This document shows, one piece after another, positions 1 to 64,000 of a stretch of DNA of 64,000 nt. The position numbers were made by a program, and so were the translations under genes. Position 1 is the first letter of the stretch. The number at the start of each line of letters is the position of its first letter. Location: positions 1 to 64,000 of the forward strand of contig NZ_JAJAPB010000007.1 in assembly GCF_026226615.1 (NCBI RefSeq), written 5' to 3'. Source of the stretch: Geovibrio ferrireducens. Lineage in GTDB: Bacteria > Chrysiogenota > Deferribacteres > Deferribacterales > Geovibrionaceae. Below the pieces are notes generated by a model that was not told the origin of the DNA, did not search any database, and saw only the letters and a list, made by a program, of their open reading frames with translations.

Positions 1-52
1 TTGTTCCTACGTTGACGTGGGGCTTCGTTCTAGCAAACTTAGCTTTAGCCAT
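1..52 (-). CDS. tuf: Elongation factor Tu, 5' end only
   Basis: Reading the minus strand from 52, the first 17 codons give MAKAKFARTKPHVNVGT, the hallmark N-terminus of EF-Tu, the GTPase that delivers aminoacyl-tRNA to the ribosome. An AGGAGGA ribosome binding site lies just before the ATG. The gene leaves the window at base 1. The position directly after a tRNA-Thr is the classic tRNA-tufB arrangement. Confidence 0.95.
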   Translation of the reverse strand, partial: MAKAKFARTKPHVNVGT

Positions 53-75
53 CTGGGTCTCCTCCTGAATTTAAA

Positions 76-149
<74 letters not shown>

Positions 150-211
150 GCAAAAACGCAAAAAAGGGGCGAACTGGTACGGTTTCGCCGCCTTTGAAAG
201 CACTTGAAAAA

Positions 212-285
212 AGCGGGTAACGGGACTTGAACCCGTGACCCTCAGCTTGGAAGGCTGATGCTCTAGCCAACTGAGCTACACCCGC
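212..285 (-). tRNA. tRNA-Gly (anticodon TCC)
   Basis: Minus-strand cloverleaf with acceptor GCGGGTG/TACCCGC, anticodon stem TCAGC/GCTGA and loop CTTCCAA, so the anticodon is TCC. Third tRNA in the four-tRNA-tuf transcript. Confidence 0.97.
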
Positions 286-309
286 ATATGGCTTATAAAA
301 AAAAAGAAG

Positions 310-392
310 TGGGGAGAGGAGGATTCGAACCTCCGAAGTCTTACGACAACAGGTTTACAGCCTGCCCCCTTTGGCCGCTTGGGTATCTCCCC
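310..392 (-). tRNA. tRNA-Tyr (anticodon GTA)
   Basis: Minus-strand class II tRNA of 83 nt with acceptor GGGGAGA/TCTCCCC, anticodon loop CTGTAAA and a long variable arm, as expected for bacterial tRNA-Tyr. Second in the tRNA-tuf cluster. Confidence 0.97.
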
Positions 393-482
393 TTCTTATT
401 TAACTTTTATTTATGCCGCCCTCAAAGGAGCGGCTTAACCGACCGCCTCTACAGGCAATCGACTGCTAAAAGCCTCGTTTAT

Positions 483-507
483 AAGAGCCGGGGGGCACCC
501 GGCTCTT
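483..507 (-). other. Perfect 10-bp hairpin in tRNA spacer
   Basis: AAGAGCCGGG (483-492) pairs perfectly with CCCGGCTCTT (498-507) around a 5-nt loop, between tRNA-Thr(TGT) and tRNA-Tyr. No T-run follows on the minus strand, so a role in tRNA precursor processing is more likely than termination. Confidence 0.5.
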
Positions 508-514
508 CAAGTGA

Positions 515-587
515 AGCTGGTGATAGGAATTGAACCCACAACCTACTGATTACAAGTCAGTTGCTCTACCGATTGAGCTACACCAGC
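515..587 (-). tRNA. tRNA-Thr (anticodon TGT)
   Basis: Minus-strand cloverleaf with acceptor GCTGGTG/TCACCAGC, anticodon stem ACTGA/TCAGT and loop CTTGTAA, giving anticodon TGT. First gene of the thrU-tyrU-glyT-thrT-tufB-like transcript. Confidence 0.97.
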
Positions 588-659
588 ATTTCATCCAAAA
601 ACAGGAAACTTCTGCCGCGAACAGACAATTCAGTCTGCCAGCGCCTTTAGCGAAGTGAG

Positions 660-688
660 AGCATATAGAAGAGAGGCTTCCTTGTCAA
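660..688 (-). promoter_or_regulatory. Sigma-70 promoter of tRNA-tuf operon
   Basis: On the minus strand a perfect -35 TTGACA (683-688) is followed after exactly 17 bases by TATGCT (660-665), about 70 bases before tRNA-Thr(TGT). This is the only strong promoter upstream of the cluster. Confidence 0.8.
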
Positions 689-868
689 GTATTTTTTTGA
701 CATTTTTCCGTCCCTTTTTCAGGCAGGCTTTCAAGCCGAAACAAGTGATGCGGCTTGAGAAATCTACCCCTGTGCTCTGCACTTTCAGGAAGGAAAATAT
801 TGCATATCCTTTCACCTTTGTCAATCCACTATTTTATGCTTTTGAAGAAAAAAATCACACTGTCCCTG

Positions 869-1711
869 CTACTCTCTTTTTTCCGCAAAACCGCTGGTGG
901 AATACACCCTTCCGTCCTCTTTCATATAGTATTCCCCACCGTAAGGGTCTTTAGGCAATGCGGCGATGAATCCCTTCTCCGCAAGTTCATTCAAGGAGGC
1001 TGGTTTCTCTGAATACCTGCTCTCGTACTCCCTAACCGCTTTCTCTATTTCAATAGCGCCTTGCAGCGCCAGAAGCCTCTTTTCATACAAAGCACGCACC
1101 TTTTCGTTCCCTGTACTGTTCATCATATCCAGAAGAAAGGCAGCAGCGACCTCATGTCTGCCGGAATCGTATGCCAGTCTGGCGGCAAGCGTTCCATAAA
1201 AGGACGGTGCGCCCTTTAGCTTTGCGGCACGGGCAATATACTCCGCACCTTTCGCACTGTCCTTAAGGAAGTAATAGTAAATAAACCCCAGATTATACAG
1301 CAGCCTGTGGCTTTCCGGTCTGTACGAAATCCCCTTTTCAAGGAGCCTTACAGCCTCTTCCGCCCTGCCTGCGCTCCATGCAAGGGTCAGTGCGGAAAAA
1401 TAATATGTATCATAGAAATACGGATCAAGTTCAGAGGAAGCATTCACGGTTGTTTCAAACCAGTCCCAGTCCTGCCCTTTGATTATCGCCCTGTCCTCAA
1501 GCATTTTGCCGACATAAAATATAGCTGAAAGCAGGCGGTTGTCTGCGGCGAGACTCTTAAACTCAAGTGATGTAAAACGGATCAGCTGTCCGGGGACTGC
1601 CACTGAGCGCTCGAACCTCGCATCAAAATCAGCCTTCGGCGCAATCACTGCTCCGCTGAGCCAGATATGCAGTGGAATAAGAAGGCACAGCAGACCGACG
1701 GACAGTCTCAC
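869..1711 (-). CDS. TPR-repeat envelope protein, third gene of pilin-linked ABC operon
   Basis: 280 aa. Residues 1-25 form a signal peptide or membrane anchor. Residues about 90-220 are helical with TPR-like periodicity (YYFSALTLAWSAGRAEEAV and HRLLYNLGFIYYYFLKDSA). The C-terminus ends in a short domain around LPKDPYGGEYYM. It overlaps the ABC permease gene by 4 bases and completes an operon with the ATPase, next to a pilin gene. Myxococcus PilG/PilH/PilI form an ABC-type system needed for pili, and a PilG-like role is inferred from context only. Confidence 0.75.
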   Translation of the reverse strand: MRLSVGLLCLLIPLHIWLSGAVIAPKADFDARFERSVAVPGQLIRFTSLEFKSLAADNRLLSAIFYVGKMLEDRAIIKGQDWDWFETTVNASSELDPYFYDTYYFSALTLAWSAGRAEEAVRLLEKGISYRPESHRLLYNLGFIYYYFLKDSAKGAEYIARAAKLKGAPSFYGTLAARLAYDSGRHEVAAAFLLDMMNSTGNEKVRALYEKRLLALQGAIEIEKAVREYESRYSEKPASLNELAEKGFIAALPKDPYGGEYYMKEDGRVYSTSGFAEKRE

Positions 1712-2496
1712 GGAAACTCCCTGCGGCTGAAAATAATACCCGCAAGAACAAGAAGAACGGCGGAATATACCAGTGCGTAGAGGATCGAGCCTGTGTATAT
1801 ATCAAGGGGAGGCATTATTCCGTTAGCGGCTACAGTTTTGTAATCCAGCGATGAGAAGTCTGGTACTATGTATTTAACAATATTCAGAAAACCGGATAAG
1901 CCCGCATAAGCTTCGGATGTGCCTGCGTATGTCAGCACCTCAGCGAGGCTTTGCCCCGCTATATATATAAGGACGGAGAATATCAAAACAGTGAAAGATG
2001 TCGTAACGAAGGAACTGAAAAAAATGATTACCGCATTCAGAAAAACACACTTCACGAGATCCGCTAATGCGGCAAGTGCGTAAGCATTCCACGAAAAGCC
2101 TTTGAAATATCCGGGCATGGCGGATTTCATAAGCAGTATGGGAATGTGGGTGAGGAGGAAAATTATACTGTAAGCGGAAATCAGCAGCAGAGCCAGACCT
2201 GCGAACTTGCCGAAAATGTATCTCCGGCGGGATATGTTCCGTCCCAGCACAAAATATATCGTGCGCCTGTCCAGATCCTTTGCCACCAGACCGACTGATA
2301 CGGAAAAACTTATGAGCAGTCCGGCCAGCGACATTGCCCCCAGATTAAAATCAGCAATAACTTTGCTTAAGTCCTGCATGAAAAAGCGGGCGAATACAGC
2401 GCTGAGAAACATAATGATAAGCGAGAAAATAACAATAGCATACAGCACTCTGTTCCGCACTCCCTCAAGGAAGGTGATAAAGCATACCTGCGTCAT
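1708..2496 (-). CDS. ABC-2 type permease, PilI-like
   Basis: 262 aa with about six hydrophobic segments, starting with IVIFSLIIMFLSAVFARFF and ending with ILYALVYSAVLLVLAGIIF. It is the membrane partner of the ATPase encoded just upstream (start overlaps the ATPase stop by 4 bases). The KDLDRRTIYFVLGRNISRRR loop is typical of ABC-2 family permeases. The substrate cannot be read from the sequence. Linkage to pilA suggests a part in pilus function. Confidence 0.8.
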   Translation of the reverse strand: MTQVCFITFLEGVRNRVLYAIVIFSLIIMFLSAVFARFFMQDLSKVIADFNLGAMSLAGLLISFSVSVGLVAKDLDRRTIYFVLGRNISRRRYIFGKFAGLALLLISAYSIIFLLTHIPILLMKSAMPGYFKGFSWNAYALAALADLVKCVFLNAVIIFFSSFVTTSFTVLIFSVLIYIAGQSLAEVLTYAGTSEAYAGLSGFLNIVKYIVPDFSSLDYKTVAANGIMPPLDIYTGSILYALVYSAVLLVLAGIIFSRREFP

Positions 2497-3341
2497 CGTA
2501 CCGCCTCCTCAAAAATACGCTCAAGGGCGTTATCTGCGGATTTCACCGTAACTGCGCTGAATCCTTTGTTTTTCATGGATTCCATGAAGCTCACGATCTC
2601 TCCGGAATCAGTGAGAACTCCCACCGTGTTTTCGTATTCCACAGTTTTTAATCCTGTCAGAGAAGATCTTAAGGCCTCGCTTTTATTAAAGACAACCTCA
2701 GCCTGTTTAGAAGCGAGGAGAAGTTCCTCCTTAGTGAGCATTCGGACGATTTTACCTTTGTTCATAATCGCTGCTGTGTCACAGAGGCGTTCGGCATCAC
2801 TCAATATGTGGGAGCAGAAAAGCACAGTCGCCCCCTTCTCCTTCATCTTCGTGATAAGCTCATACACCATCCTGCGCCCCAACGGATCAAGCCCGCTCAT
2901 GGGCTCATCAAATATAACGAGATCAGGTTCATGAATGAGCGCAGCAGCGATACCGGAGCGCTGGACCATGCCTTTGGAAAATGTACGGAGCTGTTTATTG
3001 AGATTTTCAGTCATGCCGACTTTCTCTGCCATGGATGATATGCGTTCCATAATATTGTCTTTTATTCCGGAGGAAGCCAGCGAGAAGGTCAGAAGCTCTT
3101 TCAGGGTAAGATAATCATAATAATACGGATTTTCCGGAAGGTAGCCTATGTTCCGGCTGTTTAGCTTAACAGTTCCGGATGTGGGGCGGACAAAACCCAT
3201 AATGGTTTTGATTGTAGTAGACTTGCCCGCTCCGTTCAGTCCGAGAAGGGCAAAAACCTCACCCTTTTTCACCTCAAAGCTTATGCAGTCCACTGCGGTT
3301 TTCTTTTTTATGCGCTTTACAAGGGAATCTATCTTAATCAT
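2493..3341 (-). CDS. ABC transporter ATP-binding protein, PilH-like
   Basis: 283 aa from the ATG at 3341 (an in-frame start further upstream at 3383 is unlikely because the promoter lies inside that extension). Walker A is GLNGAGKST, the signature region is FSKGMVQR, Walker B is DLVIFDEP, and the H-loop is VLFCSHIL. It energises the ABC-2 permease encoded downstream. The single nucleotide-binding domain suggests a homodimeric ATPase working with two permease subunits. Confidence 0.9.
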   Translation of the reverse strand: MIKIDSLVKRIKKKTAVDCISFEVKKGEVFALLGLNGAGKSTTIKTIMGFVRPTSGTVKLNSRNIGYLPENPYYYDYLTLKELLTFSLASSGIKDNIMERISSMAEKVGMTENLNKQLRTFSKGMVQRSGIAAALIHEPDLVIFDEPMSGLDPLGRRMVYELITKMKEKGATVLFCSHILSDAERLCDTAAIMNKGKIVRMLTKEELLLASKQAEVVFNKSEALRSSLTGLKTVEYENTVGVLTDSGEIVSFMESMKNKGFSAVTVKSADNALERIFEEAVR

Positions 3342-3347
3342 AAGCGG

Positions 3348-3356
3348 ATTATAGCA
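3348..3356 (-). promoter_or_regulatory. Extended -10 promoter abutting ABC operon start
   Basis: The minus strand reads TGCTATAAT at 3356-3348, a perfect -10 box with the TGn extension. The ATG of the ATPase follows 6 bases later and no ribosome binding site lies between, so a transcript from this promoter would be leaderless or nearly so. No good -35 is visible. Confidence 0.5.
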
Positions 3357-3409
3357 TGTTAAATATAAGGATGAAATAAACAAGTGGGAAAGAACAGTTC
3401 AACAGTTCG

Positions 3410-3553
3410 CTTCTTTGCAAAGGAGTGTTGGGGAGGATTTAAAAAGACAAATAAGGTTGTTTTGTTCCAGCTCATCTCCAGTGCATCATTGAGAAACCGA
3501 ATTGGGAAACAGTCGCAAAGAAATCCCCCTCTGGTCCCCCTTTGCAAAGGGGG
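3410..3553. repeat. Inverted pair of CCTTTGCAAAGG-type repeats
   Basis: A 31-bp unit at 3410-3440 (ending GGGGAGGATTT) and a 33-bp unit at 3521-3553 (starting AAATCCCCCT) are imperfect reverse complements. Each contains a palindromic CTTTGCAAAG core, extended to a perfect 18-bp palindrome at 3536-3553. They lie between pilA and the ABC operon. This type of dispersed palindromic repeat occurs in many bacterial genomes. Confidence 0.55.
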
Positions 3554-3565
3554 AAGTTTAAACAC

Positions 3566-3597
3566 AAAAAAAGCCGACCGGATAAACCGATCGGCTT
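3566..3597 (-). terminator. Rho-independent terminator of pilA
   Basis: On the minus strand AAGCCGATCGG-TTTAT-CCGGTCGGCTT forms an 11-bp stem with one G-T pair and is followed by a run of seven T. It starts 27 bases after the pilA stop codon. A T-run on the plus side (3601-3606) could make it bidirectional. Confidence 0.85.
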
Positions 3598-3623
3598 GGA
3601 TTTTTTAAGCTACTGAGTTGTTC

Positions 3624-4121
3624 CTAGGGCTCTTCTTCCTCTTCAGCGGGGTTGCACGCGTCAACGCCGGCAGTTCCTTCAAGACCTGTTTCACCTGTCT
3701 GAATTGTGGGGGCGGTGTTAGTTGCGCCGTAGCAAATGGTACCACCGTTTGTGTGCTTTGTTACAACATTGTAATCTGTTCCATCATCAGCACCTGTACT
3801 TGCGAGTCCAACCCATGCGCTGAGAGTAACTGTTTCCGCTTCTCCATTACCATCAGTAGAAGCTGTTAAATCCAATACGCCGCTTGTTGCAGCAGGAGCA
3901 CCGTTCTGGGCAACCTGAGGATATTCCTGATAGTCGGCAAACCAGCCCTCAAGAGAAGACTGAACGTTTCTCAGGTCTGACTGAGCAGCTGAGTTATAAG
4001 CTCTGGAACGATATTTGGCAAACTGGGGGATTGCGATAGCGGCAAGAATACCGATGATTGCAACAACCACCAGAAGCTCGATAAGAGTAAAGCCTTTTTT
4101 AGTTTTTTCGATCCTCATCAT
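3624..4121 (-). CDS. pilA: Type IV major pilin (PilA-like)
   Basis: 165 aa prepilin. The leader MMRIEKTKKG is cleaved before FTLIELL, and Glu5 of the mature protein is present. The next 25 residues form the hydrophobic N-terminal helix, and an FAKYRSRAYNSAAQSDLRNV segment is typical of the GspG/PilA family. The rest is a globular domain with a likely disulphide pair near the C-terminus (CYGATN and VDACNP). It ends in an acidic tail, AEEEEEP. The ribosome binding site AGGAGGT lies 7 bases before the ATG at 4121. It is followed by its own terminator. Confidence 0.92.
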   Translation of the reverse strand: MMRIEKTKKGFTLIELLVVVAIIGILAAIAIPQFAKYRSRAYNSAAQSDLRNVQSSLEGWFADYQEYPQVAQNGAPAATSGVLDLTASTDGNGEAETVTLSAWVGLASTGADDGTDYNVVTKHTNGGTICYGATNTAPTIQTGETGLEGTAGVDACNPAEEEEEP

Positions 4122-4378
4122 AAAGGATACCTCCTGAAGTAGAAAAAATATCTTTTCGGCATGAAATTTCGCTTTTAAAAAGCAACTTCTAAAGACAGTG
4201 TACCATAAAATTAACCACAGAAAAGTTTTTATGCAAGTTAATTTTCACACACAGGTTCCTTAACATGCTAAGTGGCTGAATACAAGGGGCTTTGAGGCAT
4301 TCAGCTTTTTGTAAAATATTTATGGGTAAAGTTTATTTAAAAATAATAAATAAATGAATAATAAGGAATATCAAAACC
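4122..4378. other. pilA upstream noncoding region
   Basis: No gene. The minus strand contains a TGGTACACT extended -10-like element at 4197-4205, about 75 bases before pilA, as the best sigma-70 candidate. I see no clear sigma-54 site. On the plus strand GCTGAAT/ATTCAGC (4274-4304) closes a hairpin followed by TTTTTG. Confidence 0.35.
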
Positions 4379-4407
4379 TTGACAGTTTTTTAAGACAAAC
4401 ATAGAAT
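4379..4407 (+). promoter_or_regulatory. Promoter of tRNA-Leu
   Basis: TTGACA at 4379-4384, a 17-bp spacer, and TAGAAT at 4402-4407, 19 bases before the tRNA. It keeps the tRNA expressed after phage integration because it lies on the host side. Confidence 0.8.
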
Positions 4408-4425
4408 ACGCATCCTTCATATCAA

Positions 4426-4508
4426 GCCGAAATGGCGGAATGGTAGACGCAGCGGACTCAAAATCCGCCGGTGGCAACACCGTGGGGGTTCGAGTCCCCC
4501 TTTCGGCA
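4426..4508 (+). tRNA. tRNA-Leu (anticodon CAA), integration site
   Basis: 83-nt class II tRNA with acceptor GCCGAAA/TTTCGGC, anticodon stem GCGGA/TCCGC, loop CTCAAAA, and a variable arm GGTG-GCAA-CACC. Its last 53 bases recur at 47426-47478, so the gene is the prophage attachment site and was restored by the phage copy. Confidence 0.97.
4456..4508 (+). repeat. attL core (tRNA-Leu 3' half)
   Basis: 53 bp from the anticodon loop to the discriminator base, repeated at 47426-47478 with a single C/T difference in the variable arm (4480 versus 47450). The crossover lies somewhere within it. Confidence 0.92.
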
Positions 4509-4519
4509 TCAATGGTTTA

Positions 4520-4552
4520 AGCCCCTTTAAGATATAAAGGGGCTCTTTTTTT
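4520..4552 (+). terminator. Terminator after tRNA-Leu
   Basis: AGCCCCTTTA and TAAAGGGGCT form a 9-10-bp stem followed by a run of T. It lies just inside the prophage and would both end the tRNA transcript and insulate the phage from it. Confidence 0.8.
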
Positions 4553-4571
4553 ACACTCGTATTACACTTAC
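4548..4571 (+). other. Candidate integrase arm-type site, left
   Basis: A 24-bp stretch with two TTACACT units (TTTTTACACT and TTACACTTAC) matches 22 of 24 bases at 47275-47298, in the same orientation, next to the integrase gene. A further TTACACTTCAC follows at about 4590. Paired short repeats beside att cores are usual for arm-type integrase binding sites. Confidence 0.55.
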
Positions 4572-4589
4572 TCAGCGCATCTTGCGCAG

Positions 4590-5405
4590 TTACACTTCAC
4601 TCATAAATGTTTCGATACTCAACTCCTCCTTCGGTTCATAATTCATGATGAGGAGCTCGGAAACGGCCTTGTGTTCGTTCCCTACTGTGTATGTGGTGCG
4701 AACATCCTCAATCAGGAAATCTGCGAAAATAGCCCTTATTTCGGGCGTATCATTGATACTGAGAATGAACTTGCCTTTTATCCCTGCCAACAGCCTTGCG
4801 AGATCCCCGAAATCATCTCTGGAGAATATGTCAGCGCCGTAGTCATCCTCGCACCCGAAATACGGCGGATCAAGATAAAAAAAGGTATCTGAGCCATCGT
4901 ATTTACAGATGCACTGCTGATATGCCAGATTTTCGATATTTGTGCGGGAAAGCCGAAGATGGGCAGCCGAGAGATCCTCTTCAATCCGCAACAGATTCAG
5001 GCGAGGCGGACTCGTTACGGAATATCCGTAATTCTGTCCTGTCAGCTTTGCTCCAAAGGCTGTTTTAATAAGATAATAAAAGCGAACGGCTCTTTGAATG
5101 TCCGTGAGGCTCTCCGGAGGGGTAATGCTGTATTTTTCGAACTGTTCACGGCTCACGAGCATATATTTAAACTGCCGGATGAACTCTTCGAGATGAGATT
5201 GAGCGATCCTGTAAAGATTGACAAGATCGCTGTTGATGTCATTAATAGTCTCAACTCTGGATTGTTCTTTAGTGAAATAGACATGAGCCCCGCCGCAGAA
5301 AACTTCAACGTAGCAAGTATGCGGCGGGATCTTCTTGACGATTGTGTCGGCGAGCTTAGATTTCCCTCCGAGCCATCCTATAAGTGCTTTAATAACACAC
5401 CTCAA
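4590..5405 (-). CDS. D12-class DNA N6-adenine methyltransferase
   Basis: Up to 271 aa. N-terminal GWLGGKSKLA (FxGGK-type SAM motif), EVFCGGAHV, NDINSDLVNLY, and the catalytic DPPY at about 179-182 place it in the Dam/D12 family, which methylates adenine in short duplex sites. It is a paralogue of the enzyme at 28639-29463 and both end in ELSIETFM. The start is uncertain: TTG at 5405 is the only usual codon and no clear ribosome binding site precedes it. It lies beyond the tail fibre genes at the very end of the prophage, a typical place for cargo, and probably protects phage DNA. Confidence 0.88.
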   Translation of the reverse strand: MRCVIKALIGWLGGKSKLADTIVKKIPPHTCYVEVFCGGAHVYFTKEQSRVETINDINSDLVNLYRIAQSHLEEFIRQFKYMLVSREQFEKYSITPPESLTDIQRAVRFYYLIKTAFGAKLTGQNYGYSVTSPPRLNLLRIEEDLSAAHLRLSRTNIENLAYQQCICKYDGSDTFFYLDPPYFGCEDDYGADIFSRDDFGDLARLLAGIKGKFILSINDTPEIRAIFADFLIEDVRTTYTVGNEHKAVSELLIMNYEPKEELSIETFMSEV

Positions 5406-5439
5406 TTGACAAAAATTAGAGGACTGCTATCATACCGCT

Positions 5440-5538
5440 TGCCTGATCGGGCACAAAACGGACAGTAACAGACCTCGGTCTGTATCGTGTTGTCGCACGA
5501 TGTCTATGGAGGTCTTGTCTCCGTGGACTGCTGTCCAC
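5440..5538. other. Cluster of five short hairpins
   Basis: Perfect inverted repeats follow each other: TGCC/GGCA (5440-5453), ACAGACC/GGTCTGT (5468-5483), ATCGTG/CACGAT (5484-5501), GGAG/CTCC (5508-5522) and GTGGAC/GTCCAC (5523-5538). There is no ORF. It lies just after the end of the late tail operon, so it may be its terminator region or a small structured RNA. Confidence 0.4.
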
Positions 5539-5567
5539 TGTTTTACAAGTTCAGCGTTTTTCAGTAG

Positions 5568-5672
5568 CTAAAAATACATCTGTTTTAACATCCAGAGAGT
5601 TTTAGCGCCCCAACCAACAGCCGCACCAACTATAAAAGCCACAAAAAATAATATTCCGGTCGTTAACGTCAT
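5568..5672 (-). CDS. 34-aa single-span membrane protein
   Basis: ATG at 5672 with an AGGAGG ribosome binding site 7 bases upstream. The product begins MTLTTGILFFVAFIVGAAVG and ends WGAKTLWMLKQMYF, one transmembrane helix with a positive C-terminal side. It is the last gene of the tail operon, directly after the fibre chaperone. I do not recognise a family. It could be an inner-membrane cargo protein or a small lysis accessory. Confidence 0.6.
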   Translation of the reverse strand: MTLTTGILFFVAFIVGAAVGWGAKTLWMLKQMYF

Positions 5673-5685
5673 AGCGTCCTCCTTT

Positions 5686-6078
5686 TTATATTTCCGGCAT
5701 TGCCGGCCACTCTATATCGAACGGAAAGCCCGTTTGGAGTGTTATATTCCTCAGTGCCTGTCTATATGCCCGCACAGAGACGCTGATGGCTTCATCAAGC
5801 GGATAGTCCGGCATGATGAGATAGTCTGTAGCCCTGAGCAGTGCATCACGCTCAGCGCGAACTGCCGCCGCTATCTGTGCGGCCTTTTCTTCGTCAGTGA
5901 GCAGTTCCGCCGGGTCGACAGCGATAATTTCGCCGTCGCGCTCTAAAATATGCTTTCCGGCACTCTGTTCAGCAAGCAGAGTCTCCCACGCTTCAACTGT
6001 TAACTCAATTGCGCCATCAGGTATTGTTTCATGAATATCAGAGTGATAAAACCCGTTTTTAAAATATATTTTTTTCAT
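5686..6078 (-). CDS. Phage tail fibre assembly chaperone (APC/Tfa-like)
   Basis: 130 aa. The N-terminus MKKIYFKNGFYHSDIH resembles fibre-attachment domains. The C-terminus RDALLRATDYLIMPDYP ... YRQALRNIT ... GFPFDIEWP is the signature of phage tail assembly chaperone proteins that follow fibre genes. It probably helps the adjacent 660-aa fibre fold and trimerise and is not part of the mature tail. Confidence 0.85.
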   Translation of the reverse strand: MKKIYFKNGFYHSDIHETIPDGAIELTVEAWETLLAEQSAGKHILERDGEIIAVDPAELLTDEEKAAQIAAAVRAERDALLRATDYLIMPDYPLDEAISVSVRAYRQALRNITLQTGFPFDIEWPAMPEI

Positions 6079-6087
6079 AAAATCCTC

Positions 6088-8070
6088 TTAATAGCCGATA
6101 GCTATATATTTTATGTCGCCGGTATACCCGTCCCCACCAGCAGCTACTTTTGTAACAAAAAAACCGCTAGATGACACAGAACCATATTGCGCTGTTTCGA
6201 CGCTGCCAGATCCTCCGCCTGACGCTGAATTATTGAACGGAGTTATTGACAATGATACACACGCTACCGGAAACACGATCGGAAATGATATTGTCGCCGA
6301 TGCTCCGCCGACAGTCCCCCACTGAAAAATCAGCCCGGACGGCAACTTCTGATAACCGTTAGTCGTTTTCGAAGCTTGCCATTCGTCCGCAGCTAGCCAG
6401 TTTGACAAAAAAGCTGCAAGCCCAGCGGGCGTTACTGCTCTCACGGCATCTACCCCCGCGGCGGATTCTGCTGTTGTTGCAAGCTCTACAATACCTTTTG
6501 CTGTCGTGCTTGCATCTCCTGCCGTTGCCGCTGTGCCTAATCCTAACGCAGCACGTGCAGAGGCGGGGGTAGTGCCGATTGTAAGCTGATTTGATGCAGT
6601 AAAAAAAACTGACCAGTTGCCCCAGCTTGTGTTTTTGACTCTATAAACAACTTCTGTGCCAGATTGATTTATGAAAAGCTGAAAGAGATTTGTTGTTGCA
6701 CGGCGGAAAGTCATGCAATAACCGCCAACGCTCCCCGGTTTATTAGTTGCGGCGCTGCCTACCCAAACAATTGACGTTTCAGTAATTTCGTTCAAATCAC
6801 CTACATATAAATCAATCGCTTCAGAACCGAATCCGTAGTCGCCTTTCAGTAAAAAATTCATAAGTGACGCTGGGGTGACTGCTCTCGCATCATCAGTGCG
6901 GCCTTCCACCTCCGCTTGAGTTGCGAGTTCTACAACTCCTGAGTTTGTCGTTGTCGCGGCGGGGATCGATGGTATGTCAGAAATAGCTGCGACTCTGATC
7001 CATGTGCTCGACCACACGCCGCTTGTCCGCGGACGGTAATAAATACCGCCGTCATCGGGGAATGCAACTTGAATAGATACTGTATCAGAGCGTTTCAGCA
7101 TGAAGCCACATCCGCCGTCCTCCGAAGGCTTATTTGTTGCGGATGAATCATATGTAAACCAGATGCCCGCCGTCATCGACATATTAAGATTACTAACATT
7201 AAGCGGTGCAGGGCCGATCCCGTAGGCCCCGTTGGGAATCAGTTTTGCCGGGTCTATATCAGTAACGCCGGAAATAACATCCCTGTACGCGCCTTCTTTA
7301 AGATTATCTTTGCGCTCAAACGCATGAAAATTCAGAGCAGTTGAACCTATGGTTATCGGTCCGGGTGTGTTGTTCTGAAAAAGATACCCGCCGTTTGCCG
7401 TGCCTTCAACGACCGAAACCAAACTGCCAGGAAGGACATTATCAGTGTTATTAAAATCAACCGCCCTCGCCCATGCGCCGGATGCCGCAGTGTAGATGCC
7501 GTTTGATGATGCCGTGGACTGATTTTTGACTAAAACACGGTCTCCAGATGAGAGAGATACGCCGTCAACAGTCTGGAGCCCTGAAAGCGTGATATGCGCA
7601 GTTGTGGCGGCTCTCACTTTGTGCGGGTCAATGTCTGCATCGTTTACGTTCAGCACTTCCACGACTGCTTCTGATGCGTTTGAGTGCTTGCCTATGATCG
7701 TGACATTCAGCGCCGACGTTGCGCCAGACTCCAGCAGCGGCTTTGCCTTTTCAGGGTATTTTGCGATGTAGATCAGGTCTCCCTCATCATCAAACACCGC
7801 GGCCTCTCTGACGGTGAATCCGCCGACATTTTCCGGAATGCGCGCGCGGAATTTGATATGCTGACGGTTATTCGGCTGAATAGTCACGCTGAAAGTCTCT
7901 GTCCGCCAGACTTCGTTTTCCAGCGCCGTCTGGCTCTCTGACGGCTCGTAGTACGCACCGTTTGAGTCCCCCACTGCGAAGTGAGTAAAATTGATCTGCC
8001 CGCCGTTTGCGACCAGTTCATTCATTTTTTCTAAGCCGATATTCGTTAAAATCGTTTTAAATTCTGCCAT
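6088..8070 (-). CDS. Tail fibre (tail-collar type), host receptor binding
   Basis: 660 aa. Residues 1-150 are the conserved fibre-attachment domain of P2-like phages (MAEFKTILTNIGLEKMNELV). The shaft carries two copies of a GxVELAT...ARAVTPA module at about 373-408 and 517-553. The C-terminus from about residue 560 (GYQKLPSGLIFQWGTVG) resembles receptor-binding tips of gp37/gp53 type. It trimerises on the baseplate and recognises the host surface. The chaperone gene follows at once. Confidence 0.9.
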   Translation of the reverse strand: MAEFKTILTNIGLEKMNELVANGGQINFTHFAVGDSNGAYYEPSESQTALENEVWRTETFSVTIQPNNRQHIKFRARIPENVGGFTVREAAVFDDEGDLIYIAKYPEKAKPLLESGATSALNVTIIGKHSNASEAVVEVLNVNDADIDPHKVRAATTAHITLSGLQTVDGVSLSSGDRVLVKNQSTASSNGIYTAASGAWARAVDFNNTDNVLPGSLVSVVEGTANGGYLFQNNTPGPITIGSTALNFHAFERKDNLKEGAYRDVISGVTDIDPAKLIPNGAYGIGPAPLNVSNLNMSMTAGIWFTYDSSATNKPSEDGGCGFMLKRSDTVSIQVAFPDDGGIYYRPRTSGVWSSTWIRVAAISDIPSIPAATTTNSGVVELATQAEVEGRTDDARAVTPASLMNFLLKGDYGFGSEAIDLYVGDLNEITETSIVWVGSAATNKPGSVGGYCMTFRRATTNLFQLFINQSGTEVVYRVKNTSWGNWSVFFTASNQLTIGTTPASARAALGLGTAATAGDASTTAKGIVELATTAESAAGVDAVRAVTPAGLAAFLSNWLAADEWQASKTTNGYQKLPSGLIFQWGTVGGASATISFPIVFPVACVSLSITPFNNSASGGGSGSVETAQYGSVSSSGFFVTKVAAGGDGYTGDIKYIAIGY

Positions 8071-8074
8071 TTTA

Positions 8075-8653
8075 TCACTCCGGCCAAACTATAGTAGTGT
8101 CCACGTCATACAGAGCGGCCGCAATGTATATCGGGCTGCTCACAACTGAATTGACTTCGATTGTGTCCATGTGAGATCTGATATTTTTGAACGCGCTGAT
8201 ATACGATGTAAGCTTCTGTAATTCTTCAGCAGTGAGAACGGCTGATTCGGAATCGACTATAACTCTGAAATGGTAGGGCTCACCGCTGTATTCAAACCAT
8301 TCATACAACTCGGTGTTATGTCCGATTATTTCGAGAGCCTTTTCAACCGCCCATCTCGTACCTTTGTATCTGTGCAGTTCCAGAGCATTTTTTATAAATT
8401 CGCGTTTTTGTTCAATGGGCATAGATGTATTCCATCCATCGAACGATGTGAGATTGAATTGCCACGCCAGAATGTTTAAAACATCGTGAGGCTGAGTATC
8501 GATTGACGGATAAATCATGAGTCTGTTTATCTCTTGGACAAATGCGCTGATTTGACTGTCAAGAGCACTGATAATAAGGCTCATTGACTCGTCACCGGTT
8601 ATACTGCCGGGCAGAAGATCAGCAAGACTGAAATCATAAATTTCCTTACTCAT
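8075..8653 (-). CDS. Baseplate protein I (P2 gpI-like)
   Basis: 192 aa starting at MSKEIYDFSLADLLPGS. A start five codons upstream is less likely, because the ATG at 8653 overlaps the gpJ stop in an ATGAGTAA junction. The motif LNILAWQFNLTSFDGWNTSMPIEQKR..HRYKGTRWAVEKAL is characteristic of phage tail protein I, which joins baseplate wedge and fibre. Confidence 0.88.
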   Translation of the reverse strand: MSKEIYDFSLADLLPGSITGDESMSLIISALDSQISAFVQEINRLMIYPSIDTQPHDVLNILAWQFNLTSFDGWNTSMPIEQKREFIKNALELHRYKGTRWAVEKALEIIGHNTELYEWFEYSGEPYHFRVIVDSESAVLTAEELQKLTSYISAFKNIRSHMDTIEVNSVVSSPIYIAAALYDVDTTIVWPE

Positions 8654-9764
8654 CTTCGTACCCTGCAAAAGTGACGCTTATATTTTCCGCGACGGCAACG
8701 CTTGTTTTGTCTATTTCAGCGTATGAAGGGTGCGTAATAACCACACGTTTAGCCCCGGCGTTTATTACGCGTCTGACAAGCTCTGACGGGTTTAAGTCCC
8801 TGCCTATTGCGCTTTTTTGCCATATTACAAAATCATCAACGGCCTTGCTCACGGCTGTTTGAATTGAATCCCCGACTGAGCTTGCGCTTGAGTGTATATA
8901 GTACGAAAGCTGAATATCATAATTTACTGCCGCAGGAGCTAGAACAGAGACATTATCAGTAAGGGGACGGCGCTTAGAATCGTTCACAACAGAGTTAACC
9001 AGAGAGAGGATTTCCCCCGAAGGCAGATTACCGCCGCTCATGAGCGGGTAAATCTCGACAGTGCCGGGGGTGGGGGAAATTACAGAAACATCTACAATAT
9101 CCGCATGCGCTGTTGCCGCCCAGTATTGATATGCACCTGTCGGGCCCGCTGTGCTGAATTTCTGCGGGGCTATTCTTATACGCTCTCTGAGACGATCATC
9201 TGATTCTGTTTCATACCCTCCGGAGCTTGTTGATGTGTTTATGACTCCGGCTATACCCGCAATGGGGTCTATGAGAGTCTGTATCTGCCCCGGCATGTAG
9301 CCGTTTCCCGCTGTTCCGGTCTGTATGCATACGCATTTCAGCACAGCATGGGGTGTGCCGGAGAGGACAGTTCCCGCTGACTTAACTGCAAAAAACAACT
9401 GACCGTCAGGGCTGACTCTTGTGCCCGCGGGGATGAAAACAGCGCCTGTTGAGCCGATGACACGGGAAAACTGCACATCTACAGTTGCCCCCGATGCCGG
9501 AATACGCTCAACATCAAGCAGTGCGCCGAGATGCTCTAGATTCCCCTCTTTTGAATATGCAAGAAAGTTTTGCTTCAGGGCTGTTTCCGCAAGAAAATAT
9601 TGAAGAGCCTGAACATAGGCCAACCCTGACAGAAACAAGCGAACGGGATCGCCGGGATAGAGAGTTTTGCCGCTGAGAGTTTCAAAGTCTGATATTAACT
9701 GCCGCTCTATTTCTGCGACATCTGTAGTAAAAAAGCTGATTTGAGGCAGTGAATTTAAGTCCAT
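8646..9764 (-). CDS. Baseplate wedge protein J (P2 gpJ-like)
   Basis: 372 aa. The N-terminus (FETLSGKTLYPGDPVRLFLS) and central domain (GGYETESDDRLRERIRIAP) match the baseplate J family shared with phage Mu gp47. It forms the outer wedge of the baseplate with gpW and gpI, whose genes flank it. Confidence 0.92.
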   Translation of the reverse strand: MDLNSLPQISFFTTDVAEIERQLISDFETLSGKTLYPGDPVRLFLSGLAYVQALQYFLAETALKQNFLAYSKEGNLEHLGALLDVERIPASGATVDVQFSRVIGSTGAVFIPAGTRVSPDGQLFFAVKSAGTVLSGTPHAVLKCVCIQTGTAGNGYMPGQIQTLIDPIAGIAGVINTSTSSGGYETESDDRLRERIRIAPQKFSTAGPTGAYQYWAATAHADIVDVSVISPTPGTVEIYPLMSGGNLPSGEILSLVNSVVNDSKRRPLTDNVSVLAPAAVNYDIQLSYYIHSSASSVGDSIQTAVSKAVDDFVIWQKSAIGRDLNPSELVRRVINAGAKRVVITHPSYAEIDKTSVAVAENISVTFAGYEDE

Positions 9765-9768
9765 TTTA

Positions 9769-10056
9769 TCACCTGAATTTCACATGCGGATATACACGAC
9801 CGTTCTCATCAGCCGTGAATGTGATTTCGCTTACTGCTGCGCGGGGTTCCCATAGCGCCAGTTCTTCTATTATTTCATGACGCATTAACGCCATGCCTTT
9901 CGGAGTCGGCAGATCGAGGTATACGGCTGTTAAGCCGAAGCTGCGATTCAGAGGCACTGACCCTTTTACTGTGCCTAAAATCGTTTTAATATTCTGGATA
10001 ATCTCTTCTGCGTCTTCGGGGAAAAACGAGATGTAACTTGCTTTTGAGTCGCTCAT
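9769..10056 (-). CDS. Baseplate wedge protein W (gp25-like)
   Basis: 95 aa. IIQNIKTILGTVKGSVPLNRSFG and RHEIIEELALWEPR are the conserved GPW/gp25 motifs. It is the lysozyme-like fold subunit that links sheath and baseplate wedge. The gene overlaps gpU by 4 bases. Confidence 0.9.
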   Translation of the reverse strand: MSDSKASYISFFPEDAEEIIQNIKTILGTVKGSVPLNRSFGLTAVYLDLPTPKGMALMRHEIIEELALWEPRAAVSEITFTADENGRVYPHVKFR

Positions 10057-10535
10057 TTCTTATATCTCCAAAGATCAACGTACTCGGCTTCCGTCTGTTT
10101 CTTCACAGTCTTCTTAGACTGTGTTTTCTTTGCAGTTTTTACTATCGGTGCATAATACTCTTTAAGAGTCACTGCGGCTTCAGCTGTGAGGAGTTCCCCT
10201 TTTCCGCCGACAACCTTTCTTGACTCGCTTATTTTTTCCAGAACGAATTTGCCGAAATTCTTTGAGCCGATAAACAGCGGCTGCTCTGTACCTGTGTTTA
10301 AGATTGCTTCAAGAGCTGCGAGCTCCTTTTCGGGATTGACTCCGTTAAACGCATTAAAATACATAGTGAACGATATTGTTGTAAGCGCCGTGCCCACGTG
10401 TTGTAAAACAGGCTTGCTGTTGAGCACATCATGCTCAACGAACTTAGCGCTGAGTTCGCGCGAAAGATTATCAAAAGTGCGCACAGCGGATGAGCTCACT
10501 TCAAAAACGATAGAGCCGAAACTGCCGAGACTCAT
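10053..10535 (-). CDS. Phage tail protein U (P2 gpU-like)
   Basis: 160 aa. GSIVFEVSSSAVRTFDNLSRE and the LQHVGTALTTISFTMYFNAF block are typical of the P2 GpU family. Position between gpV and gpW genes agrees with a role in tail-tip assembly. The Lys-rich C-terminal 45 residues are less conserved. Confidence 0.82.
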   Translation of the reverse strand: MSLGSFGSIVFEVSSSAVRTFDNLSRELSAKFVEHDVLNSKPVLQHVGTALTTISFTMYFNAFNGVNPEKELAALEAILNTGTEQPLFIGSKNFGKFVLEKISESRKVVGGKGELLTAEAAVTLKEYYAPIVKTAKKTQSKKTVKKQTEAEYVDLWRYKK

Positions 10536-11197
10536 TGAGGGCCTCCAGATGTTTCAGAACCTGATGCGACTCCGCCGTGGACGTGAGTATCAAGGCTTGT
10601 GGACTCTGAGTCGATTGTAGAGGCCTTGAGCGCCCCTGTTATCTCTGCGGAAAATGCCCCGCCGCCTGAACCCTTAAGACCTGCTTTATACTCAAGCAGC
10701 CCCTCTACAGTGAGCTTTTGAGTTACGATAGTTTCCGGCGCATCTATAGTAACTTTTGATGCGCTCTTTACCATCACGTCTCCGACTGCTTCGACCGTGA
10801 TAGTCTCAGATGCCTTGATATTTGCCTGCCCCTTCACATCAGCAGAAAGAATGTGTTTTTCACGGTCATATTCTATTTCAGTTCCGTCTTTAAACCTCAC
10901 ATGCCATTTATCGTTTGAGCTTACCGAAGGGGTGTCATCGTCTGAATAAAATGATCCGAGAACGAAGCCATACTCAACACCGTTTGGCAGAAACAAACAG
11001 AGAACCTGTTCACCGAGATCCGGCATCCAGAAGGCTTTATCGTCCTGTGCTTTATTAACAAGAATACGCAGCACTGCCGAAACAGTGGAGTCTGCGTCCT
11101 CAAGCTCAACTCTTACCGCACAGAGCGTGGGATTCTGCTCAACAACTTTACCTACCCGCACGATACGTGAGAGAAGCTCTGCGGTTGTTTTATCCAT
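10532..11197 (-). CDS. Baseplate spike protein V
   Basis: 221 aa. An N-terminal OB-fold (residues 1-90, MPDLGEQVLCLFLPNG) is followed by a repetitive beta-helix (VDKASETIT-type repeats with ADVKGQANIKASETITVEAV). The C-terminal HVHGG resembles the HxH metal-binding tip of P2 gpV that pierces the outer membrane. It is the central needle of the baseplate. Confidence 0.88.
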   Translation of the reverse strand: MDKTTAELLSRIVRVGKVVEQNPTLCAVRVELEDADSTVSAVLRILVNKAQDDKAFWMPDLGEQVLCLFLPNGVEYGFVLGSFYSDDDTPSVSSNDKWHVRFKDGTEIEYDREKHILSADVKGQANIKASETITVEAVGDVMVKSASKVTIDAPETIVTQKLTVEGLLEYKAGLKGSGGGAFSAEITGALKASTIDSESTSLDTHVHGGVASGSETSGGPQ

Positions 11198-11198
11198 A

Positions 11199-12203
11199 TC
11201 AATACTCCAGCGCTGTTTTAAGACTCAGAGACGTAGTGTAGCCCCCTGAGCCGTCGATTGTGTGTGTTGCGGTGTCAATACCGTATTTCCCGTCAAAACG
11301 TCCGAAACCGCTGACCGAGACATTTATCCCGGCCGCGGCGGAGGGGGAACCGACAAGCGTGACACTTCCTGAAACCTCGTTGCTGTTTTTAAGCCTGAGT
11401 TCTGCTTTTGCCCTTGCTTCGGCCTCTGCCACTGATTCGACTTTTGTGTTTATTTTAAGAGTCTGCCCAACTTTAGGGGCATTAGGGGGGATATATTCGT
11501 ATTTAATATTTTTTTTCTTTTTCGGGTCATAATAAGTTACAAGGCAAGACTTGTAAGTATCATGAGCTTTGCTAGCAAAGCTCCATGATTTTGTGGGGTT
11601 TGACGGTGTTATTACGAAAGATGCGTTTTTAGCGCCGTAATTTGCGCCGCTGTATATAATCACCTGAGTATCCGCAACTTTGAGGTTCATTCCCTTGCTC
11701 TTGCAGAGGCGGTCAAGAAATGCGAGGTCAGATTCGTTGCGCTGATCAAGTCTTTCCATAACCGGATCTGTATCAGAGTCAAAAATGAGAGAAAAACCGT
11801 TTTCAGAAGCAAATTTCTCTGCAACTGCTTTCAGAGTCATTTTCTCAAAACCTCTGGTTTTGGCCTCGTTGCGGAAAGCTTTTGTGATAAATGCAGAAAC
11901 ACCTTTAATAGTAAAAGTATCGCCGGAGTTCGCCGAAATCTCATCAATAGTAAAAGTGCCGAAATTCAGCGATATATCTTTCCCGTTGAGCCATTTTTCA
12001 CATAAGAGCCCAGCGGTGACCTTGGCTCCTTTATCAGGGAACCAGTCTCCCCGCCAAAGTCCATTTTTATCGTGCAGAGTGAGTGATATATCATCTGCTT
12101 TTCCGGCGGCATTATCTGTGTAGCTGAACGATTTAAGCATAGGTGCTATATCCGCGGAAATAGCAACACCTTCATAGCTGAGTTTGAGTATTGCACGTCT
12201 CAC
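11199..12203 (-). CDS. Baseplate hub protein D (gpD-like)
   Basis: 334 aa of the phage late control gene D family, the hub that connects tail tube and spike. Visible blocks include FTIKGVSAFITKAFRNEAKT, AEKFASENGFSLIFDSDTDP, RNESDLAFLDRLCKSKGMNL and a C-terminal GRFDGKYGIDTATHTIDGSG. It overlaps gpX by 4 bases. Confidence 0.9.
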   Translation of the reverse strand: MRRAILKLSYEGVAISADIAPMLKSFSYTDNAAGKADDISLTLHDKNGLWRGDWFPDKGAKVTAGLLCEKWLNGKDISLNFGTFTIDEISANSGDTFTIKGVSAFITKAFRNEAKTRGFEKMTLKAVAEKFASENGFSLIFDSDTDPVMERLDQRNESDLAFLDRLCKSKGMNLKVADTQVIIYSGANYGAKNASFVITPSNPTKSWSFASKAHDTYKSCLVTYYDPKKKKNIKYEYIPPNAPKVGQTLKINTKVESVAEAEARAKAELRLKNSNEVSGSVTLVGSPSAAAGINVSVSGFGRFDGKYGIDTATHTIDGSGGYTTSLSLKTALEY

Positions 12204-12409
12204 TGATTCACCTTCCAGGGAGGCAAAATCGGCGTTGACGGCAGAACTTCAAGCTCAGGGATGTTTACTTCTGTTCCGCCGGAAAAGACCACAATATGAG
12301 CTATGGCAGGGTTTACTTCGAGCAGGGCGGACATAAACCTTTCTTCACCGAGTTCCCGCAGGGATATGGTGTCCCACAGGTCGCCTTGTATAGATATTGT
12401 CTTACGCAT
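12200..12409 (-). CDS. Tail protein X (LysM-like)
   Basis: 69 aa. GDLWDTISLRELGEERFMSALLEVNP is the LysM-like core of P2 gpX, and the end LPPWKVNQ is typical of the family. It sits between tape measure and hub genes as in P2-like phages. Confidence 0.88.
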   Translation of the reverse strand: MRKTISIQGDLWDTISLRELGEERFMSALLEVNPAIAHIVVFSGGTEVNIPELEVLPSTPILPPWKVNQ

Positions 12410-15083
12410 AACTCACCCTGTCACCGTCATTCCCCAGCCTCTCAAGAGTTTCTTTTATTTTCTGTCCGAGAGTTTCTCCGTATTCCGATGCCTGAGCGGG
12501 ATCGGCATTGCCGGTTACTGTCATGTGAATTGTTATATTGATTCCGCCGCCTTTGAACGCCCCTCCCGCGCCCCCGCCAGTCTGAGCGGAATCTCCCAGT
12601 GCTGCTGATGCTTTTCCTGCTGTATTTTTTACAGCGTTGACAAGTTCAGGGTCGGCCCTGCGGACACCTTCGGCAAGGGTGGAAGGTATACGTGAGCCGG
12701 AAAGCGTAAGAGTTGACAGCGGCCCTTCCTTCGCATCAGAAAACGGGAGAAAATCCCGCACCTTGCCCAAAACGCCTTTTACTGCCTCTATCGGGGCAAA
12801 CGCAGCGGATTTTATACCCTCGCCCAGAGTTGAAATAAGACGGAAGCCTGATTCAAAAAGGCTGAAACTGCTCAGAAAATTAAAAATACTCATCCATATG
12901 TTTTTATAAAAATCAACGACCCCAGTAATACCGTTTCTAAGCATATCCCACCCTGCGGAAAATGCACTGCCGAACCATGCCCAGAAACCTGAGAAAAATG
13001 TTTTTACAGAATCCCAGTTTTTTATAAGCAGATATGCCCCGGCAGCTATAGCAGCTATGCCGAGTACTATCCAACCGATCGGTGTTGAGATAAATGCCAG
13101 ATTCAGCATTCGTGTTGCGAATGCCCACGCCTTGGTTGCCGCTGTTGCTATGCTGGATGATATTGCAAGAGCTTTTGCTCTCATGTTTGCAATGTTCATA
13201 ACCCTGATCAGTGCGACAAACTCTTTGCGGTTTATAGGCAGCCGAATGCCGATAAGAGCCAACACTTTAGCAAAGGCGAGATACCCCCCTGCGATATAAT
13301 TACCCGCAAGCCTAGCGGCATAAATAGCCGTTGTAAAAGCCATCAAACCCGCAACAGCGCCTACTATCACCGTTGTCAATATCGGAAATTTTTCTGTTGC
13401 AGTTACGATTACGGTCATGAATGAACCGACTACATCCAATGTTCCGTTGATAATCGGGAGAAAAAGTTGCCCGATTGTTGATGCCAGATTTGAAATCCGC
13501 TGCTTGAAAAGCTCAACCTCGTTACCCCTTTCCGCTGCCCGTGCCATTTTTTCCGTTGCGGCGGCTCCCTGCCCCATACTCACCGCGAGGCTGTCTGAGG
13601 CTGTTTCAAGACCTTTAACGTCTTTGTAAAGCAAATCGATCATGGCAACTGCCTCTTCCGTGCCGAATGCCTTTGTGATTTCCTGTTTCTCTATAGCATC
13701 AAGTGTATCGCCATAACGTTCTTTCATCTTTTTCAGTATTTCGGGTACAGGAAGCAACTGATCGTTCGCATCGGTAAATGACATGCCGAGAGTGTCCCCG
13801 GCTCCGGCGGCCTTTGATATAAACGCTCTGAATTTTGTGGCCGCTTCTGAACCGCCCATCGTTGTCTGAAGAATGCCGAGAACCGCAAGCTGGTCGTTCA
13901 TGGAATAACCGGCGGATGTTGCCGCTGCACCGAGTGCGGACAGAGCCGCTGACATCTGATTACCGTCTGTTTTAAACTGCTGAACAGCAGAAGATATGCC
14001 CGCACTGAAATATTCGCCGAATTTAGTATCACGTTCTTCCGCAGAAAGGGTGTCCCATCCTTTTATTGTATTTTTCCCGAATTTCTCAAATTGCTGGCGG
14101 TAAATACCGTAACCGGTTGCGAAAAGACCTGTCATCGTTCCTGTGGATGACTTTGTTGCTTTTGCTGTCATGGCTGACAAACTTGTGAATTTAGCAACAC
14201 CTTCATCGCTGAGGCTTGATATACCTGACTTAATGTCATAACTGGCACGGATGAAATCAGGAGCAGACGTTCCTGAAAACTGGTTTGTGAAAGAGATAGC
14301 TTCTTTTGCTATAGCTGTAAGCCCGCTTTCGGAAACACCGAGTGATGCTACTTCGCCTTTTGCTTTTTCTATTTCGCGGGCTGAATTCGCAGTACCCGCA
14401 AGGAGCGCGAATTTAGCTACGTTACCAATTAAATCTTGTTTGAGAGAATCCCTAGACTGCCTGTTCGCGTCGCGGGCTTCATCAACGCGTACACTGTATT
14501 CGTAGCGCTTTTTACGCTTTTCGAGGATAGCTGTAAGACGCGCTTCTTCACTCGCCAGTTTATTAACATCTACATTAGCTTTGCGCAGTTCTTCCCGCGT
14601 TTCGCTTAAGACTCTTTTTTGTCTATTATACGAGTCTGAAAGGTTTTTTACTTCGTTTTCGGCTTTACGAAGAACCTTTTCCTCTGCTTCAAGAACTTTA
14701 TTCAGCCGTGTTACTTCGTTCTGGGCTTTTGTGAATTCCTTTATCATTGCCGATGTAGGTTCGGCTGTATTGTCAAGCTCCGCAGCCAGTGAACGCACAC
14801 GTTCTTTTGCTGCGTTAAGCGCAGGTGAAATACGCCGCTCAGCAGTGCTGAATGATGCTGAAAACGTGCTCACTCTTGACTGAGCGGCAGTGAGCGCGCT
14901 TTGAGTATTATTCAGATCCGCTTCAATATTACTTAATGATGAAATTTTATCTTTTGTAGAAGAGAGTTCCTCAAAGCGTGACTGCAGCCCCTTGACTTTT
15001 CCTTTTGCCGATTCTATTGTAGTTGCAAAACCTGAACCGAGGGCTGCACCGATGATAAAAGATAAAGCACTGGTTTTTTCCAT
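12402..15083 (-). CDS. Tail tape measure protein
   Basis: 893 aa. Residues 30-215 are coiled coil. A conserved tape-measure core (about 220-480, TP901 type) follows, then hydrophobic segments around 560-610 and 680-700 (GWIVLGIAAIAAGAYLLIK). The length sets tail length; at about 0.15 nm per residue the tail would be near 130 nm (inference). It is preceded by the frameshifted chaperone pair, as usual. Confidence 0.92.
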   Translation of the reverse strand: MEKTSALSFIIGAALGSGFATTIESAKGKVKGLQSRFEELSSTKDKISSLSNIEADLNNTQSALTAAQSRVSTFSASFSTAERRISPALNAAKERVRSLAAELDNTAEPTSAMIKEFTKAQNEVTRLNKVLEAEEKVLRKAENEVKNLSDSYNRQKRVLSETREELRKANVDVNKLASEEARLTAILEKRKKRYEYSVRVDEARDANRQSRDSLKQDLIGNVAKFALLAGTANSAREIEKAKGEVASLGVSESGLTAIAKEAISFTNQFSGTSAPDFIRASYDIKSGISSLSDEGVAKFTSLSAMTAKATKSSTGTMTGLFATGYGIYRQQFEKFGKNTIKGWDTLSAEERDTKFGEYFSAGISSAVQQFKTDGNQMSAALSALGAAATSAGYSMNDQLAVLGILQTTMGGSEAATKFRAFISKAAGAGDTLGMSFTDANDQLLPVPEILKKMKERYGDTLDAIEKQEITKAFGTEEAVAMIDLLYKDVKGLETASDSLAVSMGQGAAATEKMARAAERGNEVELFKQRISNLASTIGQLFLPIINGTLDVVGSFMTVIVTATEKFPILTTVIVGAVAGLMAFTTAIYAARLAGNYIAGGYLAFAKVLALIGIRLPINRKEFVALIRVMNIANMRAKALAISSSIATAATKAWAFATRMLNLAFISTPIGWIVLGIAAIAAGAYLLIKNWDSVKTFFSGFWAWFGSAFSAGWDMLRNGITGVVDFYKNIWMSIFNFLSSFSLFESGFRLISTLGEGIKSAAFAPIEAVKGVLGKVRDFLPFSDAKEGPLSTLTLSGSRIPSTLAEGVRRADPELVNAVKNTAGKASAALGDSAQTGGGAGGAFKGGGINITIHMTVTGNADPAQASEYGETLGQKIKETLERLGNDGDRVSYA

Positions 15084-15235
15084 ATCACTTTCCGTTTTTG
15101 TTTCATTTTTACTAACAGTCGGGTGCGGTCTTCTTTTAAGCCTTATGCCTACCCTCTCCGCAGAGGGCAGGCTTTACGGCATACCTTTTTTATCTGTTAT
15201 TATTTGGCTTGGCATGTATAAGATTGTCCGGCTCT

Positions 15236-15750
15236 TTACTGACGCTTACTTCTTTTTGAAAGACGTATAAACTCTTCCGCCCATTCATAAAGGTCTAAGT
15301 CATCCATTTTCAGGTACACATCAAGAGATGTTGATGTGTTAACCGCCAATCCCATCGCTAACTGCTTAATGTCCTCGGATGAGAGGAGAAAAAATTCTTG
15401 TAAACAGCAAGCACCTCCTTGTGATCGTCAAGATCAACATTGAGATATTCCGCAGGGGTTAAGCCTGTGAGCTTTGCCATGTAGTGATGATCATAACCGA
15501 GATCCTCCGTGTCCTTTTTCTCCATTTCCAGTTTGTCCGCATTGGTGGGGCGGCGCAGTATGAGTTCAGTTACTTCCTTTTCGCCGAGATTAAAAGGATG
15601 ATTCAGAGTTATTTTCACATTTTTTGCCTTCGCGAAGCGCCCGTCGACTATTCCCTCGCGCTCCATTTCCAGAGCTTTTTCTATCAGAAGGCCTATATCT
15701 ATCCCTTGAAGATTCAATGCTTCCTTTTCCTGTTCTTTTGCCTTGCCCAT
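15236..15750 (-). CDS. Tail assembly chaperone fusion made by -1 frameshift (P2 E+E' type)
   Basis: About 171 aa. The reading frame starting at 15750 contains AAT TTT TTC, i.e. the slippery heptamer T TTT TTC at 15394-15388. A -1 shift there avoids the stop at 15358 and adds 50 codons, ending at 15236, with a coherent product (LSSEDIKQLAMGLAV, then LDLYEWAEEFIRLSKR). P2 makes its E+E' protein by the same mechanism at T TTT TTG. The fusion would bind the tape measure encoded next. Confidence 0.8.
15358..15750 (-). CDS. Tail assembly chaperone, short form (P2 gpE-like)
   Basis: 130 aa product of zero-frame reading. VKITLNHPFNLGEKEVTELILRRPTNADKLEM is typical of the phage TAC_7/gpE family. It is expected to be made in excess over the frameshift fusion and to coat the tape measure during tail assembly. 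Confidence 0.85.
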   Translation of the reverse strand: MGKAKEQEKEALNLQGIDIGLLIEKALEMEREGIVDGRFAKAKNVKITLNHPFNLGEKEVTELILRRPTNADKLEMEKKDTEDLGYDHHYMAKLTGLTPAEYLNVDLDDHKEVLAVYKNFFSSHPRTLSS

Positions 15751-15753
15751 AGC

Positions 15754-16257
15754 CTATTCCATCCCCATCGCTTTACGCACATCAGCGAGAACATCCTCGC
15801 CGCGCACTTTGTATATATAGTTCAGCTTATCAAGCTCAACCATTTCCTCACCATCGAGCTCGGTTTTCATATAGCTCAGGCTGAATGCCTGAGGTATGTC
15901 CATGCTTGCGGCAGTTTCGAGCTTACCGCCTTCGAGTTTTTTGGGAGTTGCTCTGACAAAAACCCGCACAGCGATGACTTTCCACTTTCCGCTGTTCTTA
16001 TCCAGTTCCTGAAGAGCTCCTCTTACCTCAAGCTCATGCGGCCCCGGTTTCATAAGGTCGTATGCCTCTTTTGTTGTTGAGCGCCATGTGCACTCCATTT
16101 CGATTTCACCGAACTGGCCTATTACCGGGACATCCATTTCCCCGGCGATGCCGCCGCCTTTTATTGTGTCGCTCATTGCTTCCAGAGAGGGGAGCGTAAC
16201 ATCAGCAACAGCGTGCTCTTTGCCGTCTTTCCATACTTTTGCGCCTATAACTTTCAT
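15754..16257 (-). CDS. Major tail tube protein (P2 FII-like)
   Basis: 167 aa. VADVTLPSLEAMSDTIKGGG and the block GQFGEIEMECTWRSTTKEAY match the FII tail tube family. Hexameric rings of this protein form the inner tube around which the sheath contracts. The gene lies 11 bases after the sheath gene. Confidence 0.92.
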   Translation of the reverse strand: MKVIGAKVWKDGKEHAVADVTLPSLEAMSDTIKGGGIAGEMDVPVIGQFGEIEMECTWRSTTKEAYDLMKPGPHELEVRGALQELDKNSGKWKVIAVRVFVRATPKKLEGGKLETAASMDIPQAFSLSYMKTELDGEEMVELDKLNYIYKVRGEDVLADVRKAMGME

Positions 16258-16268
16258 AAATTACCTCC

Positions 16269-17702
16269 TTAACCGAACAGGGTTGATACGTATGTGAGGT
16301 CGTACTCCAGAATGAACTCAAGCTGCTCCATGGGAGACGGAGGAGTTACAAAAACCCTAAAGCGAACAATCCCGTTCATAAGATCCGTCAAGGGGTTGTC
16401 TGCTTCCCTGAATTCGAAACGTCCGCCAAGGATAAACTCCCGGCTTGTGAGACCGTTCAGCCAGAATGTGCCGCTGTCTGCGATCATTTTGAGGTTTCGT
16501 TTTTTTATGGGAAAATCTATTTTCTGCCAGTAAGTAAGGATGAACGTATTCTGAATCCAGTTGAACATCCGGCGAATGGGGATAAAGTTGTCTTTCACAT
16601 CCGTAATATCAGGGAAAGCCGCCGTGCGGTTGCCCCACGATGTCCACCCGTTCGACCAGTTCAACGATGTGACTATGCCGTTACGGTTGAGATAATCAGC
16701 TTCTTCAAGACCGAGATATACTTCTTCCCCATTATACACAGAGCCGGTTATCTTATAATTTTTGTTTGAAGGGGATTCATACGGGATCCCGCCGTTATTT
16801 GCATCGACTTCGCTGATGAGACCCGCAAGGTGCGTTGACTGGAAGAACTCTTTTGAACCGTTTTTAAGCTTCGGCCAGGTGAGAACCATGTCTTCGTCCA
16901 CGAGGCTGTTCTGCTGCTTAAACGCCGGAATATCTGAGTATTTTTCAACTGATTCGGCCTGTATGTCGGCTATGCTCATAGCTCTGAAGAGTCCGTTTAT
17001 TTTCTCGCTTTTTGCCGCGAGGACGGAGGCAACAGAAACATCATGAGACCATCCGGGAGCTATAAGAAGCCCCGGTACTACACGGAACCGCGGAAAAATC
17101 TCACTTATTAATTCAAGACCTGTTTTCTTGCCTGTGTTTACGTCTATACCGCCGATAATGTCCTCAGCCGTGACGAGCGAAGGGTCAAGCTTGGTATAGG
17201 ACACGCTTACGCTGTCTGTGATAGCTTCTCCGAGCTTATTTATAACCGTTTTACCGTCTTTGTCGAAACTCAGAGCATAGTCGGTGTTGACAGTATATGT
17301 CGTTTCACCGTCTTCACTTTTGACAACAACTGTCGAGGACAGCACACCGTATTCAAGTGTGATCTTGTTAGATGCAAAAGTTTTAACAGATGCTGCAACG
17401 TCAGTTTTATGCTCCGCGGGATTGAGTACGTTTATAAAAATAACGGGAGCTATGCCGTAAAGCTGAAACTGGCTGTAAATAGCTTCGCACAGTGAAAAAC
17501 CTGCGCTGAAATCATCAACATAACCGAGTTCGGTTACTGCACCGGCCAGAGTATGGCAGATTACGGGATTGTTCACGTTACTCAGATTGCCCATATTGAT
17601 CGGAGCCGTGCCCACAACAACGGGGATTGCCGAGTCAACAGTGCGCATTGAGATTACGCTGGTTGCCTCTTCTCTTACGTTTATACCGTGCATGAGACTC
17701 AT
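16269..17702 (-). CDS. Contractile tail sheath protein (P2 FI-like)
   Basis: 477 aa. The N-terminus HGINVREEATSVISMRTVDS and the C-terminal half (NWSNGWTSWGNRTAAFPDIT, RRMFNWIQNTFILTYWQ, GGRFEFREADNPLTDLMNG) are diagnostic for P2-type sheath proteins. It shows that the virion is a myovirus. Start may be the ATG at 17702 or the one at 17693. Confidence 0.94.
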   Translation of the reverse strand: MSLMHGINVREEATSVISMRTVDSAIPVVVGTAPINMGNLSNVNNPVICHTLAGAVTELGYVDDFSAGFSLCEAIYSQFQLYGIAPVIFINVLNPAEHKTDVAASVKTFASNKITLEYGVLSSTVVVKSEDGETTYTVNTDYALSFDKDGKTVINKLGEAITDSVSVSYTKLDPSLVTAEDIIGGIDVNTGKKTGLELISEIFPRFRVVPGLLIAPGWSHDVSVASVLAAKSEKINGLFRAMSIADIQAESVEKYSDIPAFKQQNSLVDEDMVLTWPKLKNGSKEFFQSTHLAGLISEVDANNGGIPYESPSNKNYKITGSVYNGEEVYLGLEEADYLNRNGIVTSLNWSNGWTSWGNRTAAFPDITDVKDNFIPIRRMFNWIQNTFILTYWQKIDFPIKKRNLKMIADSGTFWLNGLTSREFILGGRFEFREADNPLTDLMNGIVRFRVFVTPPSPMEQLEFILEYDLTYVSTLFG

Positions 17703-17980
17703 ATTTTATCTCCTTTGAGCTTGTTATAAATGTCCTTTCTCAGCCCGCCGTCCTTTATCTCTCTTCTTACCGATGCAAGATCCGAAACAACGGGGAAAAG
17801 CAGCTTGTAAAGCGGGTCTTTTTTTATGATTTTTTCTGCCGTTTCGGTCAGACCGTTTTTGAAAACGGTTCCGCTGTTGAGCCCGTTTACTGACGGGCCG
17901 ACATACACACAAACCGCTTGTTTTTTCTCAGCCGCAGGGTGTTCCTTTTTTGTTTTTGACAGTTTTTCATTTGTAGCCAT
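17699..17980 (-). CDS. Small tail-region protein of unknown role
   Basis: 93 aa. The Lys-rich N-terminal 20 residues are followed by a compact domain (YVGPSVNGLNSGTVFKNGLT ... LYKLLFPVVSDLASVRREI). It overlaps the sheath gene by 4 bases and the gene upstream by 14. Small ORFs at this position occur in many sheath operons. Function is not known to me. Confidence 0.65.
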   Translation of the reverse strand: MATNEKLSKTKKEHPAAEKKQAVCVYVGPSVNGLNSGTVFKNGLTETAEKIIKKDPLYKLLFPVVSDLASVRREIKDGGLRKDIYNKLKGDKI

Positions 17981-18461
17981 TTTCAGTACCTTCCAGAATT
18001 ATTGGGGCGGGTGAGCCCGTTTCATATTCAACACTGACAGCGCCGATAGCATATTTCAGAGCACCTCTTGTTCTGTCGATTCCGCTCGATACAGGGAGCT
18101 TCAGACGATAACTTTCACCGACAATGCGGTTTTGGAGCAGTATCATCCGCACCATGTCCAGCAAACGGAGAATTTCGTATGTCGGCGCATCAATGCCTTC
18201 GTTGTCGGTGTCTGCCGTCACGCCGATGTGTATTGTAAGGGGGATTGTAGCCAGTTCCTCATCGTCTTTAATTCCTTTCGGAAGTTCGAACATCACGTGA
18301 GGCCAGTCATCGTCTTTGTACTCCGGCGGTAGGCTGCCAATAAAAACATGAGGCAGAACAACGTCAGAACTGTCTTTCTTTGCGGCGAAAAAGAGCCTGT
18401 ATTCTTCAAAGCTGCTCTGAAAAAGCGACACGAGGGAGCGAAGTAATATAGCCGTTGTCAT
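17967..18461 (-). CDS. Probable tail terminator or completion protein
   Basis: 164 aa without a motif I can name with certainty. Size, mixed alpha/beta composition (LPHVFIGSLPPEY, IPLTIHIGVTADT) and place between the Z-like protein and the sheath fit a tail terminator that caps the tube and joins head to tail. Overlaps its neighbours by 4 and 14 bases. Confidence 0.55.
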   Translation of the reverse strand: MTTAILLRSLVSLFQSSFEEYRLFFAAKKDSSDVVLPHVFIGSLPPEYKDDDWPHVMFELPKGIKDDEELATIPLTIHIGVTADTDNEGIDAPTYEILRLLDMVRMILLQNRIVGESYRLKLPVSSGIDRTRGALKYAIGAVSVEYETGSPAPIILEGTENGYK

Positions 18462-19084
18462 TTTTTACCCCCGTGTTTAAAACCTTCGGTCATTTCGTGG
18501 GTAAAACGCTTTACAAAGCGCTCACGGCTGTTTGCTTCAATGCGCGCCTGCATATCAGGAGTTATCATTTGTCTGACACTAAGCCCGACAAGTTTGTAAA
18601 TGCGTTCTCTGCCGTCAGGGGATAAACCTTGACGGCTGTTTTGACGCTTATAGATATTCAACCCGCGGACAGGGGTGTCGGCAATGAAAGAACCCGCTAT
18701 CTTGTAACGTTTGCCGCGGCGGACTTCGACAGAGACCCCGACAGAAGGGCGGGGATTTGTTACTGTAAGAGGATCCGGCGAAAACTCGTAAAGAGGGATG
18801 CGCCGGGCGCGCCCTTTTTTGCCTACTGAGAGCTCGCCAGAAGGCGTGGTGTCGCCTAAGGCGGCGCGACGGACACTGAGGGCTTGCATAACACGATCTT
18901 TGCTGACATTCCAGTTTTCAGGGACTTCTTTAACAATATCAGACTGTACTCCGTCAAGGGTGCGGTTTATTGCCCGCACAGCCGACGACTTGACACGCTC
19001 TGGGAAAGATGAAATCAGCCCTGCGATTTCATGCACACCGTCTGAATTTATAGTGATATGCAGAGGCCTTTCACGTCTGTTCAT
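18458..19084 (-). CDS. Minor tail protein Z-like
   Basis: 208 aa. RVKSSAVRAINRTLDGVQSD is the conserved start of the prophage minor tail protein Z (GPZ) family, and the Arg-rich middle (KGRARRIPLYEFSP) and C-terminal KLVGLSVRQMIT also fit. It helps tail completion and head-tail joining. The gene lies between the FII-like connector and the tail terminator candidate. Confidence 0.78.
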   Translation of the reverse strand: MNRRERPLHITINSDGVHEIAGLISSFPERVKSSAVRAINRTLDGVQSDIVKEVPENWNVSKDRVMQALSVRRAALGDTTPSGELSVGKKGRARRIPLYEFSPDPLTVTNPRPSVGVSVEVRRGKRYKIAGSFIADTPVRGLNIYKRQNSRQGLSPDGRERIYKLVGLSVRQMITPDMQARIEANSRERFVKRFTHEMTEGFKHGGKK

Positions 19085-19085
19085 A

Positions 19086-19412
19086 TTATCTGCCCTCAGC
19101 GAGCACGAGATCTATTTCATACAGACCGCAATCGTTCACGGCGTTCTCAATCTGATAATGCTCGCTGTTAACTTCAACATAAAGTCCCGTAACTGGGGCT
19201 TCATCGAACTGAGATACCGCGGCAAAAAGCTTTTTGCGCCGTGTAACAAGTCCATTGATCTGCATGGCGGCGAATTTGTCTCCGGAACTCTCGTCAACAC
19301 TTTCTAAAACGCCGTCAATCTCTGCTCCGTTCCAGTTGACAGTCTCCCCGAATTCGCCAGCGCCGACAAAAACGCCCAGATCCTTTTCAAGCTGCTCTCT
19401 GAACTTGCTCAT
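19086..19412 (-). CDS. Head-tail connector (lambda gpFII / Gifsy-2-like)
   Basis: 108 aa. Features of the family listed as 'ATP-binding sugar transporter' from Gifsy-2, actually head-tail joining proteins: ATG followed by FREQLEKDLGVF, an internal INGLVTRRKKLF and a C-terminal beta-rich segment. It overlaps the spanin-like gene by 4 bases. Confidence 0.7.
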   Translation of the reverse strand: MSKFREQLEKDLGVFVGAGEFGETVNWNGAEIDGVLESVDESSGDKFAAMQINGLVTRRKKLFAAVSQFDEAPVTGLYVEVNSEHYQIENAVNDCGLYEIDLVLAEGR

Positions 19413-20008
19413 TCATCGCCTCCGGTCTGGTAGATCTCCCGCAGGGTGCTGACATATTCGTTCGTCATTGCGGCCTGAGTTTCGTATTTCCGTACTGCCG
19501 TTTTGAGTTCTTCGATAAAGTCTGCTATGCGGGTGAAAGAAGCTTTGTCGAAGCACTGTGTGCCGTTGTCTGCGAAAGAGACGGGCTCCCCCTTGTACTG
19601 CGGCCGGCTAAAAATTTCCTGCTGAGGGAAATAGGGCACAGTGGTTTTATAAACCGTTACATGTTTTGCCGTGCATGATGCGAGAGCGAGGAAACAAACG
19701 ACTATGACTGCCCATTTGCCGATGTCAAAAAAGCTTGTTGACTGCGCTTCTTCCTTCCTGGCTTTTTCTGTTTCTTCATGCTTCTTGAGTTCTTCACGCA
19801 TTTCAGAAGCATGATGAGTGAAGAGGTCTTTTGCCTCTTCGTTTTTGCTGAGCTCGGCCGCAGCGTGAGACAGATCCTTTTCGGTCTGCTCGTTCTTCGC
19901 TGTTTCGTACCCTGCCTTTTTGCCTTTCTGAAACAGGGTCCAGACAGCAAACAGAACCGCACCGAGCGCGGCAAAAAAGGCTATGATTTTAGCTTTTACG
20001 GTAAGCAT
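19409..20008 (-). CDS. Spanin-like protein with internal lipobox
   Basis: 199 aa. Residues 5-26 are an N-terminal transmembrane helix. Residues 35-90 form a charged coiled coil as in i-spanins (Rz). A second hydrophobic stretch (98-112, WAVIVVCFLALASC) ends in a lipobox with Cys112, followed by a periplasmic-type domain as in o-spanins (Rz1). Spanins disrupt the outer membrane in the last step of lysis. Whether it acts as one fused spanin or an internal start (for example Met70) makes a separate lipoprotein is open. Confidence 0.6.
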   Translation of the reverse strand: MLTVKAKIIAFFAALGAVLFAVWTLFQKGKKAGYETAKNEQTEKDLSHAAAELSKNEEAKDLFTHHASEMREELKKHEETEKARKEEAQSTSFFDIGKWAVIVVCFLALASCTAKHVTVYKTTVPYFPQQEIFSRPQYKGEPVSFADNGTQCFDKASFTRIADFIEELKTAVRKYETQAAMTNEYVSTLREIYQTGGDE

Positions 20009-20327
20009 TGATAAGCTCCACTATTTTTGCTGATGCCGCGTTCATCGCGGCTGTGACTGTGTCTATGATCCATTTATAAAATTTCACCTTGTACAGAAAC
20101 AGGCTGAGAATCGGGGCGAGAAAACACTCAAGGAGTGAAAAATTGAAAAAGCCGAGGAAAAACAGAGCGAAGTAAAAAGCAAGCCCCGTCCAGAACACCC
20201 AGAACTCAAGATCCGCAATGAGGGCGGCATCATCCTTGATGAACTTGGTTTTTACTATCTGCACGGCAAAATTGAGAAACAGAACCATCACAAGCAGATT
20301 CAGTGATACATATTCAAAGAGTTTCAT
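19989..20327 (-). CDS. Holin-like membrane protein
   Basis: 112 aa with hydrophobic segments at about 5-25, 43-65 and 66-83 and a C-terminal amphipathic helix (WIIDTVTAAMNAASAKIVEL). It lies in the lysis group between the putative endolysin and the spanin-like gene and overlaps both. A holin role is inferred from topology and position. Confidence 0.55.
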   Translation of the reverse strand: MKLFEYVSLNLLVMVLFLNFAVQIVKTKFIKDDAALIADLEFWVFWTGLAFYFALFFLGFFNFSLLECFLAPILSLFLYKVKFYKWIIDTVTAAMNAASAKIVELINAYRKS

Positions 20328-20731
20328 TATTCCGCCCCTCTGATGATCACTTTGATTCTGTTTTCGCCTTTGAGGCGTTCCAGAAAGCTTGACATTGCAA
20401 TGCGGCTGTCACTGATGAAACGCTCACCTTTTGCATTGTATGACGGTCTTGCTCCGAGCAGAATGCACCCGCGGGTATCATTGTGTGTGTTTCCGGCGTG
20501 GAAGATAATCTCACTTCTGCCCGGCACATTCTGAACATGAAATGTTTCGCCGAATTTGGGACTTGTATGTCTTACTGCTTCATACTCACCCGCGGGGATG
20601 CAGCTTATATTGCGCTGGTTACCGTTGTCAGGGTCTTCAAGCGTCATAGCCGTAACGATGCCGTCTATCATAAGCACACCGAGCGTATGAGTATCTGTCT
20701 GTTCAAGTCTCTGGATTTCAACTGTTTTCAT
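20327..20731 (-). CDS. DUF5675 family protein, probable endolysin
   Basis: 134 aa. ISCIPAGEYEAVRHTSPKFG and IIFHAGNTHNDTRGCILLG are the DUF5675 signatures. The HxGN...GC arrangement (His78, Cys89) looks like the active site of L,D-transpeptidase-like folds. DUF5675 genes commonly occur in phage lysis cassettes, so this is the best cell-wall hydrolase candidate. No other lysozyme or amidase is present in the prophage. Confidence 0.65.
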   Translation of the reverse strand: MKTVEIQRLEQTDTHTLGVLMIDGIVTAMTLEDPDNGNQRNISCIPAGEYEAVRHTSPKFGETFHVQNVPGRSEIIFHAGNTHNDTRGCILLGARPSYNAKGERFISDSRIAMSSFLERLKGENRIKVIIRGAE

Positions 20732-20963
20732 GCCTTCCTCCTTTAATACTGTCTATGCGTTTGTGCAGACCGCGTATGTCTTCGCGGGTTTTGTCTGCAT
20801 GGTCTTTCAGGTCTTCTTTTGTCGCGTATGTCGCTGTTACGCTTTTATCCAGTTCAAGCACCGAAATTTTTATGCTCGCTACACCGCTGGCTATTCTGAA
20901 CAGCACCCCGCCGATGGTAATCAGAGCAACCAGGATGCTCAGTAACAAAGCAATATTTTCCAT
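20718..20963 (-). CDS. Small membrane protein, holin or antiholin candidate
   Basis: 81 aa starting MENIALLLSILVALITIGG. One or two transmembrane spans are followed by a coiled coil (KEDLKDHADKTREDIRGLHK). The ATG at 20963 has AGGGG 6 bases upstream and is preferred over the one at 20969. It is the first gene of the lysis group. Confidence 0.6.
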   Translation of the reverse strand: MENIALLLSILVALITIGGVLFRIASGVASIKISVLELDKSVTATYATKEDLKDHADKTREDIRGLHKRIDSIKGGRHENS

Positions 20964-20991
20964 TTTCATCCCCTCTTGATTCTTAGCAGTA

Positions 20992-21094
20992 CCCCCTCCG
21001 GAGAGGGGGCTGAGCCAAAGCCCAAGGTACGGTTGCAGGAGAAAGGAGGTAACGGCCTTCTCCGGTGTCTCCTGCCGTCAGGAGGGCAGGAGAC
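20992..21094. other. Strong hairpins between capsid and lysis genes
   Basis: CCCCCTC-CGGA-GAGGGGG (20992-21009) and a 10-bp perfect stem GTCTCCTGCC/GGCAGGAGAC (21067-21076 with 21085-21094). Between them GGAGAA/TTCTCC (21038-21063) can also pair. There is no T-run. They may slow or attenuate transcription from head into lysis genes. Confidence 0.45.
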
Positions 21095-21112
21095 TAGGGG
21101 GAAAGCCGGGTG

Positions 21113-21445
21113 TCAGTCGGCGGCGGATTCTTTATAGCTCTCTGCCAAAAGGCGGACGAGATCTTCTTTCTTCGCTTTCGGTTCGTAGCTCACATCAAGC
21201 TGCTCAAGGTACTCTTTGATCTCCTTAACGGTCATTGTGCCTATTGCCGCGATGAGTTCTTCAATGGTCATTGACGGGTCAAGCTCTTTTACCTCTGCCT
21301 CGGCCACTGCGGCGGCGTTTGCGCTGACAAGCCCTGCTTTCGCGAATGCTGCCGCGTCACCATCGGAGAGTTCAAGCGTTTTCCCTGCGGGGATGAACTC
21401 GCCTTTATATTTTATGCGTTTGAGAGTAATGACTTTTTTCATCAC
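21113..21445 (-). CDS. Capsid-linked protein with HeH/SAP-like C-terminus
   Basis: 110 aa. The N-terminal 45 residues (VITLKRIKYKGEFIPAGKTL) match short phage proteins found after lambda-type capsid genes. The C-terminal MTVKEIKEYLEQLDVSYEPK..KEDLVRLL is a HeH/LEM-like helix-extended-helix motif. Overlaps the capsid gene by 4 bases. Role unknown; a head-assembly or DNA-contact role is possible. Confidence 0.68.
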   Translation of the reverse strand: MMKKVITLKRIKYKGEFIPAGKTLELSDGDAAAFAKAGLVSANAAAVAEAEVKELDPSMTIEELIAAIGTMTVKEIKEYLEQLDVSYEPKAKKEDLVRLLAESYKESAAD

Positions 21446-22473
21446 AGCACCTTCGCGACAAGCACACTGTTGGGGTGGAGCAGAGCAGGAAGAGGTGAGC
21501 TTTCGATGTGAACTTCCGTTCCTTTGCCGTTCTCATCGTCTTTTGACCATACAAACTCGCTCATTGCTACAAGTCCGCCCGCTTTCATGTTCGCAATTGC
21601 GCCGTGGTAGAAACGGTTGTCAGCCTTGGAGTCGGCAACGATCACGCTGTCTTCGGGAATGAGCGGAGTTATTTCTGACGTGTCCTCATCGAGGTAATAC
21701 TCGCCGTAAGTGAAGAAAGTCGCGAACTCCGCAGGGGCGGCGAACTTGACAACGCCGAGATTATCATCGCGTTCGGGCTTAAGTGCGGCTACGTTGTAGC
21801 CCAGCGCCTGAAAGTATTCCTTAACTTCTGTATTAGCGAGAAAGGCCGACATGGCGTTATCGCCGAAAATCACAGTGTCGGGCTTGTAGCCTTCCATTGC
21901 AAGCTGCTTGAACCACGCCCTGAGGTCTGAAATGGGCTTTGAGCCGGACTGACTCCATCTGTCGCCGAGTGTCAGTTCTACAGAGAGATCAGCGTCTCTC
22001 TGATAGTCTATCTCTCTGTCTACGCCCTCACCTTTTATGACCGTTTTGCCCTCTACGATGGCCTGAGCAGCCATATATTCAACTCTGGCGGCGATGCTGT
22101 TTCTTTTCTCCACGAGTGCGTCTGCAACCTTTTCCGCAAGCCGCTCAGACGGTGACAGAGCGCGGGAATACGGAGACTCTCCGGCGATGCGGTTGTTCAG
22201 TTCCGTCACATCAAAAGGAGTCTGGAGATGTATGTACGCGGGCTTTACGTTTGTTGTTTCAAAGCCGGACTTACGCATCGGTATGCCGTTGCTCATGGGG
22301 CTTACGAACGGAGCAAGCTTTGACTTGCCGCGTTTTTTGATGTCTATATCAACTGATGTTGTATCCAGCGGAGCCGTTGTTCTGAAAAACCTATTGATAA
22401 GAAAGGTTTTCGGCGCGGGCGCTTCCTGGACTGCGAGGTTCAGGGTCCTTATGTCAAATATGTCGAGGCTCAT
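21442..22473 (-). CDS. Major capsid protein (lambda gpE family)
   Basis: 343 aa. The start MSLDIFDIRTLNLAVQ and blocks TTSVDIDIKKRGKSKLAPFV, GKTVIKGEGVDREIDYQRDA and NPNSVLVAKVL fit lambda gpE (HK97 fold). It forms the icosahedral shell stabilised by the decoration protein encoded just upstream. Confidence 0.93.
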   Translation of the reverse strand: MSLDIFDIRTLNLAVQEAPAPKTFLINRFFRTTAPLDTTSVDIDIKKRGKSKLAPFVSPMSNGIPMRKSGFETTNVKPAYIHLQTPFDVTELNNRIAGESPYSRALSPSERLAEKVADALVEKRNSIAARVEYMAAQAIVEGKTVIKGEGVDREIDYQRDADLSVELTLGDRWSQSGSKPISDLRAWFKQLAMEGYKPDTVIFGDNAMSAFLANTEVKEYFQALGYNVAALKPERDDNLGVVKFAAPAEFATFFTYGEYYLDEDTSEITPLIPEDSVIVADSKADNRFYHGAIANMKAGGLVAMSEFVWSKDDENGKGTEVHIESSPLPALLHPNSVLVAKVL

Positions 22474-22814
22474 TAAAACATCTCCTTGATAAATATTGAG
22501 CGGATATGCAGAGCGTCTTTTACGCTTTCTGCCGTGTGCCCTGGGCCGTAGGTGAGCTCGTCTGACGCGAACTCGCCAGTGGTGTATGCGATTGTGACCT
22601 TATCGCCCGCGGTTGCGTCGACATCCTCTGCGAGGATGGCTACGGGGTCTTCCGAACCGTCTTCCGCGGCGGCGAGGGACAGTTTGAACTTGCCGTCTGT
22701 GTCTTTGCCAAGGAGCGCGCCGCGCTTGAGAGCAGAGCCGGAAGCAAGGACTATACCTGCTGTCTGGCGCGGGAATGTTCCGGCTATCAGGTTGTCGGGT
22801 ATGAACTGGCTCAT
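22473..22814 (-). CDS. Head decoration protein (lambda gpD family)
   Basis: 113 aa. DNLIAGTFPRQTAGIVLASG and LKRGALLGKDTDGKFKL are gpD signatures, and the product is beta-rich. Trimers bind the expanded capsid at threefold sites and stabilise packaged DNA. Overlaps protease and abuts the capsid gene. Confidence 0.9.
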   Translation of the reverse strand: MSQFIPDNLIAGTFPRQTAGIVLASGSALKRGALLGKDTDGKFKLSLAAAEDGSEDPVAILAEDVDATAGDKVTIAYTTGEFASDELTYGPGHTAESVKDALHIRSIFIKEMF

Positions 22815-23236
22815 TTTTTGTTCTCCATTTTCGATTTCATTTTCTCTGCTAAGCTCGCCGCGAGAGTTGCCTGAGCTTTTTCTGCGGTGGGTTTTTCATC
22901 CGCAGGGATGACGACGGGGGACTCGGTTTCGAGTTTGCCGAGAATAGACGCTCCGTCTTTTTTAAGCTGCTGGAGCACCTGCATTGATGCCTGTTCCCCT
23001 GTTGTTTTGCCGTCGAATTTGAGTTTCTGGATAAGCTCTTCTGCGCCGGGCACGAGAGCCGCTTCGACTGACTGTATTCTTTTTGTCTCGGCTTCTCTGC
23101 CTTCTGCGATGAGAGCGGCGGCTATATCAGGGTGGTTTGCTTTTACTGTTTCTGCTGTGAGAGCGGCGTTTTCGGGGTTCTCAGCGGAAACAGAGCCCTT
23201 TGTTGCAGTGAGGGCGGTTCCGTCTTTTGTCTGCAT
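22811..23236 (-). CDS. Nested scaffold protein (lambda Nu3-like) by internal start
   Basis: In-frame ATG at 23236 is preceded by GGAGGA (23244-23249) with 7-8-base spacing, a stronger ribosome binding site than many genes here. The product of 141 aa starts MQTKDGTALTATKGS and is the complete helical C-terminal part of the protease protein. Lambda makes Nu3 in the same way. Confidence 0.7.
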   Translation of the reverse strand: MQTKDGTALTATKGSVSAENPENAALTAETVKANHPDIAAALIAEGREAETKRIQSVEAALVPGAEELIQKLKFDGKTTGEQASMQVLQQLKKDGASILGKLETESPVVIPADEKPTAEKAQATLAASLAEKMKSKMENKK

Positions 23237-24037
23237 TGAGTTATCCTCCGTTAATTCGTTTATGAGTGATTCGAGACTTCCTGTCTTGTCGGCGAGTTTA
23301 TGAGCAACAGCATCCGTGCCGATTCTGAGTCCGCCGTGGTCTCCTGCGCTGATGATTTCCTCAGGGGTCATGCCGCGGAATTTTGCGACCTTGCTTATAA
23401 AAACATCCGCCATCTTGTCTATGTTTCTGAGTATCTGCGCGCGGCCTTCAGGGGTTTCGGCATCGGGGCGTTTGTTAGGGGATTTTGATGATACGATTTC
23501 GATTACGTTTTCTGAGCAGCCTTTGCAGATCGTTGCCACAACGCCGATAGAACCGAGCTCTGCCATGTCGTTTACTATGATTTCATCCGCGGCGGCGGCG
23601 ATGTAATATGCCGCACTGGCGCAGGTTGCCCCTGCGTATGCTTTGATGGGCTTCACTGCTCTGGCGGCGTAGATGGCTTCCGCAAGCTCGTCAATCCCCG
23701 CTACTTCTCCGCCGGGCGAATTGATTTCGAGAATGATTGATGTCACCTCGTCGTTTTCGAGAGCGGCGTTCAGATCTTTGGCAACATCGGAAACGGCTGT
23801 AGCTCCGCAAATATGCGTAAAGAGGTTGGCATATCTGAAAATAATGCCTGTGATGGGGATTATCGCTACATTACCCCTTACCGTGGCTTTGCGTGTGTTT
23901 TTAAGCGGTTCCCCGTCCTTCATCCGGACGGCCTCTATTTTGCCGTCTTTATGAGCGGATATTATCTCGTACATCTGCTCAAGCTTCGCAGACGACATCA
24001 TCCACTGCGTGTCTAAAAGTGCTGTTAAAATATTCAT
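22811..24037 (-). CDS. S49 head maturation protease with scaffold domain (lambda gpC-like)
   Basis: 408 aa. The N-terminal S49 peptidase domain contains NSPGGEVAGIDELAEAIY and the catalytic serine region GATCASAAYYIAAAADEI. Residues from about 268 on are Glu/Ala/Lys-rich and helical, as in the lambda Nu3 scaffold. Like lambda C/Nu3 the scaffold part can be made from an internal start (see 22811-23236). The protease cleaves scaffold and portal during head maturation. Confidence 0.92.
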   Translation of the reverse strand: MNILTALLDTQWMMSSAKLEQMYEIISAHKDGKIEAVRMKDGEPLKNTRKATVRGNVAIIPITGIIFRYANLFTHICGATAVSDVAKDLNAALENDEVTSIILEINSPGGEVAGIDELAEAIYAARAVKPIKAYAGATCASAAYYIAAAADEIIVNDMAELGSIGVVATICKGCSENVIEIVSSKSPNKRPDAETPEGRAQILRNIDKMADVFISKVAKFRGMTPEEIISAGDHGGLRIGTDAVAHKLADKTGSLESLINELTEDNSMQTKDGTALTATKGSVSAENPENAALTAETVKANHPDIAAALIAEGREAETKRIQSVEAALVPGAEELIQKLKFDGKTTGEQASMQVLQQLKKDGASILGKLETESPVVIPADEKPTAEKAQATLAASLAEKMKSKMENKK

Positions 24038-25560
24038 ATCTCACCGCCTCTGAGGCCGTATTGTTCCATCTGTTTAAGCTCCTCTCCTCTTTGTCTGAGG
24101 TTCTTTTTGTAGTCTCCGCCAGTCAAGTTAATCGTTTCCTCTTTGAGGGTTGTTATTCCGGTTTCGATACGGGTTTTAGCTGCATTAATCTGTTTCATTT
24201 CATCAATCATGCCTTTCGCGGGGCCTACCCATTCAGCACCGAGATAAGCCTTTCTGCGGAGCGGATCAGCAAAAAAGCCCGGCGCGGAAATGCGGCCGAG
24301 TGCTACTGCTTCCCATAACCAGCGTTCATAAATCGGCTGTATGAAATATGTGGCGAGCCACATGCGGCGGTGTTTGAAAAAGCGCCATGCTTCGTGCATT
24401 GCGGCCTGACTGGCGGAATAGCTGCTCTGGAATATTTTGAGCATGATTTCAAAAGGTACACCGAGGGAGGCTCCTATCTGCTTTACAATCGCATTGAAAA
24501 ACGGATCAAAACCACTGTTGGGTCTGCCGGGGATGGGGTTTTCTATTGTTTTACCTTTGCCGAGATGAACCATAGTTCCGGCACTCATTTTCGTTTCAGA
24601 AACTGCGTCCTCTTTTTTGCCGTCCGGATTTTCGAGATCGTCAATATCGTCATAGTCTTCGTCTTTGAGGAAAACGGTGTACATGCCGCTGATTACCGCT
24701 GCCATGAGCTCGGCGTTTGTGTACTGCTCCAGCTGGCGCAGAGCTTCAATTACAGGTGTCAGATATGGGATTCCTCTTGTTTGCCCGACTCTCTCTTTTT
24801 CAAACAGGTGTATCACGTTGCGGAGACCGAGAGAGTTATATGCGGGGACTTCGTACCATTCTTTTTTCTGAGCAAAATAGCGCAGGGAACCGGGGTGGAA
24901 TGATGAGAAATGGTATTTAACAGGGGCTCCGTTTTCGTCCTTTTCGATACCTGACGTGAGCTGCTCTGTATCGAACTTGTTGTCGGGGTTAGAGCACCTG
25001 TCCGCCTCGATGAGGTTGACAACGAGCTTGTAAGGGCTGTTGCGGTCTTTTATATGCGTAAGCACGCCGAACGATTCGCCGTTTATCAGCGCGGAGGTAA
25101 ACGCCAGTTCCTGAAGTCCGTAAAAATTGAGACAGCGCTCAATGTCGCACTCTGTACTGTCGGCGAAGAGTTCAAACTCGCGTTCGGTGTTTGCCTCCCA
25201 CTTCTCGGCCTCAGCGTCACTCATGCCGAGCACATCACGGTCAATGCGCGCATCGAGATAAAGCCCGCTGCCGACAACATTATCACGGCATGTGCGGATT
25301 ATGCCTCTGCCGAGAAGGGTGTTTCTGGCGAGATCCCGCGAACGGGGCCGCAGGACAGAGAGGGCGGAGTTTATATCGGAGTCGGCATCGCCGCGGGAGG
25401 CGCGCCATGACTTGAGGGCGGGTTTGTCTGATGCGCCGCTGAATGCGTCATACATGCCCAGTCTGATACGGGCTGCCATGCGCTTCTGCGCAGCCACAGG
25501 GGCCACGAAGCGGATTGCTTTATCTATAAGGTTTTCGGTTATTGCGGGATAGGGTTTCAC
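24034..25560 (-). CDS. Portal protein (lambda gpB family)
   Basis: 508 aa. RPRSRDLARNTLLGRGIIRT, SCLNFYGLQELAF-type helices, HLFEKERVGQTRGIPYLTPV and SYSASQAAMHEAWRFFKHRR are typical for lambda-type portals. Twelve copies form the DNA channel at one vertex. Overlaps the gpW-like gene upstream and the protease downstream by 4 bases each. Confidence 0.93.
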   Translation of the reverse strand: MKPYPAITENLIDKAIRFVAPVAAQKRMAARIRLGMYDAFSGASDKPALKSWRASRGDADSDINSALSVLRPRSRDLARNTLLGRGIIRTCRDNVVGSGLYLDARIDRDVLGMSDAEAEKWEANTEREFELFADSTECDIERCLNFYGLQELAFTSALINGESFGVLTHIKDRNSPYKLVVNLIEADRCSNPDNKFDTEQLTSGIEKDENGAPVKYHFSSFHPGSLRYFAQKKEWYEVPAYNSLGLRNVIHLFEKERVGQTRGIPYLTPVIEALRQLEQYTNAELMAAVISGMYTVFLKDEDYDDIDDLENPDGKKEDAVSETKMSAGTMVHLGKGKTIENPIPGRPNSGFDPFFNAIVKQIGASLGVPFEIMLKIFQSSYSASQAAMHEAWRFFKHRRMWLATYFIQPIYERWLWEAVALGRISAPGFFADPLRRKAYLGAEWVGPAKGMIDEMKQINAAKTRIETGITTLKEETINLTGGDYKKNLRQRGEELKQMEQYGLRGGEI

Positions 25561-25775
25561 AGCGGAACCACCTGAACCCTGCGGAACCCGCCTCCGCGGG
25601 AGAGGGTTTTGACTTTGCGTTCCCAGTAGTCGATATTGGAGCGGATTTCAGCGGCATCGGCGCGGGTTAGAGCGCGGCTGCCTATTGTGTAACTCTGCCC
25701 TGTGGCCACAGCTTTATCAGCTTCGAGCCAGTGTTCAAGGTGCGCCTTTGCTGTGTCAAGGGTGATTCCTGCCAT
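25557..25775 (-). CDS. Small head-tail joining protein (gpW-like, DUF6148)
   Basis: 72 aa. ITLDTAKAHLEHWLEADKAVATGQSYTIGSRALTRADAAEI..NIDYWERKVKTL matches the small helical family found directly before lambda-type portals. First gene of the head-tail operon, with the phased repeats at 25831-25890 just upstream. Confidence 0.8.
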   Translation of the reverse strand: MAGITLDTAKAHLEHWLEADKAVATGQSYTIGSRALTRADAAEIRSNIDYWERKVKTLSRGGGFRRVQVVPL

Positions 25776-25830
25776 TTGTCCCCTCCATTTAAGGGAACGT
25801 TAGACCATGAAACGGAATCAGTCTAATAAT

Positions 25831-25890
25831 GCTGTATAAACATTGGAATGCTGTATAAATATGTATAAAAATGTATAAAGATTTATAAAG
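25831..25890 (-). promoter_or_regulatory. Phased TGTATAAA repeats upstream of late operon
   Basis: Perfect TGTATAAA copies at 25833, 25852, 25862 and 25872 and a one-mismatch copy (TTTATAAA) at 25882. Spacings are 19, 10, 10 and 10 bases, so the units face one side of the helix. They end about 55 bases before the first morphogenesis gene and may be the binding array of a late transcription activator. Confidence 0.55.
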
Positions 25891-25904
25891 ATGTTAAAGG
25901 GAAA

Positions 25905-25920
25905 CCCCGCCGAAGCGGGG
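25905..25920 (-). terminator. Hairpin terminator of cargo gene
   Basis: CCCCGC-TTCG-GCGGGG on the minus strand, a stable UUCG tetraloop hairpin followed by TTTCCCTTT, 10 bases after the stop codon of the gene at 25930. The weak T-tract makes it a moderate candidate. Confidence 0.6.
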
Positions 25921-25929
25921 CATGGGTTA

Positions 25930-26550
25930 TTAATTCTCCAAATTTTCAGCATCGCCAGCATCAAAAGTGTCCCTGATTTCAAGATAGAGATCATCTCTCT
26001 CTCCCGTCTCGCCTTCCTGCATCGCCGTAATTACTTCTGTTCTCAAAGACTCATCAGACGCAAGACAATAATCTTGTGTCAGATAGTAATTATCTGCAAC
26101 TTCGCCGTTGTGATCAATATTGCTCCACTCTACCATAAATTCCTGCCGTCTATCATTATGAAAATAAAGAGCTCTGACGACGTTCTCATTTAAACGAAAA
26201 GCTTTTTCCAATGTTAACTTGCTCATCTCTCCTTTGCCTGTCTCATCAGCCTGTTCTCTCTCCGCGACAGATATAAAAAAGCCTCTTACTGACACCGCAT
26301 ATCCTTTATGCACGGCGGATATGAAAAAATGGGACTGAACTCCGTATTCTTTATTAAGATCATCTGCCTTGTCCTGCGCGTCCTTTTTTCGTGAGAAGCT
26401 ATAGAGTTCCTCGTCACCGTATTCTGCTGTAACGATGAAGTCTTCCCCCTCTTGATCAGTAGCAGCTTCAATAGCCGCGTCTTTTTCTTCCGTCAAGACC
26501 ACATAGCGGTCTTTCGTCTCAAAATAGATTGCTGCCATTTTATTCCTCAT
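25930..26550 (-). CDS. Unknown 206-aa prophage protein
   Basis: Acidic protein starting MRNKMAAIYFETKDRYVVLT. Segments FSRKKDAQDKADDLNKEYGV and WSNIDHNGEVADNYYLTQDY are visible but I recognise no domain. GAGGAG precedes the ATG at 26550. It is the last gene of the cargo block and is read from the twin operator at 26629-26688, so it is probably co-regulated with the gene at 26960. Confidence 0.6.
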   Translation of the reverse strand: MRNKMAAIYFETKDRYVVLTEEKDAAIEAATDQEGEDFIVTAEYGDEELYSFSRKKDAQDKADDLNKEYGVQSHFFISAVHKGYAVSVRGFFISVAEREQADETGKGEMSKLTLEKAFRLNENVVRALYFHNDRRQEFMVEWSNIDHNGEVADNYYLTQDYCLASDESLRTEVITAMQEGETGERDDLYLEIRDTFDAGDAENLEN

Positions 26551-26628
26551 TTTTTTCTCCTCTTGCCTGTCTCATCAGCGCCGGGCGGCTATCCGGCGGA
26601 CGGGGCGAACCCCGTTTCGACTTAATCG

Positions 26629-26688
26629 TAATATACGTTATCAGCGTATATTAGTCAATAGAAAAATACGTTAATAGCGTATTTTTTT
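26629..26688. promoter_or_regulatory. Twin operator module, copy A
   Basis: Two perfect inverted repeats, AATATACG-N7-CGTATATT and AAAATACG-N7-CGTATTTT, about 30 bases apart. The whole 60-bp block recurs at 27250-27309 with one mismatch. It lies upstream of the 206-aa protein gene and just after the small HTH gene, which could encode the binding protein. Confidence 0.7.
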
Positions 26689-26700
26689 GAAGAAATCATC

Positions 26701-26925
26701 TCAAGGTGCTCTCAAAATTTCGGCCGCTTTCTGAGCATCCCCAGATGCTAGCGCTTCGAGCGCTGCGCGGCGCATCCGCTCCATCTTTAACCATGCTATC
26801 ATAGCCACCGGAGGGGCATTTCGACCGGAGCTCCAGTTATCTACACTCCGTTTTGGAGTGCCTGTCAAATCAGCCATCTCCTGCGATGTCAGTTTCAATT
26901 CTTTTTTCAACTCATGAAAACCCAT
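26701..26925 (-). CDS. Small HTH DNA-binding protein
   Basis: 74 aa. LKLTSQEMADLTGTPKRSVD and NWSSGRNAPPVAMIAWL form an Xre/Cro-like helix-turn-helix. It lies between the two twin operator copies, so it is the obvious candidate repressor for them; this link is inferred. Confidence 0.75.
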   Translation of the reverse strand: MGFHELKKELKLTSQEMADLTGTPKRSVDNWSSGRNAPPVAMIAWLKMERMRRAALEALASGDAQKAAEILRAP

Positions 26926-26959
26926 ATTTCACTCCGATTTAAAATAGCCCCCGAAGGGG

Positions 26960-27196
26960 CTATTTTGTACATTTATATCCGCTTCTATTTAAAAGCACCC
27001 TTACTGTTCCGATGTCAGATTTAAACTGCCCTCCTACTATATCATAGTAGGTATTGGCCTTTTTAAGGCATGAGTCTTCGAACTCAGTCGTTTTGCAATT
27101 TATAAGAGCACGTATGACCTGCTCTTTTATGTATATCCTTTTACAGTTCCCTTTTTCCCAAAGTTTTCCACCCAACTCGATCAACCTTGCTTCCAT
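26960..27196 (-). CDS. Unknown 78-aa prophage protein
   Basis: MEARLIELGGKLWEKGNCKR followed by a helical segment (IYIKEQVIRALINCKTTEFE) and a basic C-terminus with NRSGYKCTK. AGGAGAGG precedes the ATG. Transcribed from operator copy B. No family recognised. Confidence 0.55.
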   Translation of the reverse strand: MEARLIELGGKLWEKGNCKRIYIKEQVIRALINCKTTEFEDSCLKKANTYYDIVGGQFKSDIGTVRVLLNRSGYKCTK

Positions 27197-27249
27197 CGTC
27201 CCTCTCCTTTCTTTTTTTTAAAAGCGGGTTCCCGTCCGCTTTATATTTA

Positions 27250-27309
27250 TAATATACGTTATCAGCGTATATTAGTCAATAGAAAAATACGCTAATAGCG
27301 TATTTTTTT
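27250..27309. promoter_or_regulatory. Twin operator module, copy B
   Basis: Same 60 bp as at 26629-26688 with a single T/C change, again with both inverted repeats (TACG-N7-CGTA cores). It overlaps the last dozen codons of the cytosine methylase gene and lies upstream of the 78-aa gene. Confidence 0.7.
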
Positions 27310-28642
27310 TTAAAAGAACCGTATCCACAAAATCTATTCTCTCTCCGAGCCACCGCAGGGGCGGGATTGCGATCGTGTTGCCGAGGGCTGAGTAACGGGG
27401 GCCGTCTTCGTAAAAGCGTGTGAATGAGCCGTCCGGGTTTTCAGAATACATATCCGGGTATTTCTCAAAATGACGGGATGCCGGGCAGTGCTTCAGTATG
27501 CGCCTTGGAATACGGGTATAGTAATCCGGAAAACCCTGAAGCCGTTCCGCTTCAAGCGGGGTTATTCGGCGGACTATGCCCCCTCTGCGGACAAGAGCAG
27601 TATTGCATCCGCCGGAGCCCCATTTTTGTGTGATTGTCGGGGATATATCGCCGAACTCTTTTAAACGGCTGTCCTGCGGGTGATTGTCATAGCAGACAGC
27701 GTGATGATGGGTTGCACCGATTGTATAAGCAGGGTCTCCCTCATCCCCTACACCGAACCCCGTGCCCTCCCCCAAAGCTTCATGACGCGTCACAACCTGC
27801 ATATTCAGGGGTATACAATGCTGGACCAGCCCCCCGCCTCTCTGACTGAATATTTCCTGATTTGACGAACCGATATAATGTTCTCCGGACGATGAGAGCA
27901 AGGTCGGGTGCGGGTTGTCCGGGTCATCCCAGTGAGATGCGTTTTGAGTGACAATAAGAGTCTCTGAACCCTGACCGCAAGAAACGCCGGAAGCTCTCAA
28001 TCCTCCGTAGCCTTCAATGTATTCCGCAAAGCGGCTTTCAGTAAAGGCGGCAACTCCCGCCCTCTTTTCTCCGCCCTTCGGAGAATCCCCAAACATGCTT
28101 TGCGGCTCAAAAAGTACCGCTGCGGCAGGTCTCCAGTCTCCAAGATAGCCGACAACGAAGACTCTACGGCGGCGTTGGGGCACTCCGAAAAACTGAGCGT
28201 CCAGCACTCTGTAGGCGATGCCATACCCGCACTCAACCAACGCCCCGATGAATTTTCCAAAATCCCTTCCGCCGTTGGTTGACAATACTCCGGGGACATT
28301 TTCCCAGAGCAACCAAGGCGGCTTAATTCGCTCAAGAATGTTAACATATTCCATTGTGAGCTGGCCGCGGTCTCCATCCATCCCTGATTGCTTTCCGGCG
28401 ACTGAGAAGTCCTGACAGGGTGTTCCTCCGGCAAGAAGTCCGATATTGTTAACTGCCTCTCCATTTTTCACCTTTTCGATTATTTTTGTCATGTCTCCGA
28501 GGTTCGGCACATGCGGATAATAGTGTTCAAGCACTGCACAGCAGAACGGGTCTATTTCCGAAAACCATGAGGGTTCCCAACCGAGCCCCGCCCATGCCAC
28601 GGAGGGCGCTTCTATGCCGGAGCAGACTGTTGCGTATTTCAT
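27272..28642 (-). CDS. C5-cytosine DNA methyltransferase
   Basis: 456 aa. Motif I is CSGIEAPSVA, the catalytic Pro-Cys is in GGTPCQDFS (Cys76), motif VI is ENV (114-116), motif VIII is QRRRRVFVVG and motif X is ALGNTIAIPPL. It methylates cytosine at C5 in a specific short site set by the region between VIII and IX, here long. No cognate nuclease is near, so it is likely a phage anti-restriction enzyme. The last 12 codons are formed by the operator B repeat. Confidence 0.93.
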   Translation of the reverse strand: MKYATVCSGIEAPSVAWAGLGWEPSWFSEIDPFCCAVLEHYYPHVPNLGDMTKIIEKVKNGEAVNNIGLLAGGTPCQDFSVAGKQSGMDGDRGQLTMEYVNILERIKPPWLLWENVPGVLSTNGGRDFGKFIGALVECGYGIAYRVLDAQFFGVPQRRRRVFVVGYLGDWRPAAAVLFEPQSMFGDSPKGGEKRAGVAAFTESRFAEYIEGYGGLRASGVSCGQGSETLIVTQNASHWDDPDNPHPTLLSSSGEHYIGSSNQEIFSQRGGGLVQHCIPLNMQVVTRHEALGEGTGFGVGDEGDPAYTIGATHHHAVCYDNHPQDSRLKEFGDISPTITQKWGSGGCNTALVRRGGIVRRITPLEAERLQGFPDYYTRIPRRILKHCPASRHFEKYPDMYSENPDGSFTRFYEDGPRYSALGNTIAIPPLRWLGERIDFVDTVLLKKNTLLAYFSID

Positions 28643-29463
28643 GAGTAGGCTGCCATGAATGTTTCAATTGATAATTCGGATGGCGGGGTGAAATTTGTGA
28701 TGAGCAGCTCAACCGCCCGCGGCTTTGCGCCTCCGCCGTGCTGGTGAACGTATACAGGCATTTCCTTTGTCTGGAAATAGCACCCGTGATAAAGGCTGCG
28801 GACGATATCCGAATCATAGTAAGAAAGCACGAAGCGGCCTTTAACCCGTTGCAGGGCAGTGGCGAGCTTGACATGGTCTTCCTCTTTCCAGTTCACGCAG
28901 TAATAGAAATCGCTCTTCAGGTACGGCGGATCGCAGTAGAAAAGGGTGTCTTTGCTGTCGTATTTAGCGAAGAGAGCAGGGTAATCAAGGCATTCGATGT
29001 TGACCTTTTCAAGCCTCTTCCTGGTCTCGACAAGGCGGCGCATGAACCTGATCCACACTGAGCTTGCTGTGGCATGGGCGCATTTATTCATGCTGTAGCT
29101 CATGCCGGAGCGCTTACCGCACCGGCCTACGCACATATAGTACGCAAAGGCGAGAGCATGATCTATTTCGTCCGTATAGTCCGCCGTGCGCCATTTTTCC
29201 CGCATCGTCTGAAACTCCGCACGGGAGAAGAGGAGCCACTTGCCGCGCTTAAACAGTTCACGGCATTTTGCGGGGTCACGGACTATGCGGAAAAGATTGA
29301 TCAGGTCTTTGTCTATGTCGTTGTAAACTTCGACCTGAGACGGCATTTTATCAAGCAGCACTGCCGCCGAGCCGCCGAACACCTCTACATAGCAAATGTG
29401 CGGCGGGAACTGCGACATTATCCACTGGGTTAAGCGGCTCTTGCCGCCGATGTAGGGGATCAT
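28639..29463 (-). CDS. D12-class DNA N6-adenine methyltransferase
   Basis: 274 aa. MIPYIGGKSRL, EVFGGSAAVLL, NDIDKDLINLF and catalytic DPPY at 178-181 are the Dam/D12 motifs. It overlaps the cytosine methylase gene by 4 bases, so both modify the phage DNA together. Paralogue of the protein at 4590-5405 with the same C-terminal ELSIETFM block. Confidence 0.93.
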   Translation of the reverse strand: MIPYIGGKSRLTQWIMSQFPPHICYVEVFGGSAAVLLDKMPSQVEVYNDIDKDLINLFRIVRDPAKCRELFKRGKWLLFSRAEFQTMREKWRTADYTDEIDHALAFAYYMCVGRCGKRSGMSYSMNKCAHATASSVWIRFMRRLVETRKRLEKVNIECLDYPALFAKYDSKDTLFYCDPPYLKSDFYYCVNWKEEDHVKLATALQRVKGRFVLSYYDSDIVRSLYHGCYFQTKEMPVYVHQHGGGAKPRAVELLITNFTPPSELSIETFMAAYS

Positions 29464-29822
29464 TACAGCACCGCCTCTGCGGGCTCATTAGACACGGGAG
29501 AGATAAAACGGATCTCTTTACCGAGGCTTTGTGCTATTTTGATTTCGGCGGTCACACCTGTTGACGTCTGCCATCCATCTATAGCAACGACATAGAGAGC
29601 GTCTGCCCACTCTATAAAAGTGGTGTCATAATCAGCCCAGAAATCCCACTCGACGGGCAGTCCGTACCGCACCAGGGGGTGACTGTGGGAAATCGGGGAA
29701 TACACGAAATCGCCCTCTTTCATCAGCTTTGCGGCAATCTCGTTCGCTACCTCAAATCTGTATTGCCTTATATTTTCATCTTCATGGGTGTAGGGTATTG
29801 CCAGATAGATTTTTTTAGACAT
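29463..29822 (-). CDS. DUF1937 protein, nucleoside deoxyribosyltransferase-like
   Basis: 119 aa. KKIYLAIPYTHEDENIRQYR, YSPISHSHPL, WDFWADYDTTFIEWADALYV and GWQTSTGVTAEIKIAQSLGK match DUF1937, which has the fold of nucleoside 2-deoxyribosyltransferases. It may act on nucleotides or modified bases, fitting its place beside DNA methylases. Activity not proven. Confidence 0.75.
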   Translation of the reverse strand: MSKKIYLAIPYTHEDENIRQYRFEVANEIAAKLMKEGDFVYSPISHSHPLVRYGLPVEWDFWADYDTTFIEWADALYVVAIDGWQTSTGVTAEIKIAQSLGKEIRFISPVSNEPAEAVL

Positions 29823-29835
29823 CACTCACCTTCCT

Positions 29836-30066
29836 TCAGTAATCTCGACCTTTTTGTAATCTTGCACGTTTTACTGCCGTTATCAGCGCGATACACTGCT
29901 TGCAAGTGATTTTACCATTCACGTGCTCAATATCTTCTTCATACTCTGTATCAGCGTGTTCACTATCTGCGCCACACAAAGTCGAATACCCCGAATTTCT
30001 ATAAAAAAAATGATTTGTGGGTTCTGCATCATCTTCATTATTTATAAAAGCTATTATTTTCGTCAT
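29836..30066 (-). CDS. Small protein with CxxC motif, unknown
   Basis: 76 aa. TKIIAFINNEDDAEPTNHFF and a C-terminal GKITCKQCIALITAVKRAR with a CKQC pair, plus a Cys at STLCGAD. It may bind a metal. Starts in a TGATG junction with the gene upstream. Confidence 0.55.
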   Translation of the reverse strand: MTKIIAFINNEDDAEPTNHFFYRNSGYSTLCGADSEHADTEYEEDIEHVNGKITCKQCIALITAVKRARLQKGRDY

Positions 30067-30467
30067 CACTCACCGTCCTCTGCATAAACGGCAGGACGAT
30101 GATCTGGTCGCCATGAATACGTATGCGTTTTTTCATGGTCGATAAGAGAGAACGATCCCTGATTAAGCTCTATCATTAAACGAAAAGCGAAATCAAACAT
30201 GCGACTAAATATTTGTTCCTTACTCCTTTTAAAACGCGGATAGCAAATTCTCCTAATGAAAAAGCCCTCTTCTTCGCCCATAAAGTACATATATTTAGTT
30301 TTTGTAAAAGTTAAACATTCAGGAAACTCTAAAGCTTTTCGGCGATAGAACTGCTGTGCATGGTCAATATCTCCTGCCATACATATTTCAACCCAATATG
30401 TATCGCATTCGAGTTCTAATGTTTTATTATTAACGTTATAAAAAGGCTTATTTTCACTCAGTCCCAT
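30066..30467 (-). CDS. Unknown 133-aa prophage protein
   Basis: Aromatic-rich protein (YMYFMGEEEGFFIRRICYPR, RMFDFAFRLMIELNQGSF). No domain recognised. Starts within the end of the tiny CPYC gene (overlap 14 bases) and overlaps the next gene by one base, so the four small genes form one translational unit. Confidence 0.55.
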   Translation of the reverse strand: MGLSENKPFYNVNNKTLELECDTYWVEICMAGDIDHAQQFYRRKALEFPECLTFTKTKYMYFMGEEEGFFIRRICYPRFKRSKEQIFSRMFDFAFRLMIELNQGSFSLIDHEKTHTYSWRPDHRPAVYAEDGE

Positions 30468-30531
30468 CACTCACCGTCCTTTTTGCTTCAGTGCAATAAG
30501 GGCATTTTACAGTCAGCATTTGTGAGCTCAT
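30454..30531 (-). CDS. 25-aa CPYC mini-protein
   Basis: ATG at 30531 preceded by AGGAGG at 6 bases. The product MSSQMLTVKCPYCTEAKRTV ends five residues later. One CPYC knuckle could bind zinc as a dimer, as in small phage Com-like proteins. It overlaps the next gene, which suggests translational coupling. Confidence 0.45.
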   Translation of the reverse strand: MSSQMLTVKCPYCTEAKRTVSDGTE

Positions 30532-30555
30532 ATTGTCCTCCTGATTACAGCAGAC

Positions 30556-30777
30556 TTAAATCCTGTTACCACAGAAAGGGCAGTAATTGAGCTTGATCCC
30601 TTTCTTTACATAACCCCCGCTGCGGAGTACAAATCCGGCGATAATAAAACTTGTATCATTTACCGTTTCCAACGAGGTAACGCCCTTGCGCCCTGAGTGA
30701 TAACTTCCATCCAGAGCTTTTCCCAGTGCATCACAGGGGGTAATCTTGTCACTATCTCTGACACATTCTTCATTCAT
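30556..30777 (-). CDS. Small zinc-ribbon protein
   Basis: 73 aa starting MNEECVRDSDKITPCDALGK with GAGGAGAG upstream (the longer start at 30801 is unlikely). The C-terminus KLNYCPFCGNRI is a CPFCG zinc knuckle, possibly completed by the N-terminal cysteines. Function unknown. Confidence 0.55.
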   Translation of the reverse strand: MNEECVRDSDKITPCDALGKALDGSYHSGRKGVTSLETVNDTSFIIAGFVLRSGGYVKKGIKLNYCPFCGNRI

Positions 30778-30974
30778 CTGCTCTCTCCTCTCACTTTGCA
30801 CAGTGATTTAAACTCCTGATACTGCGTTTCAGAGATAGCTATACTCCCGTTTCTGCCGGGGTATTTTGAGCATGGGAGATGCCCTTCTGCTATCCAGCGA
30901 TAGATGGTCTGCTCGCTTTTCCTTTCTTTCTCTGCTATCTCCTTGACCGTGTACTCTTTTTCTTTTTCTGCCAT
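30774..30974 (-). CDS. Excisionase-type HTH protein
   Basis: 66 aa. YTVKEIAEKERKSEQTIYRW and IAEGHLPCSKYPGRNGSIAI form a MerR/excisionase-like winged helix. Its domain resembles the C-terminal domain of the antirepressor at 41834. It follows the terminase gene at 3 bases. It may regulate transcription or recognise packaging DNA. Confidence 0.72.
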   Translation of the reverse strand: MAEKEKEYTVKEIAEKERKSEQTIYRWIAEGHLPCSKYPGRNGSIAISETQYQEFKSLCKVRGESR

Positions 30975-30977
30975 GCG

Positions 30978-32873
30978 TCACCCCTTTATATTGATAACTA
31001 TTTTCGGCTTCTTTTTTTCTTCTTTCGGAATCGGCTTCTCAGCATTAGGCTTCGGCTTCGCGGGTGCGGGTTCTTTGCTCGGCATTGAACCGCCCATCTG
31101 AGCCAATATTCTGTTGTGATATGCTTGCAGCGGAGCACCCATGATATGCAGAGCCGCTATGTTGTAACAGGTCAGGTCAAAGACTTCGTTTCTGTTGCGC
31201 ACTTTGACCCATTTTTGATGAGCTTTGCCGCCGCGAATTTCGGTGATGCACTCCTCGGCTGTTAACTGGAGAAAATAATCTTCATCACAAACGCTTTCGC
31301 GAAAGTGCATATAACCGACATTGCCGGGCGATGCTTGCATGTATTCCTTCACTGTGTCCTTCAGAACGAATGTGCCGAGGAGAAAGCCCTGCGCTTTTGC
31401 CGCGCCGAGGACTGAGTTTTTAAGCATCGGTTCCCCTTCGCCTTCGGAACCGCCTTTTATGCAGTAAATGCGGTATTTTTCCTTGCCCTTGAGATATGCA
31501 GTGACTTCCTGAGTGAGGTAGCCCGCATCGACAGCGACGCAGGAGAGACGGAGATTAGCCCCGCAGAAATGAGGAAAACGGCTCAGACGCAGATAAGAAT
31601 AGAGCTCGTCCCAGACATGTTTCAGGCGGGGATCGCCTGAAATGATTTTCCGCTCTATCACCCAGTTTTCATAGTTCAGCCCCCAACCCATAACGAGGGC
31701 CTCTATTCTGGTTTTCTGCACGTCGACACCCGCGGTGAGCAGACAAACTTGCGGCGGAAGCTTTTCAAAGTCTTCATCTTTTGCCCGTGCAAGCAAATCG
31801 CTTGTTTCGGTGAGGGTTACTTCATCCAGTTCGTCATAGCCGAGACCGAGCCAACCGTTGACGAAAGCCCGTTTTTTCTCTATATCTCCGGCTACTGACT
31901 GCGACTTATCCCAGATGTCGGTGAATGAGATAAAAGGCGAGTAAAAAGAACTTGACCTGAAACCGAGGTGAAGGTTGCGTCCGCCGTTTTCGAGCACATC
32001 ATAGAGCTCCCGCCTGTCCTCTGTCTTCCAGAGAGCCTTAGTCAGCATACCCGGCTTGTCACGGTCTTTGAGCAGTTCCCCGCAATGCGGGCATTCATAA
32101 GAAACGACACCGTCTTTGACGTGCAGTCCGCCGAAGGTGAACACTATACCTTCTTCGCAGTGAGGGCACGGGGCATAACGGTCAAAGATGAAATCTGCCT
32201 GTTTCACGGATGTTAATATCCTTCCGTCTTTCAGCACCGGAGAACCCGCTTCGAGCACTTTTGCATTAATCTGCGCTTTGATACGCTCAAGCAAGAGCGT
32301 CTGCGGATCCCCATGCTTAGGGATTACCTTCCACTTGTCTACTTCATCCATTAAGATGATGGCCACAGGCTTTGACGCAAGCTGGTTAACACTGGTTGCC
32401 CACGCGATATAAAACACCCCTCCGGTGAATGGGATCATAAACTTATCGCGGCGGATGTCTTCCGAGTCGCAGCATTTTGCAAGGACATCTTCGCTTGTAT
32501 TGTTAATCATTTCGGCTATACGGATCTTGCTCATGTACGAGCAGTCCGACTTTTCCGGCATTGTCAGCATCATCGGGGCCGGGGACTGGTGCATAAAGTA
32601 ACCGGCGGTGTTCAGAATCGTTTCAGTTTTTGCGTTCTGCGTTCCTGATGCCCAGCTTACACGCAGGACGTTTTCGTGCGTGATTGCGTCAAGAACACCT
32701 GTCGCAAGGGCGAAGGTCTCGTTCTGCCATTTGCCAGTGACGCTTGATGTAACGCTTGTCAGTATGCGGTATTTTGCCGCCCACTCGGAACCGCTCATGC
32801 GCTCACGGGGGCGGGCGGCGTATACCTCAGCGGGGAAATACTGCGTTATCTGCGGGGCTTCGGCAACTGTCAT
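30978..32873 (-). CDS. Terminase large subunit (lambda gpA family)
   Basis: 631 aa. ATPase with a Walker A-like SGTQNAKTE region, Walker B IILMDEVDKW, and CxxC pairs (PCPHCEEGIV, ECPHCGELL) as in the GpA family. The C-terminal nuclease part includes CLLTAGVDVQKTRIEALVMG and CVAVDAGYLT. It cuts concatemeric DNA and pumps it into the prohead. Its type predicts cohesive-end packaging. Confidence 0.93.
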   Translation of the reverse strand: MTVAEAPQITQYFPAEVYAARPRERMSGSEWAAKYRILTSVTSSVTGKWQNETFALATGVLDAITHENVLRVSWASGTQNAKTETILNTAGYFMHQSPAPMMLTMPEKSDCSYMSKIRIAEMINNTSEDVLAKCCDSEDIRRDKFMIPFTGGVFYIAWATSVNQLASKPVAIILMDEVDKWKVIPKHGDPQTLLLERIKAQINAKVLEAGSPVLKDGRILTSVKQADFIFDRYAPCPHCEEGIVFTFGGLHVKDGVVSYECPHCGELLKDRDKPGMLTKALWKTEDRRELYDVLENGGRNLHLGFRSSSFYSPFISFTDIWDKSQSVAGDIEKKRAFVNGWLGLGYDELDEVTLTETSDLLARAKDEDFEKLPPQVCLLTAGVDVQKTRIEALVMGWGLNYENWVIERKIISGDPRLKHVWDELYSYLRLSRFPHFCGANLRLSCVAVDAGYLTQEVTAYLKGKEKYRIYCIKGGSEGEGEPMLKNSVLGAAKAQGFLLGTFVLKDTVKEYMQASPGNVGYMHFRESVCDEDYFLQLTAEECITEIRGGKAHQKWVKVRNRNEVFDLTCYNIAALHIMGAPLQAYHNRILAQMGGSMPSKEPAPAKPKPNAEKPIPKEEKKKPKIVINIKG

Positions 32874-33562
32874 ACCTTCACCTTTTCGAGCTTGCGCGAG
32901 TAATTAGCGAAGAGAGTATCTATCTGATTTCTGAGTATTTTGCGGATAACATCCTCGTCCTGGCCAGCGAGGAGAGGGGGCAGAACGGCGGCCATGCCCT
33001 CAAGCCCACGCTTCATTTCCTCCACACGGGCCGCGAACTCGGAGCCCACAAGCTCCCGGCTGATAAGTCTGCCTTCGAGCTCGGCGAGTGCGAGTCGCTC
33101 TTTCTGCAAGCGGATGTCTTTGAGGTTCAGATCCGCTTGCGTTTTCTGATCTGCCAAAGAGGGGCTTTCGTCTGCCGGAGCGGGGAGGTGCTTTTTTGCG
33201 TACTCATCGGCTGCCTCTTTTTTCACTCCGCCGTTTTCATCAAGCGTGAGCTTGCCTTCTTTCACATGCAGATAAACAGTTTCTTTTGCGACTTTGTAAC
33301 CTTGCTCCGCAAGATAGCGGTGTATATCTGCGCGTGTAGTGAGATATTCGTTCTCAGGGAAAGCGGATTGCCAAAACTCTTTTACACATACTTCAAGAGC
33401 TTTTTTTGTTGAGTTAAAGGCCCTGAGTTCGGCTGTTCCTGCACCTAAGATTTTCACGTTCGATCTTGCGTCTGCGAATGCGTTTTCTTTTGATTCGAGA
33501 ATTTCCAAAGAAACCGGATCTAAAACGGATTTTAATTGTTTGATGCGGTCTTCGATTATCAT
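32870..33562 (-). CDS. Terminase small subunit-like DNA recognition protein
   Basis: 230 aa. A winged-helix part (YLTTRADIHRYLAEQGYKVA) followed by a helical linker (DLNLKDIRLQKERLALAELE) and a C-terminal helix. Position immediately before gpA (4-base overlap) fits the small terminase subunit that binds the cos site. Similar to Nu1/DUF1441-type proteins. Confidence 0.75.
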   Translation of the reverse strand: MIIEDRIKQLKSVLDPVSLEILESKENAFADARSNVKILGAGTAELRAFNSTKKALEVCVKEFWQSAFPENEYLTTRADIHRYLAEQGYKVAKETVYLHVKEGKLTLDENGGVKKEAADEYAKKHLPAPADESPSLADQKTQADLNLKDIRLQKERLALAELEGRLISRELVGSEFAARVEEMKRGLEGMAAVLPPLLAGQDEDVIRKILRNQIDTLFANYSRKLEKVKV

Positions 33563-33909
33563 TCAACACCGCCGAGGCGTATTTTCCAGAGCTTCACGGT
33601 TTCTCTGTCTATCTTTAGGGTCTCAGCTATGCGGGATTCAGAAACGCTAAGACTCAGCAGAAGTGCGAGCATCACGATTGTTTGCGGGGATATTTTCATG
33701 CCGCTGAAAAGAGTACCGGAAGCCCAAGAAAAACGGCGGCCGCAGGGACAAGCAACAGTTCCGCCGCGCTGATACGTGCCTATGACAGACTTGCGCACCG
33801 GAGCACCGCAGGAGCATGACGGCTCATCGCCGTGCACTGCGCGGATGAGCAGATCGCGGCACGAGAGTTCTGAAAGGACTTTGTCGGGGTTAAAATCGCT
33901 AATCATCAT
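33559..33909 (-). CDS. Zinc-ribbon plus HTH regulator
   Basis: 116 aa. Two cysteine pairs (CSCG at about 32-35 and CPCG at about 54-57) form a zinc ribbon like that of IS1595/InsA-type N-termini. A C-terminal helix-turn-helix (SVSESRIAETLKIDRETVKL) follows. As a small DNA-binding zinc protein between replication and packaging genes it is a candidate late gene activator comparable in role to P2 Ogr. That role is inferred. Confidence 0.6.
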   Translation of the reverse strand: MMISDFNPDKVLSELSCRDLLIRAVHGDEPSCSCGAPVRKSVIGTYQRGGTVACPCGRRFSWASGTLFSGMKISPQTIVMLALLLSLSVSESRIAETLKIDRETVKLWKIRLGGVE

Positions 33910-35351
33910 TAATCCTCATCTTTACCGCTCAGGTTGTAAAACCTGACTTTGTCGTTCTTCTTCATTTTGTGCATACCGAAAACGGAGGGCTCAAGCTTAC
34001 GTATTTCAGCCATTATGCGGCGGCGGCCCTTCTTCGGTTCGTACATAACTTCGTAAGCATCAAGCATTGTATTTTGTGTGAGCTTCCCTGCTTTAAGCTG
34101 CTTTTCGAGATCGTAATAAAGCTGTGTCCTCTCTTCCAGAATCTCATCAAAGAAGAGCATATCGCGCTGGAGCAGAGCGTTGATGAACATGATGGTCTGG
34201 CTGTTCGTAGCGTCGACTATCGCCGCTTTCTCCGGCGTATCAAGAGCAGAGTTATAGATCTTCCAGTCAACCTCGTACCAACGCAGCATAGCGGCGAAAT
34301 CAGAAAGCTCCGCGGCGATGGCGGCGCGGGTTTCCTCAATGTCCCATCCCAATTTTTTCAGTGCTTTGCCTGTCCGCAGGACTGTAAAACGGCGGTCGGA
34401 GGGTTCGATCTCGATCGGGAACGCTTCGTTTGATGTGATTAATATGTTGCCGTAAACCCTGACTTCTCCGGCTTCGCGGTGCTTGCGCTCAACCTGCACA
34501 AATGAGTCCGTAACAAGCTGCTTGAGAAAGTTCTTTATGTTCTTCCTGGCTTTCATATCCACGGCGATTTCGTTCAGGTTAAAAAAGAGGGTTTCGGCAA
34601 CCCAGTTTTTGAACTGGTTTTCAAGCCTTTCGCCGTCCACTACAACGCAGTAACGCTTGCCGAAAAGCGGAGTGAGCACCTCCGAGAAAAACAAGCCCTT
34701 TCCTGAGCCCTGTTCGCCTTTGAGAACGAGCGAAACCTGACTTTTGCGGAGTGTCTGAAAAAAGCCCGCGAGCCAGTTTATCATCCACGTGACATGGGCT
34801 CCGTCGTTATTACAGAGGTTCTCTATCAGTTTGATAATAGTCTCTGGCGTTCTGTGCTTAGTATTGCCTGAAGCCAGATACTCAGTCGGCGCGAAGGCCG
34901 TTCGGTAGTAGTTGTCGTTCTCGATATAGAACTCGGAGAGCGCAAACGGAGTAAATTTGTCTTTTACGCCGAGGATCTGATCCGGTGTCACATCCGGCTT
35001 TGAAACGTTGTCGCCGCTACCAACGGCTTTAAACAGCCTCACTTTGGGCAGATCAAGAAAGTTAGCGAGCCTGTTCTGTGCTTTGGCATCGCTCTCAAAT
35101 ACGACAACATCTTCATCAACGTGCGAGCGAAAAGCCACCGCGCCGGAATAATCCATCCAGAGTGCGCCTCCTTTTTTTTCTATCATGTCAAGCAGTTCGT
35201 TTTTAACGTCAGGCTTACGCCAATTGTTACGCTTGAACTGTGAATAGTCGATGACGGCATCTTCCGCAGGACGCTCAAGCTTCCGCTTTTCTTCAAGCGG
35301 GAGAAAAGCTTCATTAAGTTTATGCTTAGCGGGCCGTTTCTTAGCACTCAT
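33909..35351 (-). CDS. SF3-type replicative helicase (DUF5906, NrS-1-like)
   Basis: 480 aa from the ATG at 35351. An N-terminal domain (about 60-160) leads to the SF3 ATPase: NWLAGFFQTLRKS, Walker A GEQGSGKG (212-219), LFFNLNEIA (Walker B region), GNILITSN (motif C) and SDRRFTVLRTGKAL. Residues 384-480 form a separate C-terminal domain ending in KMKKNDKVRFYNL. It should unwind DNA with the primase encoded directly upstream. A diverged split relative lies at 39980-41568. Confidence 0.85.
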   Translation of the reverse strand: MSAKKRPAKHKLNEAFLPLEEKRKLERPAEDAVIDYSQFKRNNWRKPDVKNELLDMIEKKGGALWMDYSGAVAFRSHVDEDVVVFESDAKAQNRLANFLDLPKVRLFKAVGSGDNVSKPDVTPDQILGVKDKFTPFALSEFYIENDNYYRTAFAPTEYLASGNTKHRTPETIIKLIENLCNNDGAHVTWMINWLAGFFQTLRKSQVSLVLKGEQGSGKGLFFSEVLTPLFGKRYCVVVDGERLENQFKNWVAETLFFNLNEIAVDMKARKNIKNFLKQLVTDSFVQVERKHREAGEVRVYGNILITSNEAFPIEIEPSDRRFTVLRTGKALKKLGWDIEETRAAIAAELSDFAAMLRWYEVDWKIYNSALDTPEKAAIVDATNSQTIMFINALLQRDMLFFDEILEERTQLYYDLEKQLKAGKLTQNTMLDAYEVMYEPKKGRRRIMAEIRKLEPSVFGMHKMKKNDKVRFYNLSGKDED

Positions 35352-35574
35352 CAGCAACACGCAGGACGAAATTTTTTATAACGCTTTCAACGCTTTCGCC
35401 GCGTTTTGCGCAGTATGCGGACATCGTTTCAAAAGTACGGACATGTGATGTGTCCGTTACATCCGCGGGAGAGAATGAGTATGTTTTTTTATTGTGATAA
35501 GCAGTGAGATCATCGCCCTGCCGCTCAACTACAAGGTCTTTCTCATCAATCAAAGTTTCAAAATTAACGAACAT
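35341..35574 (-). CDS. Unknown 77-aa protein between primase and helicase
   Basis: MFVNFETLIDEKDLVVERQG, then a helix with AYCAKRGESVESVIKNFVL. No family recognised. It overlaps the primase gene by 11 bases and the helicase gene by 11, so it belongs to the replication operon and may be an adaptor. Confidence 0.55.
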   Translation of the reverse strand: MFVNFETLIDEKDLVVERQGDDLTAYHNKKTYSFSPADVTDTSHVRTFETMSAYCAKRGESVESVIKNFVLRVADEC

Positions 35575-36445
35575 GCCCTTTATCCCTCTCTTTGCACATA
35601 AACTTGAAATAGCCGCACCCTGAACACTTTACAAACAACTGCCCGCTCTCGTTCGACCTGCCGATAAAAGCAGACGGGTTCCGATCGGGGTGGGCAGGAT
35701 TCGGGCAATGACACGCTGCGGTCTCGTTCGGTTGCAGATAATCAAAGTCAGAAAAAGCAAAATAGCCTTTCTTTGTCTGAATAAGCGTGTCCGCTGCGAG
35801 CTCATTTTCAAGCAGCATCGACTCACCGCCTGAATACTGCCGCTTTGGTTTGCTTTTGCTTTTTGCGTTCTGGGCAATCTCGGCTGCCTTCGCCTTGGCT
35901 CGTTCGAGATGCCATGCGCGGAAGTTAGCCACAAGGCGCTCAGTCTCCAGAACCAAACCCGTCTCAACATATTCATAGATCTGATTAGGGTTCGGAAAAT
36001 ACATCCGGACAGTGTCTTTTGTCTTGGTGTCAATCTGGTCTGAAAGCCCTGTGAGCTCTGAAAAATAGATATAGAAATCATGGTATTCCGCAGCCGTGAC
36101 AGAGAGCCCCGCAGAGAGGGGGATTATCAGACGGTAGCGGTCACACGGCGGCTTTGCTGATTCGCCTTCGCCTTTCTGCTTCTGGTGATTCCGGCTTGTC
36201 GTGATAAAGCACGAAATCTCGAAATCCTCAAAACGCTCTTTTGTTTCGTCCATCGGGGTTCCATCGTCGAAATCGTACATAAGCACGTTCGTAAAACCTT
36301 GAAGCTTTGAGCCGAGGCGATAGCCGTTTTCGCAGATAGCCGCTGAATAGTTATAACGCTGAGTGAGCAGGTGCAAACGGCGGAACGGGACGGTTACGGG
36401 CTTGTAACCTTCTGTTATATGGTTGCCGATTGCCAGCGTTATCAT
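35564..36445 (-). CDS. PrimPol-type primase with zinc ribbon
   Basis: 293 aa starting MITLAIGNHITEGYKPV at 36445, just after the stop of the gene before. AEP motifs: I is NVLMYDFDDG (Asp58, Asp60), II is TTSRNHQ (Ser84, His87), III is DRYRLIIPL, followed by DTKTKDTVRMYFP. The C-terminus has a CHCPNPAHPDRNPSAF...CSGCG primase zinc ribbon (245-277). It should start DNA synthesis on single strands. In phage NrS-1 primase-polymerase and SF3 helicase are one protein; here they are separate genes. Confidence 0.82.
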   Translation of the reverse strand: MITLAIGNHITEGYKPVTVPFRRLHLLTQRYNYSAAICENGYRLGSKLQGFTNVLMYDFDDGTPMDETKERFEDFEISCFITTSRNHQKQKGEGESAKPPCDRYRLIIPLSAGLSVTAAEYHDFYIYFSELTGLSDQIDTKTKDTVRMYFPNPNQIYEYVETGLVLETERLVANFRAWHLERAKAKAAEIAQNAKSKSKPKRQYSGGESMLLENELAADTLIQTKKGYFAFSDFDYLQPNETAACHCPNPAHPDRNPSAFIGRSNESGQLFVKCSGCGYFKFMCKERDKGHVR

Positions 36446-36449
36446 GCGT

Positions 36450-36644
36450 TTACCCTTTGAACCCAAGAGTGCGGGCATCTTCAACGGACACTATCACGCC
36501 GCCGAGCCCGCCTTTAAGTTTATAACAACTGCTTGTGCCGCAGTAGACTGCAACTTCAGCCGCGCCGGGCTTGCCCAGAAAGGTTTTCTTGTCAGGGCAT
36601 CCGGAGCAGATCTGTACTATTTTGGGATCACTTTGTTTCGTCAT
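36450..36644 (-). CDS. Small Cys4 protein of replication operon
   Basis: 64 aa starting MTKQSDPKIVQICSGCPDKK with a later CGTSSC pair, a likely zinc site. AAGGTG precedes the ATG, which lies in the end of the gene before. Function unknown; possibly a nucleic-acid-binding accessory of the primase. Confidence 0.6.
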   Translation of the reverse strand: MTKQSDPKIVQICSGCPDKKTFLGKPGAAEVAVYCGTSSCYKLKGGLGGVIVSVEDARTLGFKG

Positions 36645-37272
36645 CTGATTCACCTTTATTTATAGGTACTAGCATGAGATCATATTCACTCGTGACTATG
36701 ATGTACGGGCTTGAGTCATCTGTGTATTTGAGCCAAAGAACACCGCGCACAAGGCGGAACAGGTTGAAATGCACCGGGTTAACATAGACCCCCGCTTTTG
36801 TGGTTATTTCGTAAAGCGGAACATCTTTAACCCCTTCTATCTCTTTCCAGTTCTTTGAAAAAACATTCAGGGTAGTGGTAAGTTTTTTCTCCGGCTCGTA
36901 TGAATCGAAGATAACGTCATTGTTGATAGAGAGTGTTGAGAAGAACTTGCCTGTGTTCTCTTCGTATCTGCGGAAAACACAAGTCAGATCTCTGTTTTTG
37001 AACACCTTTTTTGCTGAAAAAAGAATGTCGGCTTTAACACAGAAAGACTCCGACTCTTCGAGGTCTTCAAAGCCTTCGAGATTAAAGCGGATCAGCGCGT
37101 TCGCGGCGCACAAAAAACCTTGATCTTTTATGAAGTAGATATAATGATACCGCTCCTCGGCGAGTTTTTGACCGAGCTTGCGCACCTCTTTCAGCACTTC
37201 AAGAGTGTGCAGTTCAATTTTGAGCTTAGTCTCATAAACAAGGCAAGGCTGTTTGATCAGTGCGACAGACAT
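36628..37272 (-). CDS. Unknown replication-linked protein, possible clamp-like fold
   Basis: 214 aa from the ATG at 37272 (AAGGAG at 9 bases). Alternating strands and helices with KIELHTLEVLKEVRKLGQKL, FIKDQGFLCAANALIRFNLE and a C-terminal SSPYIIVTSEYDLMLVPIN. The last part resembles the end of a sliding clamp domain. Placement between SSB/methylase and PrimPol fits, but at 214 aa it would hold fewer domains than beta clamp. Low certainty. Confidence 0.5.
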   Translation of the reverse strand: MSVALIKQPCLVYETKLKIELHTLEVLKEVRKLGQKLAEERYHYIYFIKDQGFLCAANALIRFNLEGFEDLEESESFCVKADILFSAKKVFKNRDLTCVFRRYEENTGKFFSTLSINNDVIFDSYEPEKKLTTTLNVFSKNWKEIEGVKDVPLYEITTKAGVYVNPVHFNLFRLVRGVLWLKYTDDSSPYIIVTSEYDLMLVPINKGESDDETK

Positions 37273-37751
37273 GACAAGGTCTCCTTGTTGTACTCTGCCG
37301 ACGGCTTTATCGGTATAGTCGGCAATATGTGCTGAAAACGGCTCCATTCGACTATTGCGCTGCACACGTTGCTTTCTTTTCGCACGTTACCTTCGGCATC
37401 TATAAACCAGATTCGCCCCTTGAGGAAAACATGAGAGGCGTTCTCACAATCAAGCACATATTCATGAAACCACTTTGTATCAGTGCTTGCGGGAATAAGC
37501 CCGACAACGCGTTCGCAGTGCGGATGCTGTATCTCATCAATTGCCTTTTTTAGCCATTCGCCGACTTTGCGTCCGTAAGGCGGGTTCTGGAAAACCCTGC
37601 CATACCACGGTTTAGTCAAGCCGTTGTCCGCTTCTGTATAAAAACTGGCACATTTCGCATTCTGCGGGTTTGCCGCCGCGTCGAGCGTGAACTTATAATA
37701 GCTGTCAAGGTGGCGGAATAATGACCAAGGAGTCTCCCAAAAAATACTCAT
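37257..37751 (-). CDS. Phage N6-adenine methyltransferase (Dam, PF05869 type)
   Basis: 164 aa. WETPWSLFRHLDSYYKFTLDAAANPQNAKC, VFQNPPYGRKVGEWLKKAID (catalytic NPPY), LIPASTDTKWFHEYV and GRIWFIDAEGN are the full signature of this small phage enzyme. It modifies adenine in newly made phage DNA, directly next to the replication genes. Confidence 0.93.
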   Translation of the reverse strand: MSIFWETPWSLFRHLDSYYKFTLDAAANPQNAKCASFYTEADNGLTKPWYGRVFQNPPYGRKVGEWLKKAIDEIQHPHCERVVGLIPASTDTKWFHEYVLDCENASHVFLKGRIWFIDAEGNVRKESNVCSAIVEWSRFQHILPTIPIKPSAEYNKETLSCLSH

Positions 37752-37760
37752 CAATCCTCC

Positions 37761-38147
37761 CTAAAACGGTATGTCGTCTTCGCTGAAATCGTCAGAGGCG
37801 GCGGGTGTTTCCGGTTGCTTCCCGTCTTTCCGCACACTCACGAACTGGATGTTTGAGGCAATAACTTCATGCTTGCTGCGCTTCTGCCCTTCCTGCTCCC
37901 AGATATTCTGCGAGAGGCGGCCTTCAACGAGAAGAGGCATACCTTTCGTGAGGTATTCCCCGAAAACCTCACCGAGCTTGCCAAAAGCCACAATGTCGAT
38001 GAACATTGTTTCCTCTTTGTCTTTGTTTCTCTTGCTGTTCACCGCAAGACCGAACTTTGCGACTGCTAAATCGTTGCCGGGAATGTATCTTACTTCGGGA
38101 TTGCGCGTAAGATTTCCGAGCAGCACTACTTTGTTAAAAAAGCCCAT
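37761..38147 (-). CDS. ssb: Single-stranded DNA-binding protein
   Basis: 128 aa. MGFFNKVVLLGNLTRNPEVR, TMFIDIVAFGKLGEVFGEYL and the C-terminal acidic tip DDIPF are typical of bacterial SSB. The tip recruits replication partners. First enzyme gene of the replication block. Confidence 0.95.
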   Translation of the reverse strand: MGFFNKVVLLGNLTRNPEVRYIPGNDLAVAKFGLAVNSKRNKDKEETMFIDIVAFGKLGEVFGEYLTKGMPLLVEGRLSQNIWEQEGQKRSKHEVIASNIQFVSVRKDGKQPETPAASDDFSEDDIPF

Positions 38148-38149
38148 AA

Positions 38150-38230
38150 CTATTTCCTAAGCCACAGGGCGAGCAGATAAACTATCACCCCGCTAATTAT
38201 TGCAATTACCATGTTTGCGAAACCGCTCAT
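38150..38230 (-). CDS. 26-aa membrane mini-protein
   Basis: ATG at 38230 with AGGAAG 7 bases upstream. Product MSGFANMVIAIISGVIVYLL followed by ALWLRK: one membrane helix with a basic end. It resembles in shape small holin-like or type I toxin peptides. It ends 3 bases before the ssb start and may carry the ssb ribosome binding site. Confidence 0.5.
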   Translation of the reverse strand: MSGFANMVIAIISGVIVYLLALWLRK

Positions 38231-38373
38231 TTGACTTCCTAAATACTCAAATTCTGAAAACTCAGGAAAGCCCCCCGCCCCCGCGGGGAACTTTGTTAAA
38301 CTGCCCTTTTTTCGGGTTTCATGCGCGTATAATCTTTCCGATAAACAGCCTCCTTGTCCGAGCGCTTATGTAA

Positions 38374-38469
38374 TTAGCCGCATGCAGAACAGCCGCAATA
38401 AGGGCATGTCCAGCATCAGGAATCGTGGTTAACATCGGCCCCGCATTCGGGGCATTTTTCAACTGTCAT
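38374..38469 (-). pseudogene. Tiny zinc-finger gene interrupted by in-frame TGA
   Basis: ATG at 38469 overlaps the stop of the HTH gene before (ATGA). The frame reads MTVEKCPECGADVNHDS, TGA (38416-38418), CWTCPYCGCSACG, TAA. The two CxxC halves together would make a normal zinc ribbon, in which a Gly usually precedes the third Cys; TGA is one base from GGA. Either a nonsense mutation, or readthrough or selenocysteine decoding; I see no convincing SECIS hairpin. Confidence 0.5.
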
Positions 38470-38792
38470 AGGATTCTCCCGTTGTCGTCTGTGACGCGCT
38501 GTTTATTTTCGGCGACAAAACGCCTTACATCGCCAAACAGATACCGCGCAGCCCCGCCGATTTTGATAAAAGGCAGATTCTTCCTGCCGCTGCGCCACTG
38601 TTGCAGAGTCTTAGGCTTGATGCCTGTGTACTCTGCGACTTGTTCTTCGTTGAGCAGAGTGTCATCGCTGTAGCGGGCTTTCTGAACCTCGGCGCTGACA
38701 CGGACAAGCTGACCGATGCGGTCCTCAAGCTCAGCGACAAGCGGCGCTACTGCGGCTTTAACTGCGGACTGTATCTGTTCTTCAAGGCTCAT
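38466..38792 (-). CDS. Excisionase-like HTH protein with N-terminal helix
   Basis: 108 aa. An N-terminal helix (EEQIQSAVKAAVAPLVAELE) may oligomerise. Then LLNEEQVAEYTGIKPKTLQQ, WRSGRKNLPFIKIGGAARYL and DVRRFVAE form the winged helix of AlpA/excisionase family. It may be an excisionase or regulator in the early operon. Confidence 0.75.
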   Translation of the reverse strand: MSLEEQIQSAVKAAVAPLVAELEDRIGQLVRVSAEVQKARYSDDTLLNEEQVAEYTGIKPKTLQQWRSGRKNLPFIKIGGAARYLFGDVRRFVAENKQRVTDDNGRIL

Positions 38793-38980
38793 TCTACTGT
38801 CCTTATCCCTGTGATTTTGATTCCCCTGCCCTGATAAGCCGCCCTGTATTTCTCATACATGCGGGTTTTAGCTTCGGGTAGAGAGCTTGCATTGCAACTG
38901 CCCGGCACTTTGCCGATCAGTTTCTTATTTGCGAAAACCAGAACTGTTGCTGTGAAACGTATTCCTTCTTCCGCGCTCAT
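38789..38980 (-). CDS. Unknown 63-aa early protein
   Basis: Starts MSAEEGIRFTATVLVFANKK at 38980 in an ATGA overlap with the gene before. A small alpha/beta protein with a basic C-terminus (RGIKITGIRTVE). No family recognised. Confidence 0.55.
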   Translation of the reverse strand: MSAEEGIRFTATVLVFANKKLIGKVPGSCNASSLPEAKTRMYEKYRAAYQGRGIKITGIRTVE

Positions 38981-39432
38981 TTCTGCACCACCTCTGTCAA
39001 GTGTCTTACAAGCTCCTGCGCGCACAGCGCCAACGGGCCCAGAGACATAAGAATCTCCCGCGCTTCGTGCTTTGATATATCAATCCCCTTTTCGCTGTCG
39101 GGGCGGACGGACATTGTTACGCTTGATACAACACCTCCGAAATCTTTTGATAAATCAGATAATTGCGACAACACGTGGGCGGCGTTTGATGTTACTTCGG
39201 GCACACGGACAAAAACCCCGCCCGCTTCTTTACATATCATGCTCATTGTTTCATCAAGATGCGCCGCACCGAGAAGTTTCAGCACACTCGGAAAGGGGGG
39301 TATGCTCTGCATCGGGTAGTTCTCCACGGTCTTCGGGCTCACGTGTATCTCTTTAGCTATCTGAGCATTGCTCCATCCGTGACGGTTTTTAAGCTCCCAC
39401 ATCATCGTGCGTATTATTTTCTGAGCTTCCAT
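38977..39432 (-). CDS. CII-like HTH regulator (CP76 family)
   Basis: 151 aa. RHGWSNAQIAKEIHVSPKTV is the helix-turn-helix, and the region LLGAAHLDETMSMICKEAGG and C-terminal helices fit phage regulatory protein CII of the CP76 type. It likely controls the choice between lysis and lysogeny or the early operon. Confidence 0.7.
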   Translation of the reverse strand: MEAQKIIRTMMWELKNRHGWSNAQIAKEIHVSPKTVENYPMQSIPPFPSVLKLLGAAHLDETMSMICKEAGGVFVRVPEVTSNAAHVLSQLSDLSKDFGGVVSSVTMSVRPDSEKGIDISKHEAREILMSLGPLALCAQELVRHLTEVVQK

Positions 39433-39551
39433 TATTCGCCCTCCTCAACTATCCGGCAGCCTTTCCAGTGCGGCTGTCCGTTTATGTCGCGCACGTCGAG
39501 AAAGCCATGTGCGCTTTTCCTGAAAATGAAATTCCATAGCCTTTTCATCAT
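39432..39551 (-). CDS. 39-aa early mini-protein
   Basis: Starts MMKRLWNFIFRKSAHGFLDV at 39551 with GGAGGGAG upstream and ends ...GCRIVEEGE in a TAATG junction with the CII-like gene. A basic amphipathic N-terminus. Tight coupling on both sides supports it being translated. Confidence 0.5.
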   Translation of the reverse strand: MMKRLWNFIFRKSAHGFLDVRDINGQPHWKGCRIVEEGE

Positions 39552-39772
39552 GCCGACTCCCTCCCCTCTCTGATTAACTGCTCAACAACTGCGTCGAGTT
39601 CATCACTGTCATAGAGCCCAGCAAAATAGCGGCTCACAACGCTGCGTGACGCGCCGGAAACCCTCACTACATCCGCCTGTTTCAGACGGAGGCTGTCCAA
39701 TTCCTCAAGTTTGCGGATGCGAGAACGCAGAACCGGCAGCCTGTCTTTTATGCCTTTTGCAAGCTTGCTCAT
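39548..39772 (-). CDS. Small HTH protein
   Basis: 74 aa. A basic helix (RLPVLRSRIRKLEELDSLRL) then KQADVVRVSGASRSVVSRYFAG, a clear helix-turn-helix, and an acidic tail. Early regulator of unknown target. Confidence 0.65.
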   Translation of the reverse strand: MSKLAKGIKDRLPVLRSRIRKLEELDSLRLKQADVVRVSGASRSVVSRYFAGLYDSDELDAVVEQLIREGRESA

Positions 39773-39773
39773 T

Positions 39774-39974
39774 TCAAACTCCGCTCATAGTGAAGAAACG
39801 TTTAGCACGAGGGCTTTTTTCAAACACGTCAAAGACGGTCTGGTTAAAATCATCAAAACTAAGCGAGGAGAATTCCGGCGTTTCTTTCACCGCTTTGATA
39901 ACATCAGTGGGCAAAAACGCCGGGTTCTCGGCTGACAGTCTTTCGAAAATCGCCTTTTTATATTCTTCACTCAT
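39774..39974 (-). CDS. Unknown 66-aa early protein
   Basis: Helical protein (MSEEYKKAIFERLSAENPAF, VIKAVKETPEFSSLSFDDFN). No motif recognised. In the early operon, 5 bases after the antirepressor-type fusion gene. Confidence 0.5.
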   Translation of the reverse strand: MSEEYKKAIFERLSAENPAFLPTDVIKAVKETPEFSSLSFDDFNQTVFDVFEKSPRAKRFFTMSGV

Positions 39975-39979
39975 GGTCT

Positions 39980-40771
39980 TTATTTCCTTTTTTCTCTCAG
40001 GCGGTAAAACCTGATCTTGTCGTTTTTCAGCACATCATTAAAAAAGCTGTTAGCAGCGCGGAGGGTTTTCAGTACGGACGGAGTACTGTAGTCACCGTCA
40101 AGCAGCATATTGCCGAACGAAGCTACAAGATCCGGCTGAGTGATGATCCCTTTAACGAAATTGGCTTTGATTGATGCGTAGAGTTCCGGGGAGTCCTTGA
40201 GAAGTGGTTCAAAATAAGAGAGGCGCATATTAAGCACAGCGCTGATGAAGAGCCCTGTTTCCTCTGTTTGCTGTTCGGCTGAGCTCTCGCTGATAACGTA
40301 CACGCCTATTTTCTTGAGAGTGTCTAATATTACTGTTCTGCGCTCGGCAGGGGGGAGCGGCGCTATAAGCTGGCGCACCTGACGCACGTAGGCGGTTTTA
40401 TCCTTCAGGGGAGCTTCCGCAAGCTGCTGAGGAGCGTTCATTTCGCCGATGATCAGATCCTCTGCGAAGTCACGGAACTTTTTAGCCCGTTCGCTGCGGA
40501 TGAAAAAGCCGAGGCGGATGATCCCTCTCTTTGTCCAGAGGGTTTTTTCATGTGCGATACCGCCCCTCGGATTAGCGTTGCAATTTGCAACGCTAATAAA
40601 ATGCTTTCCTTCGGTAAGTTCGTCGGCATGACGGAGAAGGTGACTTCTTATTGATTCAGGCTTACAACCGAACCCTGCCGCCACGGCTGCCGTGCCCATG
40701 AGGTATTCATGCTCTGCGGAAGGCTGAGCAACAAGCTCAGCCCCTTCAAAATGGATTATTTCGGCTTTCAT
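39980..40771 (-). CDS. Antirepressor-type domain fused to SF3-helicase C-terminal domain
   Basis: 263 aa. Residues 22-110 (MGTAAVAAGFGCKPESIRSH, TLWTKRGIIRLGFFIRSERA) resemble phage antirepressor/Bro-type domains. Residues 172-257 (TGLFISAVL, GIITQPDLVAS, LKNDKIRFYRL) align with residues 385-474 of the helicase at 33909 (QTIMFINALL, GKLTQNTMLDA, MKKNDKVRFYNL). It overlaps the split helicase gene by 4 bases (ATGA). So the pair 40768 plus 39980 together carries the parts of one helicase, with a regulatory domain inserted. Confidence 0.7.
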   Translation of the reverse strand: MKAEIIHFEGAELVAQPSAEHEYLMGTAAVAAGFGCKPESIRSHLLRHADELTEGKHFISVANCNANPRGGIAHEKTLWTKRGIIRLGFFIRSERAKKFRDFAEDLIIGEMNAPQQLAEAPLKDKTAYVRQVRQLIAPLPPAERRTVILDTLKKIGVYVISESSAEQQTEETGLFISAVLNMRLSYFEPLLKDSPELYASIKANFVKGIITQPDLVASFGNMLLDGDYSTPSVLKTLRAANSFFNDVLKNDKIRFYRLREKRK

Positions 40772-41568
40772 GACTGCACCGCCATAGCAGGGTGCTTGTC
40801 ATAGAGTTCAAGATCGATAGGAAACTGGAGAAGGTATTCTTTAAAGTCGTTATGCTCAACTTTGAGAGCTTTGATTAACCAGAAAGGATCGAAACCCGCT
40901 TGCCTTAATGCAGGACCGGTTTTAATAGGCATAACCCTGTGGACACCGATTGCCTCCTCAACTTCTTCACGAGGGGAATTTGTGGTGATAAAAACATTAC
41001 CTATTACCATGCATCGTTTATCCTCACGATACTTTTCCCAACACATAACACTGTCGCTTGTTATAAGCTCTTTTATGTGGTTGCGATCTCTTCCAGAACG
41101 AGGGAGATCTGGTAAGTAGAATAATGCTATTTCTTTCACCCTGCTTATCCGAAAATAAGCTAATGCATCGTCATCGTAGATCACTGCTTTGCCATAATAA
41201 AGATCCGATAAAATACATTCATAAAAGATGCTTTTACCTGAAGACTGAACACCGTGAAAACACAACGCGAGTGGGCAGCGTTTCCGTGTCTGATAAAACA
41301 CAGCCAGCCAGTTCATAACCCACTGAAAAGAGCTTTCATCACCATTACACAAGTGCATGATAAAGCGGCGGGTTTCAGATGTTTCAAAATTAAAAGGTTT
41401 GTCACTGGTGCTTTCTGTGCCTGTACGCTTAGCCATATCCACTTCAAGGGAATACTGCCCTGAACCGGAATGAAGCACATTGATATAGTCCCCGTTAAGT
41501 ATGCCGAGCCTTTCCGCTTCATCTGCTTCAAGCAGAAGTGTTACTTTTCTTTCAGCCATTTTTTCCAT
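40768..41568 (-). CDS. Second SF3 helicase ATPase, lacking C-terminal domain
   Basis: 266 aa. Aligns with the ATPase part of the helicase at 33909: LCNGDESSFQWVMNWLAVFY, Walker A GVQSSGKS (106-113), ALFYLPDL, GNVFITTN and HRVMPIKTGPAL. It lacks the N-terminal extension and ends where the C-terminal domain should begin; that domain is on the next protein. It may form a hetero-oligomer with it, or act as regulator of the main helicase. Function inferred. Confidence 0.75.
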   Translation of the reverse strand: MEKMAERKVTLLLEADEAERLGILNGDYINVLHSGSGQYSLEVDMAKRTGTESTSDKPFNFETSETRRFIMHLCNGDESSFQWVMNWLAVFYQTRKRCPLALCFHGVQSSGKSIFYECILSDLYYGKAVIYDDDALAYFRISRVKEIALFYLPDLPRSGRDRNHIKELITSDSVMCWEKYREDKRCMVIGNVFITTNSPREEVEEAIGVHRVMPIKTGPALRQAGFDPFWLIKALKVEHNDFKEYLLQFPIDLELYDKHPAMAVQS

Positions 41569-41807
41569 TACGCCACCGCCTGATTATCTGCCTGTGCAAT
41601 AGCCCTTGCGCTGTAAAGGCTTCCGACCATTACGTCATAAAAACCTGCGTTTTTAAGCTGAACTTTTGCGCTCATCTTTGCGGCCGCCACAGCCTCATCA
41701 ACTGTGATTTCTCTGTCGCATGTGAGATGCACATCAATCATCCCTGTATCGGGCTTTCCGTCCTGATTCATGCCCGAATATGCAACTCTTACTGTCAACT
41801 CAACCAT
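41568..41807 (-). CDS. Unknown 79-aa early protein
   Basis: Starts MVELTVRVAYSGMNQDGKPD; contains an acidic beta part and a helix EITVDEAVAAAKMSAKVQLK. No family recognised. Its stop overlaps the split helicase start (TAATG). Confidence 0.5.
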   Translation of the reverse strand: MVELTVRVAYSGMNQDGKPDTGMIDVHLTCDREITVDEAVAAAKMSAKVQLKNAGFYDVMVGSLYSARAIAQADNQAVA

Positions 41808-41833
41808 CATAGTTACCTCCGTTTCCCCGTCTT

Positions 41834-42523
41834 TTATTTGTATGCTCTAAGAGCAGTTGCCTTAAAATCTTCCAGATGCTTTTTAAGAATTACTATCCTG
41901 CCGTTTTTTCCCGGCATCTTCATTGAAGCAAGCTCACCAGAAGCCACCCACCGATAAACCGTCTGCTCACTCACGTTAATCTCATAGGCAACATCTTTTA
42001 TCGTGTACCTCTCGGCTTTACCTTTTATAGGAAGGTGAACCACAGGGGCGGGCTTGCCGGTTTTATAAAGGTTTCCTTCTGATGCCGCTGCGCTGTACAT
42101 GCCGTTTATAAAATTTCTGATTTCTTGTGCAGGGTTGTAAGACTGTTCTCTCTGCGTTTTTTCAGTCGGTTCTTTTTCGGGCTTTTCGCTCATGGAATAG
42201 CTTCCGGTCTTGCGGATAGAAGGAAGTATCTCCATCGTCACCCAGTCCTGAAACCTTTCTGCATCACGAACACGGGAGCGGAGAATCAGGCGGTAAAGAT
42301 CGGACTCAGGAATGATATTGACAGGCTGACTGCCTGAAACGCTCTGTTTATAGGGGTGGTGTTTCACCACCCCCCTGCAATGTGCTTTTACGGCATTCGT
42401 TGTATCCCTGTAGCCTAAAGCCTCAGCAACATCTTTCGCCACGAACCACGGTTCACCGTCTTTAATAATTGTGCGAACCGCCCCGAACTCCCTGTTCTTA
42501 AAAACCTGTACAGCATTGCTCAT
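41834..42523 (-). CDS. Bro-N antirepressor with C-terminal HTH
   Basis: 229 aa starting MSNAVQVFKNREFGAVRTII at 42523. The Bro-N domain shows GEPWFVAKDVAEALGYRDTT and RSRVRDAERFQDWVTMEILP. A linker leads to an excisionase-like winged helix (YTIKDVAYEINVSEQTVYRW). It is the probable antirepressor that inactivates the CI-like repressor, which itself has no self-cleavage domain. Confidence 0.85.
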   Translation of the reverse strand: MSNAVQVFKNREFGAVRTIIKDGEPWFVAKDVAEALGYRDTTNAVKAHCRGVVKHHPYKQSVSGSQPVNIIPESDLYRLILRSRVRDAERFQDWVTMEILPSIRKTGSYSMSEKPEKEPTEKTQREQSYNPAQEIRNFINGMYSAAASEGNLYKTGKPAPVVHLPIKGKAERYTIKDVAYEINVSEQTVYRWVASGELASMKMPGKNGRIVILKKHLEDFKATALRAYK

Positions 42524-42543
42524 GTTGCCTTCTCCCTTGTTCA

Positions 42544-42933
42544 TCAGAGATTTGCTCTTGATATAAACTCATCAAGATAGTCAGCACGCAGAATTAAAGC
42601 GTCTCTGGTCAGTTTCTCTGCTCTTACAGAGGGGATATTGCTTACAGCAAAATTTTTGTAAGAGAGATCAGCAGGTTCAAAGTCAGTATCATTCACAAAA
42701 CCAAGATGTTCTCTCCAGAGAAACTTACCCCACTTACAGAGAGACTCCTCACTGGGAAGGGCAGGAGAGTACACGACTACAGCTTTCCCTTTGAGAACAT
42801 CCAAGAAATCACGGCTAAGATTCTTTGCAATCACATCAATAGCATAACCGTCCTTGCGTGCCGTCACGGTGTCAAAAGCCTTGATATAAGGCATTATTTC
42901 AAAAACGTTCACTCGCCATGCCCTTTTAGCCAT
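42544..42933 (-). CDS. Unknown first gene of the early operon
   Basis: 129 aa starting MAKRAWRVNVFEIMPYIKAF at 42933 with AGGAGG upstream (the longer start at 42972 lacks one). Mixed alpha/beta, no family recognised. As first gene next to the operators it is where lambda-type phages place cro or other fast early genes, but no helix-turn-helix is evident. Confidence 0.55.
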   Translation of the reverse strand: MAKRAWRVNVFEIMPYIKAFDTVTARKDGYAIDVIAKNLSRDFLDVLKGKAVVVYSPALPSEESLCKWGKFLWREHLGFVNDTDFEPADLSYKNFAVSNIPSVRAEKLTRDALILRADYLDEFISRANL

Positions 42934-43059
42934 TTTCTTTTCCTCCTGCTCTCCCCTTTTACTGCGGAGCATCCTGACTGCTCCCCCTGTGCATAGAGGA
43001 GGGTCTGAGTTAAGGTATAAAGAGATTGCCCTTAACCCCCGCCTCTGCTATTCTTGGCT

Positions 43060-43114
43060 GATGTTAACAACGTTGTTAACATCTACAGTGAGATTATCAC
43101 TTACTAATATTAGT
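43060..43114. promoter_or_regulatory. Repressor operators in divergent promoter region
   Basis: A perfect 24-bp palindrome (GATGTTAACAAC and its reverse complement, 43060-43083), an inverted repeat GTGA-N5-TCAC (43089-43101) and a perfect 12-bp palindrome ACTAATATTAGT (43103-43114). They lie between the early operon (minus) and the repressor (plus), where CI/Cro-type operators are expected. Confidence 0.7.
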
Positions 43115-43142
43115 GTCAAATAAAATATTGGTGAATAATACA

Positions 43143-43565
43143 ATGAGCCACGGAGAAAGGATTAAAAATATTCGTAAAATATTGAAACTAAACCAGAAAG
43201 ATTTTTCTGATAAAATAGGAATAAACCAAAGTACCTTGTCTCAATATGAGAGCGGAACAATAAACCCAAGCAAAGCTGTATTAATATCAATATCTAACTC
43301 ATTTGGAGTGAGCATAGAATGGCTACTAACCGGAGAAGGGGAAATGCTCGCTGCGTTCGCAGGGAAGAACTATCAGAACATAGGGGATGGGAACTCGATC
43401 ACTGTCATTGATGACGTATACAAAAGCAAAATAAACATCAACGACAGATTCAACAGCCTTTCACCCGAAGCACAGGAAGTTATTAATCTGCTTATGGAAT
43501 TTCCCATACCAAGCATCATAAGCGAGCTTAAAGAAAAGCTCATGAAATATAAAAATATCACATAA
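43143..43565 (+). CDS. CI-like prophage repressor without protease domain
   Basis: 140 aa from MSHGERIKNIRKILKLNQKD. The Xre HTH (DFSDKIGINQSTLSQYESGT) is clear. The C-terminus (LSPEAQEVINLLMEFPI...LKEKLMKY) is a short helical oligomerisation part, with no S24/LexA-type serine-lysine domain. Induction by RecA self-cleavage is thus not expected; relief by the antirepressors is. Confidence 0.85.
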   Translation: MSHGERIKNIRKILKLNQKDFSDKIGINQSTLSQYESGTINPSKAVLISISNSFGVSIEWLLTGEGEMLAAFAGKNYQNIGDGNSITVIDDVYKSKININDRFNSLSPEAQEVINLLMEFPIPSIISELKEKLMKYKNIT

Positions 43566-43628
43566 CCCCTTTTTCCATTGTAAACCCCTAAACGCCTTGT
43601 TAAAATCATAAAAAAACAGGGGGTCACA

Positions 43629-44330
43629 ATGCTTGTAAAATGTAAAACATGCGGACACGAAATATCTCATAACGCAAAAACTTGCCCTAATTGCGGTGAA
43701 AAACACCCAGTCCCGATTCCTAAAGGATGCTTACAAATAATATTAGCAATAATAATAATTATGGGATTGATCGGTTTTTGTTCTTCTGATGACAAGGTTG
43801 GATATACCAAAGGAACTGTTCAAGACTATTCGGAAATGCTGATAGATGATGTAAGTATACCAAACAGGAAACGAGCGAAAGTATTTATATATTCAAAGGC
43901 AAACACTCTCGAAGATAGGGCAGCAACTGTCATTGATGCCGCAATTAAGTATCAAAACGAATATGGTTTTGACACCGTTAGCATAATAATGAGATGCGAG
44001 AATGTGCTTGAGTCGGGAACATGTGCTTATGCTAATTATACACCAGATAGAAAAGGAAATTCAGGAGAAGACAAGAGTGAAAAATGGGTTGTTCAGTCAA
44101 GCGCAGAGATACCAAGCGAATTACAAGAGCAAACATCAAAACTCTGGTATCAAAACAGAGATAGATTCATCGAATCAAAACTTATTACCTTCCCAAACGG
44201 TAATTCGTTTATGGATGATAATCATTTAAACGAAGATGCCTTGAAAAATTTTATTGCAAATAGATTAGAAGTAAATAAAGAACAACTATCTATGGCGTAC
44301 TATTCACTTGAAACTGTATACGAACAGTAA
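43629..44330 (+). CDS. Zinc-ribbon membrane cargo protein (DUF4875-like)
   Basis: 233 aa. N-terminal zinc ribbon (CKTCGHEISHNAKTCPNCGE) at residues 5-24, one membrane span at about 36-52 and a globular domain (RAKVFIYSKANTLEDRAATV). It lies 63 bases after the repressor on the same strand and is likely expressed in the lysogen. The domain resembles DUF4875. A role such as superinfection exclusion is only a guess. Confidence 0.6.
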   Translation: MLVKCKTCGHEISHNAKTCPNCGEKHPVPIPKGCLQIILAIIIIMGLIGFCSSDDKVGYTKGTVQDYSEMLIDDVSIPNRKRAKVFIYSKANTLEDRAATVIDAAIKYQNEYGFDTVSIIMRCENVLESGTCAYANYTPDRKGNSGEDKSEKWVVQSSAEIPSELQEQTSKLWYQNRDRFIESKLITFPNGNSFMDDNHLNEDALKNFIANRLEVNKEQLSMAYYSLETVYEQ

Positions 44331-44332
44331 TC

Positions 44333-44695
44333 TCACTTCTTTATCGTCCAAATTTTCACCTTTTTCTTTGCTCCGGCGGAAGCTTTCTCAGCACGCCGGA
44401 GAAAACGCTCCTCATCATCGGCGAGTATCAGAAGTATGCCGGGGTTTCTTCCGGTTATCTCAGCATAATATAGCGACTGCCCTACAGCCTCAGCCCATTT
44501 CTTACCAAAATCAACCTCAACAGCATAATCACTCAAAAGACAATCAACCCTCGTACTGTCCGGCAGAACATATTCCACCTGCCCACCCATCTTATCACAC
44601 CAATACCGCTGAAAATCTTTCTCACTTTTTAACTCAAGAGGTTTTGCACATGCCGATAATATAATAATGAGCAAGAGTATAAAAAAACGTTTCAT
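44333..44695 (-). CDS. Lipoprotein with nuclease-like domain
   Basis: 120 aa. Signal and lipobox ILSACAKP with Cys at about 16. The domain RVDCLLSDYAVEVDFGKKWAEAVGQSLYYA has the D...E-V-D...K order of PD-(D/E)XK nuclease folds. So a lipid-anchored periplasmic protein is predicted. Lysogen-expressed cargo in the repressor-integrase interval. DNA cleavage is not shown. Confidence 0.65.
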   Translation of the reverse strand: MKRFFILLLIIILSACAKPLELKSEKDFQRYWCDKMGGQVEYVLPDSTRVDCLLSDYAVEVDFGKKWAEAVGQSLYYAEITGRNPGILLILADDEERFLRRAEKASAGAKKKVKIWTIKK

Positions 44696-44729
44696 TACAT
44701 CACCTTATAATTCACAAACGGGGGATTAA

Positions 44730-45023
44730 ATGCCTAAATTCAGCAACTCAGGAGAAAACAACACCATAACCTATATTAAAAATCTTACCAACTGTACAGT
44801 ACACATCCACGGCCGCGCACACATCACAGTAACAGATCACGATTCTGAGCAAATGCGCCAACTCATAAGAGCCAAAATCAGAGAGATAGGACGCTCCGAA
44901 TACTGGCTTCAGGAGATGTATTTTGAGGCTCACGGGGAACGCATTGCACATATCGACTTCGCAGAACCGGAAGCTCTCCGCAAGCTTGCGGAGTTCGCAT
45001 CTTCTTTCAGTATTAAAACATAA
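44730..45023 (+). CDS. Unknown 97-aa cargo protein
   Basis: MPKFSNSGENNTITYIKNLT, HIHGRAHITVTDHDSEQMRQ, then helices. GGGGG lies before the ATG. Divergent from the lipoprotein gene with only 34 bases between. No family recognised. Confidence 0.6.
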   Translation: MPKFSNSGENNTITYIKNLTNCTVHIHGRAHITVTDHDSEQMRQLIRAKIREIGRSEYWLQEMYFEAHGERIAHIDFAEPEALRKLAEFASSFSIKT

Positions 45024-45068
45024 TTATTCAGAAAAATCATGAGATCTTACACTATACAATACTGGATA

Positions 45069-45483
45069 GCGGGCATAAAAAAATTCATTCGGACTCAAAA
45101 CGGGCGCAAAAAACGGGCATAAACGAAATGGTTAATTTTTCTTTTATAACAGTTGTTTTCATTGTTTTTTAGATTTAAAACGGGCGGTTTAAAAACCTTC
45201 AAAAACAGATTTGATTATAAAATTAGATCAAATATATAAATGCTTTAATAAAAACAATACTTCAATATCGGGCAATTAGTCAAATAATAAAAATTTTTTC
45301 TACAAATATATAAGAAAGAAACTTTTTATTAACCGCCCAAAAAACCCCTCGCTTCAAGTAACTGATAAATAACAAAAACGTCCCGACAGGGAAAAACGAG
45401 CAGAATCTTTAAAAATCATTGAATATCAGCAGGTTCCGAATGTTGTTTTTTGCGCCCGAAGTTTTGTCCCGTTTTATGCCCGC
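45069..45483. other. Mirror-symmetric repeat array, candidate replication origin
   Basis: Three nested perfect inverted repeat pairs share nearly one centre near 45275: GCGGGCATAAAA (45069-45080) with 45472-45483, CGGGCGCAAAAAA (45101-45113) with 45446-45458, and GGGCGGTT (45182-45189) with 45331-45338. More CGGGC cores lie at 45114 and 45269. The middle 140 bp is extremely AT-rich. There is no ORF. Iterons flanking an AT-rich core are typical of origins. Confidence 0.5.
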
Positions 45484-46052
45484 TTGCCTCTGATGAAGAA
45501 GTGAAGAAAGCGCGTTTTCTGGAGTAAAACACCCTGACAAAACATTAATAAAAACGAGAAAGCTTGCTTCCGCAAGGGCAAGACGAGTTAATTTGAACCG
45601 CCTTCACAATCCTTCCCATGGAAGACGAAACACGCATAATTAATAAAAACATTGATATACAAACAGTTTAGTCATTGCATTGCATTTTTTCTGCAAAAAA
45701 AACATGCCCCTTGGGAACTAAGCGCTGCGCACAGGGCTTTTGCGCCGGGAGAACCTATAAAAAAAAGGTGGGCAAGAATAGCGCGCCCCCTTGCGGTTTA
45801 AAAACTCTGTTGTGTTTTATTTTTTCGTATTTTTCGCGCGAGCTTCCCTTCAACACCACCACCGCGCAAGCAGAGCCGGAAGAAAGGTAAACGGGAATAA
45901 AAAACATAGCGCCCGAAACTTCTTCGGGGGACAAACACAAGAAAGGCTTTCTGATGGGAAGAAGGTTGCGCCGCCATGCGCGTCGATGACGAACAACTTA
46001 TCTCAGATATCCGACTCCGTCCGACTCAACGGCTTAATAAGCAAGCGGCGCC
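45484..46052. other. Noncoding region before integrase end
   Basis: No convincing gene. A hairpin CTTGC-TTCC-GCAAG occurs near 45564-45578. The short open frames at 45675-46105 look random (Cys/Lys/Arg-rich, no ribosome binding site). It may hold the packaging or integration sites of the phage. Confidence 0.4.
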
Positions 46053-47264
46053 CTAATCTGATGAATCCTCATCGGGGTGGCGGTTGCCGGTTATCGTTGC
46101 CCTGAAGCGCCGGGCAGCCGACTTTGCTTTGAGCTTCCTGGCCGGTTTATCTGTGTACATAATATTAGCTTGCTGTGCGGCGTGTTGAAGTCGCTGATCG
46201 CGCACGTGGGCGTATTTCTGCGTTACCTGAATACTGCTGTGTGTGAGCATCTTGCTCACTACATCGATCTGAACACCGGACTCCACGAGAAACGTGGCAT
46301 ATGTATGCCGCAGGTCGTGAAAACGCACATGAGGGCGAATCCCCGCGAGCTTCTTGGCTTTATCCCATAGTGTTCTTATGTCCTGCCGCTGTCCTTCTGT
46401 ATAACGCGAGGGGAACACATATTCGCTTTTGACAGGGATTCTGTCTAACAATCTGATAGCTGATTCCGGAACCAACAATGTTTTTGCCTTCTTGTTTTTG
46501 GTTTTCTTGAGCCTGATCATACATCTGTCGCGATCTATATCATCCCACTTCATTCTGAAAATACTTGAGACTCTCAACCCGGTAAACAAGGCAAATAATA
46601 TCAGTTCTCCCCCGTTGTCCCTGAATGCGTACTCATTGCACACCTTGACTAAGGCGGCAGCTTCAACGGCAGTCAGAGCCTCGACGATAGTATTGTCCGG
46701 AGTGCTGAGTTTTATCCGTCCCGCCGGGTTGTTTTCATTATAAATCTTTATATCAGCCAGATAATTAAAGAGCCGCTTAACAACCTGTAGGTATTGTCTG
46801 ACAGTAGCCGGAGACAAATTCACCGACTCTTTTTCAGAGGTCAGCTTATTTACTTTAATAACCTTTTTAAGCTTTATTTTTGAAATGTAGTCTTCGATGT
46901 GAGTCGGAGTTATAGCTGTTATCAGCTGCTCACCATAATCTTTTTTGAAAACCTGAAGGCGCAATTTATCATCATTCCATGATGCGGGTTTTTCCGCCTC
47001 TGCCCATGTCAAATAACGGGAGATAGCTTCATTTATGGTGATTGCCTTCTGTTCCTCCGTTGCTTCATCAAGCAACTTTTTACTCCTGATTCTTGCCGCA
47101 ACAGCGACAGAAAACTGGTCCGAAAGCCACCCTACTTTCTCTTGCTTCTGCTTACCGTTCTTATAATATTTAATATAGAAACAGCGGTCAGGTTTGCCTT
47201 TGTACCGTTTTGACTCTGACTCGTAGTAATAAACACCAGAAGCACTGGTCTTTGTTAACTTCAT
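46053..47264 (-). CDS. Tyrosine recombinase integrase
   Basis: 403 aa. N-terminal Arm/DUF4102-like part (YYYESESKRYKGKPDRCFYI), SAM-like core-binding domain (about 95-190) and catalytic domain with Arg in FTGLRVSSIF, HDLRHTYA and H/Y in THSSIQVTQKYAHV. It catalyses recombination between attP and the tRNA-Leu site. It is read away from attR, which is 160 bases behind its start. Confidence 0.93.
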   Translation of the reverse strand: MKLTKTSASGVYYYESESKRYKGKPDRCFYIKYYKNGKQKQEKVGWLSDQFSVAVAARIRSKKLLDEATEEQKAITINEAISRYLTWAEAEKPASWNDDKLRLQVFKKDYGEQLITAITPTHIEDYISKIKLKKVIKVNKLTSEKESVNLSPATVRQYLQVVKRLFNYLADIKIYNENNPAGRIKLSTPDNTIVEALTAVEAAALVKVCNEYAFRDNGGELILFALFTGLRVSSIFRMKWDDIDRDRCMIRLKKTKNKKAKTLLVPESAIRLLDRIPVKSEYVFPSRYTEGQRQDIRTLWDKAKKLAGIRPHVRFHDLRHTYATFLVESGVQIDVVSKMLTHSSIQVTQKYAHVRDQRLQHAAQQANIMYTDKPARKLKAKSAARRFRATITGNRHPDEDSSD

Positions 47265-47274
47265 AATTTTTCTC

Positions 47275-47298
47275 TTTTTACACTTGTTTTACACTTAC
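47275..47298 (+). other. Candidate integrase arm-type site, right
   Basis: TTTTTACACT and TTTTACACTTAC units, 22 of 24 bases identical with 4548-4571 and in the same orientation. It lies 11 bases upstream of the integrase start, so binding could also repress the integrase gene. Confidence 0.55.
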
Positions 47299-47425
47299 AG
47301 AGATAGAAAAGAGTATAGAAATATATAAAAACGAGCGCAAGCATAAAAGAAATAAACACATATCCATTAGGCTTTTTAGTAAAAAATAGAATTATGGAGA
47401 AGATTGTTTTAAGGTTATGTGCCGT

Positions 47426-47478
47426 ACTCAAAATCCGCCGGTGGCAACATCGTGGGGGTTCGAGTCCCCCTTTCGGCA
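47426..47478 (+). repeat. attR core (tRNA-Leu 3' fragment)
   Basis: 53 bp equal to the 3' part of tRNA-Leu at 4456-4508 except for one base. No 5' half and no promoter, so not a functional tRNA gene. Marks the right end of the prophage. Confidence 0.92.
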
Positions 47479-47560
47479 CTCTTTATTATCAACTGCTTAC
47501 GTGATTTAGCACGCTAAATAAAAATCCCATTTTTACACTTTTCTAACGTTTTTTCTAACG

Positions 47561-47597
47561 CCTGTAGTCAGTGAATGACTACAGGAACAATTCCTGT
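47561..47597 (+). promoter_or_regulatory. Two mutually exclusive hairpins
   Basis: CCTGTAGTCA-GTGAA-TGACTACAGG (47561-47585) is a perfect 10-bp hairpin, and ACAGGAA-CAA-TTCCTGT (47581-47597) another. Both use ACAGG at 47581-47585, so only one can form. They lie 56-92 bases before the AlbA_2 gene and could be a terminator/attenuator or a protein site. No T-run. Confidence 0.4.
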
Positions 47598-47652
47598 TTA
47601 CTCACAGAGCGATAGATATTAGAATCAATAAAACATCATTGACGGAGCAACC

Positions 47653-48966
47653 ATGCCTGAAAATCAGAATACCGAATATAAAGAAAGCTGGAATGATGAC
47701 CATCTGAAACAGCTTTGCAGTTTTGCAAATGCACAGGGCGGCGTTCTTTATGTCGGTATTAATGATGACGGACAGGTTGTCGGCGTTAGTAACTATAAAA
47801 AACTTGCTGACGATCTGCCGAATAAGATTCAAAGCAAGCTTGGCATATTCCCTGAAATCAGCCTGAAAGAGCAGGACTGTAAGCATTTTCTTGAAATACA
47901 TATCAGACCTTCTTCAATGGCAATCTCTTTAAGCGGCAGATATTACCAGCGCACCGGAAGCACCACAAAAGAGGTTGTGGGCAAAGCCCTGACTGAATTT
48001 CTGCTCTGCAAATCCGGCATGTCTTGGGGTGATGTCATAGAAGAAGATGCCACCTTTGATGACATCGACAATGAAAGTGTTGCCGTGTATCTCAATGACG
48101 CAGAGCGCTCAGGGCGCATCCCTGACGCAAAGAATCTGTCTGTTCATGAACTGCTTGATAAGCTGAACCTAACCAAAAACGGCAGACTGAAAAGAGCCGC
48201 CATAATTCTTTTCGGCAAAAATCCCGAAAAGTTCTACCGCCACACATATGTAAAAGTCGGACGGTTTGTCGGCGGAGAAATTTCCCCTAAGTTCCATGAA
48301 ATAATCGAAGGCAACATAATCAGCTTACAGAAAAGAGTTTTTGAGATAATTGAAACCAAATTCATAATAAAGAACATATCCTTTGAGGGCGTGAACCGCA
48401 TAGAAACACCTGAATACCCCTTCCCTGCCCTTCGGGAAGCGATCTTGAACGCCTTGATTCATCGTGATTACATGGGCAACATGACGCAGATTAAAATATA
48501 TGACGACCGCCTGCAAATCTGGAATGACGGCTCACTTGTGGAAGGCTTGACCGTTGAAATGCTAAAGCAGAACCACCCTTCCAGACCGAGAAACAGGCTC
48601 ATTGCCGATGCCTGCCTGAAGGGAGGCTACATTGAAGCATGGGGAACAGGAATACCGAAAATCATTGATACCTGCAAATCCGCAGGTTTGCCTGAACCTG
48701 AAATCTGTGAAGCCTTCGGCGGCTTTCAGATAACCATCTTCAAAGACAGATACAACGAAGCCTCGCTCCGAAAAATGGGCTTAAACGAACGGCAGATCAA
48801 AGCCGTTCTCTATGTAAAGGAAAACGGCTCAATCACCAATTCGGAGTATCAGAAGCTGAATGACGTGGGCAAGACAACAGCCACAGAAGAACTTGGCAAT
48901 CTAGCAGACAAAGATTTACTGTTCCATTCAGGAACTGGGCGAGGCAGCAATTATACTTTAAAATAA
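47653..48966 (+). CDS. AlbA_2 (Schlafen) domain ATP-binding protein
   Basis: 437 aa. N-terminal AlbA_2 DNA-binding domain (TEYKESWNDDHLKQLCSFANAQGGVLYVGI), central HATPase_c-type domain (YPFPALREAILNALIHRDY and GGYIEAWGTGIPKIIDTCKS) and C-terminal winged helix (LNERQIKAVLYVKENGSITN). Often annotated RecG-like transcription regulators. GGAG precedes the ATG. First gene beyond attR. Confidence 0.88.
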   Translation: MPENQNTEYKESWNDDHLKQLCSFANAQGGVLYVGINDDGQVVGVSNYKKLADDLPNKIQSKLGIFPEISLKEQDCKHFLEIHIRPSSMAISLSGRYYQRTGSTTKEVVGKALTEFLLCKSGMSWGDVIEEDATFDDIDNESVAVYLNDAERSGRIPDAKNLSVHELLDKLNLTKNGRLKRAAIILFGKNPEKFYRHTYVKVGRFVGGEISPKFHEIIEGNIISLQKRVFEIIETKFIIKNISFEGVNRIETPEYPFPALREAILNALIHRDYMGNMTQIKIYDDRLQIWNDGSLVEGLTVEMLKQNHPSRPRNRLIADACLKGGYIEAWGTGIPKIIDTCKSAGLPEPEICEAFGGFQITIFKDRYNEASLRKMGLNERQIKAVLYVKENGSITNSEYQKLNDVGKTTATEELGNLADKDLLFHSGTGRGSNYTLK

Positions 48967-48968
48967 TC

Positions 48969-49012
48969 GGCCGCTAATTGGCCGAATTGGCCAGTAATTG
49001 ACCGCTAATTGG
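48969..49012. repeat. Tandem CTAATTGG/GAATTGGCC repeats
   Basis: Four short units related to GCTAATTGGCC follow just behind the stop codon of the AlbA_2 gene. In the same frame after the stop they would read SAANWPNWPVIDR, so they could be a cut-off C-terminal tail. Otherwise of unknown use. Confidence 0.35.
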
Positions 49013-49115
49013 ATGATACATTAAGTCAACAGCCTATTATCTCATTGACGGATAAATGGCGATGATGACAGATAGATGACGTACAACATAGTTATACAAT
49101 ATCGTAACCAACCAA

Positions 49116-50141
49116 TTAAACTGTTAATATTAAACAAATTGTCGAAATAGAATACGCAACTGAAAATTTAAAATTATTAAGCCTAAAAACTGATTTTAAA
49201 GTAACATAATGGTGAGCAAGACATATCATAACGAAAAAAAATGCTAAATAATCGTATACATTTAATCTTCCAGATAAAGTTCCTAAACCTCTGGTGTAAA
49301 ATTGCATGAGAACCATCGAAACAAAAAAGGCAGATAGCACGTTTGCAAATCCAAGCATTCCAAGATTAAATTTTGATTTAAAGAAATATTTGAAGGGAAT
49401 GCATAAGAGAACCATTAGAAACAAATACCTGGCTAACATATGTATATATAGGGCAAATCCACTTGATAATATCATTGTAATTATTTCTTGCTCAGATGCC
49501 ATAAATAAATGAGCAAAATTGGTTATAAGAGATACTATAAAAATTGAAGATAAAACCAAAAACAGTAATATCAAGTTGGCATGCCATTGTTTATTTGAAA
49601 CATGCAACTTATGAAGTTTAGATGGATTAATAACTACATATTTTAACGCAAGCAAAAAATTATTAATAAAATTATTTACATCTCTTTTATTCAAAAATGA
49701 CTCACATCCTAATTCTTTTTGAGAACTAGTATTTAATGAAGAGATCGATTTTCTATTTGGTTTTATAGAGACAATAAGACCATCTAAAACAATTTGATAT
49801 TCATTGGAAGCTTCATAGAATTTATTGAACTCATCGATATATGATGAAATGATTGCAAATCCTCTGGTGACAGCATTGGAAGGGTTTCCAGATTTAGGTT
49901 CATCATATTCTTTATTATTTATGGCTGAAGATTTTACTGTATCATAAAACATCTTCTGAGACACCCTTACAATATTACCTGATTTTTCATATATATCAAT
50001 AAGTTTACTTATCCTCGCCAAGGCGACAACAGCTTCAGGATGTTTTTCAGTAACAAAAGATTTAAATGAAATAAGGTATTTGATAATTGTCGTTTTTTCA
50101 TATTCAGAAAAACTACACTCACTTTTTTTCCTTTTAGTCAT
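49116..50141 (-). CDS. AT-rich membrane protein of unknown function
   Basis: 341 aa starting MTKRKKSECSFSEYEKTTII (GGAGG upstream). Residues 1-170 are soluble. Then about five transmembrane segments from NLILLFLVLSSIFIVSLITN to SVAYSISTICLILTV. Strikingly A+T-rich codons differ from both neighbours and suggest separate acquisition. Arrangement as cytosolic sensor plus membrane part occurs in defence effectors, but no known domain is visible. Confidence 0.6.
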   Translation of the reverse strand: MTKRKKSECSFSEYEKTTIIKYLISFKSFVTEKHPEAVVALARISKLIDIYEKSGNIVRVSQKMFYDTVKSSAINNKEYDEPKSGNPSNAVTRGFAIISSYIDEFNKFYEASNEYQIVLDGLIVSIKPNRKSISSLNTSSQKELGCESFLNKRDVNNFINNFLLALKYVVINPSKLHKLHVSNKQWHANLILLFLVLSSIFIVSLITNFAHLFMASEQEIITMILSSGFALYIHMLARYLFLMVLLCIPFKYFFKSKFNLGMLGFANVLSAFFVSMVLMQFYTRGLGTLSGRLNVYDYLAFFFVMICLAHHYVTLKSVFRLNNFKFSVAYSISTICLILTV

Positions 50142-50231
50142 GATGTACTTGCCTCCTTTTTGCATAAGAAAGTAACTATGTTATTTTTATTAATTATTTC
50201 TGATAAAGACAAGAAAAATAAGGAGAAAAAT

Positions 50232-50417
50232 ATGCAAAAATATTTAGACATCGATGAAACGGCAGAATTCCTGAAAATCAAAAAGGCAACAATCTATCAG
50301 ATGACGCACATGCAACAGATTCCGCATATCAAACTAGGCGGAAAGCTTCTGTTCGATCCTAATGATCTTGAGAAATGGTTAGAAGGAAAAAAAGTCAATG
50401 TGAGGAGACACCAATGA
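50232..50417 (+). CDS. Excisionase-family HTH protein of mobilisation cassette
   Basis: 61 aa starting MQKYLDIDETAEFLKIKKAT (AAGGAG upstream). Winged helix as in excisionase or AlpA proteins (YQMTHMQQIPHIKLGGKLLF). The stop overlaps the relaxase start (ATGA), so it likely regulates or assists transfer of the element. Confidence 0.82.
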   Translation: MQKYLDIDETAEFLKIKKATIYQMTHMQQIPHIKLGGKLLFDPNDLEKWLEGKKVNVRRHQ

Positions 50418-53101
50418 GCCTCATGCGTCCGGTATCCGTTGCTAATGCAATCAACTATTACTATGAGGACGATCCTATCTTCTCAAAAGATGAAAGAAGC
50501 AACTCAGAATGGCTGGGCAGAAGCAGCAAGATCCTGAAATTAAGCGGCGAAATCAGAAAACAGGAGTTTGCAAATATACTTCATGGACTGCACCCGATGA
50601 GCAAAGAAGAGCTTATTCAGCGTGGAGTAAACAGCCAGCACCGTGCGGGGATGGATTTTGTTTTCTCCGCTCCGAAATCTGTTTCTATACATGGCATCTA
50701 TCTTCAGGAAAGAGGGGTTACCGAAGCCCACAACAAGGCTGTAAAAGAAGCGGTAACATATATGGAATCTATTGTCACATACCGCTCCACAGAAGACGGG
50801 CAGACAACATACGAGAAATCCGGCAATATAGTTGCTGCCGCTTTCCATCACTCCACATCAAGAGCAAACGACCCGCAGCTGCATACCCATGTTGTTGTGG
50901 CAAATATGACGCATACTAATGACGGCTGGCGGGCAATCACTAACGAATCATTATTCCTGCAACAAAACAACATTAATCAGGTCTATCAGAACTATCTGGC
51001 ACATTATCTTATGGAGGCAGGCTACTCCATTGAACGCAAAAACGGTTCATTTGAAATAGCCGGATACAAAGATGAATGGATAAAGGAGTTTTCCAAACGT
51101 TCAGAAGAAGTTACTAAATATCTTACAGACAATCTTGAAACGCTGAAGCAGCAATACCCCAATGCCTCCCATGAAGAGCTGGTGGACATCGCAAGGCTAG
51201 CGAGCAGAGATTCAAAAGATCATCAGGTAACAGCCGAGGAACTCCATAAAAACTGGGAATCGAGAGTTTCCAAAGACTTGATAATCGAACACACCAATAG
51301 GAAGGAGCAGCAGCACTTTAAGGATTTTGATTTGGAGAAGGCTGCGGTATTGGTTACCGAATCCCAATCGCTTTTCAGCAAAGATCAACTTGCCCTTGAA
51401 TACCTGAAGCTCAATATAGGCACTAAAACCATTGATGACTTTAACAAAGAATTCAGAAAAATGCAGTCTGAAAATGTGATTGTATCTGTCGGAGCAGTAA
51501 ATACCCGAATCGGCACGAAATCCATCAGTCTTGAAACCCAACTATATACCACATCGGAAGTCCTTGAGCTTGAAAGAACGATCATGAACAGGCTGGGAAA
51601 TCAACAACACCAACAGCCCCTGTCCGGTCAAACCGTTATTGATAAATATCTGGGAAACAGCTCTCTGACCAGCGGCCAAAATGACCTGATTAAAAGTGTT
51701 CTCACTTCAGATAAACAATTCATTTTCGTTCAGGGTGATGCAGGAACGGGAAAAACCTTTGCTCTGGAAAAGCTTGCTGACATTCTGCGTGAGGAATCGC
51801 CATCAACGAATATAATAGGTGCAGGTTACACAGGAAAAGCCGCTGCCGAAATAGAATCCAAAACGTCAGGCAAAATTAAGGCGCATACTCTTCACAGCCT
51901 TTTGAACAACTCTGATGCGCATATCACAACAAAAGACACCCTTTTGATTGTGGATGAAGCGTCCATGATAAGCTCCAAACAGTTCAGCAGCATTATTAAC
52001 TTAGCCGAAGCGACTGATGCTAAGATCGTCTTTATCGGCGATACAAAACAGCTTCAGCCAGTGCAGGCGGGGCAGATTTTTAAAGATGCCGTTGAGCGGT
52101 TCGGCGCAGACGCTGTTATGACGGAAAATATGCGCCAGAAGACAGAAATAGCCCAGCAGGCAGTTGAATATGTTAAGCAATATGCCGAAGGGTTGAATGA
52201 TGAAGGAATAAAGGATGTAATCGACTCTCTGAAATCGGCTTCAAAAATATATGAAGACGCTTCCTTCAGCAAAGCTATCGAAAAAGCTGCGGAGGACTAC
52301 ATAAAAAGCACTGAGGAAGGCAAATATCCCCTTCTCATCACCCACAGAAACGAGATCAAAGATATTCTTAACTCACAAATCAGAAATGAAATATTGCCGC
52401 CTGATGCGCAGCACTTTGAGCTGAATGTCAGAGAACAGTTAAATATCAACAGGACTGACAAATTCAGCTCTCACAGCTATCAGGAAGGACAGCCTGTCTT
52501 TATCAATTCTTCAACAGAAAACCTCAGAGCCGGTTCCGAATGGAAAATTGCATCTATTGACCATGAAAATAATTCCTTAAGCCTTACCAACTCAAAAGGA
52601 TTCAATGCCGAAATAGATTTGCATGAACACGGACAGAGCATTTCCGCCTTCAGCGAGCAGACAAAGGAGTTCGCCGCCGGAGACAGAATAGTCTTTGAAA
52701 AGAATGACCATCTTCTGGGCGTAAAAAACGGTCAGACAGGCCGCATTGACAGCTTTGAAAACGGTATACTCACCGTCACGAAGGACAGCTGCGAAAGCAT
52801 CAGCTTCAAACCTGAAACATACAACTATTTGGATCACGGATATGCGCTGACCGTCCATAAGGCGCAGGGGCAGACCTGCGATACGGTTCAGTACATCACA
52901 GAGGGCAACGACAGGATGATTAATACAGAAGGCTTCTACGTTGCCATGACCAGAGCCAAAGACGACATCCGCATATACACCGACAATGCTGATAAGCTCG
53001 CCGAACGTGCGGAGCTTCATGAGAACGAACACTCACTCCACAAAATGCTGGATAACGACAAATCGCAAGCACATGAAAACACCGCTCAGATGGAAATCTG
53101 A
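50414..53101 (+). CDS. MobF relaxase-helicase (TraI/TrwC-like)
   Basis: 895 aa from ATG at 50414. The relaxase domain has the Tyr cluster NYYYEDD (14-20) and the His triad PQLHTHVVVANMTH. The helicase domain has Walker A GDAGTGKT, VDEASMIS (motif II), FIGDTKQLQPVQAG (motif III), HKAQGQT and FYVAMTRAKDDIRIYT. It nicks at oriT and leads the strand into the recipient. Shorter than F TraI. Forms a cassette with the HTH gene, the RHH gene and the coupling protein. Confidence 0.93.
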   Translation: MSLMRPVSVANAINYYYEDDPIFSKDERSNSEWLGRSSKILKLSGEIRKQEFANILHGLHPMSKEELIQRGVNSQHRAGMDFVFSAPKSVSIHGIYLQERGVTEAHNKAVKEAVTYMESIVTYRSTEDGQTTYEKSGNIVAAAFHHSTSRANDPQLHTHVVVANMTHTNDGWRAITNESLFLQQNNINQVYQNYLAHYLMEAGYSIERKNGSFEIAGYKDEWIKEFSKRSEEVTKYLTDNLETLKQQYPNASHEELVDIARLASRDSKDHQVTAEELHKNWESRVSKDLIIEHTNRKEQQHFKDFDLEKAAVLVTESQSLFSKDQLALEYLKLNIGTKTIDDFNKEFRKMQSENVIVSVGAVNTRIGTKSISLETQLYTTSEVLELERTIMNRLGNQQHQQPLSGQTVIDKYLGNSSLTSGQNDLIKSVLTSDKQFIFVQGDAGTGKTFALEKLADILREESPSTNIIGAGYTGKAAAEIESKTSGKIKAHTLHSLLNNSDAHITTKDTLLIVDEASMISSKQFSSIINLAEATDAKIVFIGDTKQLQPVQAGQIFKDAVERFGADAVMTENMRQKTEIAQQAVEYVKQYAEGLNDEGIKDVIDSLKSASKIYEDASFSKAIEKAAEDYIKSTEEGKYPLLITHRNEIKDILNSQIRNEILPPDAQHFELNVREQLNINRTDKFSSHSYQEGQPVFINSSTENLRAGSEWKIASIDHENNSLSLTNSKGFNAEIDLHEHGQSISAFSEQTKEFAAGDRIVFEKNDHLLGVKNGQTGRIDSFENGILTVTKDSCESISFKPETYNYLDHGYALTVHKAQGQTCDTVQYITEGNDRMINTEGFYVAMTRAKDDIRIYTDNADKLAERAELHENEHSLHKMLDNDKSQAHENTAQMEI

Positions 53102-53290
53102 CTCGGATAAGGGGGATACTCCACGCAACCATGTTGCATTGAGAAGTTAGGATAAATGCTGATACATTAAAGATTTATATAGAGAGTTCTGCCATGCGGA
53201 ATGCATTGCAGAAGATGCGCTTAATAAGCTGAAAGTCTGGCCAGACAATGCACTAATAACGCACAACAAAAACAATACGGAGGACATACG
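53102..53290. other. Intergenic region, possible oriT
   Basis: No gene. Contains hairpin GCAAC-CAT-GTTGC (53125-53137), a CTGGCCAG palindrome and AT-rich stretches. A MobF oriT is often beside its relaxase gene, so either this or 50142-50231 may contain it. Confidence 0.3.
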
Positions 53291-53668
53291 ATGAAAAATG
53301 TCACTTTCAGAATTTCCTTTCAGGATTTTGCTGCTCTGAAAGACTTTGCTGAGTCAAGAAATATGACCGTCAGCGAAGCTATGAGAGAGCTGATCCGAAG
53401 CATCGGAAAACAGAAGGCATTTGAAGCCAGACTAATTGAATTTATGAAGAAGATTGAGTCTGAGCTTGGAGCCGGAAACGGCGATAATGACGCCGTCAGA
53501 AGACTTACTGATGAAATGGTGAATATCAATAAAGGCTTGTCAATTCTGCTGAACAGGCATGGGCGCAATGAGTGGGAAGATATGAATAAGCTGAAAAAGG
53601 CTCTATATCTTCTTGCAGGTTCAAACCCTCATGCAGCTAAAGAAATCAAAGCAGTCTTTGAGAATTAG
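53291..53668 (+). CDS. Ribbon-helix-helix relaxosome accessory protein
   Basis: 125 aa. NVTFRISFQDFAALKDFAES and RNMTVSEAMRELIRSIG form an RHH domain like MobC/TraM-type accessories. Helical C-terminal tail. AGGAGG before the ATG. It probably binds oriT and bridges relaxase and coupling protein. Confidence 0.75.
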   Translation: MKNVTFRISFQDFAALKDFAESRNMTVSEAMRELIRSIGKQKAFEARLIEFMKKIESELGAGNGDNDAVRRLTDEMVNINKGLSILLNRHGRNEWEDMNKLKKALYLLAGSNPHAAKEIKAVFEN

Positions 53669-53677
53669 GAGATAATT

Positions 53678-55459
53678 ATGTCAAATGGTAAAACATATAC
53701 AGGGTTTGAGGCTTGGAAATATAACCTGAAAATGTCACTGAGAATGAGGCTGTTCATACTTTTAGCCCTGACGGCTATTTATCTGGGATTTATAGCCGCA
53801 TATATTCTGCTGAAATATGATGCGGAAGAAATTAAAATTTTAGCAAAATGGGCGGCATCAGCATTTTGGGCGCATTTTCTTCCCAAATACCCGTTTAACA
53901 TTGTCCATGAAGGTGAAATACTCAAAGTGACAGCAGCAAGATATTACGAAATATTCTATGAAATAGGCACGGAGCATATAAACATGCTGAAGACATTTGC
54001 TGTCAGGTCTTTGCTGGTTTATCTGGGCTATTTTCCGGCAATATGGTTCTTTAAAAAGAAGGCAAATGAGCATTCCGCTGAGGATTTCAGGAGGGGAACT
54101 GAAATACTCACGCCAAAACAGCTTAATAAACTGACAAAGAAGGAAAAGTGCTATTTGAAAATCGGTGAAGTCAACATGCCCGTTTCCGCCGAAAACAAGC
54201 ATTGCTTCATAGTCGGCCGCCCCGGTACTGGCAAAACTGTTCTGACCAGCGCACTGATTGAGCAAATAAGAGCCAGAGGCGATAAGGCGGTCATCTATGA
54301 CTTCAAAGGTGATTATGTCAGCAGATTTTATGATCCGGAAAAAGATTTGCTGTTCAATCCACTGGACAGCCGCTCTGTCAGTTGGAATATTTTTGCTGAT
54401 ATGCACACTCCGATGGATATAATATCCATGACATCATCGCTGATACCGGAGCTTCCACACACTTCGCAGCCTTTCTTCAATCTTGCCGCCAGAGATGTGC
54501 TCAACGGGGCATTCAGCTATCTTTACAGCACAAACAGGAAAAGTTATGCCGCTCTTTGGGAGATTATCAGCAAAGCTCCTGAAGAACTTTCTGAAATTCT
54601 CAAAAATACCAAAGGCGGAACTGCCGGAGCAATACACATCGCTGATCCGGCAAATAAGCAGACAGGCTCTGTTATGTCAACCCTGCACCTGTATTCAAAG
54701 ATCTTTGAGTATATGCAGGACAGCGAGAACGGTTTCAGCATCGGTGACTGGATAAAAAACGGTTCGGGGATACTCTTCATATCCAACTATGCAGAGCTGA
54801 AGGAGACACTGCGCCCTATTCTGACTGTGTTTATAGACACTATCGCCAGAAACCTGCTAGCACAGCCGGAGAACACAGCCAACAGGCTTTTCCTGATGAT
54901 TGATGAATTCGGCACGCTCCAGAAAATGCAGAAGATTATTGAACTGCTGAATCTCTCACGAAGTAAAGGCGGTGCGGTGTTTCTCGGCATTCAGGATATT
55001 GGTCAGATAGACAATATTTACGGCAAAGAGTTGAGAAGCAGTATAATCAATGCTTGCAGCACAAATGTCATTTTCGGGGTAAACGACCCTGACACGGCGG
55101 ATTTCCTCAGCAGGAAAATAGGCGACAGGGAATATAAAACTCCATATTCCGGCTTTACGGTCGGATCTGCCGATGAAAGAAACGCTCTCTCCCTGAACAA
55201 ACAGAGAGTCAAAGAGCCGCTGATGATTTCCTCAGAAATAATGCAGCTGCCTGATTTAAAATGCTTTGTCCGCTTCCCTAACTTTTCCGGCAGCGTAACT
55301 AGCCTGAAGCCTAAATCATACATGGAGCTTCAGCCCAGCTTCCTCATGCGTCCGGATTTGTCTCTGGACAACATCTTTCTGGAATGCAGGGAAATTCTGA
55401 GCGAATTGAACCTAAAAGCACGGGAAGGAAAGGGAGCTGTTGAGATAGAGAAATTCTAA
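53678..55459 (+). CDS. Type IV coupling protein (TraD/VirD4-like)
   Basis: 593 aa. Two N-terminal membrane helices (about 24-46 and 108-126), Walker A GRPGTGKT (180-187), Walker B LFLMIDEFGT and the T4CP signature LNLSRSKGGAVFLGIQDIGQ. It pumps the relaxase-DNA complex into a mating channel. No channel genes are in the window, so a helper type IV secretion system is needed. Confidence 0.92.
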   Translation: MSNGKTYTGFEAWKYNLKMSLRMRLFILLALTAIYLGFIAAYILLKYDAEEIKILAKWAASAFWAHFLPKYPFNIVHEGEILKVTAARYYEIFYEIGTEHINMLKTFAVRSLLVYLGYFPAIWFFKKKANEHSAEDFRRGTEILTPKQLNKLTKKEKCYLKIGEVNMPVSAENKHCFIVGRPGTGKTVLTSALIEQIRARGDKAVIYDFKGDYVSRFYDPEKDLLFNPLDSRSVSWNIFADMHTPMDIISMTSSLIPELPHTSQPFFNLAARDVLNGAFSYLYSTNRKSYAALWEIISKAPEELSEILKNTKGGTAGAIHIADPANKQTGSVMSTLHLYSKIFEYMQDSENGFSIGDWIKNGSGILFISNYAELKETLRPILTVFIDTIARNLLAQPENTANRLFLMIDEFGTLQKMQKIIELLNLSRSKGGAVFLGIQDIGQIDNIYGKELRSSIINACSTNVIFGVNDPDTADFLSRKIGDREYKTPYSGFTVGSADERNALSLNKQRVKEPLMISSEIMQLPDLKCFVRFPNFSGSVTSLKPKSYMELQPSFLMRPDLSLDNIFLECREILSELNLKAREGKGAVEIEKF

Positions 55460-55470
55460 CAAAAACATTC

Positions 55471-55496
55471 GGTTTAGGGCAGAAATGCCCTAAACC
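55471..55496. terminator. Bidirectional hairpin between convergent genes
   Basis: GGTTTAGGGCA-GAAA-TGCCCTAAACC, a perfect 11-bp stem with a GNRA loop, in the 66 bases between the coupling protein stop and the Mrr stop. There is no long T-run, but the position fits a shared terminator. Confidence 0.6.
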
Positions 55497-55525
55497 TCTA
55501 TGAATACAGTTCTATTCAAATAGTA

Positions 55526-56437
55526 TCACAACATATTTTCGTTAAAGTAATCCGTATCGATTTCTTTGATTTCGTATGTATCCTTCACCGATACACCTAT
55601 ATTATGCTTTACCATCAACTCCGCCAGTTTGCGCCCGTCAATGAGGACGACTTTTCTTTCAAGATTTTCGGCATATCTGACAGCCTCTGCACTGAACTCT
55701 GAAGTAGTTATAAACACTCCCTTGTGCGCTTTTTTGCCAAGCAATGCTCCGGCAAACTTCTGGATTTCAGGTCTCCCCACCTTACCTTCCCATTTTTTTG
55801 CCTGAATATAAATTTCGTCCAAACCAAGAATGTCTTCCTTGATAATTCCGTCTATGCCTTCATCACCGGAGCGTCCGATTGCACGTCCGGCATCTTCCAC
55901 AGAGCCGCCGTAGCCAAGCCCCAATAGGACATCAACAACAAGCTGCTCAAAGAATGATGGAGTACATTTTGAAATCTGCTCCTGAATGTCGGAAATGAGT
56001 GTGTTTTTCAAATCCTTATATGCGCTCTGGAACTGCTCCGAAGGTGTGAAGGATGCGTCATCTTCTCCAATCTCCTGGACATCATTCTTTTTTGAAGGTG
56101 AAACAAATTCGGCAAACTCAGAAAATTTCATCAGATATTCTTTGCTGATATATCCCTTCTGCTCTTTAAGGGTTCTTATGCCTCGGTCAGTTATCCTGAA
56201 GTATCCTCTTCTGGTAACTTCAATCAGCTTCGCTTTTGAGAGATATGTCTTTGCCCATTGCGCTCTGTGGTAAAAAATCGGAATTTTATTGCTTGGGAGA
56301 GTAAGAGTCAAGTCGGCTTCAGACAGAGAAAAATATGCGGAGAGTTCCGGCAGGAGTTCTTTGACGGTATGTTCCTGCCTGTCTTCAATAAGTTTTAACA
56401 GCGGATACATTATTTTGTCATATGATGGTACGCTCAT
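55526..56437 (-). CDS. mrr: Mrr-type restriction endonuclease
   Basis: 303 aa. N-terminal winged helix (MSVPSYDKIMYPLLKLIEDR) and C-terminal Mrr_cat domain FFEQLVVDVLLGLGYGGS, GRSGDEGIDGII, IYIQAKKWEGKVGRPEIQKF with the D..QxK active site. Type IV enzymes of this family cut methylated DNA. It overlaps the RhuM gene (TGATG) and its ribosome binding site AAGGAGG lies in that gene's end. Confidence 0.92.
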   Translation of the reverse strand: MSVPSYDKIMYPLLKLIEDRQEHTVKELLPELSAYFSLSEADLTLTLPSNKIPIFYHRAQWAKTYLSKAKLIEVTRRGYFRITDRGIRTLKEQKGYISKEYLMKFSEFAEFVSPSKKNDVQEIGEDDASFTPSEQFQSAYKDLKNTLISDIQEQISKCTPSFFEQLVVDVLLGLGYGGSVEDAGRAIGRSGDEGIDGIIKEDILGLDEIYIQAKKWEGKVGRPEIQKFAGALLGKKAHKGVFITTSEFSAEAVRYAENLERKVVLIDGRKLAELMVKHNIGVSVKDTYEIKEIDTDYFNENML

Positions 56438-57462
56438 CACTCCTCCTTGTTTTCTATCCTTTTGAGCATCCTGTCAAAATCGCTCTCGAATAAGCGATCC
56501 TGAATAATGCGGTATTTTTCAAATTCACTTTCGGCGTGTTCTTTGGCAATCTGAGCGGTTATCTTTCCCGAATCCTGCAAGACTGCACGGTCGTCAAACT
56601 CCAAAAACATATCTAGCCGCTTTGCCCAGTCTTCCATTGTCATGGGAATTTTGCGCCTCGCTCTTTCCTCTGCCAAGTCAAGATAGGCGTTCACGATTCT
56701 GCCCAGTGACTGAAGTTCGTCTTTGGTGAGATAGTTTTTTGCTGTCGATACATCAGATTTGACTATTTTTCCGTCAGGTGCTTTTTCCCAAGTGGTCAGC
56801 CCCATGTGTTCTTTGGTGCTGTCTGCCCTGTTCATGATTAATTCCGCCGCCGTGCTGCCGTGCACTGCGTAATGAAGCTTATTCTGCACCTTTGCGAAAA
56901 AGGTTTTGGTGGTGGGTGCGTCTTTGTTGTAATCAACGCTGGTTGCGTATATATCGGTCATTTTCTGGTAAAAGCGCCTCTCACTAAGGCGTATTTCCCT
57001 GATTTCCTCAAGCAGACGCTCAAAGTAATCTTCCCCCAGAAAGCTGCCGTTTTCCAGTCGTTTTTTATCAAGGACATAGCCCTTTATGGCAAATTCTTTC
57101 AGAACGCCCGTTGCCCATTGGCGGAACTGCGTAGCCCGAACAGAATTTACCCTGTAGCCGACAGAGATTATTGCATCAAGGTTATAAAATTCAACTTGTC
57201 TGGCAACGTTTCTGCTGCCTTCTGTTTGAACTATTCGAAATTTTCGAACAGTTGCTTCAGGGCTGATTTCTCCACTCTCAAAAATCTCTTTGAGATGATA
57301 GTTTATGGTGTTGATCCCCACATCAAAAAGCTGTCCCATCAGTTTCTGCGACAGCCATATTGTTTCATCCTCATATCTGGCTTCAATGCTCTGTTCGCCT
57401 GATTGTCCGGTGAATATCAAAAATTCTGCTGTGCTGTTGCGGATTAGCTTTCTATCTGGCAT
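56437..57462 (-). CDS. rhuM: RhuM family protein
   Basis: 341 aa from the ATG at 57462 (AAGGA upstream; longer frames are unlikely). EARYEDETIWLSQKLMGQLF, GINTINYHLKEIFESGEI, NLDAIISVGYRVNSVRATQF and QFRQWATGVLKEFAIKGYVL are RhuM signatures. First seen on a Salmonella pathogenicity island, and now common next to restriction genes. Molecular role not settled. Embedded between DUF4917 and mrr in one transcript. Confidence 0.9.
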   Translation of the reverse strand: MPDRKLIRNSTAEFLIFTGQSGEQSIEARYEDETIWLSQKLMGQLFDVGINTINYHLKEIFESGEISPEATVRKFRIVQTEGSRNVARQVEFYNLDAIISVGYRVNSVRATQFRQWATGVLKEFAIKGYVLDKKRLENGSFLGEDYFERLLEEIREIRLSERRFYQKMTDIYATSVDYNKDAPTTKTFFAKVQNKLHYAVHGSTAAELIMNRADSTKEHMGLTTWEKAPDGKIVKSDVSTAKNYLTKDELQSLGRIVNAYLDLAEERARRKIPMTMEDWAKRLDMFLEFDDRAVLQDSGKITAQIAKEHAESEFEKYRIIQDRLFESDFDRMLKRIENKEE

Positions 57463-58546
57463 TAGGGTTCCTTGTCTTAGATTGAAAGCAAGAACTCCGC
57501 TTGAGTATATCATGTCTATCCCAAACATGTGCTGATGCCGCATCATATAAATTGATCTTAAGTTTACTTCTTCCACCGCATTTTGAGTTGTATGTATTCC
57601 TTTCTTCTTCTAATAAAAACACTCTATCAATGATTTTCTTATTGTTTTCATCATCTTTATTTCCATATATGCTAACATAAATATCAGTAACTTTACTTTC
57701 TAAGATCGCATTAATTACGTGTTGGTCATTTTCGGAAAAGGACATACCGTAAATAAATAAAGTGCGAGAAATGCTCTTTAAGCTTCTCAAACATTTATGC
57801 AGATAGGCATTATGTATTATTTTCTCTAACTTCTGCTCACTGGTGCCTTCAGAAACAAATATAGGGAATTCATTGTTTTGAAGAGACTGCTCTATTTGGT
57901 CACGCAAAGCTATACCAGTTCTATTAAAAGTTATCTTTCTTATCCTACTCCCATCATCAAAAAGATGTAAAGCTCCGTGTAAATAATGTACATTACTTTC
58001 ATGAGAACCTGTCCAGTAAACACAGTCATCATCGTCAGAACCACCAAATCCATCTTGCGGCTTCAGTTCTTGAGAAAATTTCATGAAAGTCCAATAAAGC
58101 AAAAGATCATAGTTCAAGGTATAAAATCTTACGAAATGCTCTAAAAAAAATTTACAAGATGAATATTTTAAATCATCTACCGAAACTGATTTATTAGGGT
58201 GATTCTTTGTGAGCACTTCAACAAGTTGCTTTTTGAGCCATTCTGCACTATCAGAATAAGTTTTTATATCGTCTTTTTTTTTGGGAAAGAACGCACGAAC
58301 AACACTTATCGAATCGAGAAGAGTTTTGATAACTAACTCAAAATCAGTGGTGTTTATTACTTCAAAAAGTTTCTTGAGCTCTTTTCTTTCTGAAAAATCA
58401 GCAGAATCAAATAAAGCCCTGTAGTTAAAAATCTTGCTACTATAAGCGATGCTAAAGCCATTACCCATTAATAAGCTGCGCCTTTGCCCTTCTGTTGCTT
58501 TTAAAGCTTCTTCAAATGTCATCAAGCCAGTTTCAGTCTTTGACAT
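57452..58546 (-). CDS. DUF4917 protein, SIR2-like NAD-binding candidate
   Basis: 364 aa starting MSKTETGLMTFEEALKATEG (GGAG upstream). LLMGNGFSIAYSSKIFNYRA, YLHGALHLFDDG and LFIYGMSFSENDQHVINAIL follow the order of the SIR2-like motifs GxGxS, HG and GxSxxD found in defence NADases. The match to DUF4917 is good; NAD cleavage is inferred. It overlaps rhuM by 11 bases and follows the helicase gene by 60 bases. Confidence 0.72.
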   Translation of the reverse strand: MSKTETGLMTFEEALKATEGQRRSLLMGNGFSIAYSSKIFNYRALFDSADFSERKELKKLFEVINTTDFELVIKTLLDSISVVRAFFPKKKDDIKTYSDSAEWLKKQLVEVLTKNHPNKSVSVDDLKYSSCKFFLEHFVRFYTLNYDLLLYWTFMKFSQELKPQDGFGGSDDDDCVYWTGSHESNVHYLHGALHLFDDGSRIRKITFNRTGIALRDQIEQSLQNNEFPIFVSEGTSEQKLEKIIHNAYLHKCLRSLKSISRTLFIYGMSFSENDQHVINAILESKVTDIYVSIYGNKDDENNKKIIDRVFLLEEERNTYNSKCGGRSKLKINLYDAASAHVWDRHDILKRSSCFQSKTRNPNAR

Positions 58547-58606
58547 TTTATTCTCCAAATTACTTACTTATATTCTCGACTTATTCAAGAGTACTTTTCA
58601 TTATCC

Positions 58607-61339
58607 TTACAATTTTAAAAACCCTTTTTCAAAAGCCTCAGGAAAGACAAACTTTTTCTCTGCTTTTTTACCATCGGAATTAAAAGAGATAGTAATTCTA
58701 TTGCCATACAGTTCAGTAACCCTGCCATTACCAAATTTGCTGTGGGATACATTTGTGCCAACTCTCACCTTCGATATGTCAATCTTCGCTACTTGCCTTT
58801 CAGCTTCAGGTTCTTTTGTCTGAACTTGGATATTAGGAGTATGTTTTTGATAATCATCGTTGCTTATGACAGTATCAAAAAGTCCTACATTTTCATCTTT
58901 GTGTTTATTTATCCCTGTGTATGTCAAGCTTGCGTCTTCGTATCGTTTAAATTTATAAATTGCGTCATTCATTAATGCTGAGTTGAACACACCGAGGGAG
59001 ATCAAAAGCTCAAAGTCCACAAGGTCAAGCCCTGTAACTTTTCTGAAAAGCTCAGGCTCCAACTGCCTTATAACATCCTTCAGGCAATATTCCCTGTAAT
59101 CACTCAGATACATAAAGACTGGAATTCTCGTAGCAAATTTTATCAGCTTTTCCTGAATCTGCTTACGTTTGGACTTATATTCTTTTTCCTCCTCCGTCAG
59201 AGCCTGCTTTTCTTTTAGAGAAAGCTCTTTGCCTTCTTTTCTGGCTTTCTTAACCGCTTCCGATTTATTGATAATAGTTTCAATATCCGCATTCAAGCTC
59301 CTGAATCCCTCAATTTTCATAAGAGCTTTCATAGCTTCATCATTTGCAATCAGGCGGGACAGAGTGTCATTATCAACATTAACGAGCAACGCACTTTCCC
59401 AACGTCTGGCAAGCAGAGTTGCTGACGTGCCTGACATTGCAATCTGGAGAATTTCTCCTGCGTCAACCTCTCTCATGCTGCTGCCATCATAGGCGAGTAC
59501 AGGAAGAAAACTGATAAACTCCTCAACTTTTTTCTCTGGATTCCCCTCTTTGATGTTTAATCTGCAACTATAATCAGATATTTGCCTCAAAGCACGATCC
59601 AGAGCAAAGTCAAAAACATAGCAAACATGCTTCAAAATTTCTTTTTTCCCATCTTCTGAATCAATCACCCACGGGCTTTGAACACGGAACGCAGACTGAA
59701 AATATGTTTCAGGACTGGAAAGATTACGAAGCATAAGAATACCGCTCCACGGCTTAACAGTTACACCTGTAGTGAGTTTGCCGCAGGAAAGTGTTATTGT
59801 TTTAGTTTTAAGCGGGTCACCCATAGCACGGCGGACAGGTTCTAGTGCGTTCACGCCTATTCCTGCCTTTGTTCCGGCACTCACTATAACTTTATAATCA
59901 TGATAAAAGGAGTTTTGCTTTTCATCTAAGAGATTCTTCATCGCATAACATGAAGCAACATCAGGCAAAAACCATAATGTATGCGTCAAAATACCAAGTA
60001 GTCTGGCATCAGAATATGGTAAAGGCGGCTTCTTTGCCCCCAGCTTAAGATCGTCTACAGTGGTTGCTAAATATGAGCCACGTATAAGATCCAGCCACTT
60101 CTGAACATAGTCCTTGTATTTGAATATAGCCATCTCTTCTCTGCCCGTGGCGGAAAAGAATTCGTTAAGGTCAAATTCATTAAATTCGCCTTGCATAGCG
60201 ATATTTCTGATACTGTCAGGCAATTTATAAGTCAACATAACCATCTGAGGCAAAGAAGCATACGGGTTATCGGGTTTCTCGCCCCAGTTCTGCTTTGCCT
60301 GCTGTTCATCGCTATATGTCCAGTTGTAGATCTGGTCTTCTATAAATTCACCGGAGTTCAAGGCTCGAAAGGGTGTTCCCGAAAGAAATAGGTAATATGA
60401 TGTGGTTATAGGCAGGAATGTTTCATTGTAAGCGTTGTCTGCTTCTTCCTTTTTATATTTTTCTATATCAAGAGCATAATAAGATTCATCATCCTCTTCA
60501 AACAGCTTCTTTACGCTGTCACGCCATGCGCCGAAGTGATATTCATCAAAAATCACCAAATCCCAGTTGGTGGTATGTACCCATTCATTTTTTACTTTTA
60601 TTCCGCCGGAATCATTTCTGCCTAAATAATCCTGAAAAGAGCCAAAGCAAACGATAGGCTTAGAAATATCTGCGTCTTCATACCTCATTCCGTTATTAGG
60701 GCTTATGAACTGCCAGCCCTCAAAATCCATATGAGTAAGTAGGTCTTCCCGCCATGAGCTTTCAACTGCGGGCTTAAATGTCAAAACTAACACTTTAGTG
60801 AAGTTCATTCGGCGGGCAAGCTGATACGAGGCAAAGGTTTTGCCAAACCGCATTTTTGCATTCCAAAGGAATTTGGGAATACTTTGAGGATATTCTTTAT
60901 TCATTTTTTCAAAGTAACTGATGGTTCTGTTTACCGCCTCTTCCTGCTCAGGACGCATGGGGAAGGCGCATGTGCGGTTTTCTATGTTTGCTTCGTTGTT
61001 TTTAACCGCCAGATAAGCAGCCTGAACATCAGCAACAGTACACCGAAACCACTCGCCCTCGATTCGGATAATGCCCTTTCTTGCCAGCACACGGTGAATA
61101 TCGTGATCAGTAAATGTTGAACCGTCAGGACGAATGGCAGATTCTGAAAAAACTATTCTATATTGCTTTTCACCGGGCTTAATAGTTGCATCATACTGTT
61201 GTGCTACACGTTCGGAAGCACCTTTTTCGGTATAGCCGACTTTCAGCAAACCTTTACGGTCAGGGTGAAATTTATCCTCATAGGCGTAAATTGTCGGATT
61301 AGCGAAAGGACGAACCCGAAAAAAACGCTCTTCAGCCAT
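58607..61339 (-). CDS. GIY-YIG nuclease-DEAD helicase restriction protein
   Basis: 910 aa. Residues 1-95 are a T5orf172/GIY-YIG-like nuclease ([20 protein letters not shown], ending GEWFRC). Then an SF2 helicase with NAKMRFGKT (Walker A), [11 protein letters not shown] (motif II) and LFLSGTPF (motif III), a helical region, and a C-terminal KOW-like domain ([20 protein letters not shown]). Acts with the methyltransferase proteins encoded directly upstream (8-base overlap) as a restriction-modification system. Confidence 0.85.
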
Positions 61340-62870
61340 TATCAAGCTCCATCGGCTTTATCATAGATTCAATAAACTCAATTTCCTCTGCGGTTAATCC
61401 GTATTTTTCATAGAGTTCTTTATCTGTCCACGATTTTGAGAAGTCCTGCATGGGAACAAAGGAATATACTTTTTGCATTGCTTGTTGTGTATTTTTTACA
61501 AGGCTTATCATGAAATGAAAGAATTTTGTATTAATATATGAAACCAGATTCTCAGCTTCCTCTCGACATTTTAGTGGACCAATAGCGAGATATGTTTCAG
61601 TACTACAAGAATTAGGTTCAACAATAAAAGGATTCACTCTATCAGTTGCCGGATCCCCTGTACCCCACACACGTGGCACAAATACTTTGTATGAATTTAC
61701 TAGTTCTTGCCCCTTTCTTATGTATTTTTTATCAACATATCCGATACCTTCTTTTCTCCAGCCGTTATAATAATATCGAACACTACCAGAGAATTCGGTT
61801 AGTTCAAAAGGAGCTCTAATTCTTTTAAAACTATTTTTCTCACGAACATCAAACCCAAAAGGATCATTAGCACTTACAATATCAATAAACGGCTGTTCAT
61901 TTTGTGTTTTAACTTTATGGAATATTGAAATTTGCTCTGAATGTCTAATAAACATTTCCATACCCTCTTCTAAAAGAGGGCGTATAGATTTTGTCGTTAT
62001 ATTATTATGATGAGTATAAATTTCACAATCACCGTGAGTATCTCTGCTCCAAAGAAAATAGCATACGCCTCCTTTGATTTCGACACCAGGAAAACAATCT
62101 GACGCATTAACGAAATCATTCAATACTCTTATACGATCATCATGTAACATTTGTGCACGAAAAGAATCTAAACCACGTCCACCAGTAAACCAACGTGAAG
62201 GCATAATCATGACCAAATGCTTAGGGGATAACTTTTGAGCCTGCTCGACAAACTTATGATAGATGGGGATAGCACTTGCTTGCGCTCCTCCATCACTCAA
62301 CTGATATGGCGGGTTCCCGATAATAACATCAAACTTCATATTGAATATCTCCTCAGGATTTCTTATATGTATAAATTCATAAGCATGTGTTTCCAGCTCC
62401 TTGCCACGATCATATTCACTTTGAGATGCTCCGCAAAACTTACATTTTCCGTTTTCCCAAGTATGCTCAATACGCTTGAAACGCACGTTCCCCTGTTCAT
62501 CACTGAATTTTGAAACAGAATATTTTTTATTAGGATATTTTGAGCAGTATAGACTGCGGCGAGAGAGCAATGATGTGAGTTCCGTAATTGAGATACCATA
62601 GAGCTGGTTGTGGTATATATGATCGAGTCTTTTTTGCAGATCAGGGAAATCCTTTTCTAAGCCATCTATCAACCTTTTCGCTATCTCTCTGAGAAACACA
62701 CCTGATTTGCAAGCAGGATCAAGAAATCTTGCATTTTTATCCTGCCATATGCTTTCAGGCAGCATATCAAGCATCTTATTAACAAGCTCAGGCGGAGTGA
62801 AAACCTCATCGTTCGATAAATTCGCTAAGCAGTTTAATACATCAGGATTATAACCGACTTCATTCATCAT
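61332..62870 (-). CDS. N6-adenine methyltransferase (Eco57I type)
   Basis: 512 aa. Motif I is [19 protein letters not shown], with Lys where Gly is usual. A zinc-like CKFCGAS element lies near 145. The catalytic motif is [11 protein letters not shown], followed by [20 protein letters not shown] and a target recognition part. It probably protects host DNA against the adjacent GIY-YIG helicase. Confidence 0.9.
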
Positions 62871-63519
62871 ACTGCTGTACCTTTTTATAATCAGTCAACG
62901 GGTACTCTTTTATCGGCTTGGGGATGTACGCCTTTATTTCCTCGTCATACTCCCACTCGTTCAAGAAAACAGATATCTGTGTCTCATGCCCCTCAAGCAT
63001 CTGATCCAAATAAAAATCACGGCGTTGCATAAGAGAACCAGAGACAAGAGACCATTCAGAAAAGGTTATAGGTGAATCTTCTAATGTTTTCAATGTAAGA
63101 GCATCACCGCAGATGATATTATGCTTCAAGATATATTTAACAGCCTCTCTGCATTCATCACTTGCAGTTCCTTTGCAAACAGCAGAGTATTCAACATCAA
63201 AGATACTAAATAATCTCTCACGGCATTCTTCTATATTATCAGGCAGAAGATCGATACCGTATAAGCTTGTTACGGCAACAACAGCAAATTTCTCATAATC
63301 TGACGCATTCTTGCCATAACGCTGCCTGACGACAGCCAGCTTTCGCCTCAGAATCTCAGCCAAAAAATTCCCATTACCGCAGGCAGGCTCTAAAAAACGG
63401 CTGTCAATACGCTCCGTTTCCTGCTTCACCAAATCAAGCATGGCATTTACCTCACGTTCCGAAGTAAACACCTCCCCATGATCCGCCACCCGCTGCTTGG
63501 ACTTAACCTGTTTTGTCAT
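62860..63519 (-). CDS. Small methyltransferase-like subunit without NPPY motif
   Basis: 219 aa. [20 protein letters not shown] and [20 protein letters not shown] are a good motif [21 protein letters not shown] and [13 protein letters not shown] continue the fold. Where NPPY should follow it has [11 protein letters not shown]. So it has the SAM site but lost the catalytic motif. It is the first gene of the operon and overlaps the larger methyltransferase by 11 bases; it may be a subunit that binds SAM or DNA. Confidence 0.8.
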
Positions 63520-63649
63520 GAATAATGCACCAAATAAGTAAAATATTTACAAATAAGATAACAGTATTGTGTTTTCTTGTCTAACGGTTTCAAAACGTTC
63601 ATTTTTTATTACGAAAAAGAATATTTAGTAGTCGTTAACGTGCAACCAC
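63520..63649. other. Promoter region of restriction operon
   Basis: 130 AT-rich bases between the methyltransferase start and the ATPase stop. An AACGTT-like short palindrome (AAACGTT, about 63594) occurs. No gene. I could not single out one promoter. Confidence 0.35.
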
Positions 63650-64000
63650 TCATTCATAGTAATATTTTTCTTTTCTTTTATTAAATGCTGGCATCGTGCC
63701 TTCTAGTACTTGAACAATCTTTTCATTAATTTCTTTATTTTCAATACTTCCTGAGATGACAGCAAATTTATTATTATTTTCTTTTTCAATGTTCACATAA
63801 ATAACTTGCTCTGAATCAGCAACTACAGCAAGATTAGGATTGTGTGTAACCATTATAATTTGCCGTTTCTTCTTTGCTTTTTTTATAAAAGGTACTAATA
63901 CTTTTGCTACACTTTGATTATCAAGATTATCTTCTGGTTGGTCTATCATGAGAGGAATATCACTCTTATCAAGGAGTAAATAAAATACCAATAATAATGC
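63650..64000 (-). CDS. TrlF-type AAA ATPase, C-terminal part, cut by window edge
   Basis: At least 116 aa; the frame is open to base 64000. PLMIDQPEDNLDNQSVAKVL is the Walker B and D-loop of SMC/TrlF-like ATPases, followed by RQIIMVTHNPNLAVVADSEQ with the H-loop. Such proteins often pair with nucleases in phage defence. The apparent start at 63991 is only a TTG inside the gene. Confidence 0.82.
   Translation of the reverse strand, partial: ALLLVFYLLLDKSDIPLMIDQPEDNLDNQSVAKVLVPFIKKAKKKRQIIMVTHNPNLAVVADSEQVIYVNIEKENNNKFAVISGSIENKEINEKIVQVLEGTMPAFNKRKEKYYYE

Follow-up and report, generated by a model that had tools for sequence, protein, structure and literature searches.

A prophage regulator carrying a helicase-type Tail domain and a palindrome within its own gene in Geovibrio ferrireducens

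Results

Genes and palindromes at the locus

The stretch of DNA analysed here (hereafter the window) comprises 64,000 nucleotides of Geovibrio ferrireducens and carries a prophage in which the genes encoding a regulator-Tail fusion protein, a free SF3 ATPase core and an intact SF3 helicase are all present on the minus strand (Table 1). The free-core gene is transcribed first and is followed by the regulator-Tail gene, and the ATGA overlap of the two genes described in the original prediction was found. The fusion gene is located in the early operon, beside a divergently transcribed repressor gene (43113-43565, plus strand). The region between this repressor gene and the early operon contains a perfect 24-bp palindrome, GATGTTAACAACGTTGTTAACATC (43060-43083), which is likely the operator of the repressor. 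Elsewhere in the window, the segments 26629-26686 and 27250-27307 hold two pairs of near-identical palindromes, TAATATACGTTATCAGCGTATATTA and AAAAATACG(T/C)TAATAGCGTATTTTT, with approximately 620 bp between the repeats.

Table 1. Features of the regulator-Tail locus, and the degenerate cores of related prophages.
Feature	Coordinates	Strand	Remarks
Regulator-Tail fusion protein, 263 aa (P0001)	39980..40771	-	
Residues 1-157, predicted stand-alone RhuM/ORF6N/Bro-N-type regulator unit	40301..40771	-	alignment to the very end of the whole proteins L032, L050 and L051; PHROG and Pfam matches
Residues 167-259, NrS-1-type helicase Tail domain by homology	39995..40273	-	HMM E 1.5e-9; fold match 6k9e 618-718, Z 8.6
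Perfect 27-bp intragenic palindrome ATTAGCGTTGCAAATTGCAACGCTAAT	40571..40597	.	21-bp core single-copy in genome
ATGA overlap of free-core and regulator-Tail genes	40768..40771	-	4 nt
Free SF3 ATPase core without Head and Tail, 266 aa (P0002)	40768..41568	-	
Walker A GVQSSGKS of free core	41230..41253	-	alignment
Intact SF3 helicase, Head + core + Tail, NrS-1 polymerase C-terminal region type (P0003)	33909..35360	-	
Tail domain of intact helicase	33921..34199	-	
Bro-N + HTH_17 regulator	41834..42544	-	upstream, same early operon; own intragenic palindrome 42353-42373
Degenerate SF3 cores	L048:2373-2834; L049:10104-10550; L018:11348-11791	- (L018)	54-87% identical

The intact helicase is closely related to the NrS-1 phage polymerase, namely to its C-terminal region, as indicated by hmmsearch against 6k9c (E 3.2e-59) and by structural comparison with the NrS-1 polymerase (Foldseek E 8e-27; VIA-align Z 28.3). 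It contains the full set of elements, consisting of a Head domain, an SF3 core with Walker A and B motifs, sensor Asn and Arg finger, and a Tail domain; the ATG at 35348 is the more likely start codon. The NrS-1 study (PMC7102993) describes Head, SF3 helicase and Tail in this order and reports that removal of the Tail results in a monomer that has lost unwinding activity; the role of the Tail in hexamer formation and unwinding is known for NrS-1 only.

The C-terminal part of the fusion protein is related to the helicase Tail

The original prediction aligned the two smaller proteins, in order, with two parts of the intact helicase, its ATPase and its C-terminal domain, and BLASTP recovered both alignments: free-core residues 68-257 match helicase residues 177-370 (31% identity, E 2e-26), and residues 171-261 of the fusion protein match helicase residues 388-480 (26% identity, E 2e-7). 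All quoted motifs (LCNxD..WxxNWLA, GxQxSGK, GNxxITxN, FIxAxL, G.(I/L)TQ and KNDK(I/V)RFYxL) are present. We take the similarity of the Tails to be real and consider chance to be excluded at the sequence level, because a profile made from the helicase Tails of three other prophages, leaving out the window's own helicase, still finds the fusion protein with an E-value of 1.5e-9 (calculated for a nominal 60,000 sequences).

The predicted structure of residues 171-260 has block-mean pLDDT values of 81-95, and the Tail model superimposes on NrS-1 residues 618-718 (6k9e) with Z 8.6 and an rmsd of 2.6 Å over 89 residues, the next unrelated match having a Z of 6.2. The two C-terminal domains thus have related folds, as predicted. 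Since helicase Tails were present in the alignment underlying the model and AlphaFold may have seen 6k9c, the model is not independent, and the independent support comes from the sequence profile. The last helices and strands of the model are winged-helix-like, and weaker fold matches include MCM4, Cdt1, MecI, BlaI and FoxO. By homology, residues 167-259 are identified as the C-terminal (Tail) domain of an NrS-1-type helicase, with a presumed ring-forming, hexamer-related role carried over from NrS-1. Besides the fusions, this Tail family was seen only in these helicases; a scan of viral contigs with the window Tail alone gave no relatives. Tail-like matches in the genomes G005 and G007 were rejected, the genes being unrelated.

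The N-terminal part resembles complete stand-alone regulators

The structure model of the N-terminal domain is of low confidence, and residues 1-120 gave no ORF6N or Bro-N match above the curated cut-offs, the ORF6N match of the window protein scoring 14.8 bits (cut-off 27.8). Relatives weakly match RhuM, ORF6N and Bro-N, anti-repressor PHROGs are matched with E-values of up to 3e-9 among the relatives, and phrog_23341 was matched by all seven relatives tested. The N-terminal part is assigned on these sequence matches as a RhuM/ORF6N/Bro-N-type, anti-repressor-type domain, with inactivation of a repressor as its putative function.

Regulator units of this type stand alone in dozens of phages. 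Three whole proteins of 167-176 amino acids from other phages (L032, L050 and L051) align up to residue 157 of the fusion protein and then end. Because these stand-alone regulators stop there, the product of 39980-40771 is best read as a complete regulator to which a Tail was added and not as a helicase carrying an insertion. The antirepressor domain of the original prediction is therefore fused to a helicase C-terminal domain as proposed, and its insertion between two helicase pieces is not borne out. Domain shuffling is known in this regulator superfamily. Among approximately 50 viral proteins with the regulator domain, only L048 and L049 have a Tail, and among genomes only the window and G011; the other viral C-termini consist of short helical segments, HTH-like regions, coiled coils or other domains. 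A Mu-like prophage of the same genome (G000:C1, approximately 397 kb; L024:6741-7547) encodes the regulator domain once more, and this copy bears a long insertion, rich in Asn, Ser and Thr, at the position of the palindrome loop described below.

Fusion protein and free core occur together in four prophages

The fusion was found in four prophages, namely those of the window, of G011 (same family; loci L018 and L029) and of the IMG/VR contigs L048 and L049. The latter three fusions are 34-36% identical to that of the window, and their prophages are of the same type, with repressor, primase-like protein, helicase and terminase. All four prophages contain the helicase together with a free, Tail-less SF3 core, a co-occurrence (4/4) that rests on few genomes. 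A helicase prophage without the fusion (G003/L034) also lacks the free core, and the G040 contig is not long enough for either to be scored. Searches of phage and plasmid collections returned the regulator domain alone or distant SF3 helicases, and no fusion. The two genes are adjacent in the window only; in G011, L048 and L049 the fusion gene is found upstream of the free core, at a distance of about three genes. Both pieces thus derive from one SF3 helicase family, which upholds this part of the proposed split, and the gene order in the three relatives speaks against the splitting of a single gene.

Co-evolution of the fusion Tail with the helicase of the same prophage was suggested by two fusions and was dropped after L048 and L049 were added; the fusion Tails of both are nearest to the G011 helicase and not to their own. 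A single origin of the fused Tails was not rejected (AU p 0.08-0.16) in a poorly resolved tree.

Free cores are degenerate in three of the prophages

The free core of the window has no Head or Tail in its ORF. It has retained Walker A, the sensor Asn (GNVFITTN) and one finger Arg; in place of the Walker B acidic pair NE it has PD. L048 encodes two free cores, one intact (GDRGSGKG, TE) and one degenerate, and L049 and G011 encode a single degenerate core each and no intact one. GDDGG replaces Walker A in the degenerate cores and the Walker B region is absent; the G011 core is 54-56% identical to those of L048 and L049. All free cores have NWLAV where the helicases have NWLAG. For the single pair L048/L049 available for selection estimates, dN/dS was 0.09 for the degenerate core, 0.12 for the fusion (0.17 for its Tail part) and 0.02 for the helicase. 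The degenerate cores are apparently conserved proteins under purifying selection and not debris; a decaying split helicase was rejected on the basis of dN/dS and the intact ORFs.

A palindrome at a fixed place within the regulator coding sequence

The palindrome within the fusion gene is perfect and has the longest perfect arms in the window (spacers of up to 9 nt allowed). In the 2.97-Mb genome its 21-bp core is unique, also when up to three mismatches are allowed. The homologous place is taken by a perfect 27-bp palindrome of another sequence in L048 and by near-perfect palindromes in L049 and G011. A survey of 47 non-redundant relatives, sampled by conserved peptides and not by palindromes, showed a palindrome score of at least 9 for the loop between 'HFI' and 'WT' in 15/47 genes, compared with 4 of 378 windows of equal size taken from other parts of these genes (p 4e-12, Mann-Whitney). 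The score was above that of synonymous-codon shuffles (p 0.05 or less) in 25 of the 47. When 23 palindromes were aligned at their centre, GT at -7/-6 together with AC at +6/+7 was present in 22, a conservation that may partly reflect Val and Asn codons; as these palindromes were selected for symmetry, the evidence lies in the shared GT/AC core and not in the symmetry. The centre base is A or T in 22/23, and positions 3-5 and 8-13 vary with complementarity kept.

A clear loop palindrome is absent in about half of the genes, including the G003, NrS-1 and NrS-4 regulators. It also occurs inside regulators without a Tail, and several Bro-N genes share the layout, including the window's own upstream regulator. 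Fixed-place palindromes of differing sequence with a GT-N3-N5-N3-AC core were observed in RhuM/ORF6N-type and Bro-N genes (L031, L032, L048, L061, L066, L088 and others), and the fixed-place palindrome seems general to the regulator superfamily. A single protein of a Mucispirillum prophage (L022:2740-4092) combines a Bro-N, a regulator and a third regulator-like domain, and its gene contains a perfect 27-bp palindrome within the Bro-N part. No iterons or direct-repeat array were found in the regulator-Tail gene.

Discussion

Our best explanation, which we hold tentatively, is that the fusion protein is a regulator analogous to lambda O. Its N-terminal domain would bind, as a dimer, the 27-bp palindrome within its own gene; its Tail would dock on the ring formed by the Tails of the phage's own helicase; and the docked protein would bring or hold this helicase at the palindrome when the early genes switch on, with helicase loading and not inhibition as the proposed outcome. 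The free SF3 core may be an accessory ring subunit, a pseudo-ATPase in some relatives, that helps to open or gate the ring. We propose this because the Tail homology is seen in both sequence and fold and the NrS-1 Tail is needed for ring formation and unwinding, because the fusion is kept in four prophages, always with helicase and free core and with low dN/dS, and because the place and symmetry of the palindrome are kept, its sequence is single-copy and the gene lies in the early operon beside the repressor. Several observations argue against the lambda-O-like explanation: the palindrome occurs in Tail-less regulators and is thus not replication-specific, it is missing in G003, NrS-1 and NrS-4, there are no iterons, the Tail, with its winged-helix-like core, may have DNA and not a helicase as its binding partner, and the L048 and L049 fusion Tails do not track their own helicases.

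The coupling of induction to replication by the fusion, as originally suggested, is plausible. More doubtful is the wider proposal that these regulators carry their own operator within the sequence coding for the DNA-binding domain and that, in these prophages, addition of the Tail makes a replication initiator with the pseudo-ATPase cores as ring partners. If true, a regulator equipped with both a helicase assembly domain and a DNA site of its own would form a compact switch from lysogeny to replication and, being self-targeting, would allow specificity and target to travel as one unit. Conserved SF3 cores without an ATP site would be an unusual type of ring regulator, and the palindromes in many regulator genes offer a testable handle on the DNA bound by a large and poorly understood superfamily.

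It is rather unlikely that the Tail is a mere winged-helix DNA-binding module, which would make the fusion a chimeric transcription regulator without helicase contact and the palindrome an autoregulatory intragenic operator. The weaker fold matches to the winged-helix DNA binders MecI, BlaI and FoxO and the free exchange of C-termini across the superfamily are consistent with such a regulator, as is the Kpn2I controller protein, for which an operator inside the gene is reported to work as a roadblock to elongation (PMC6237814). By far the best fold match, however, is a helicase ring-assembly domain, the Tail family is found only in these helicases, and the fusion always co-occurs with a helicase.

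An unlikely alternative role for fusion and free core is that of a brake or poison, by which they would enter or cap helicase rings and limit replication of their own prophage or of rival phages, the latter having been raised in the original prediction as a decoy. BstA, which has a KilA-N-like domain and halts phage DNA replication (PMC8585504), provides a precedent; a motorless Tail and a Tail-less motor both lend themselves naturally to dominant-negative action, and conserved pseudo-ATPase cores would suit inhibitory subunits. Against such a role, the genes share an early lytic operon with the replication genes of the phage itself, the helicases of other phages are no closer, and a PADLOC scan gave weak PDC-S05/S23 candidates and no other described defence family.

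The palindrome taken by itself could be an mRNA hairpin controlling translation or decay, which overlaps with the other explanations and which we regard as improbable. The palindromes are long, nearly perfect and within transcribed sequence, and some have centres of 5-9 nt, as a hairpin would; yet many are symmetric to the central base, and an A/T centre and a kept GT/AC core amid varying flanks have the look of a dimer operator. Because the symmetry reaches the centre and the middle is A/T-rich, we consider a dimer-binding DNA site more likely than an RNA hairpin.

Finally, reassembly of free core and regulator-Tail protein into a second working helicase, as first predicted, agrees with the order and content of the pieces, their translational coupling in the window and the Walker A, sensor Asn and finger Arg of the window core, but is very unlikely given the non-adjacent genes in three relatives, a Head domain in neither piece and the PD in place of NE in the window; rebuilding such a helicase does not appear to be a conserved function, because three relatives have a core lacking Walker A and two of these, L049 and G011, have no intact core.

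Searches of open-licence papers turned up no description of a fusion between a helicase Tail and a RhuM/ORF6N/Bro-N-type regulator, of free SF3 cores conserved without an ATP site next to such a fusion, or of palindromes at a conserved place inside Bro-N/RhuM-type genes. The closest known systems share single elements with this locus. Lambda O binds the origin inside its own gene and this leads to helicase recruitment, and helicase loading often requires a dedicated loader. The fusion resembles lambda O in that DNA binding would lie on the regulator side, with a candidate site in the own gene, and the C-terminus would bring in the helicase; it differs in having a single palindrome without iterons and unrelated domains, and the helicase contact would use a piece of the helicase itself and not a loader such as P. 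RhuM/ORF6N/Bro-N-type regulators and anti-repressors (phrog_23341, phrog_2379 and phrog_373) share the N-terminal domain and have exchangeable C-termini, a helicase Tail occupying this place in the four prophages only. The NrS-1 regulator gene (BAN05317) likewise shares the N-terminal domain, with a coiled-coil-like C-terminus and no Tail. The C-terminal region of the NrS-1 polymerase (PDB 6k9c, 6k9e and 6lrb) has the Head/SF3/Tail layout of the intact helicase (PMC7102993), and its Tail has the same fold as that modelled for the fusion C-terminus; in NrS-1, however, these parts are in one protein with the primase-polymerase. BstA and its aba element (PMC8585504) have in common with the fusion a regulator-type, KilA-N-like domain, an effect on phage replication, which for the fusion is a proposed one, and a DNA element at the gene start, but aba is at the 5' end and has direct repeats, and BstA has no helicase domain. 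That other phage proteins capture domains of replication proteins is already known from ICP1 Odn (PMC8263062), a nuclease with the origin-binding domain of a satellite's RepA; like the fusion, Odn is a chimeric phage protein with a domain from a replication initiator, and it differs in being a nuclease that attacks that satellite.
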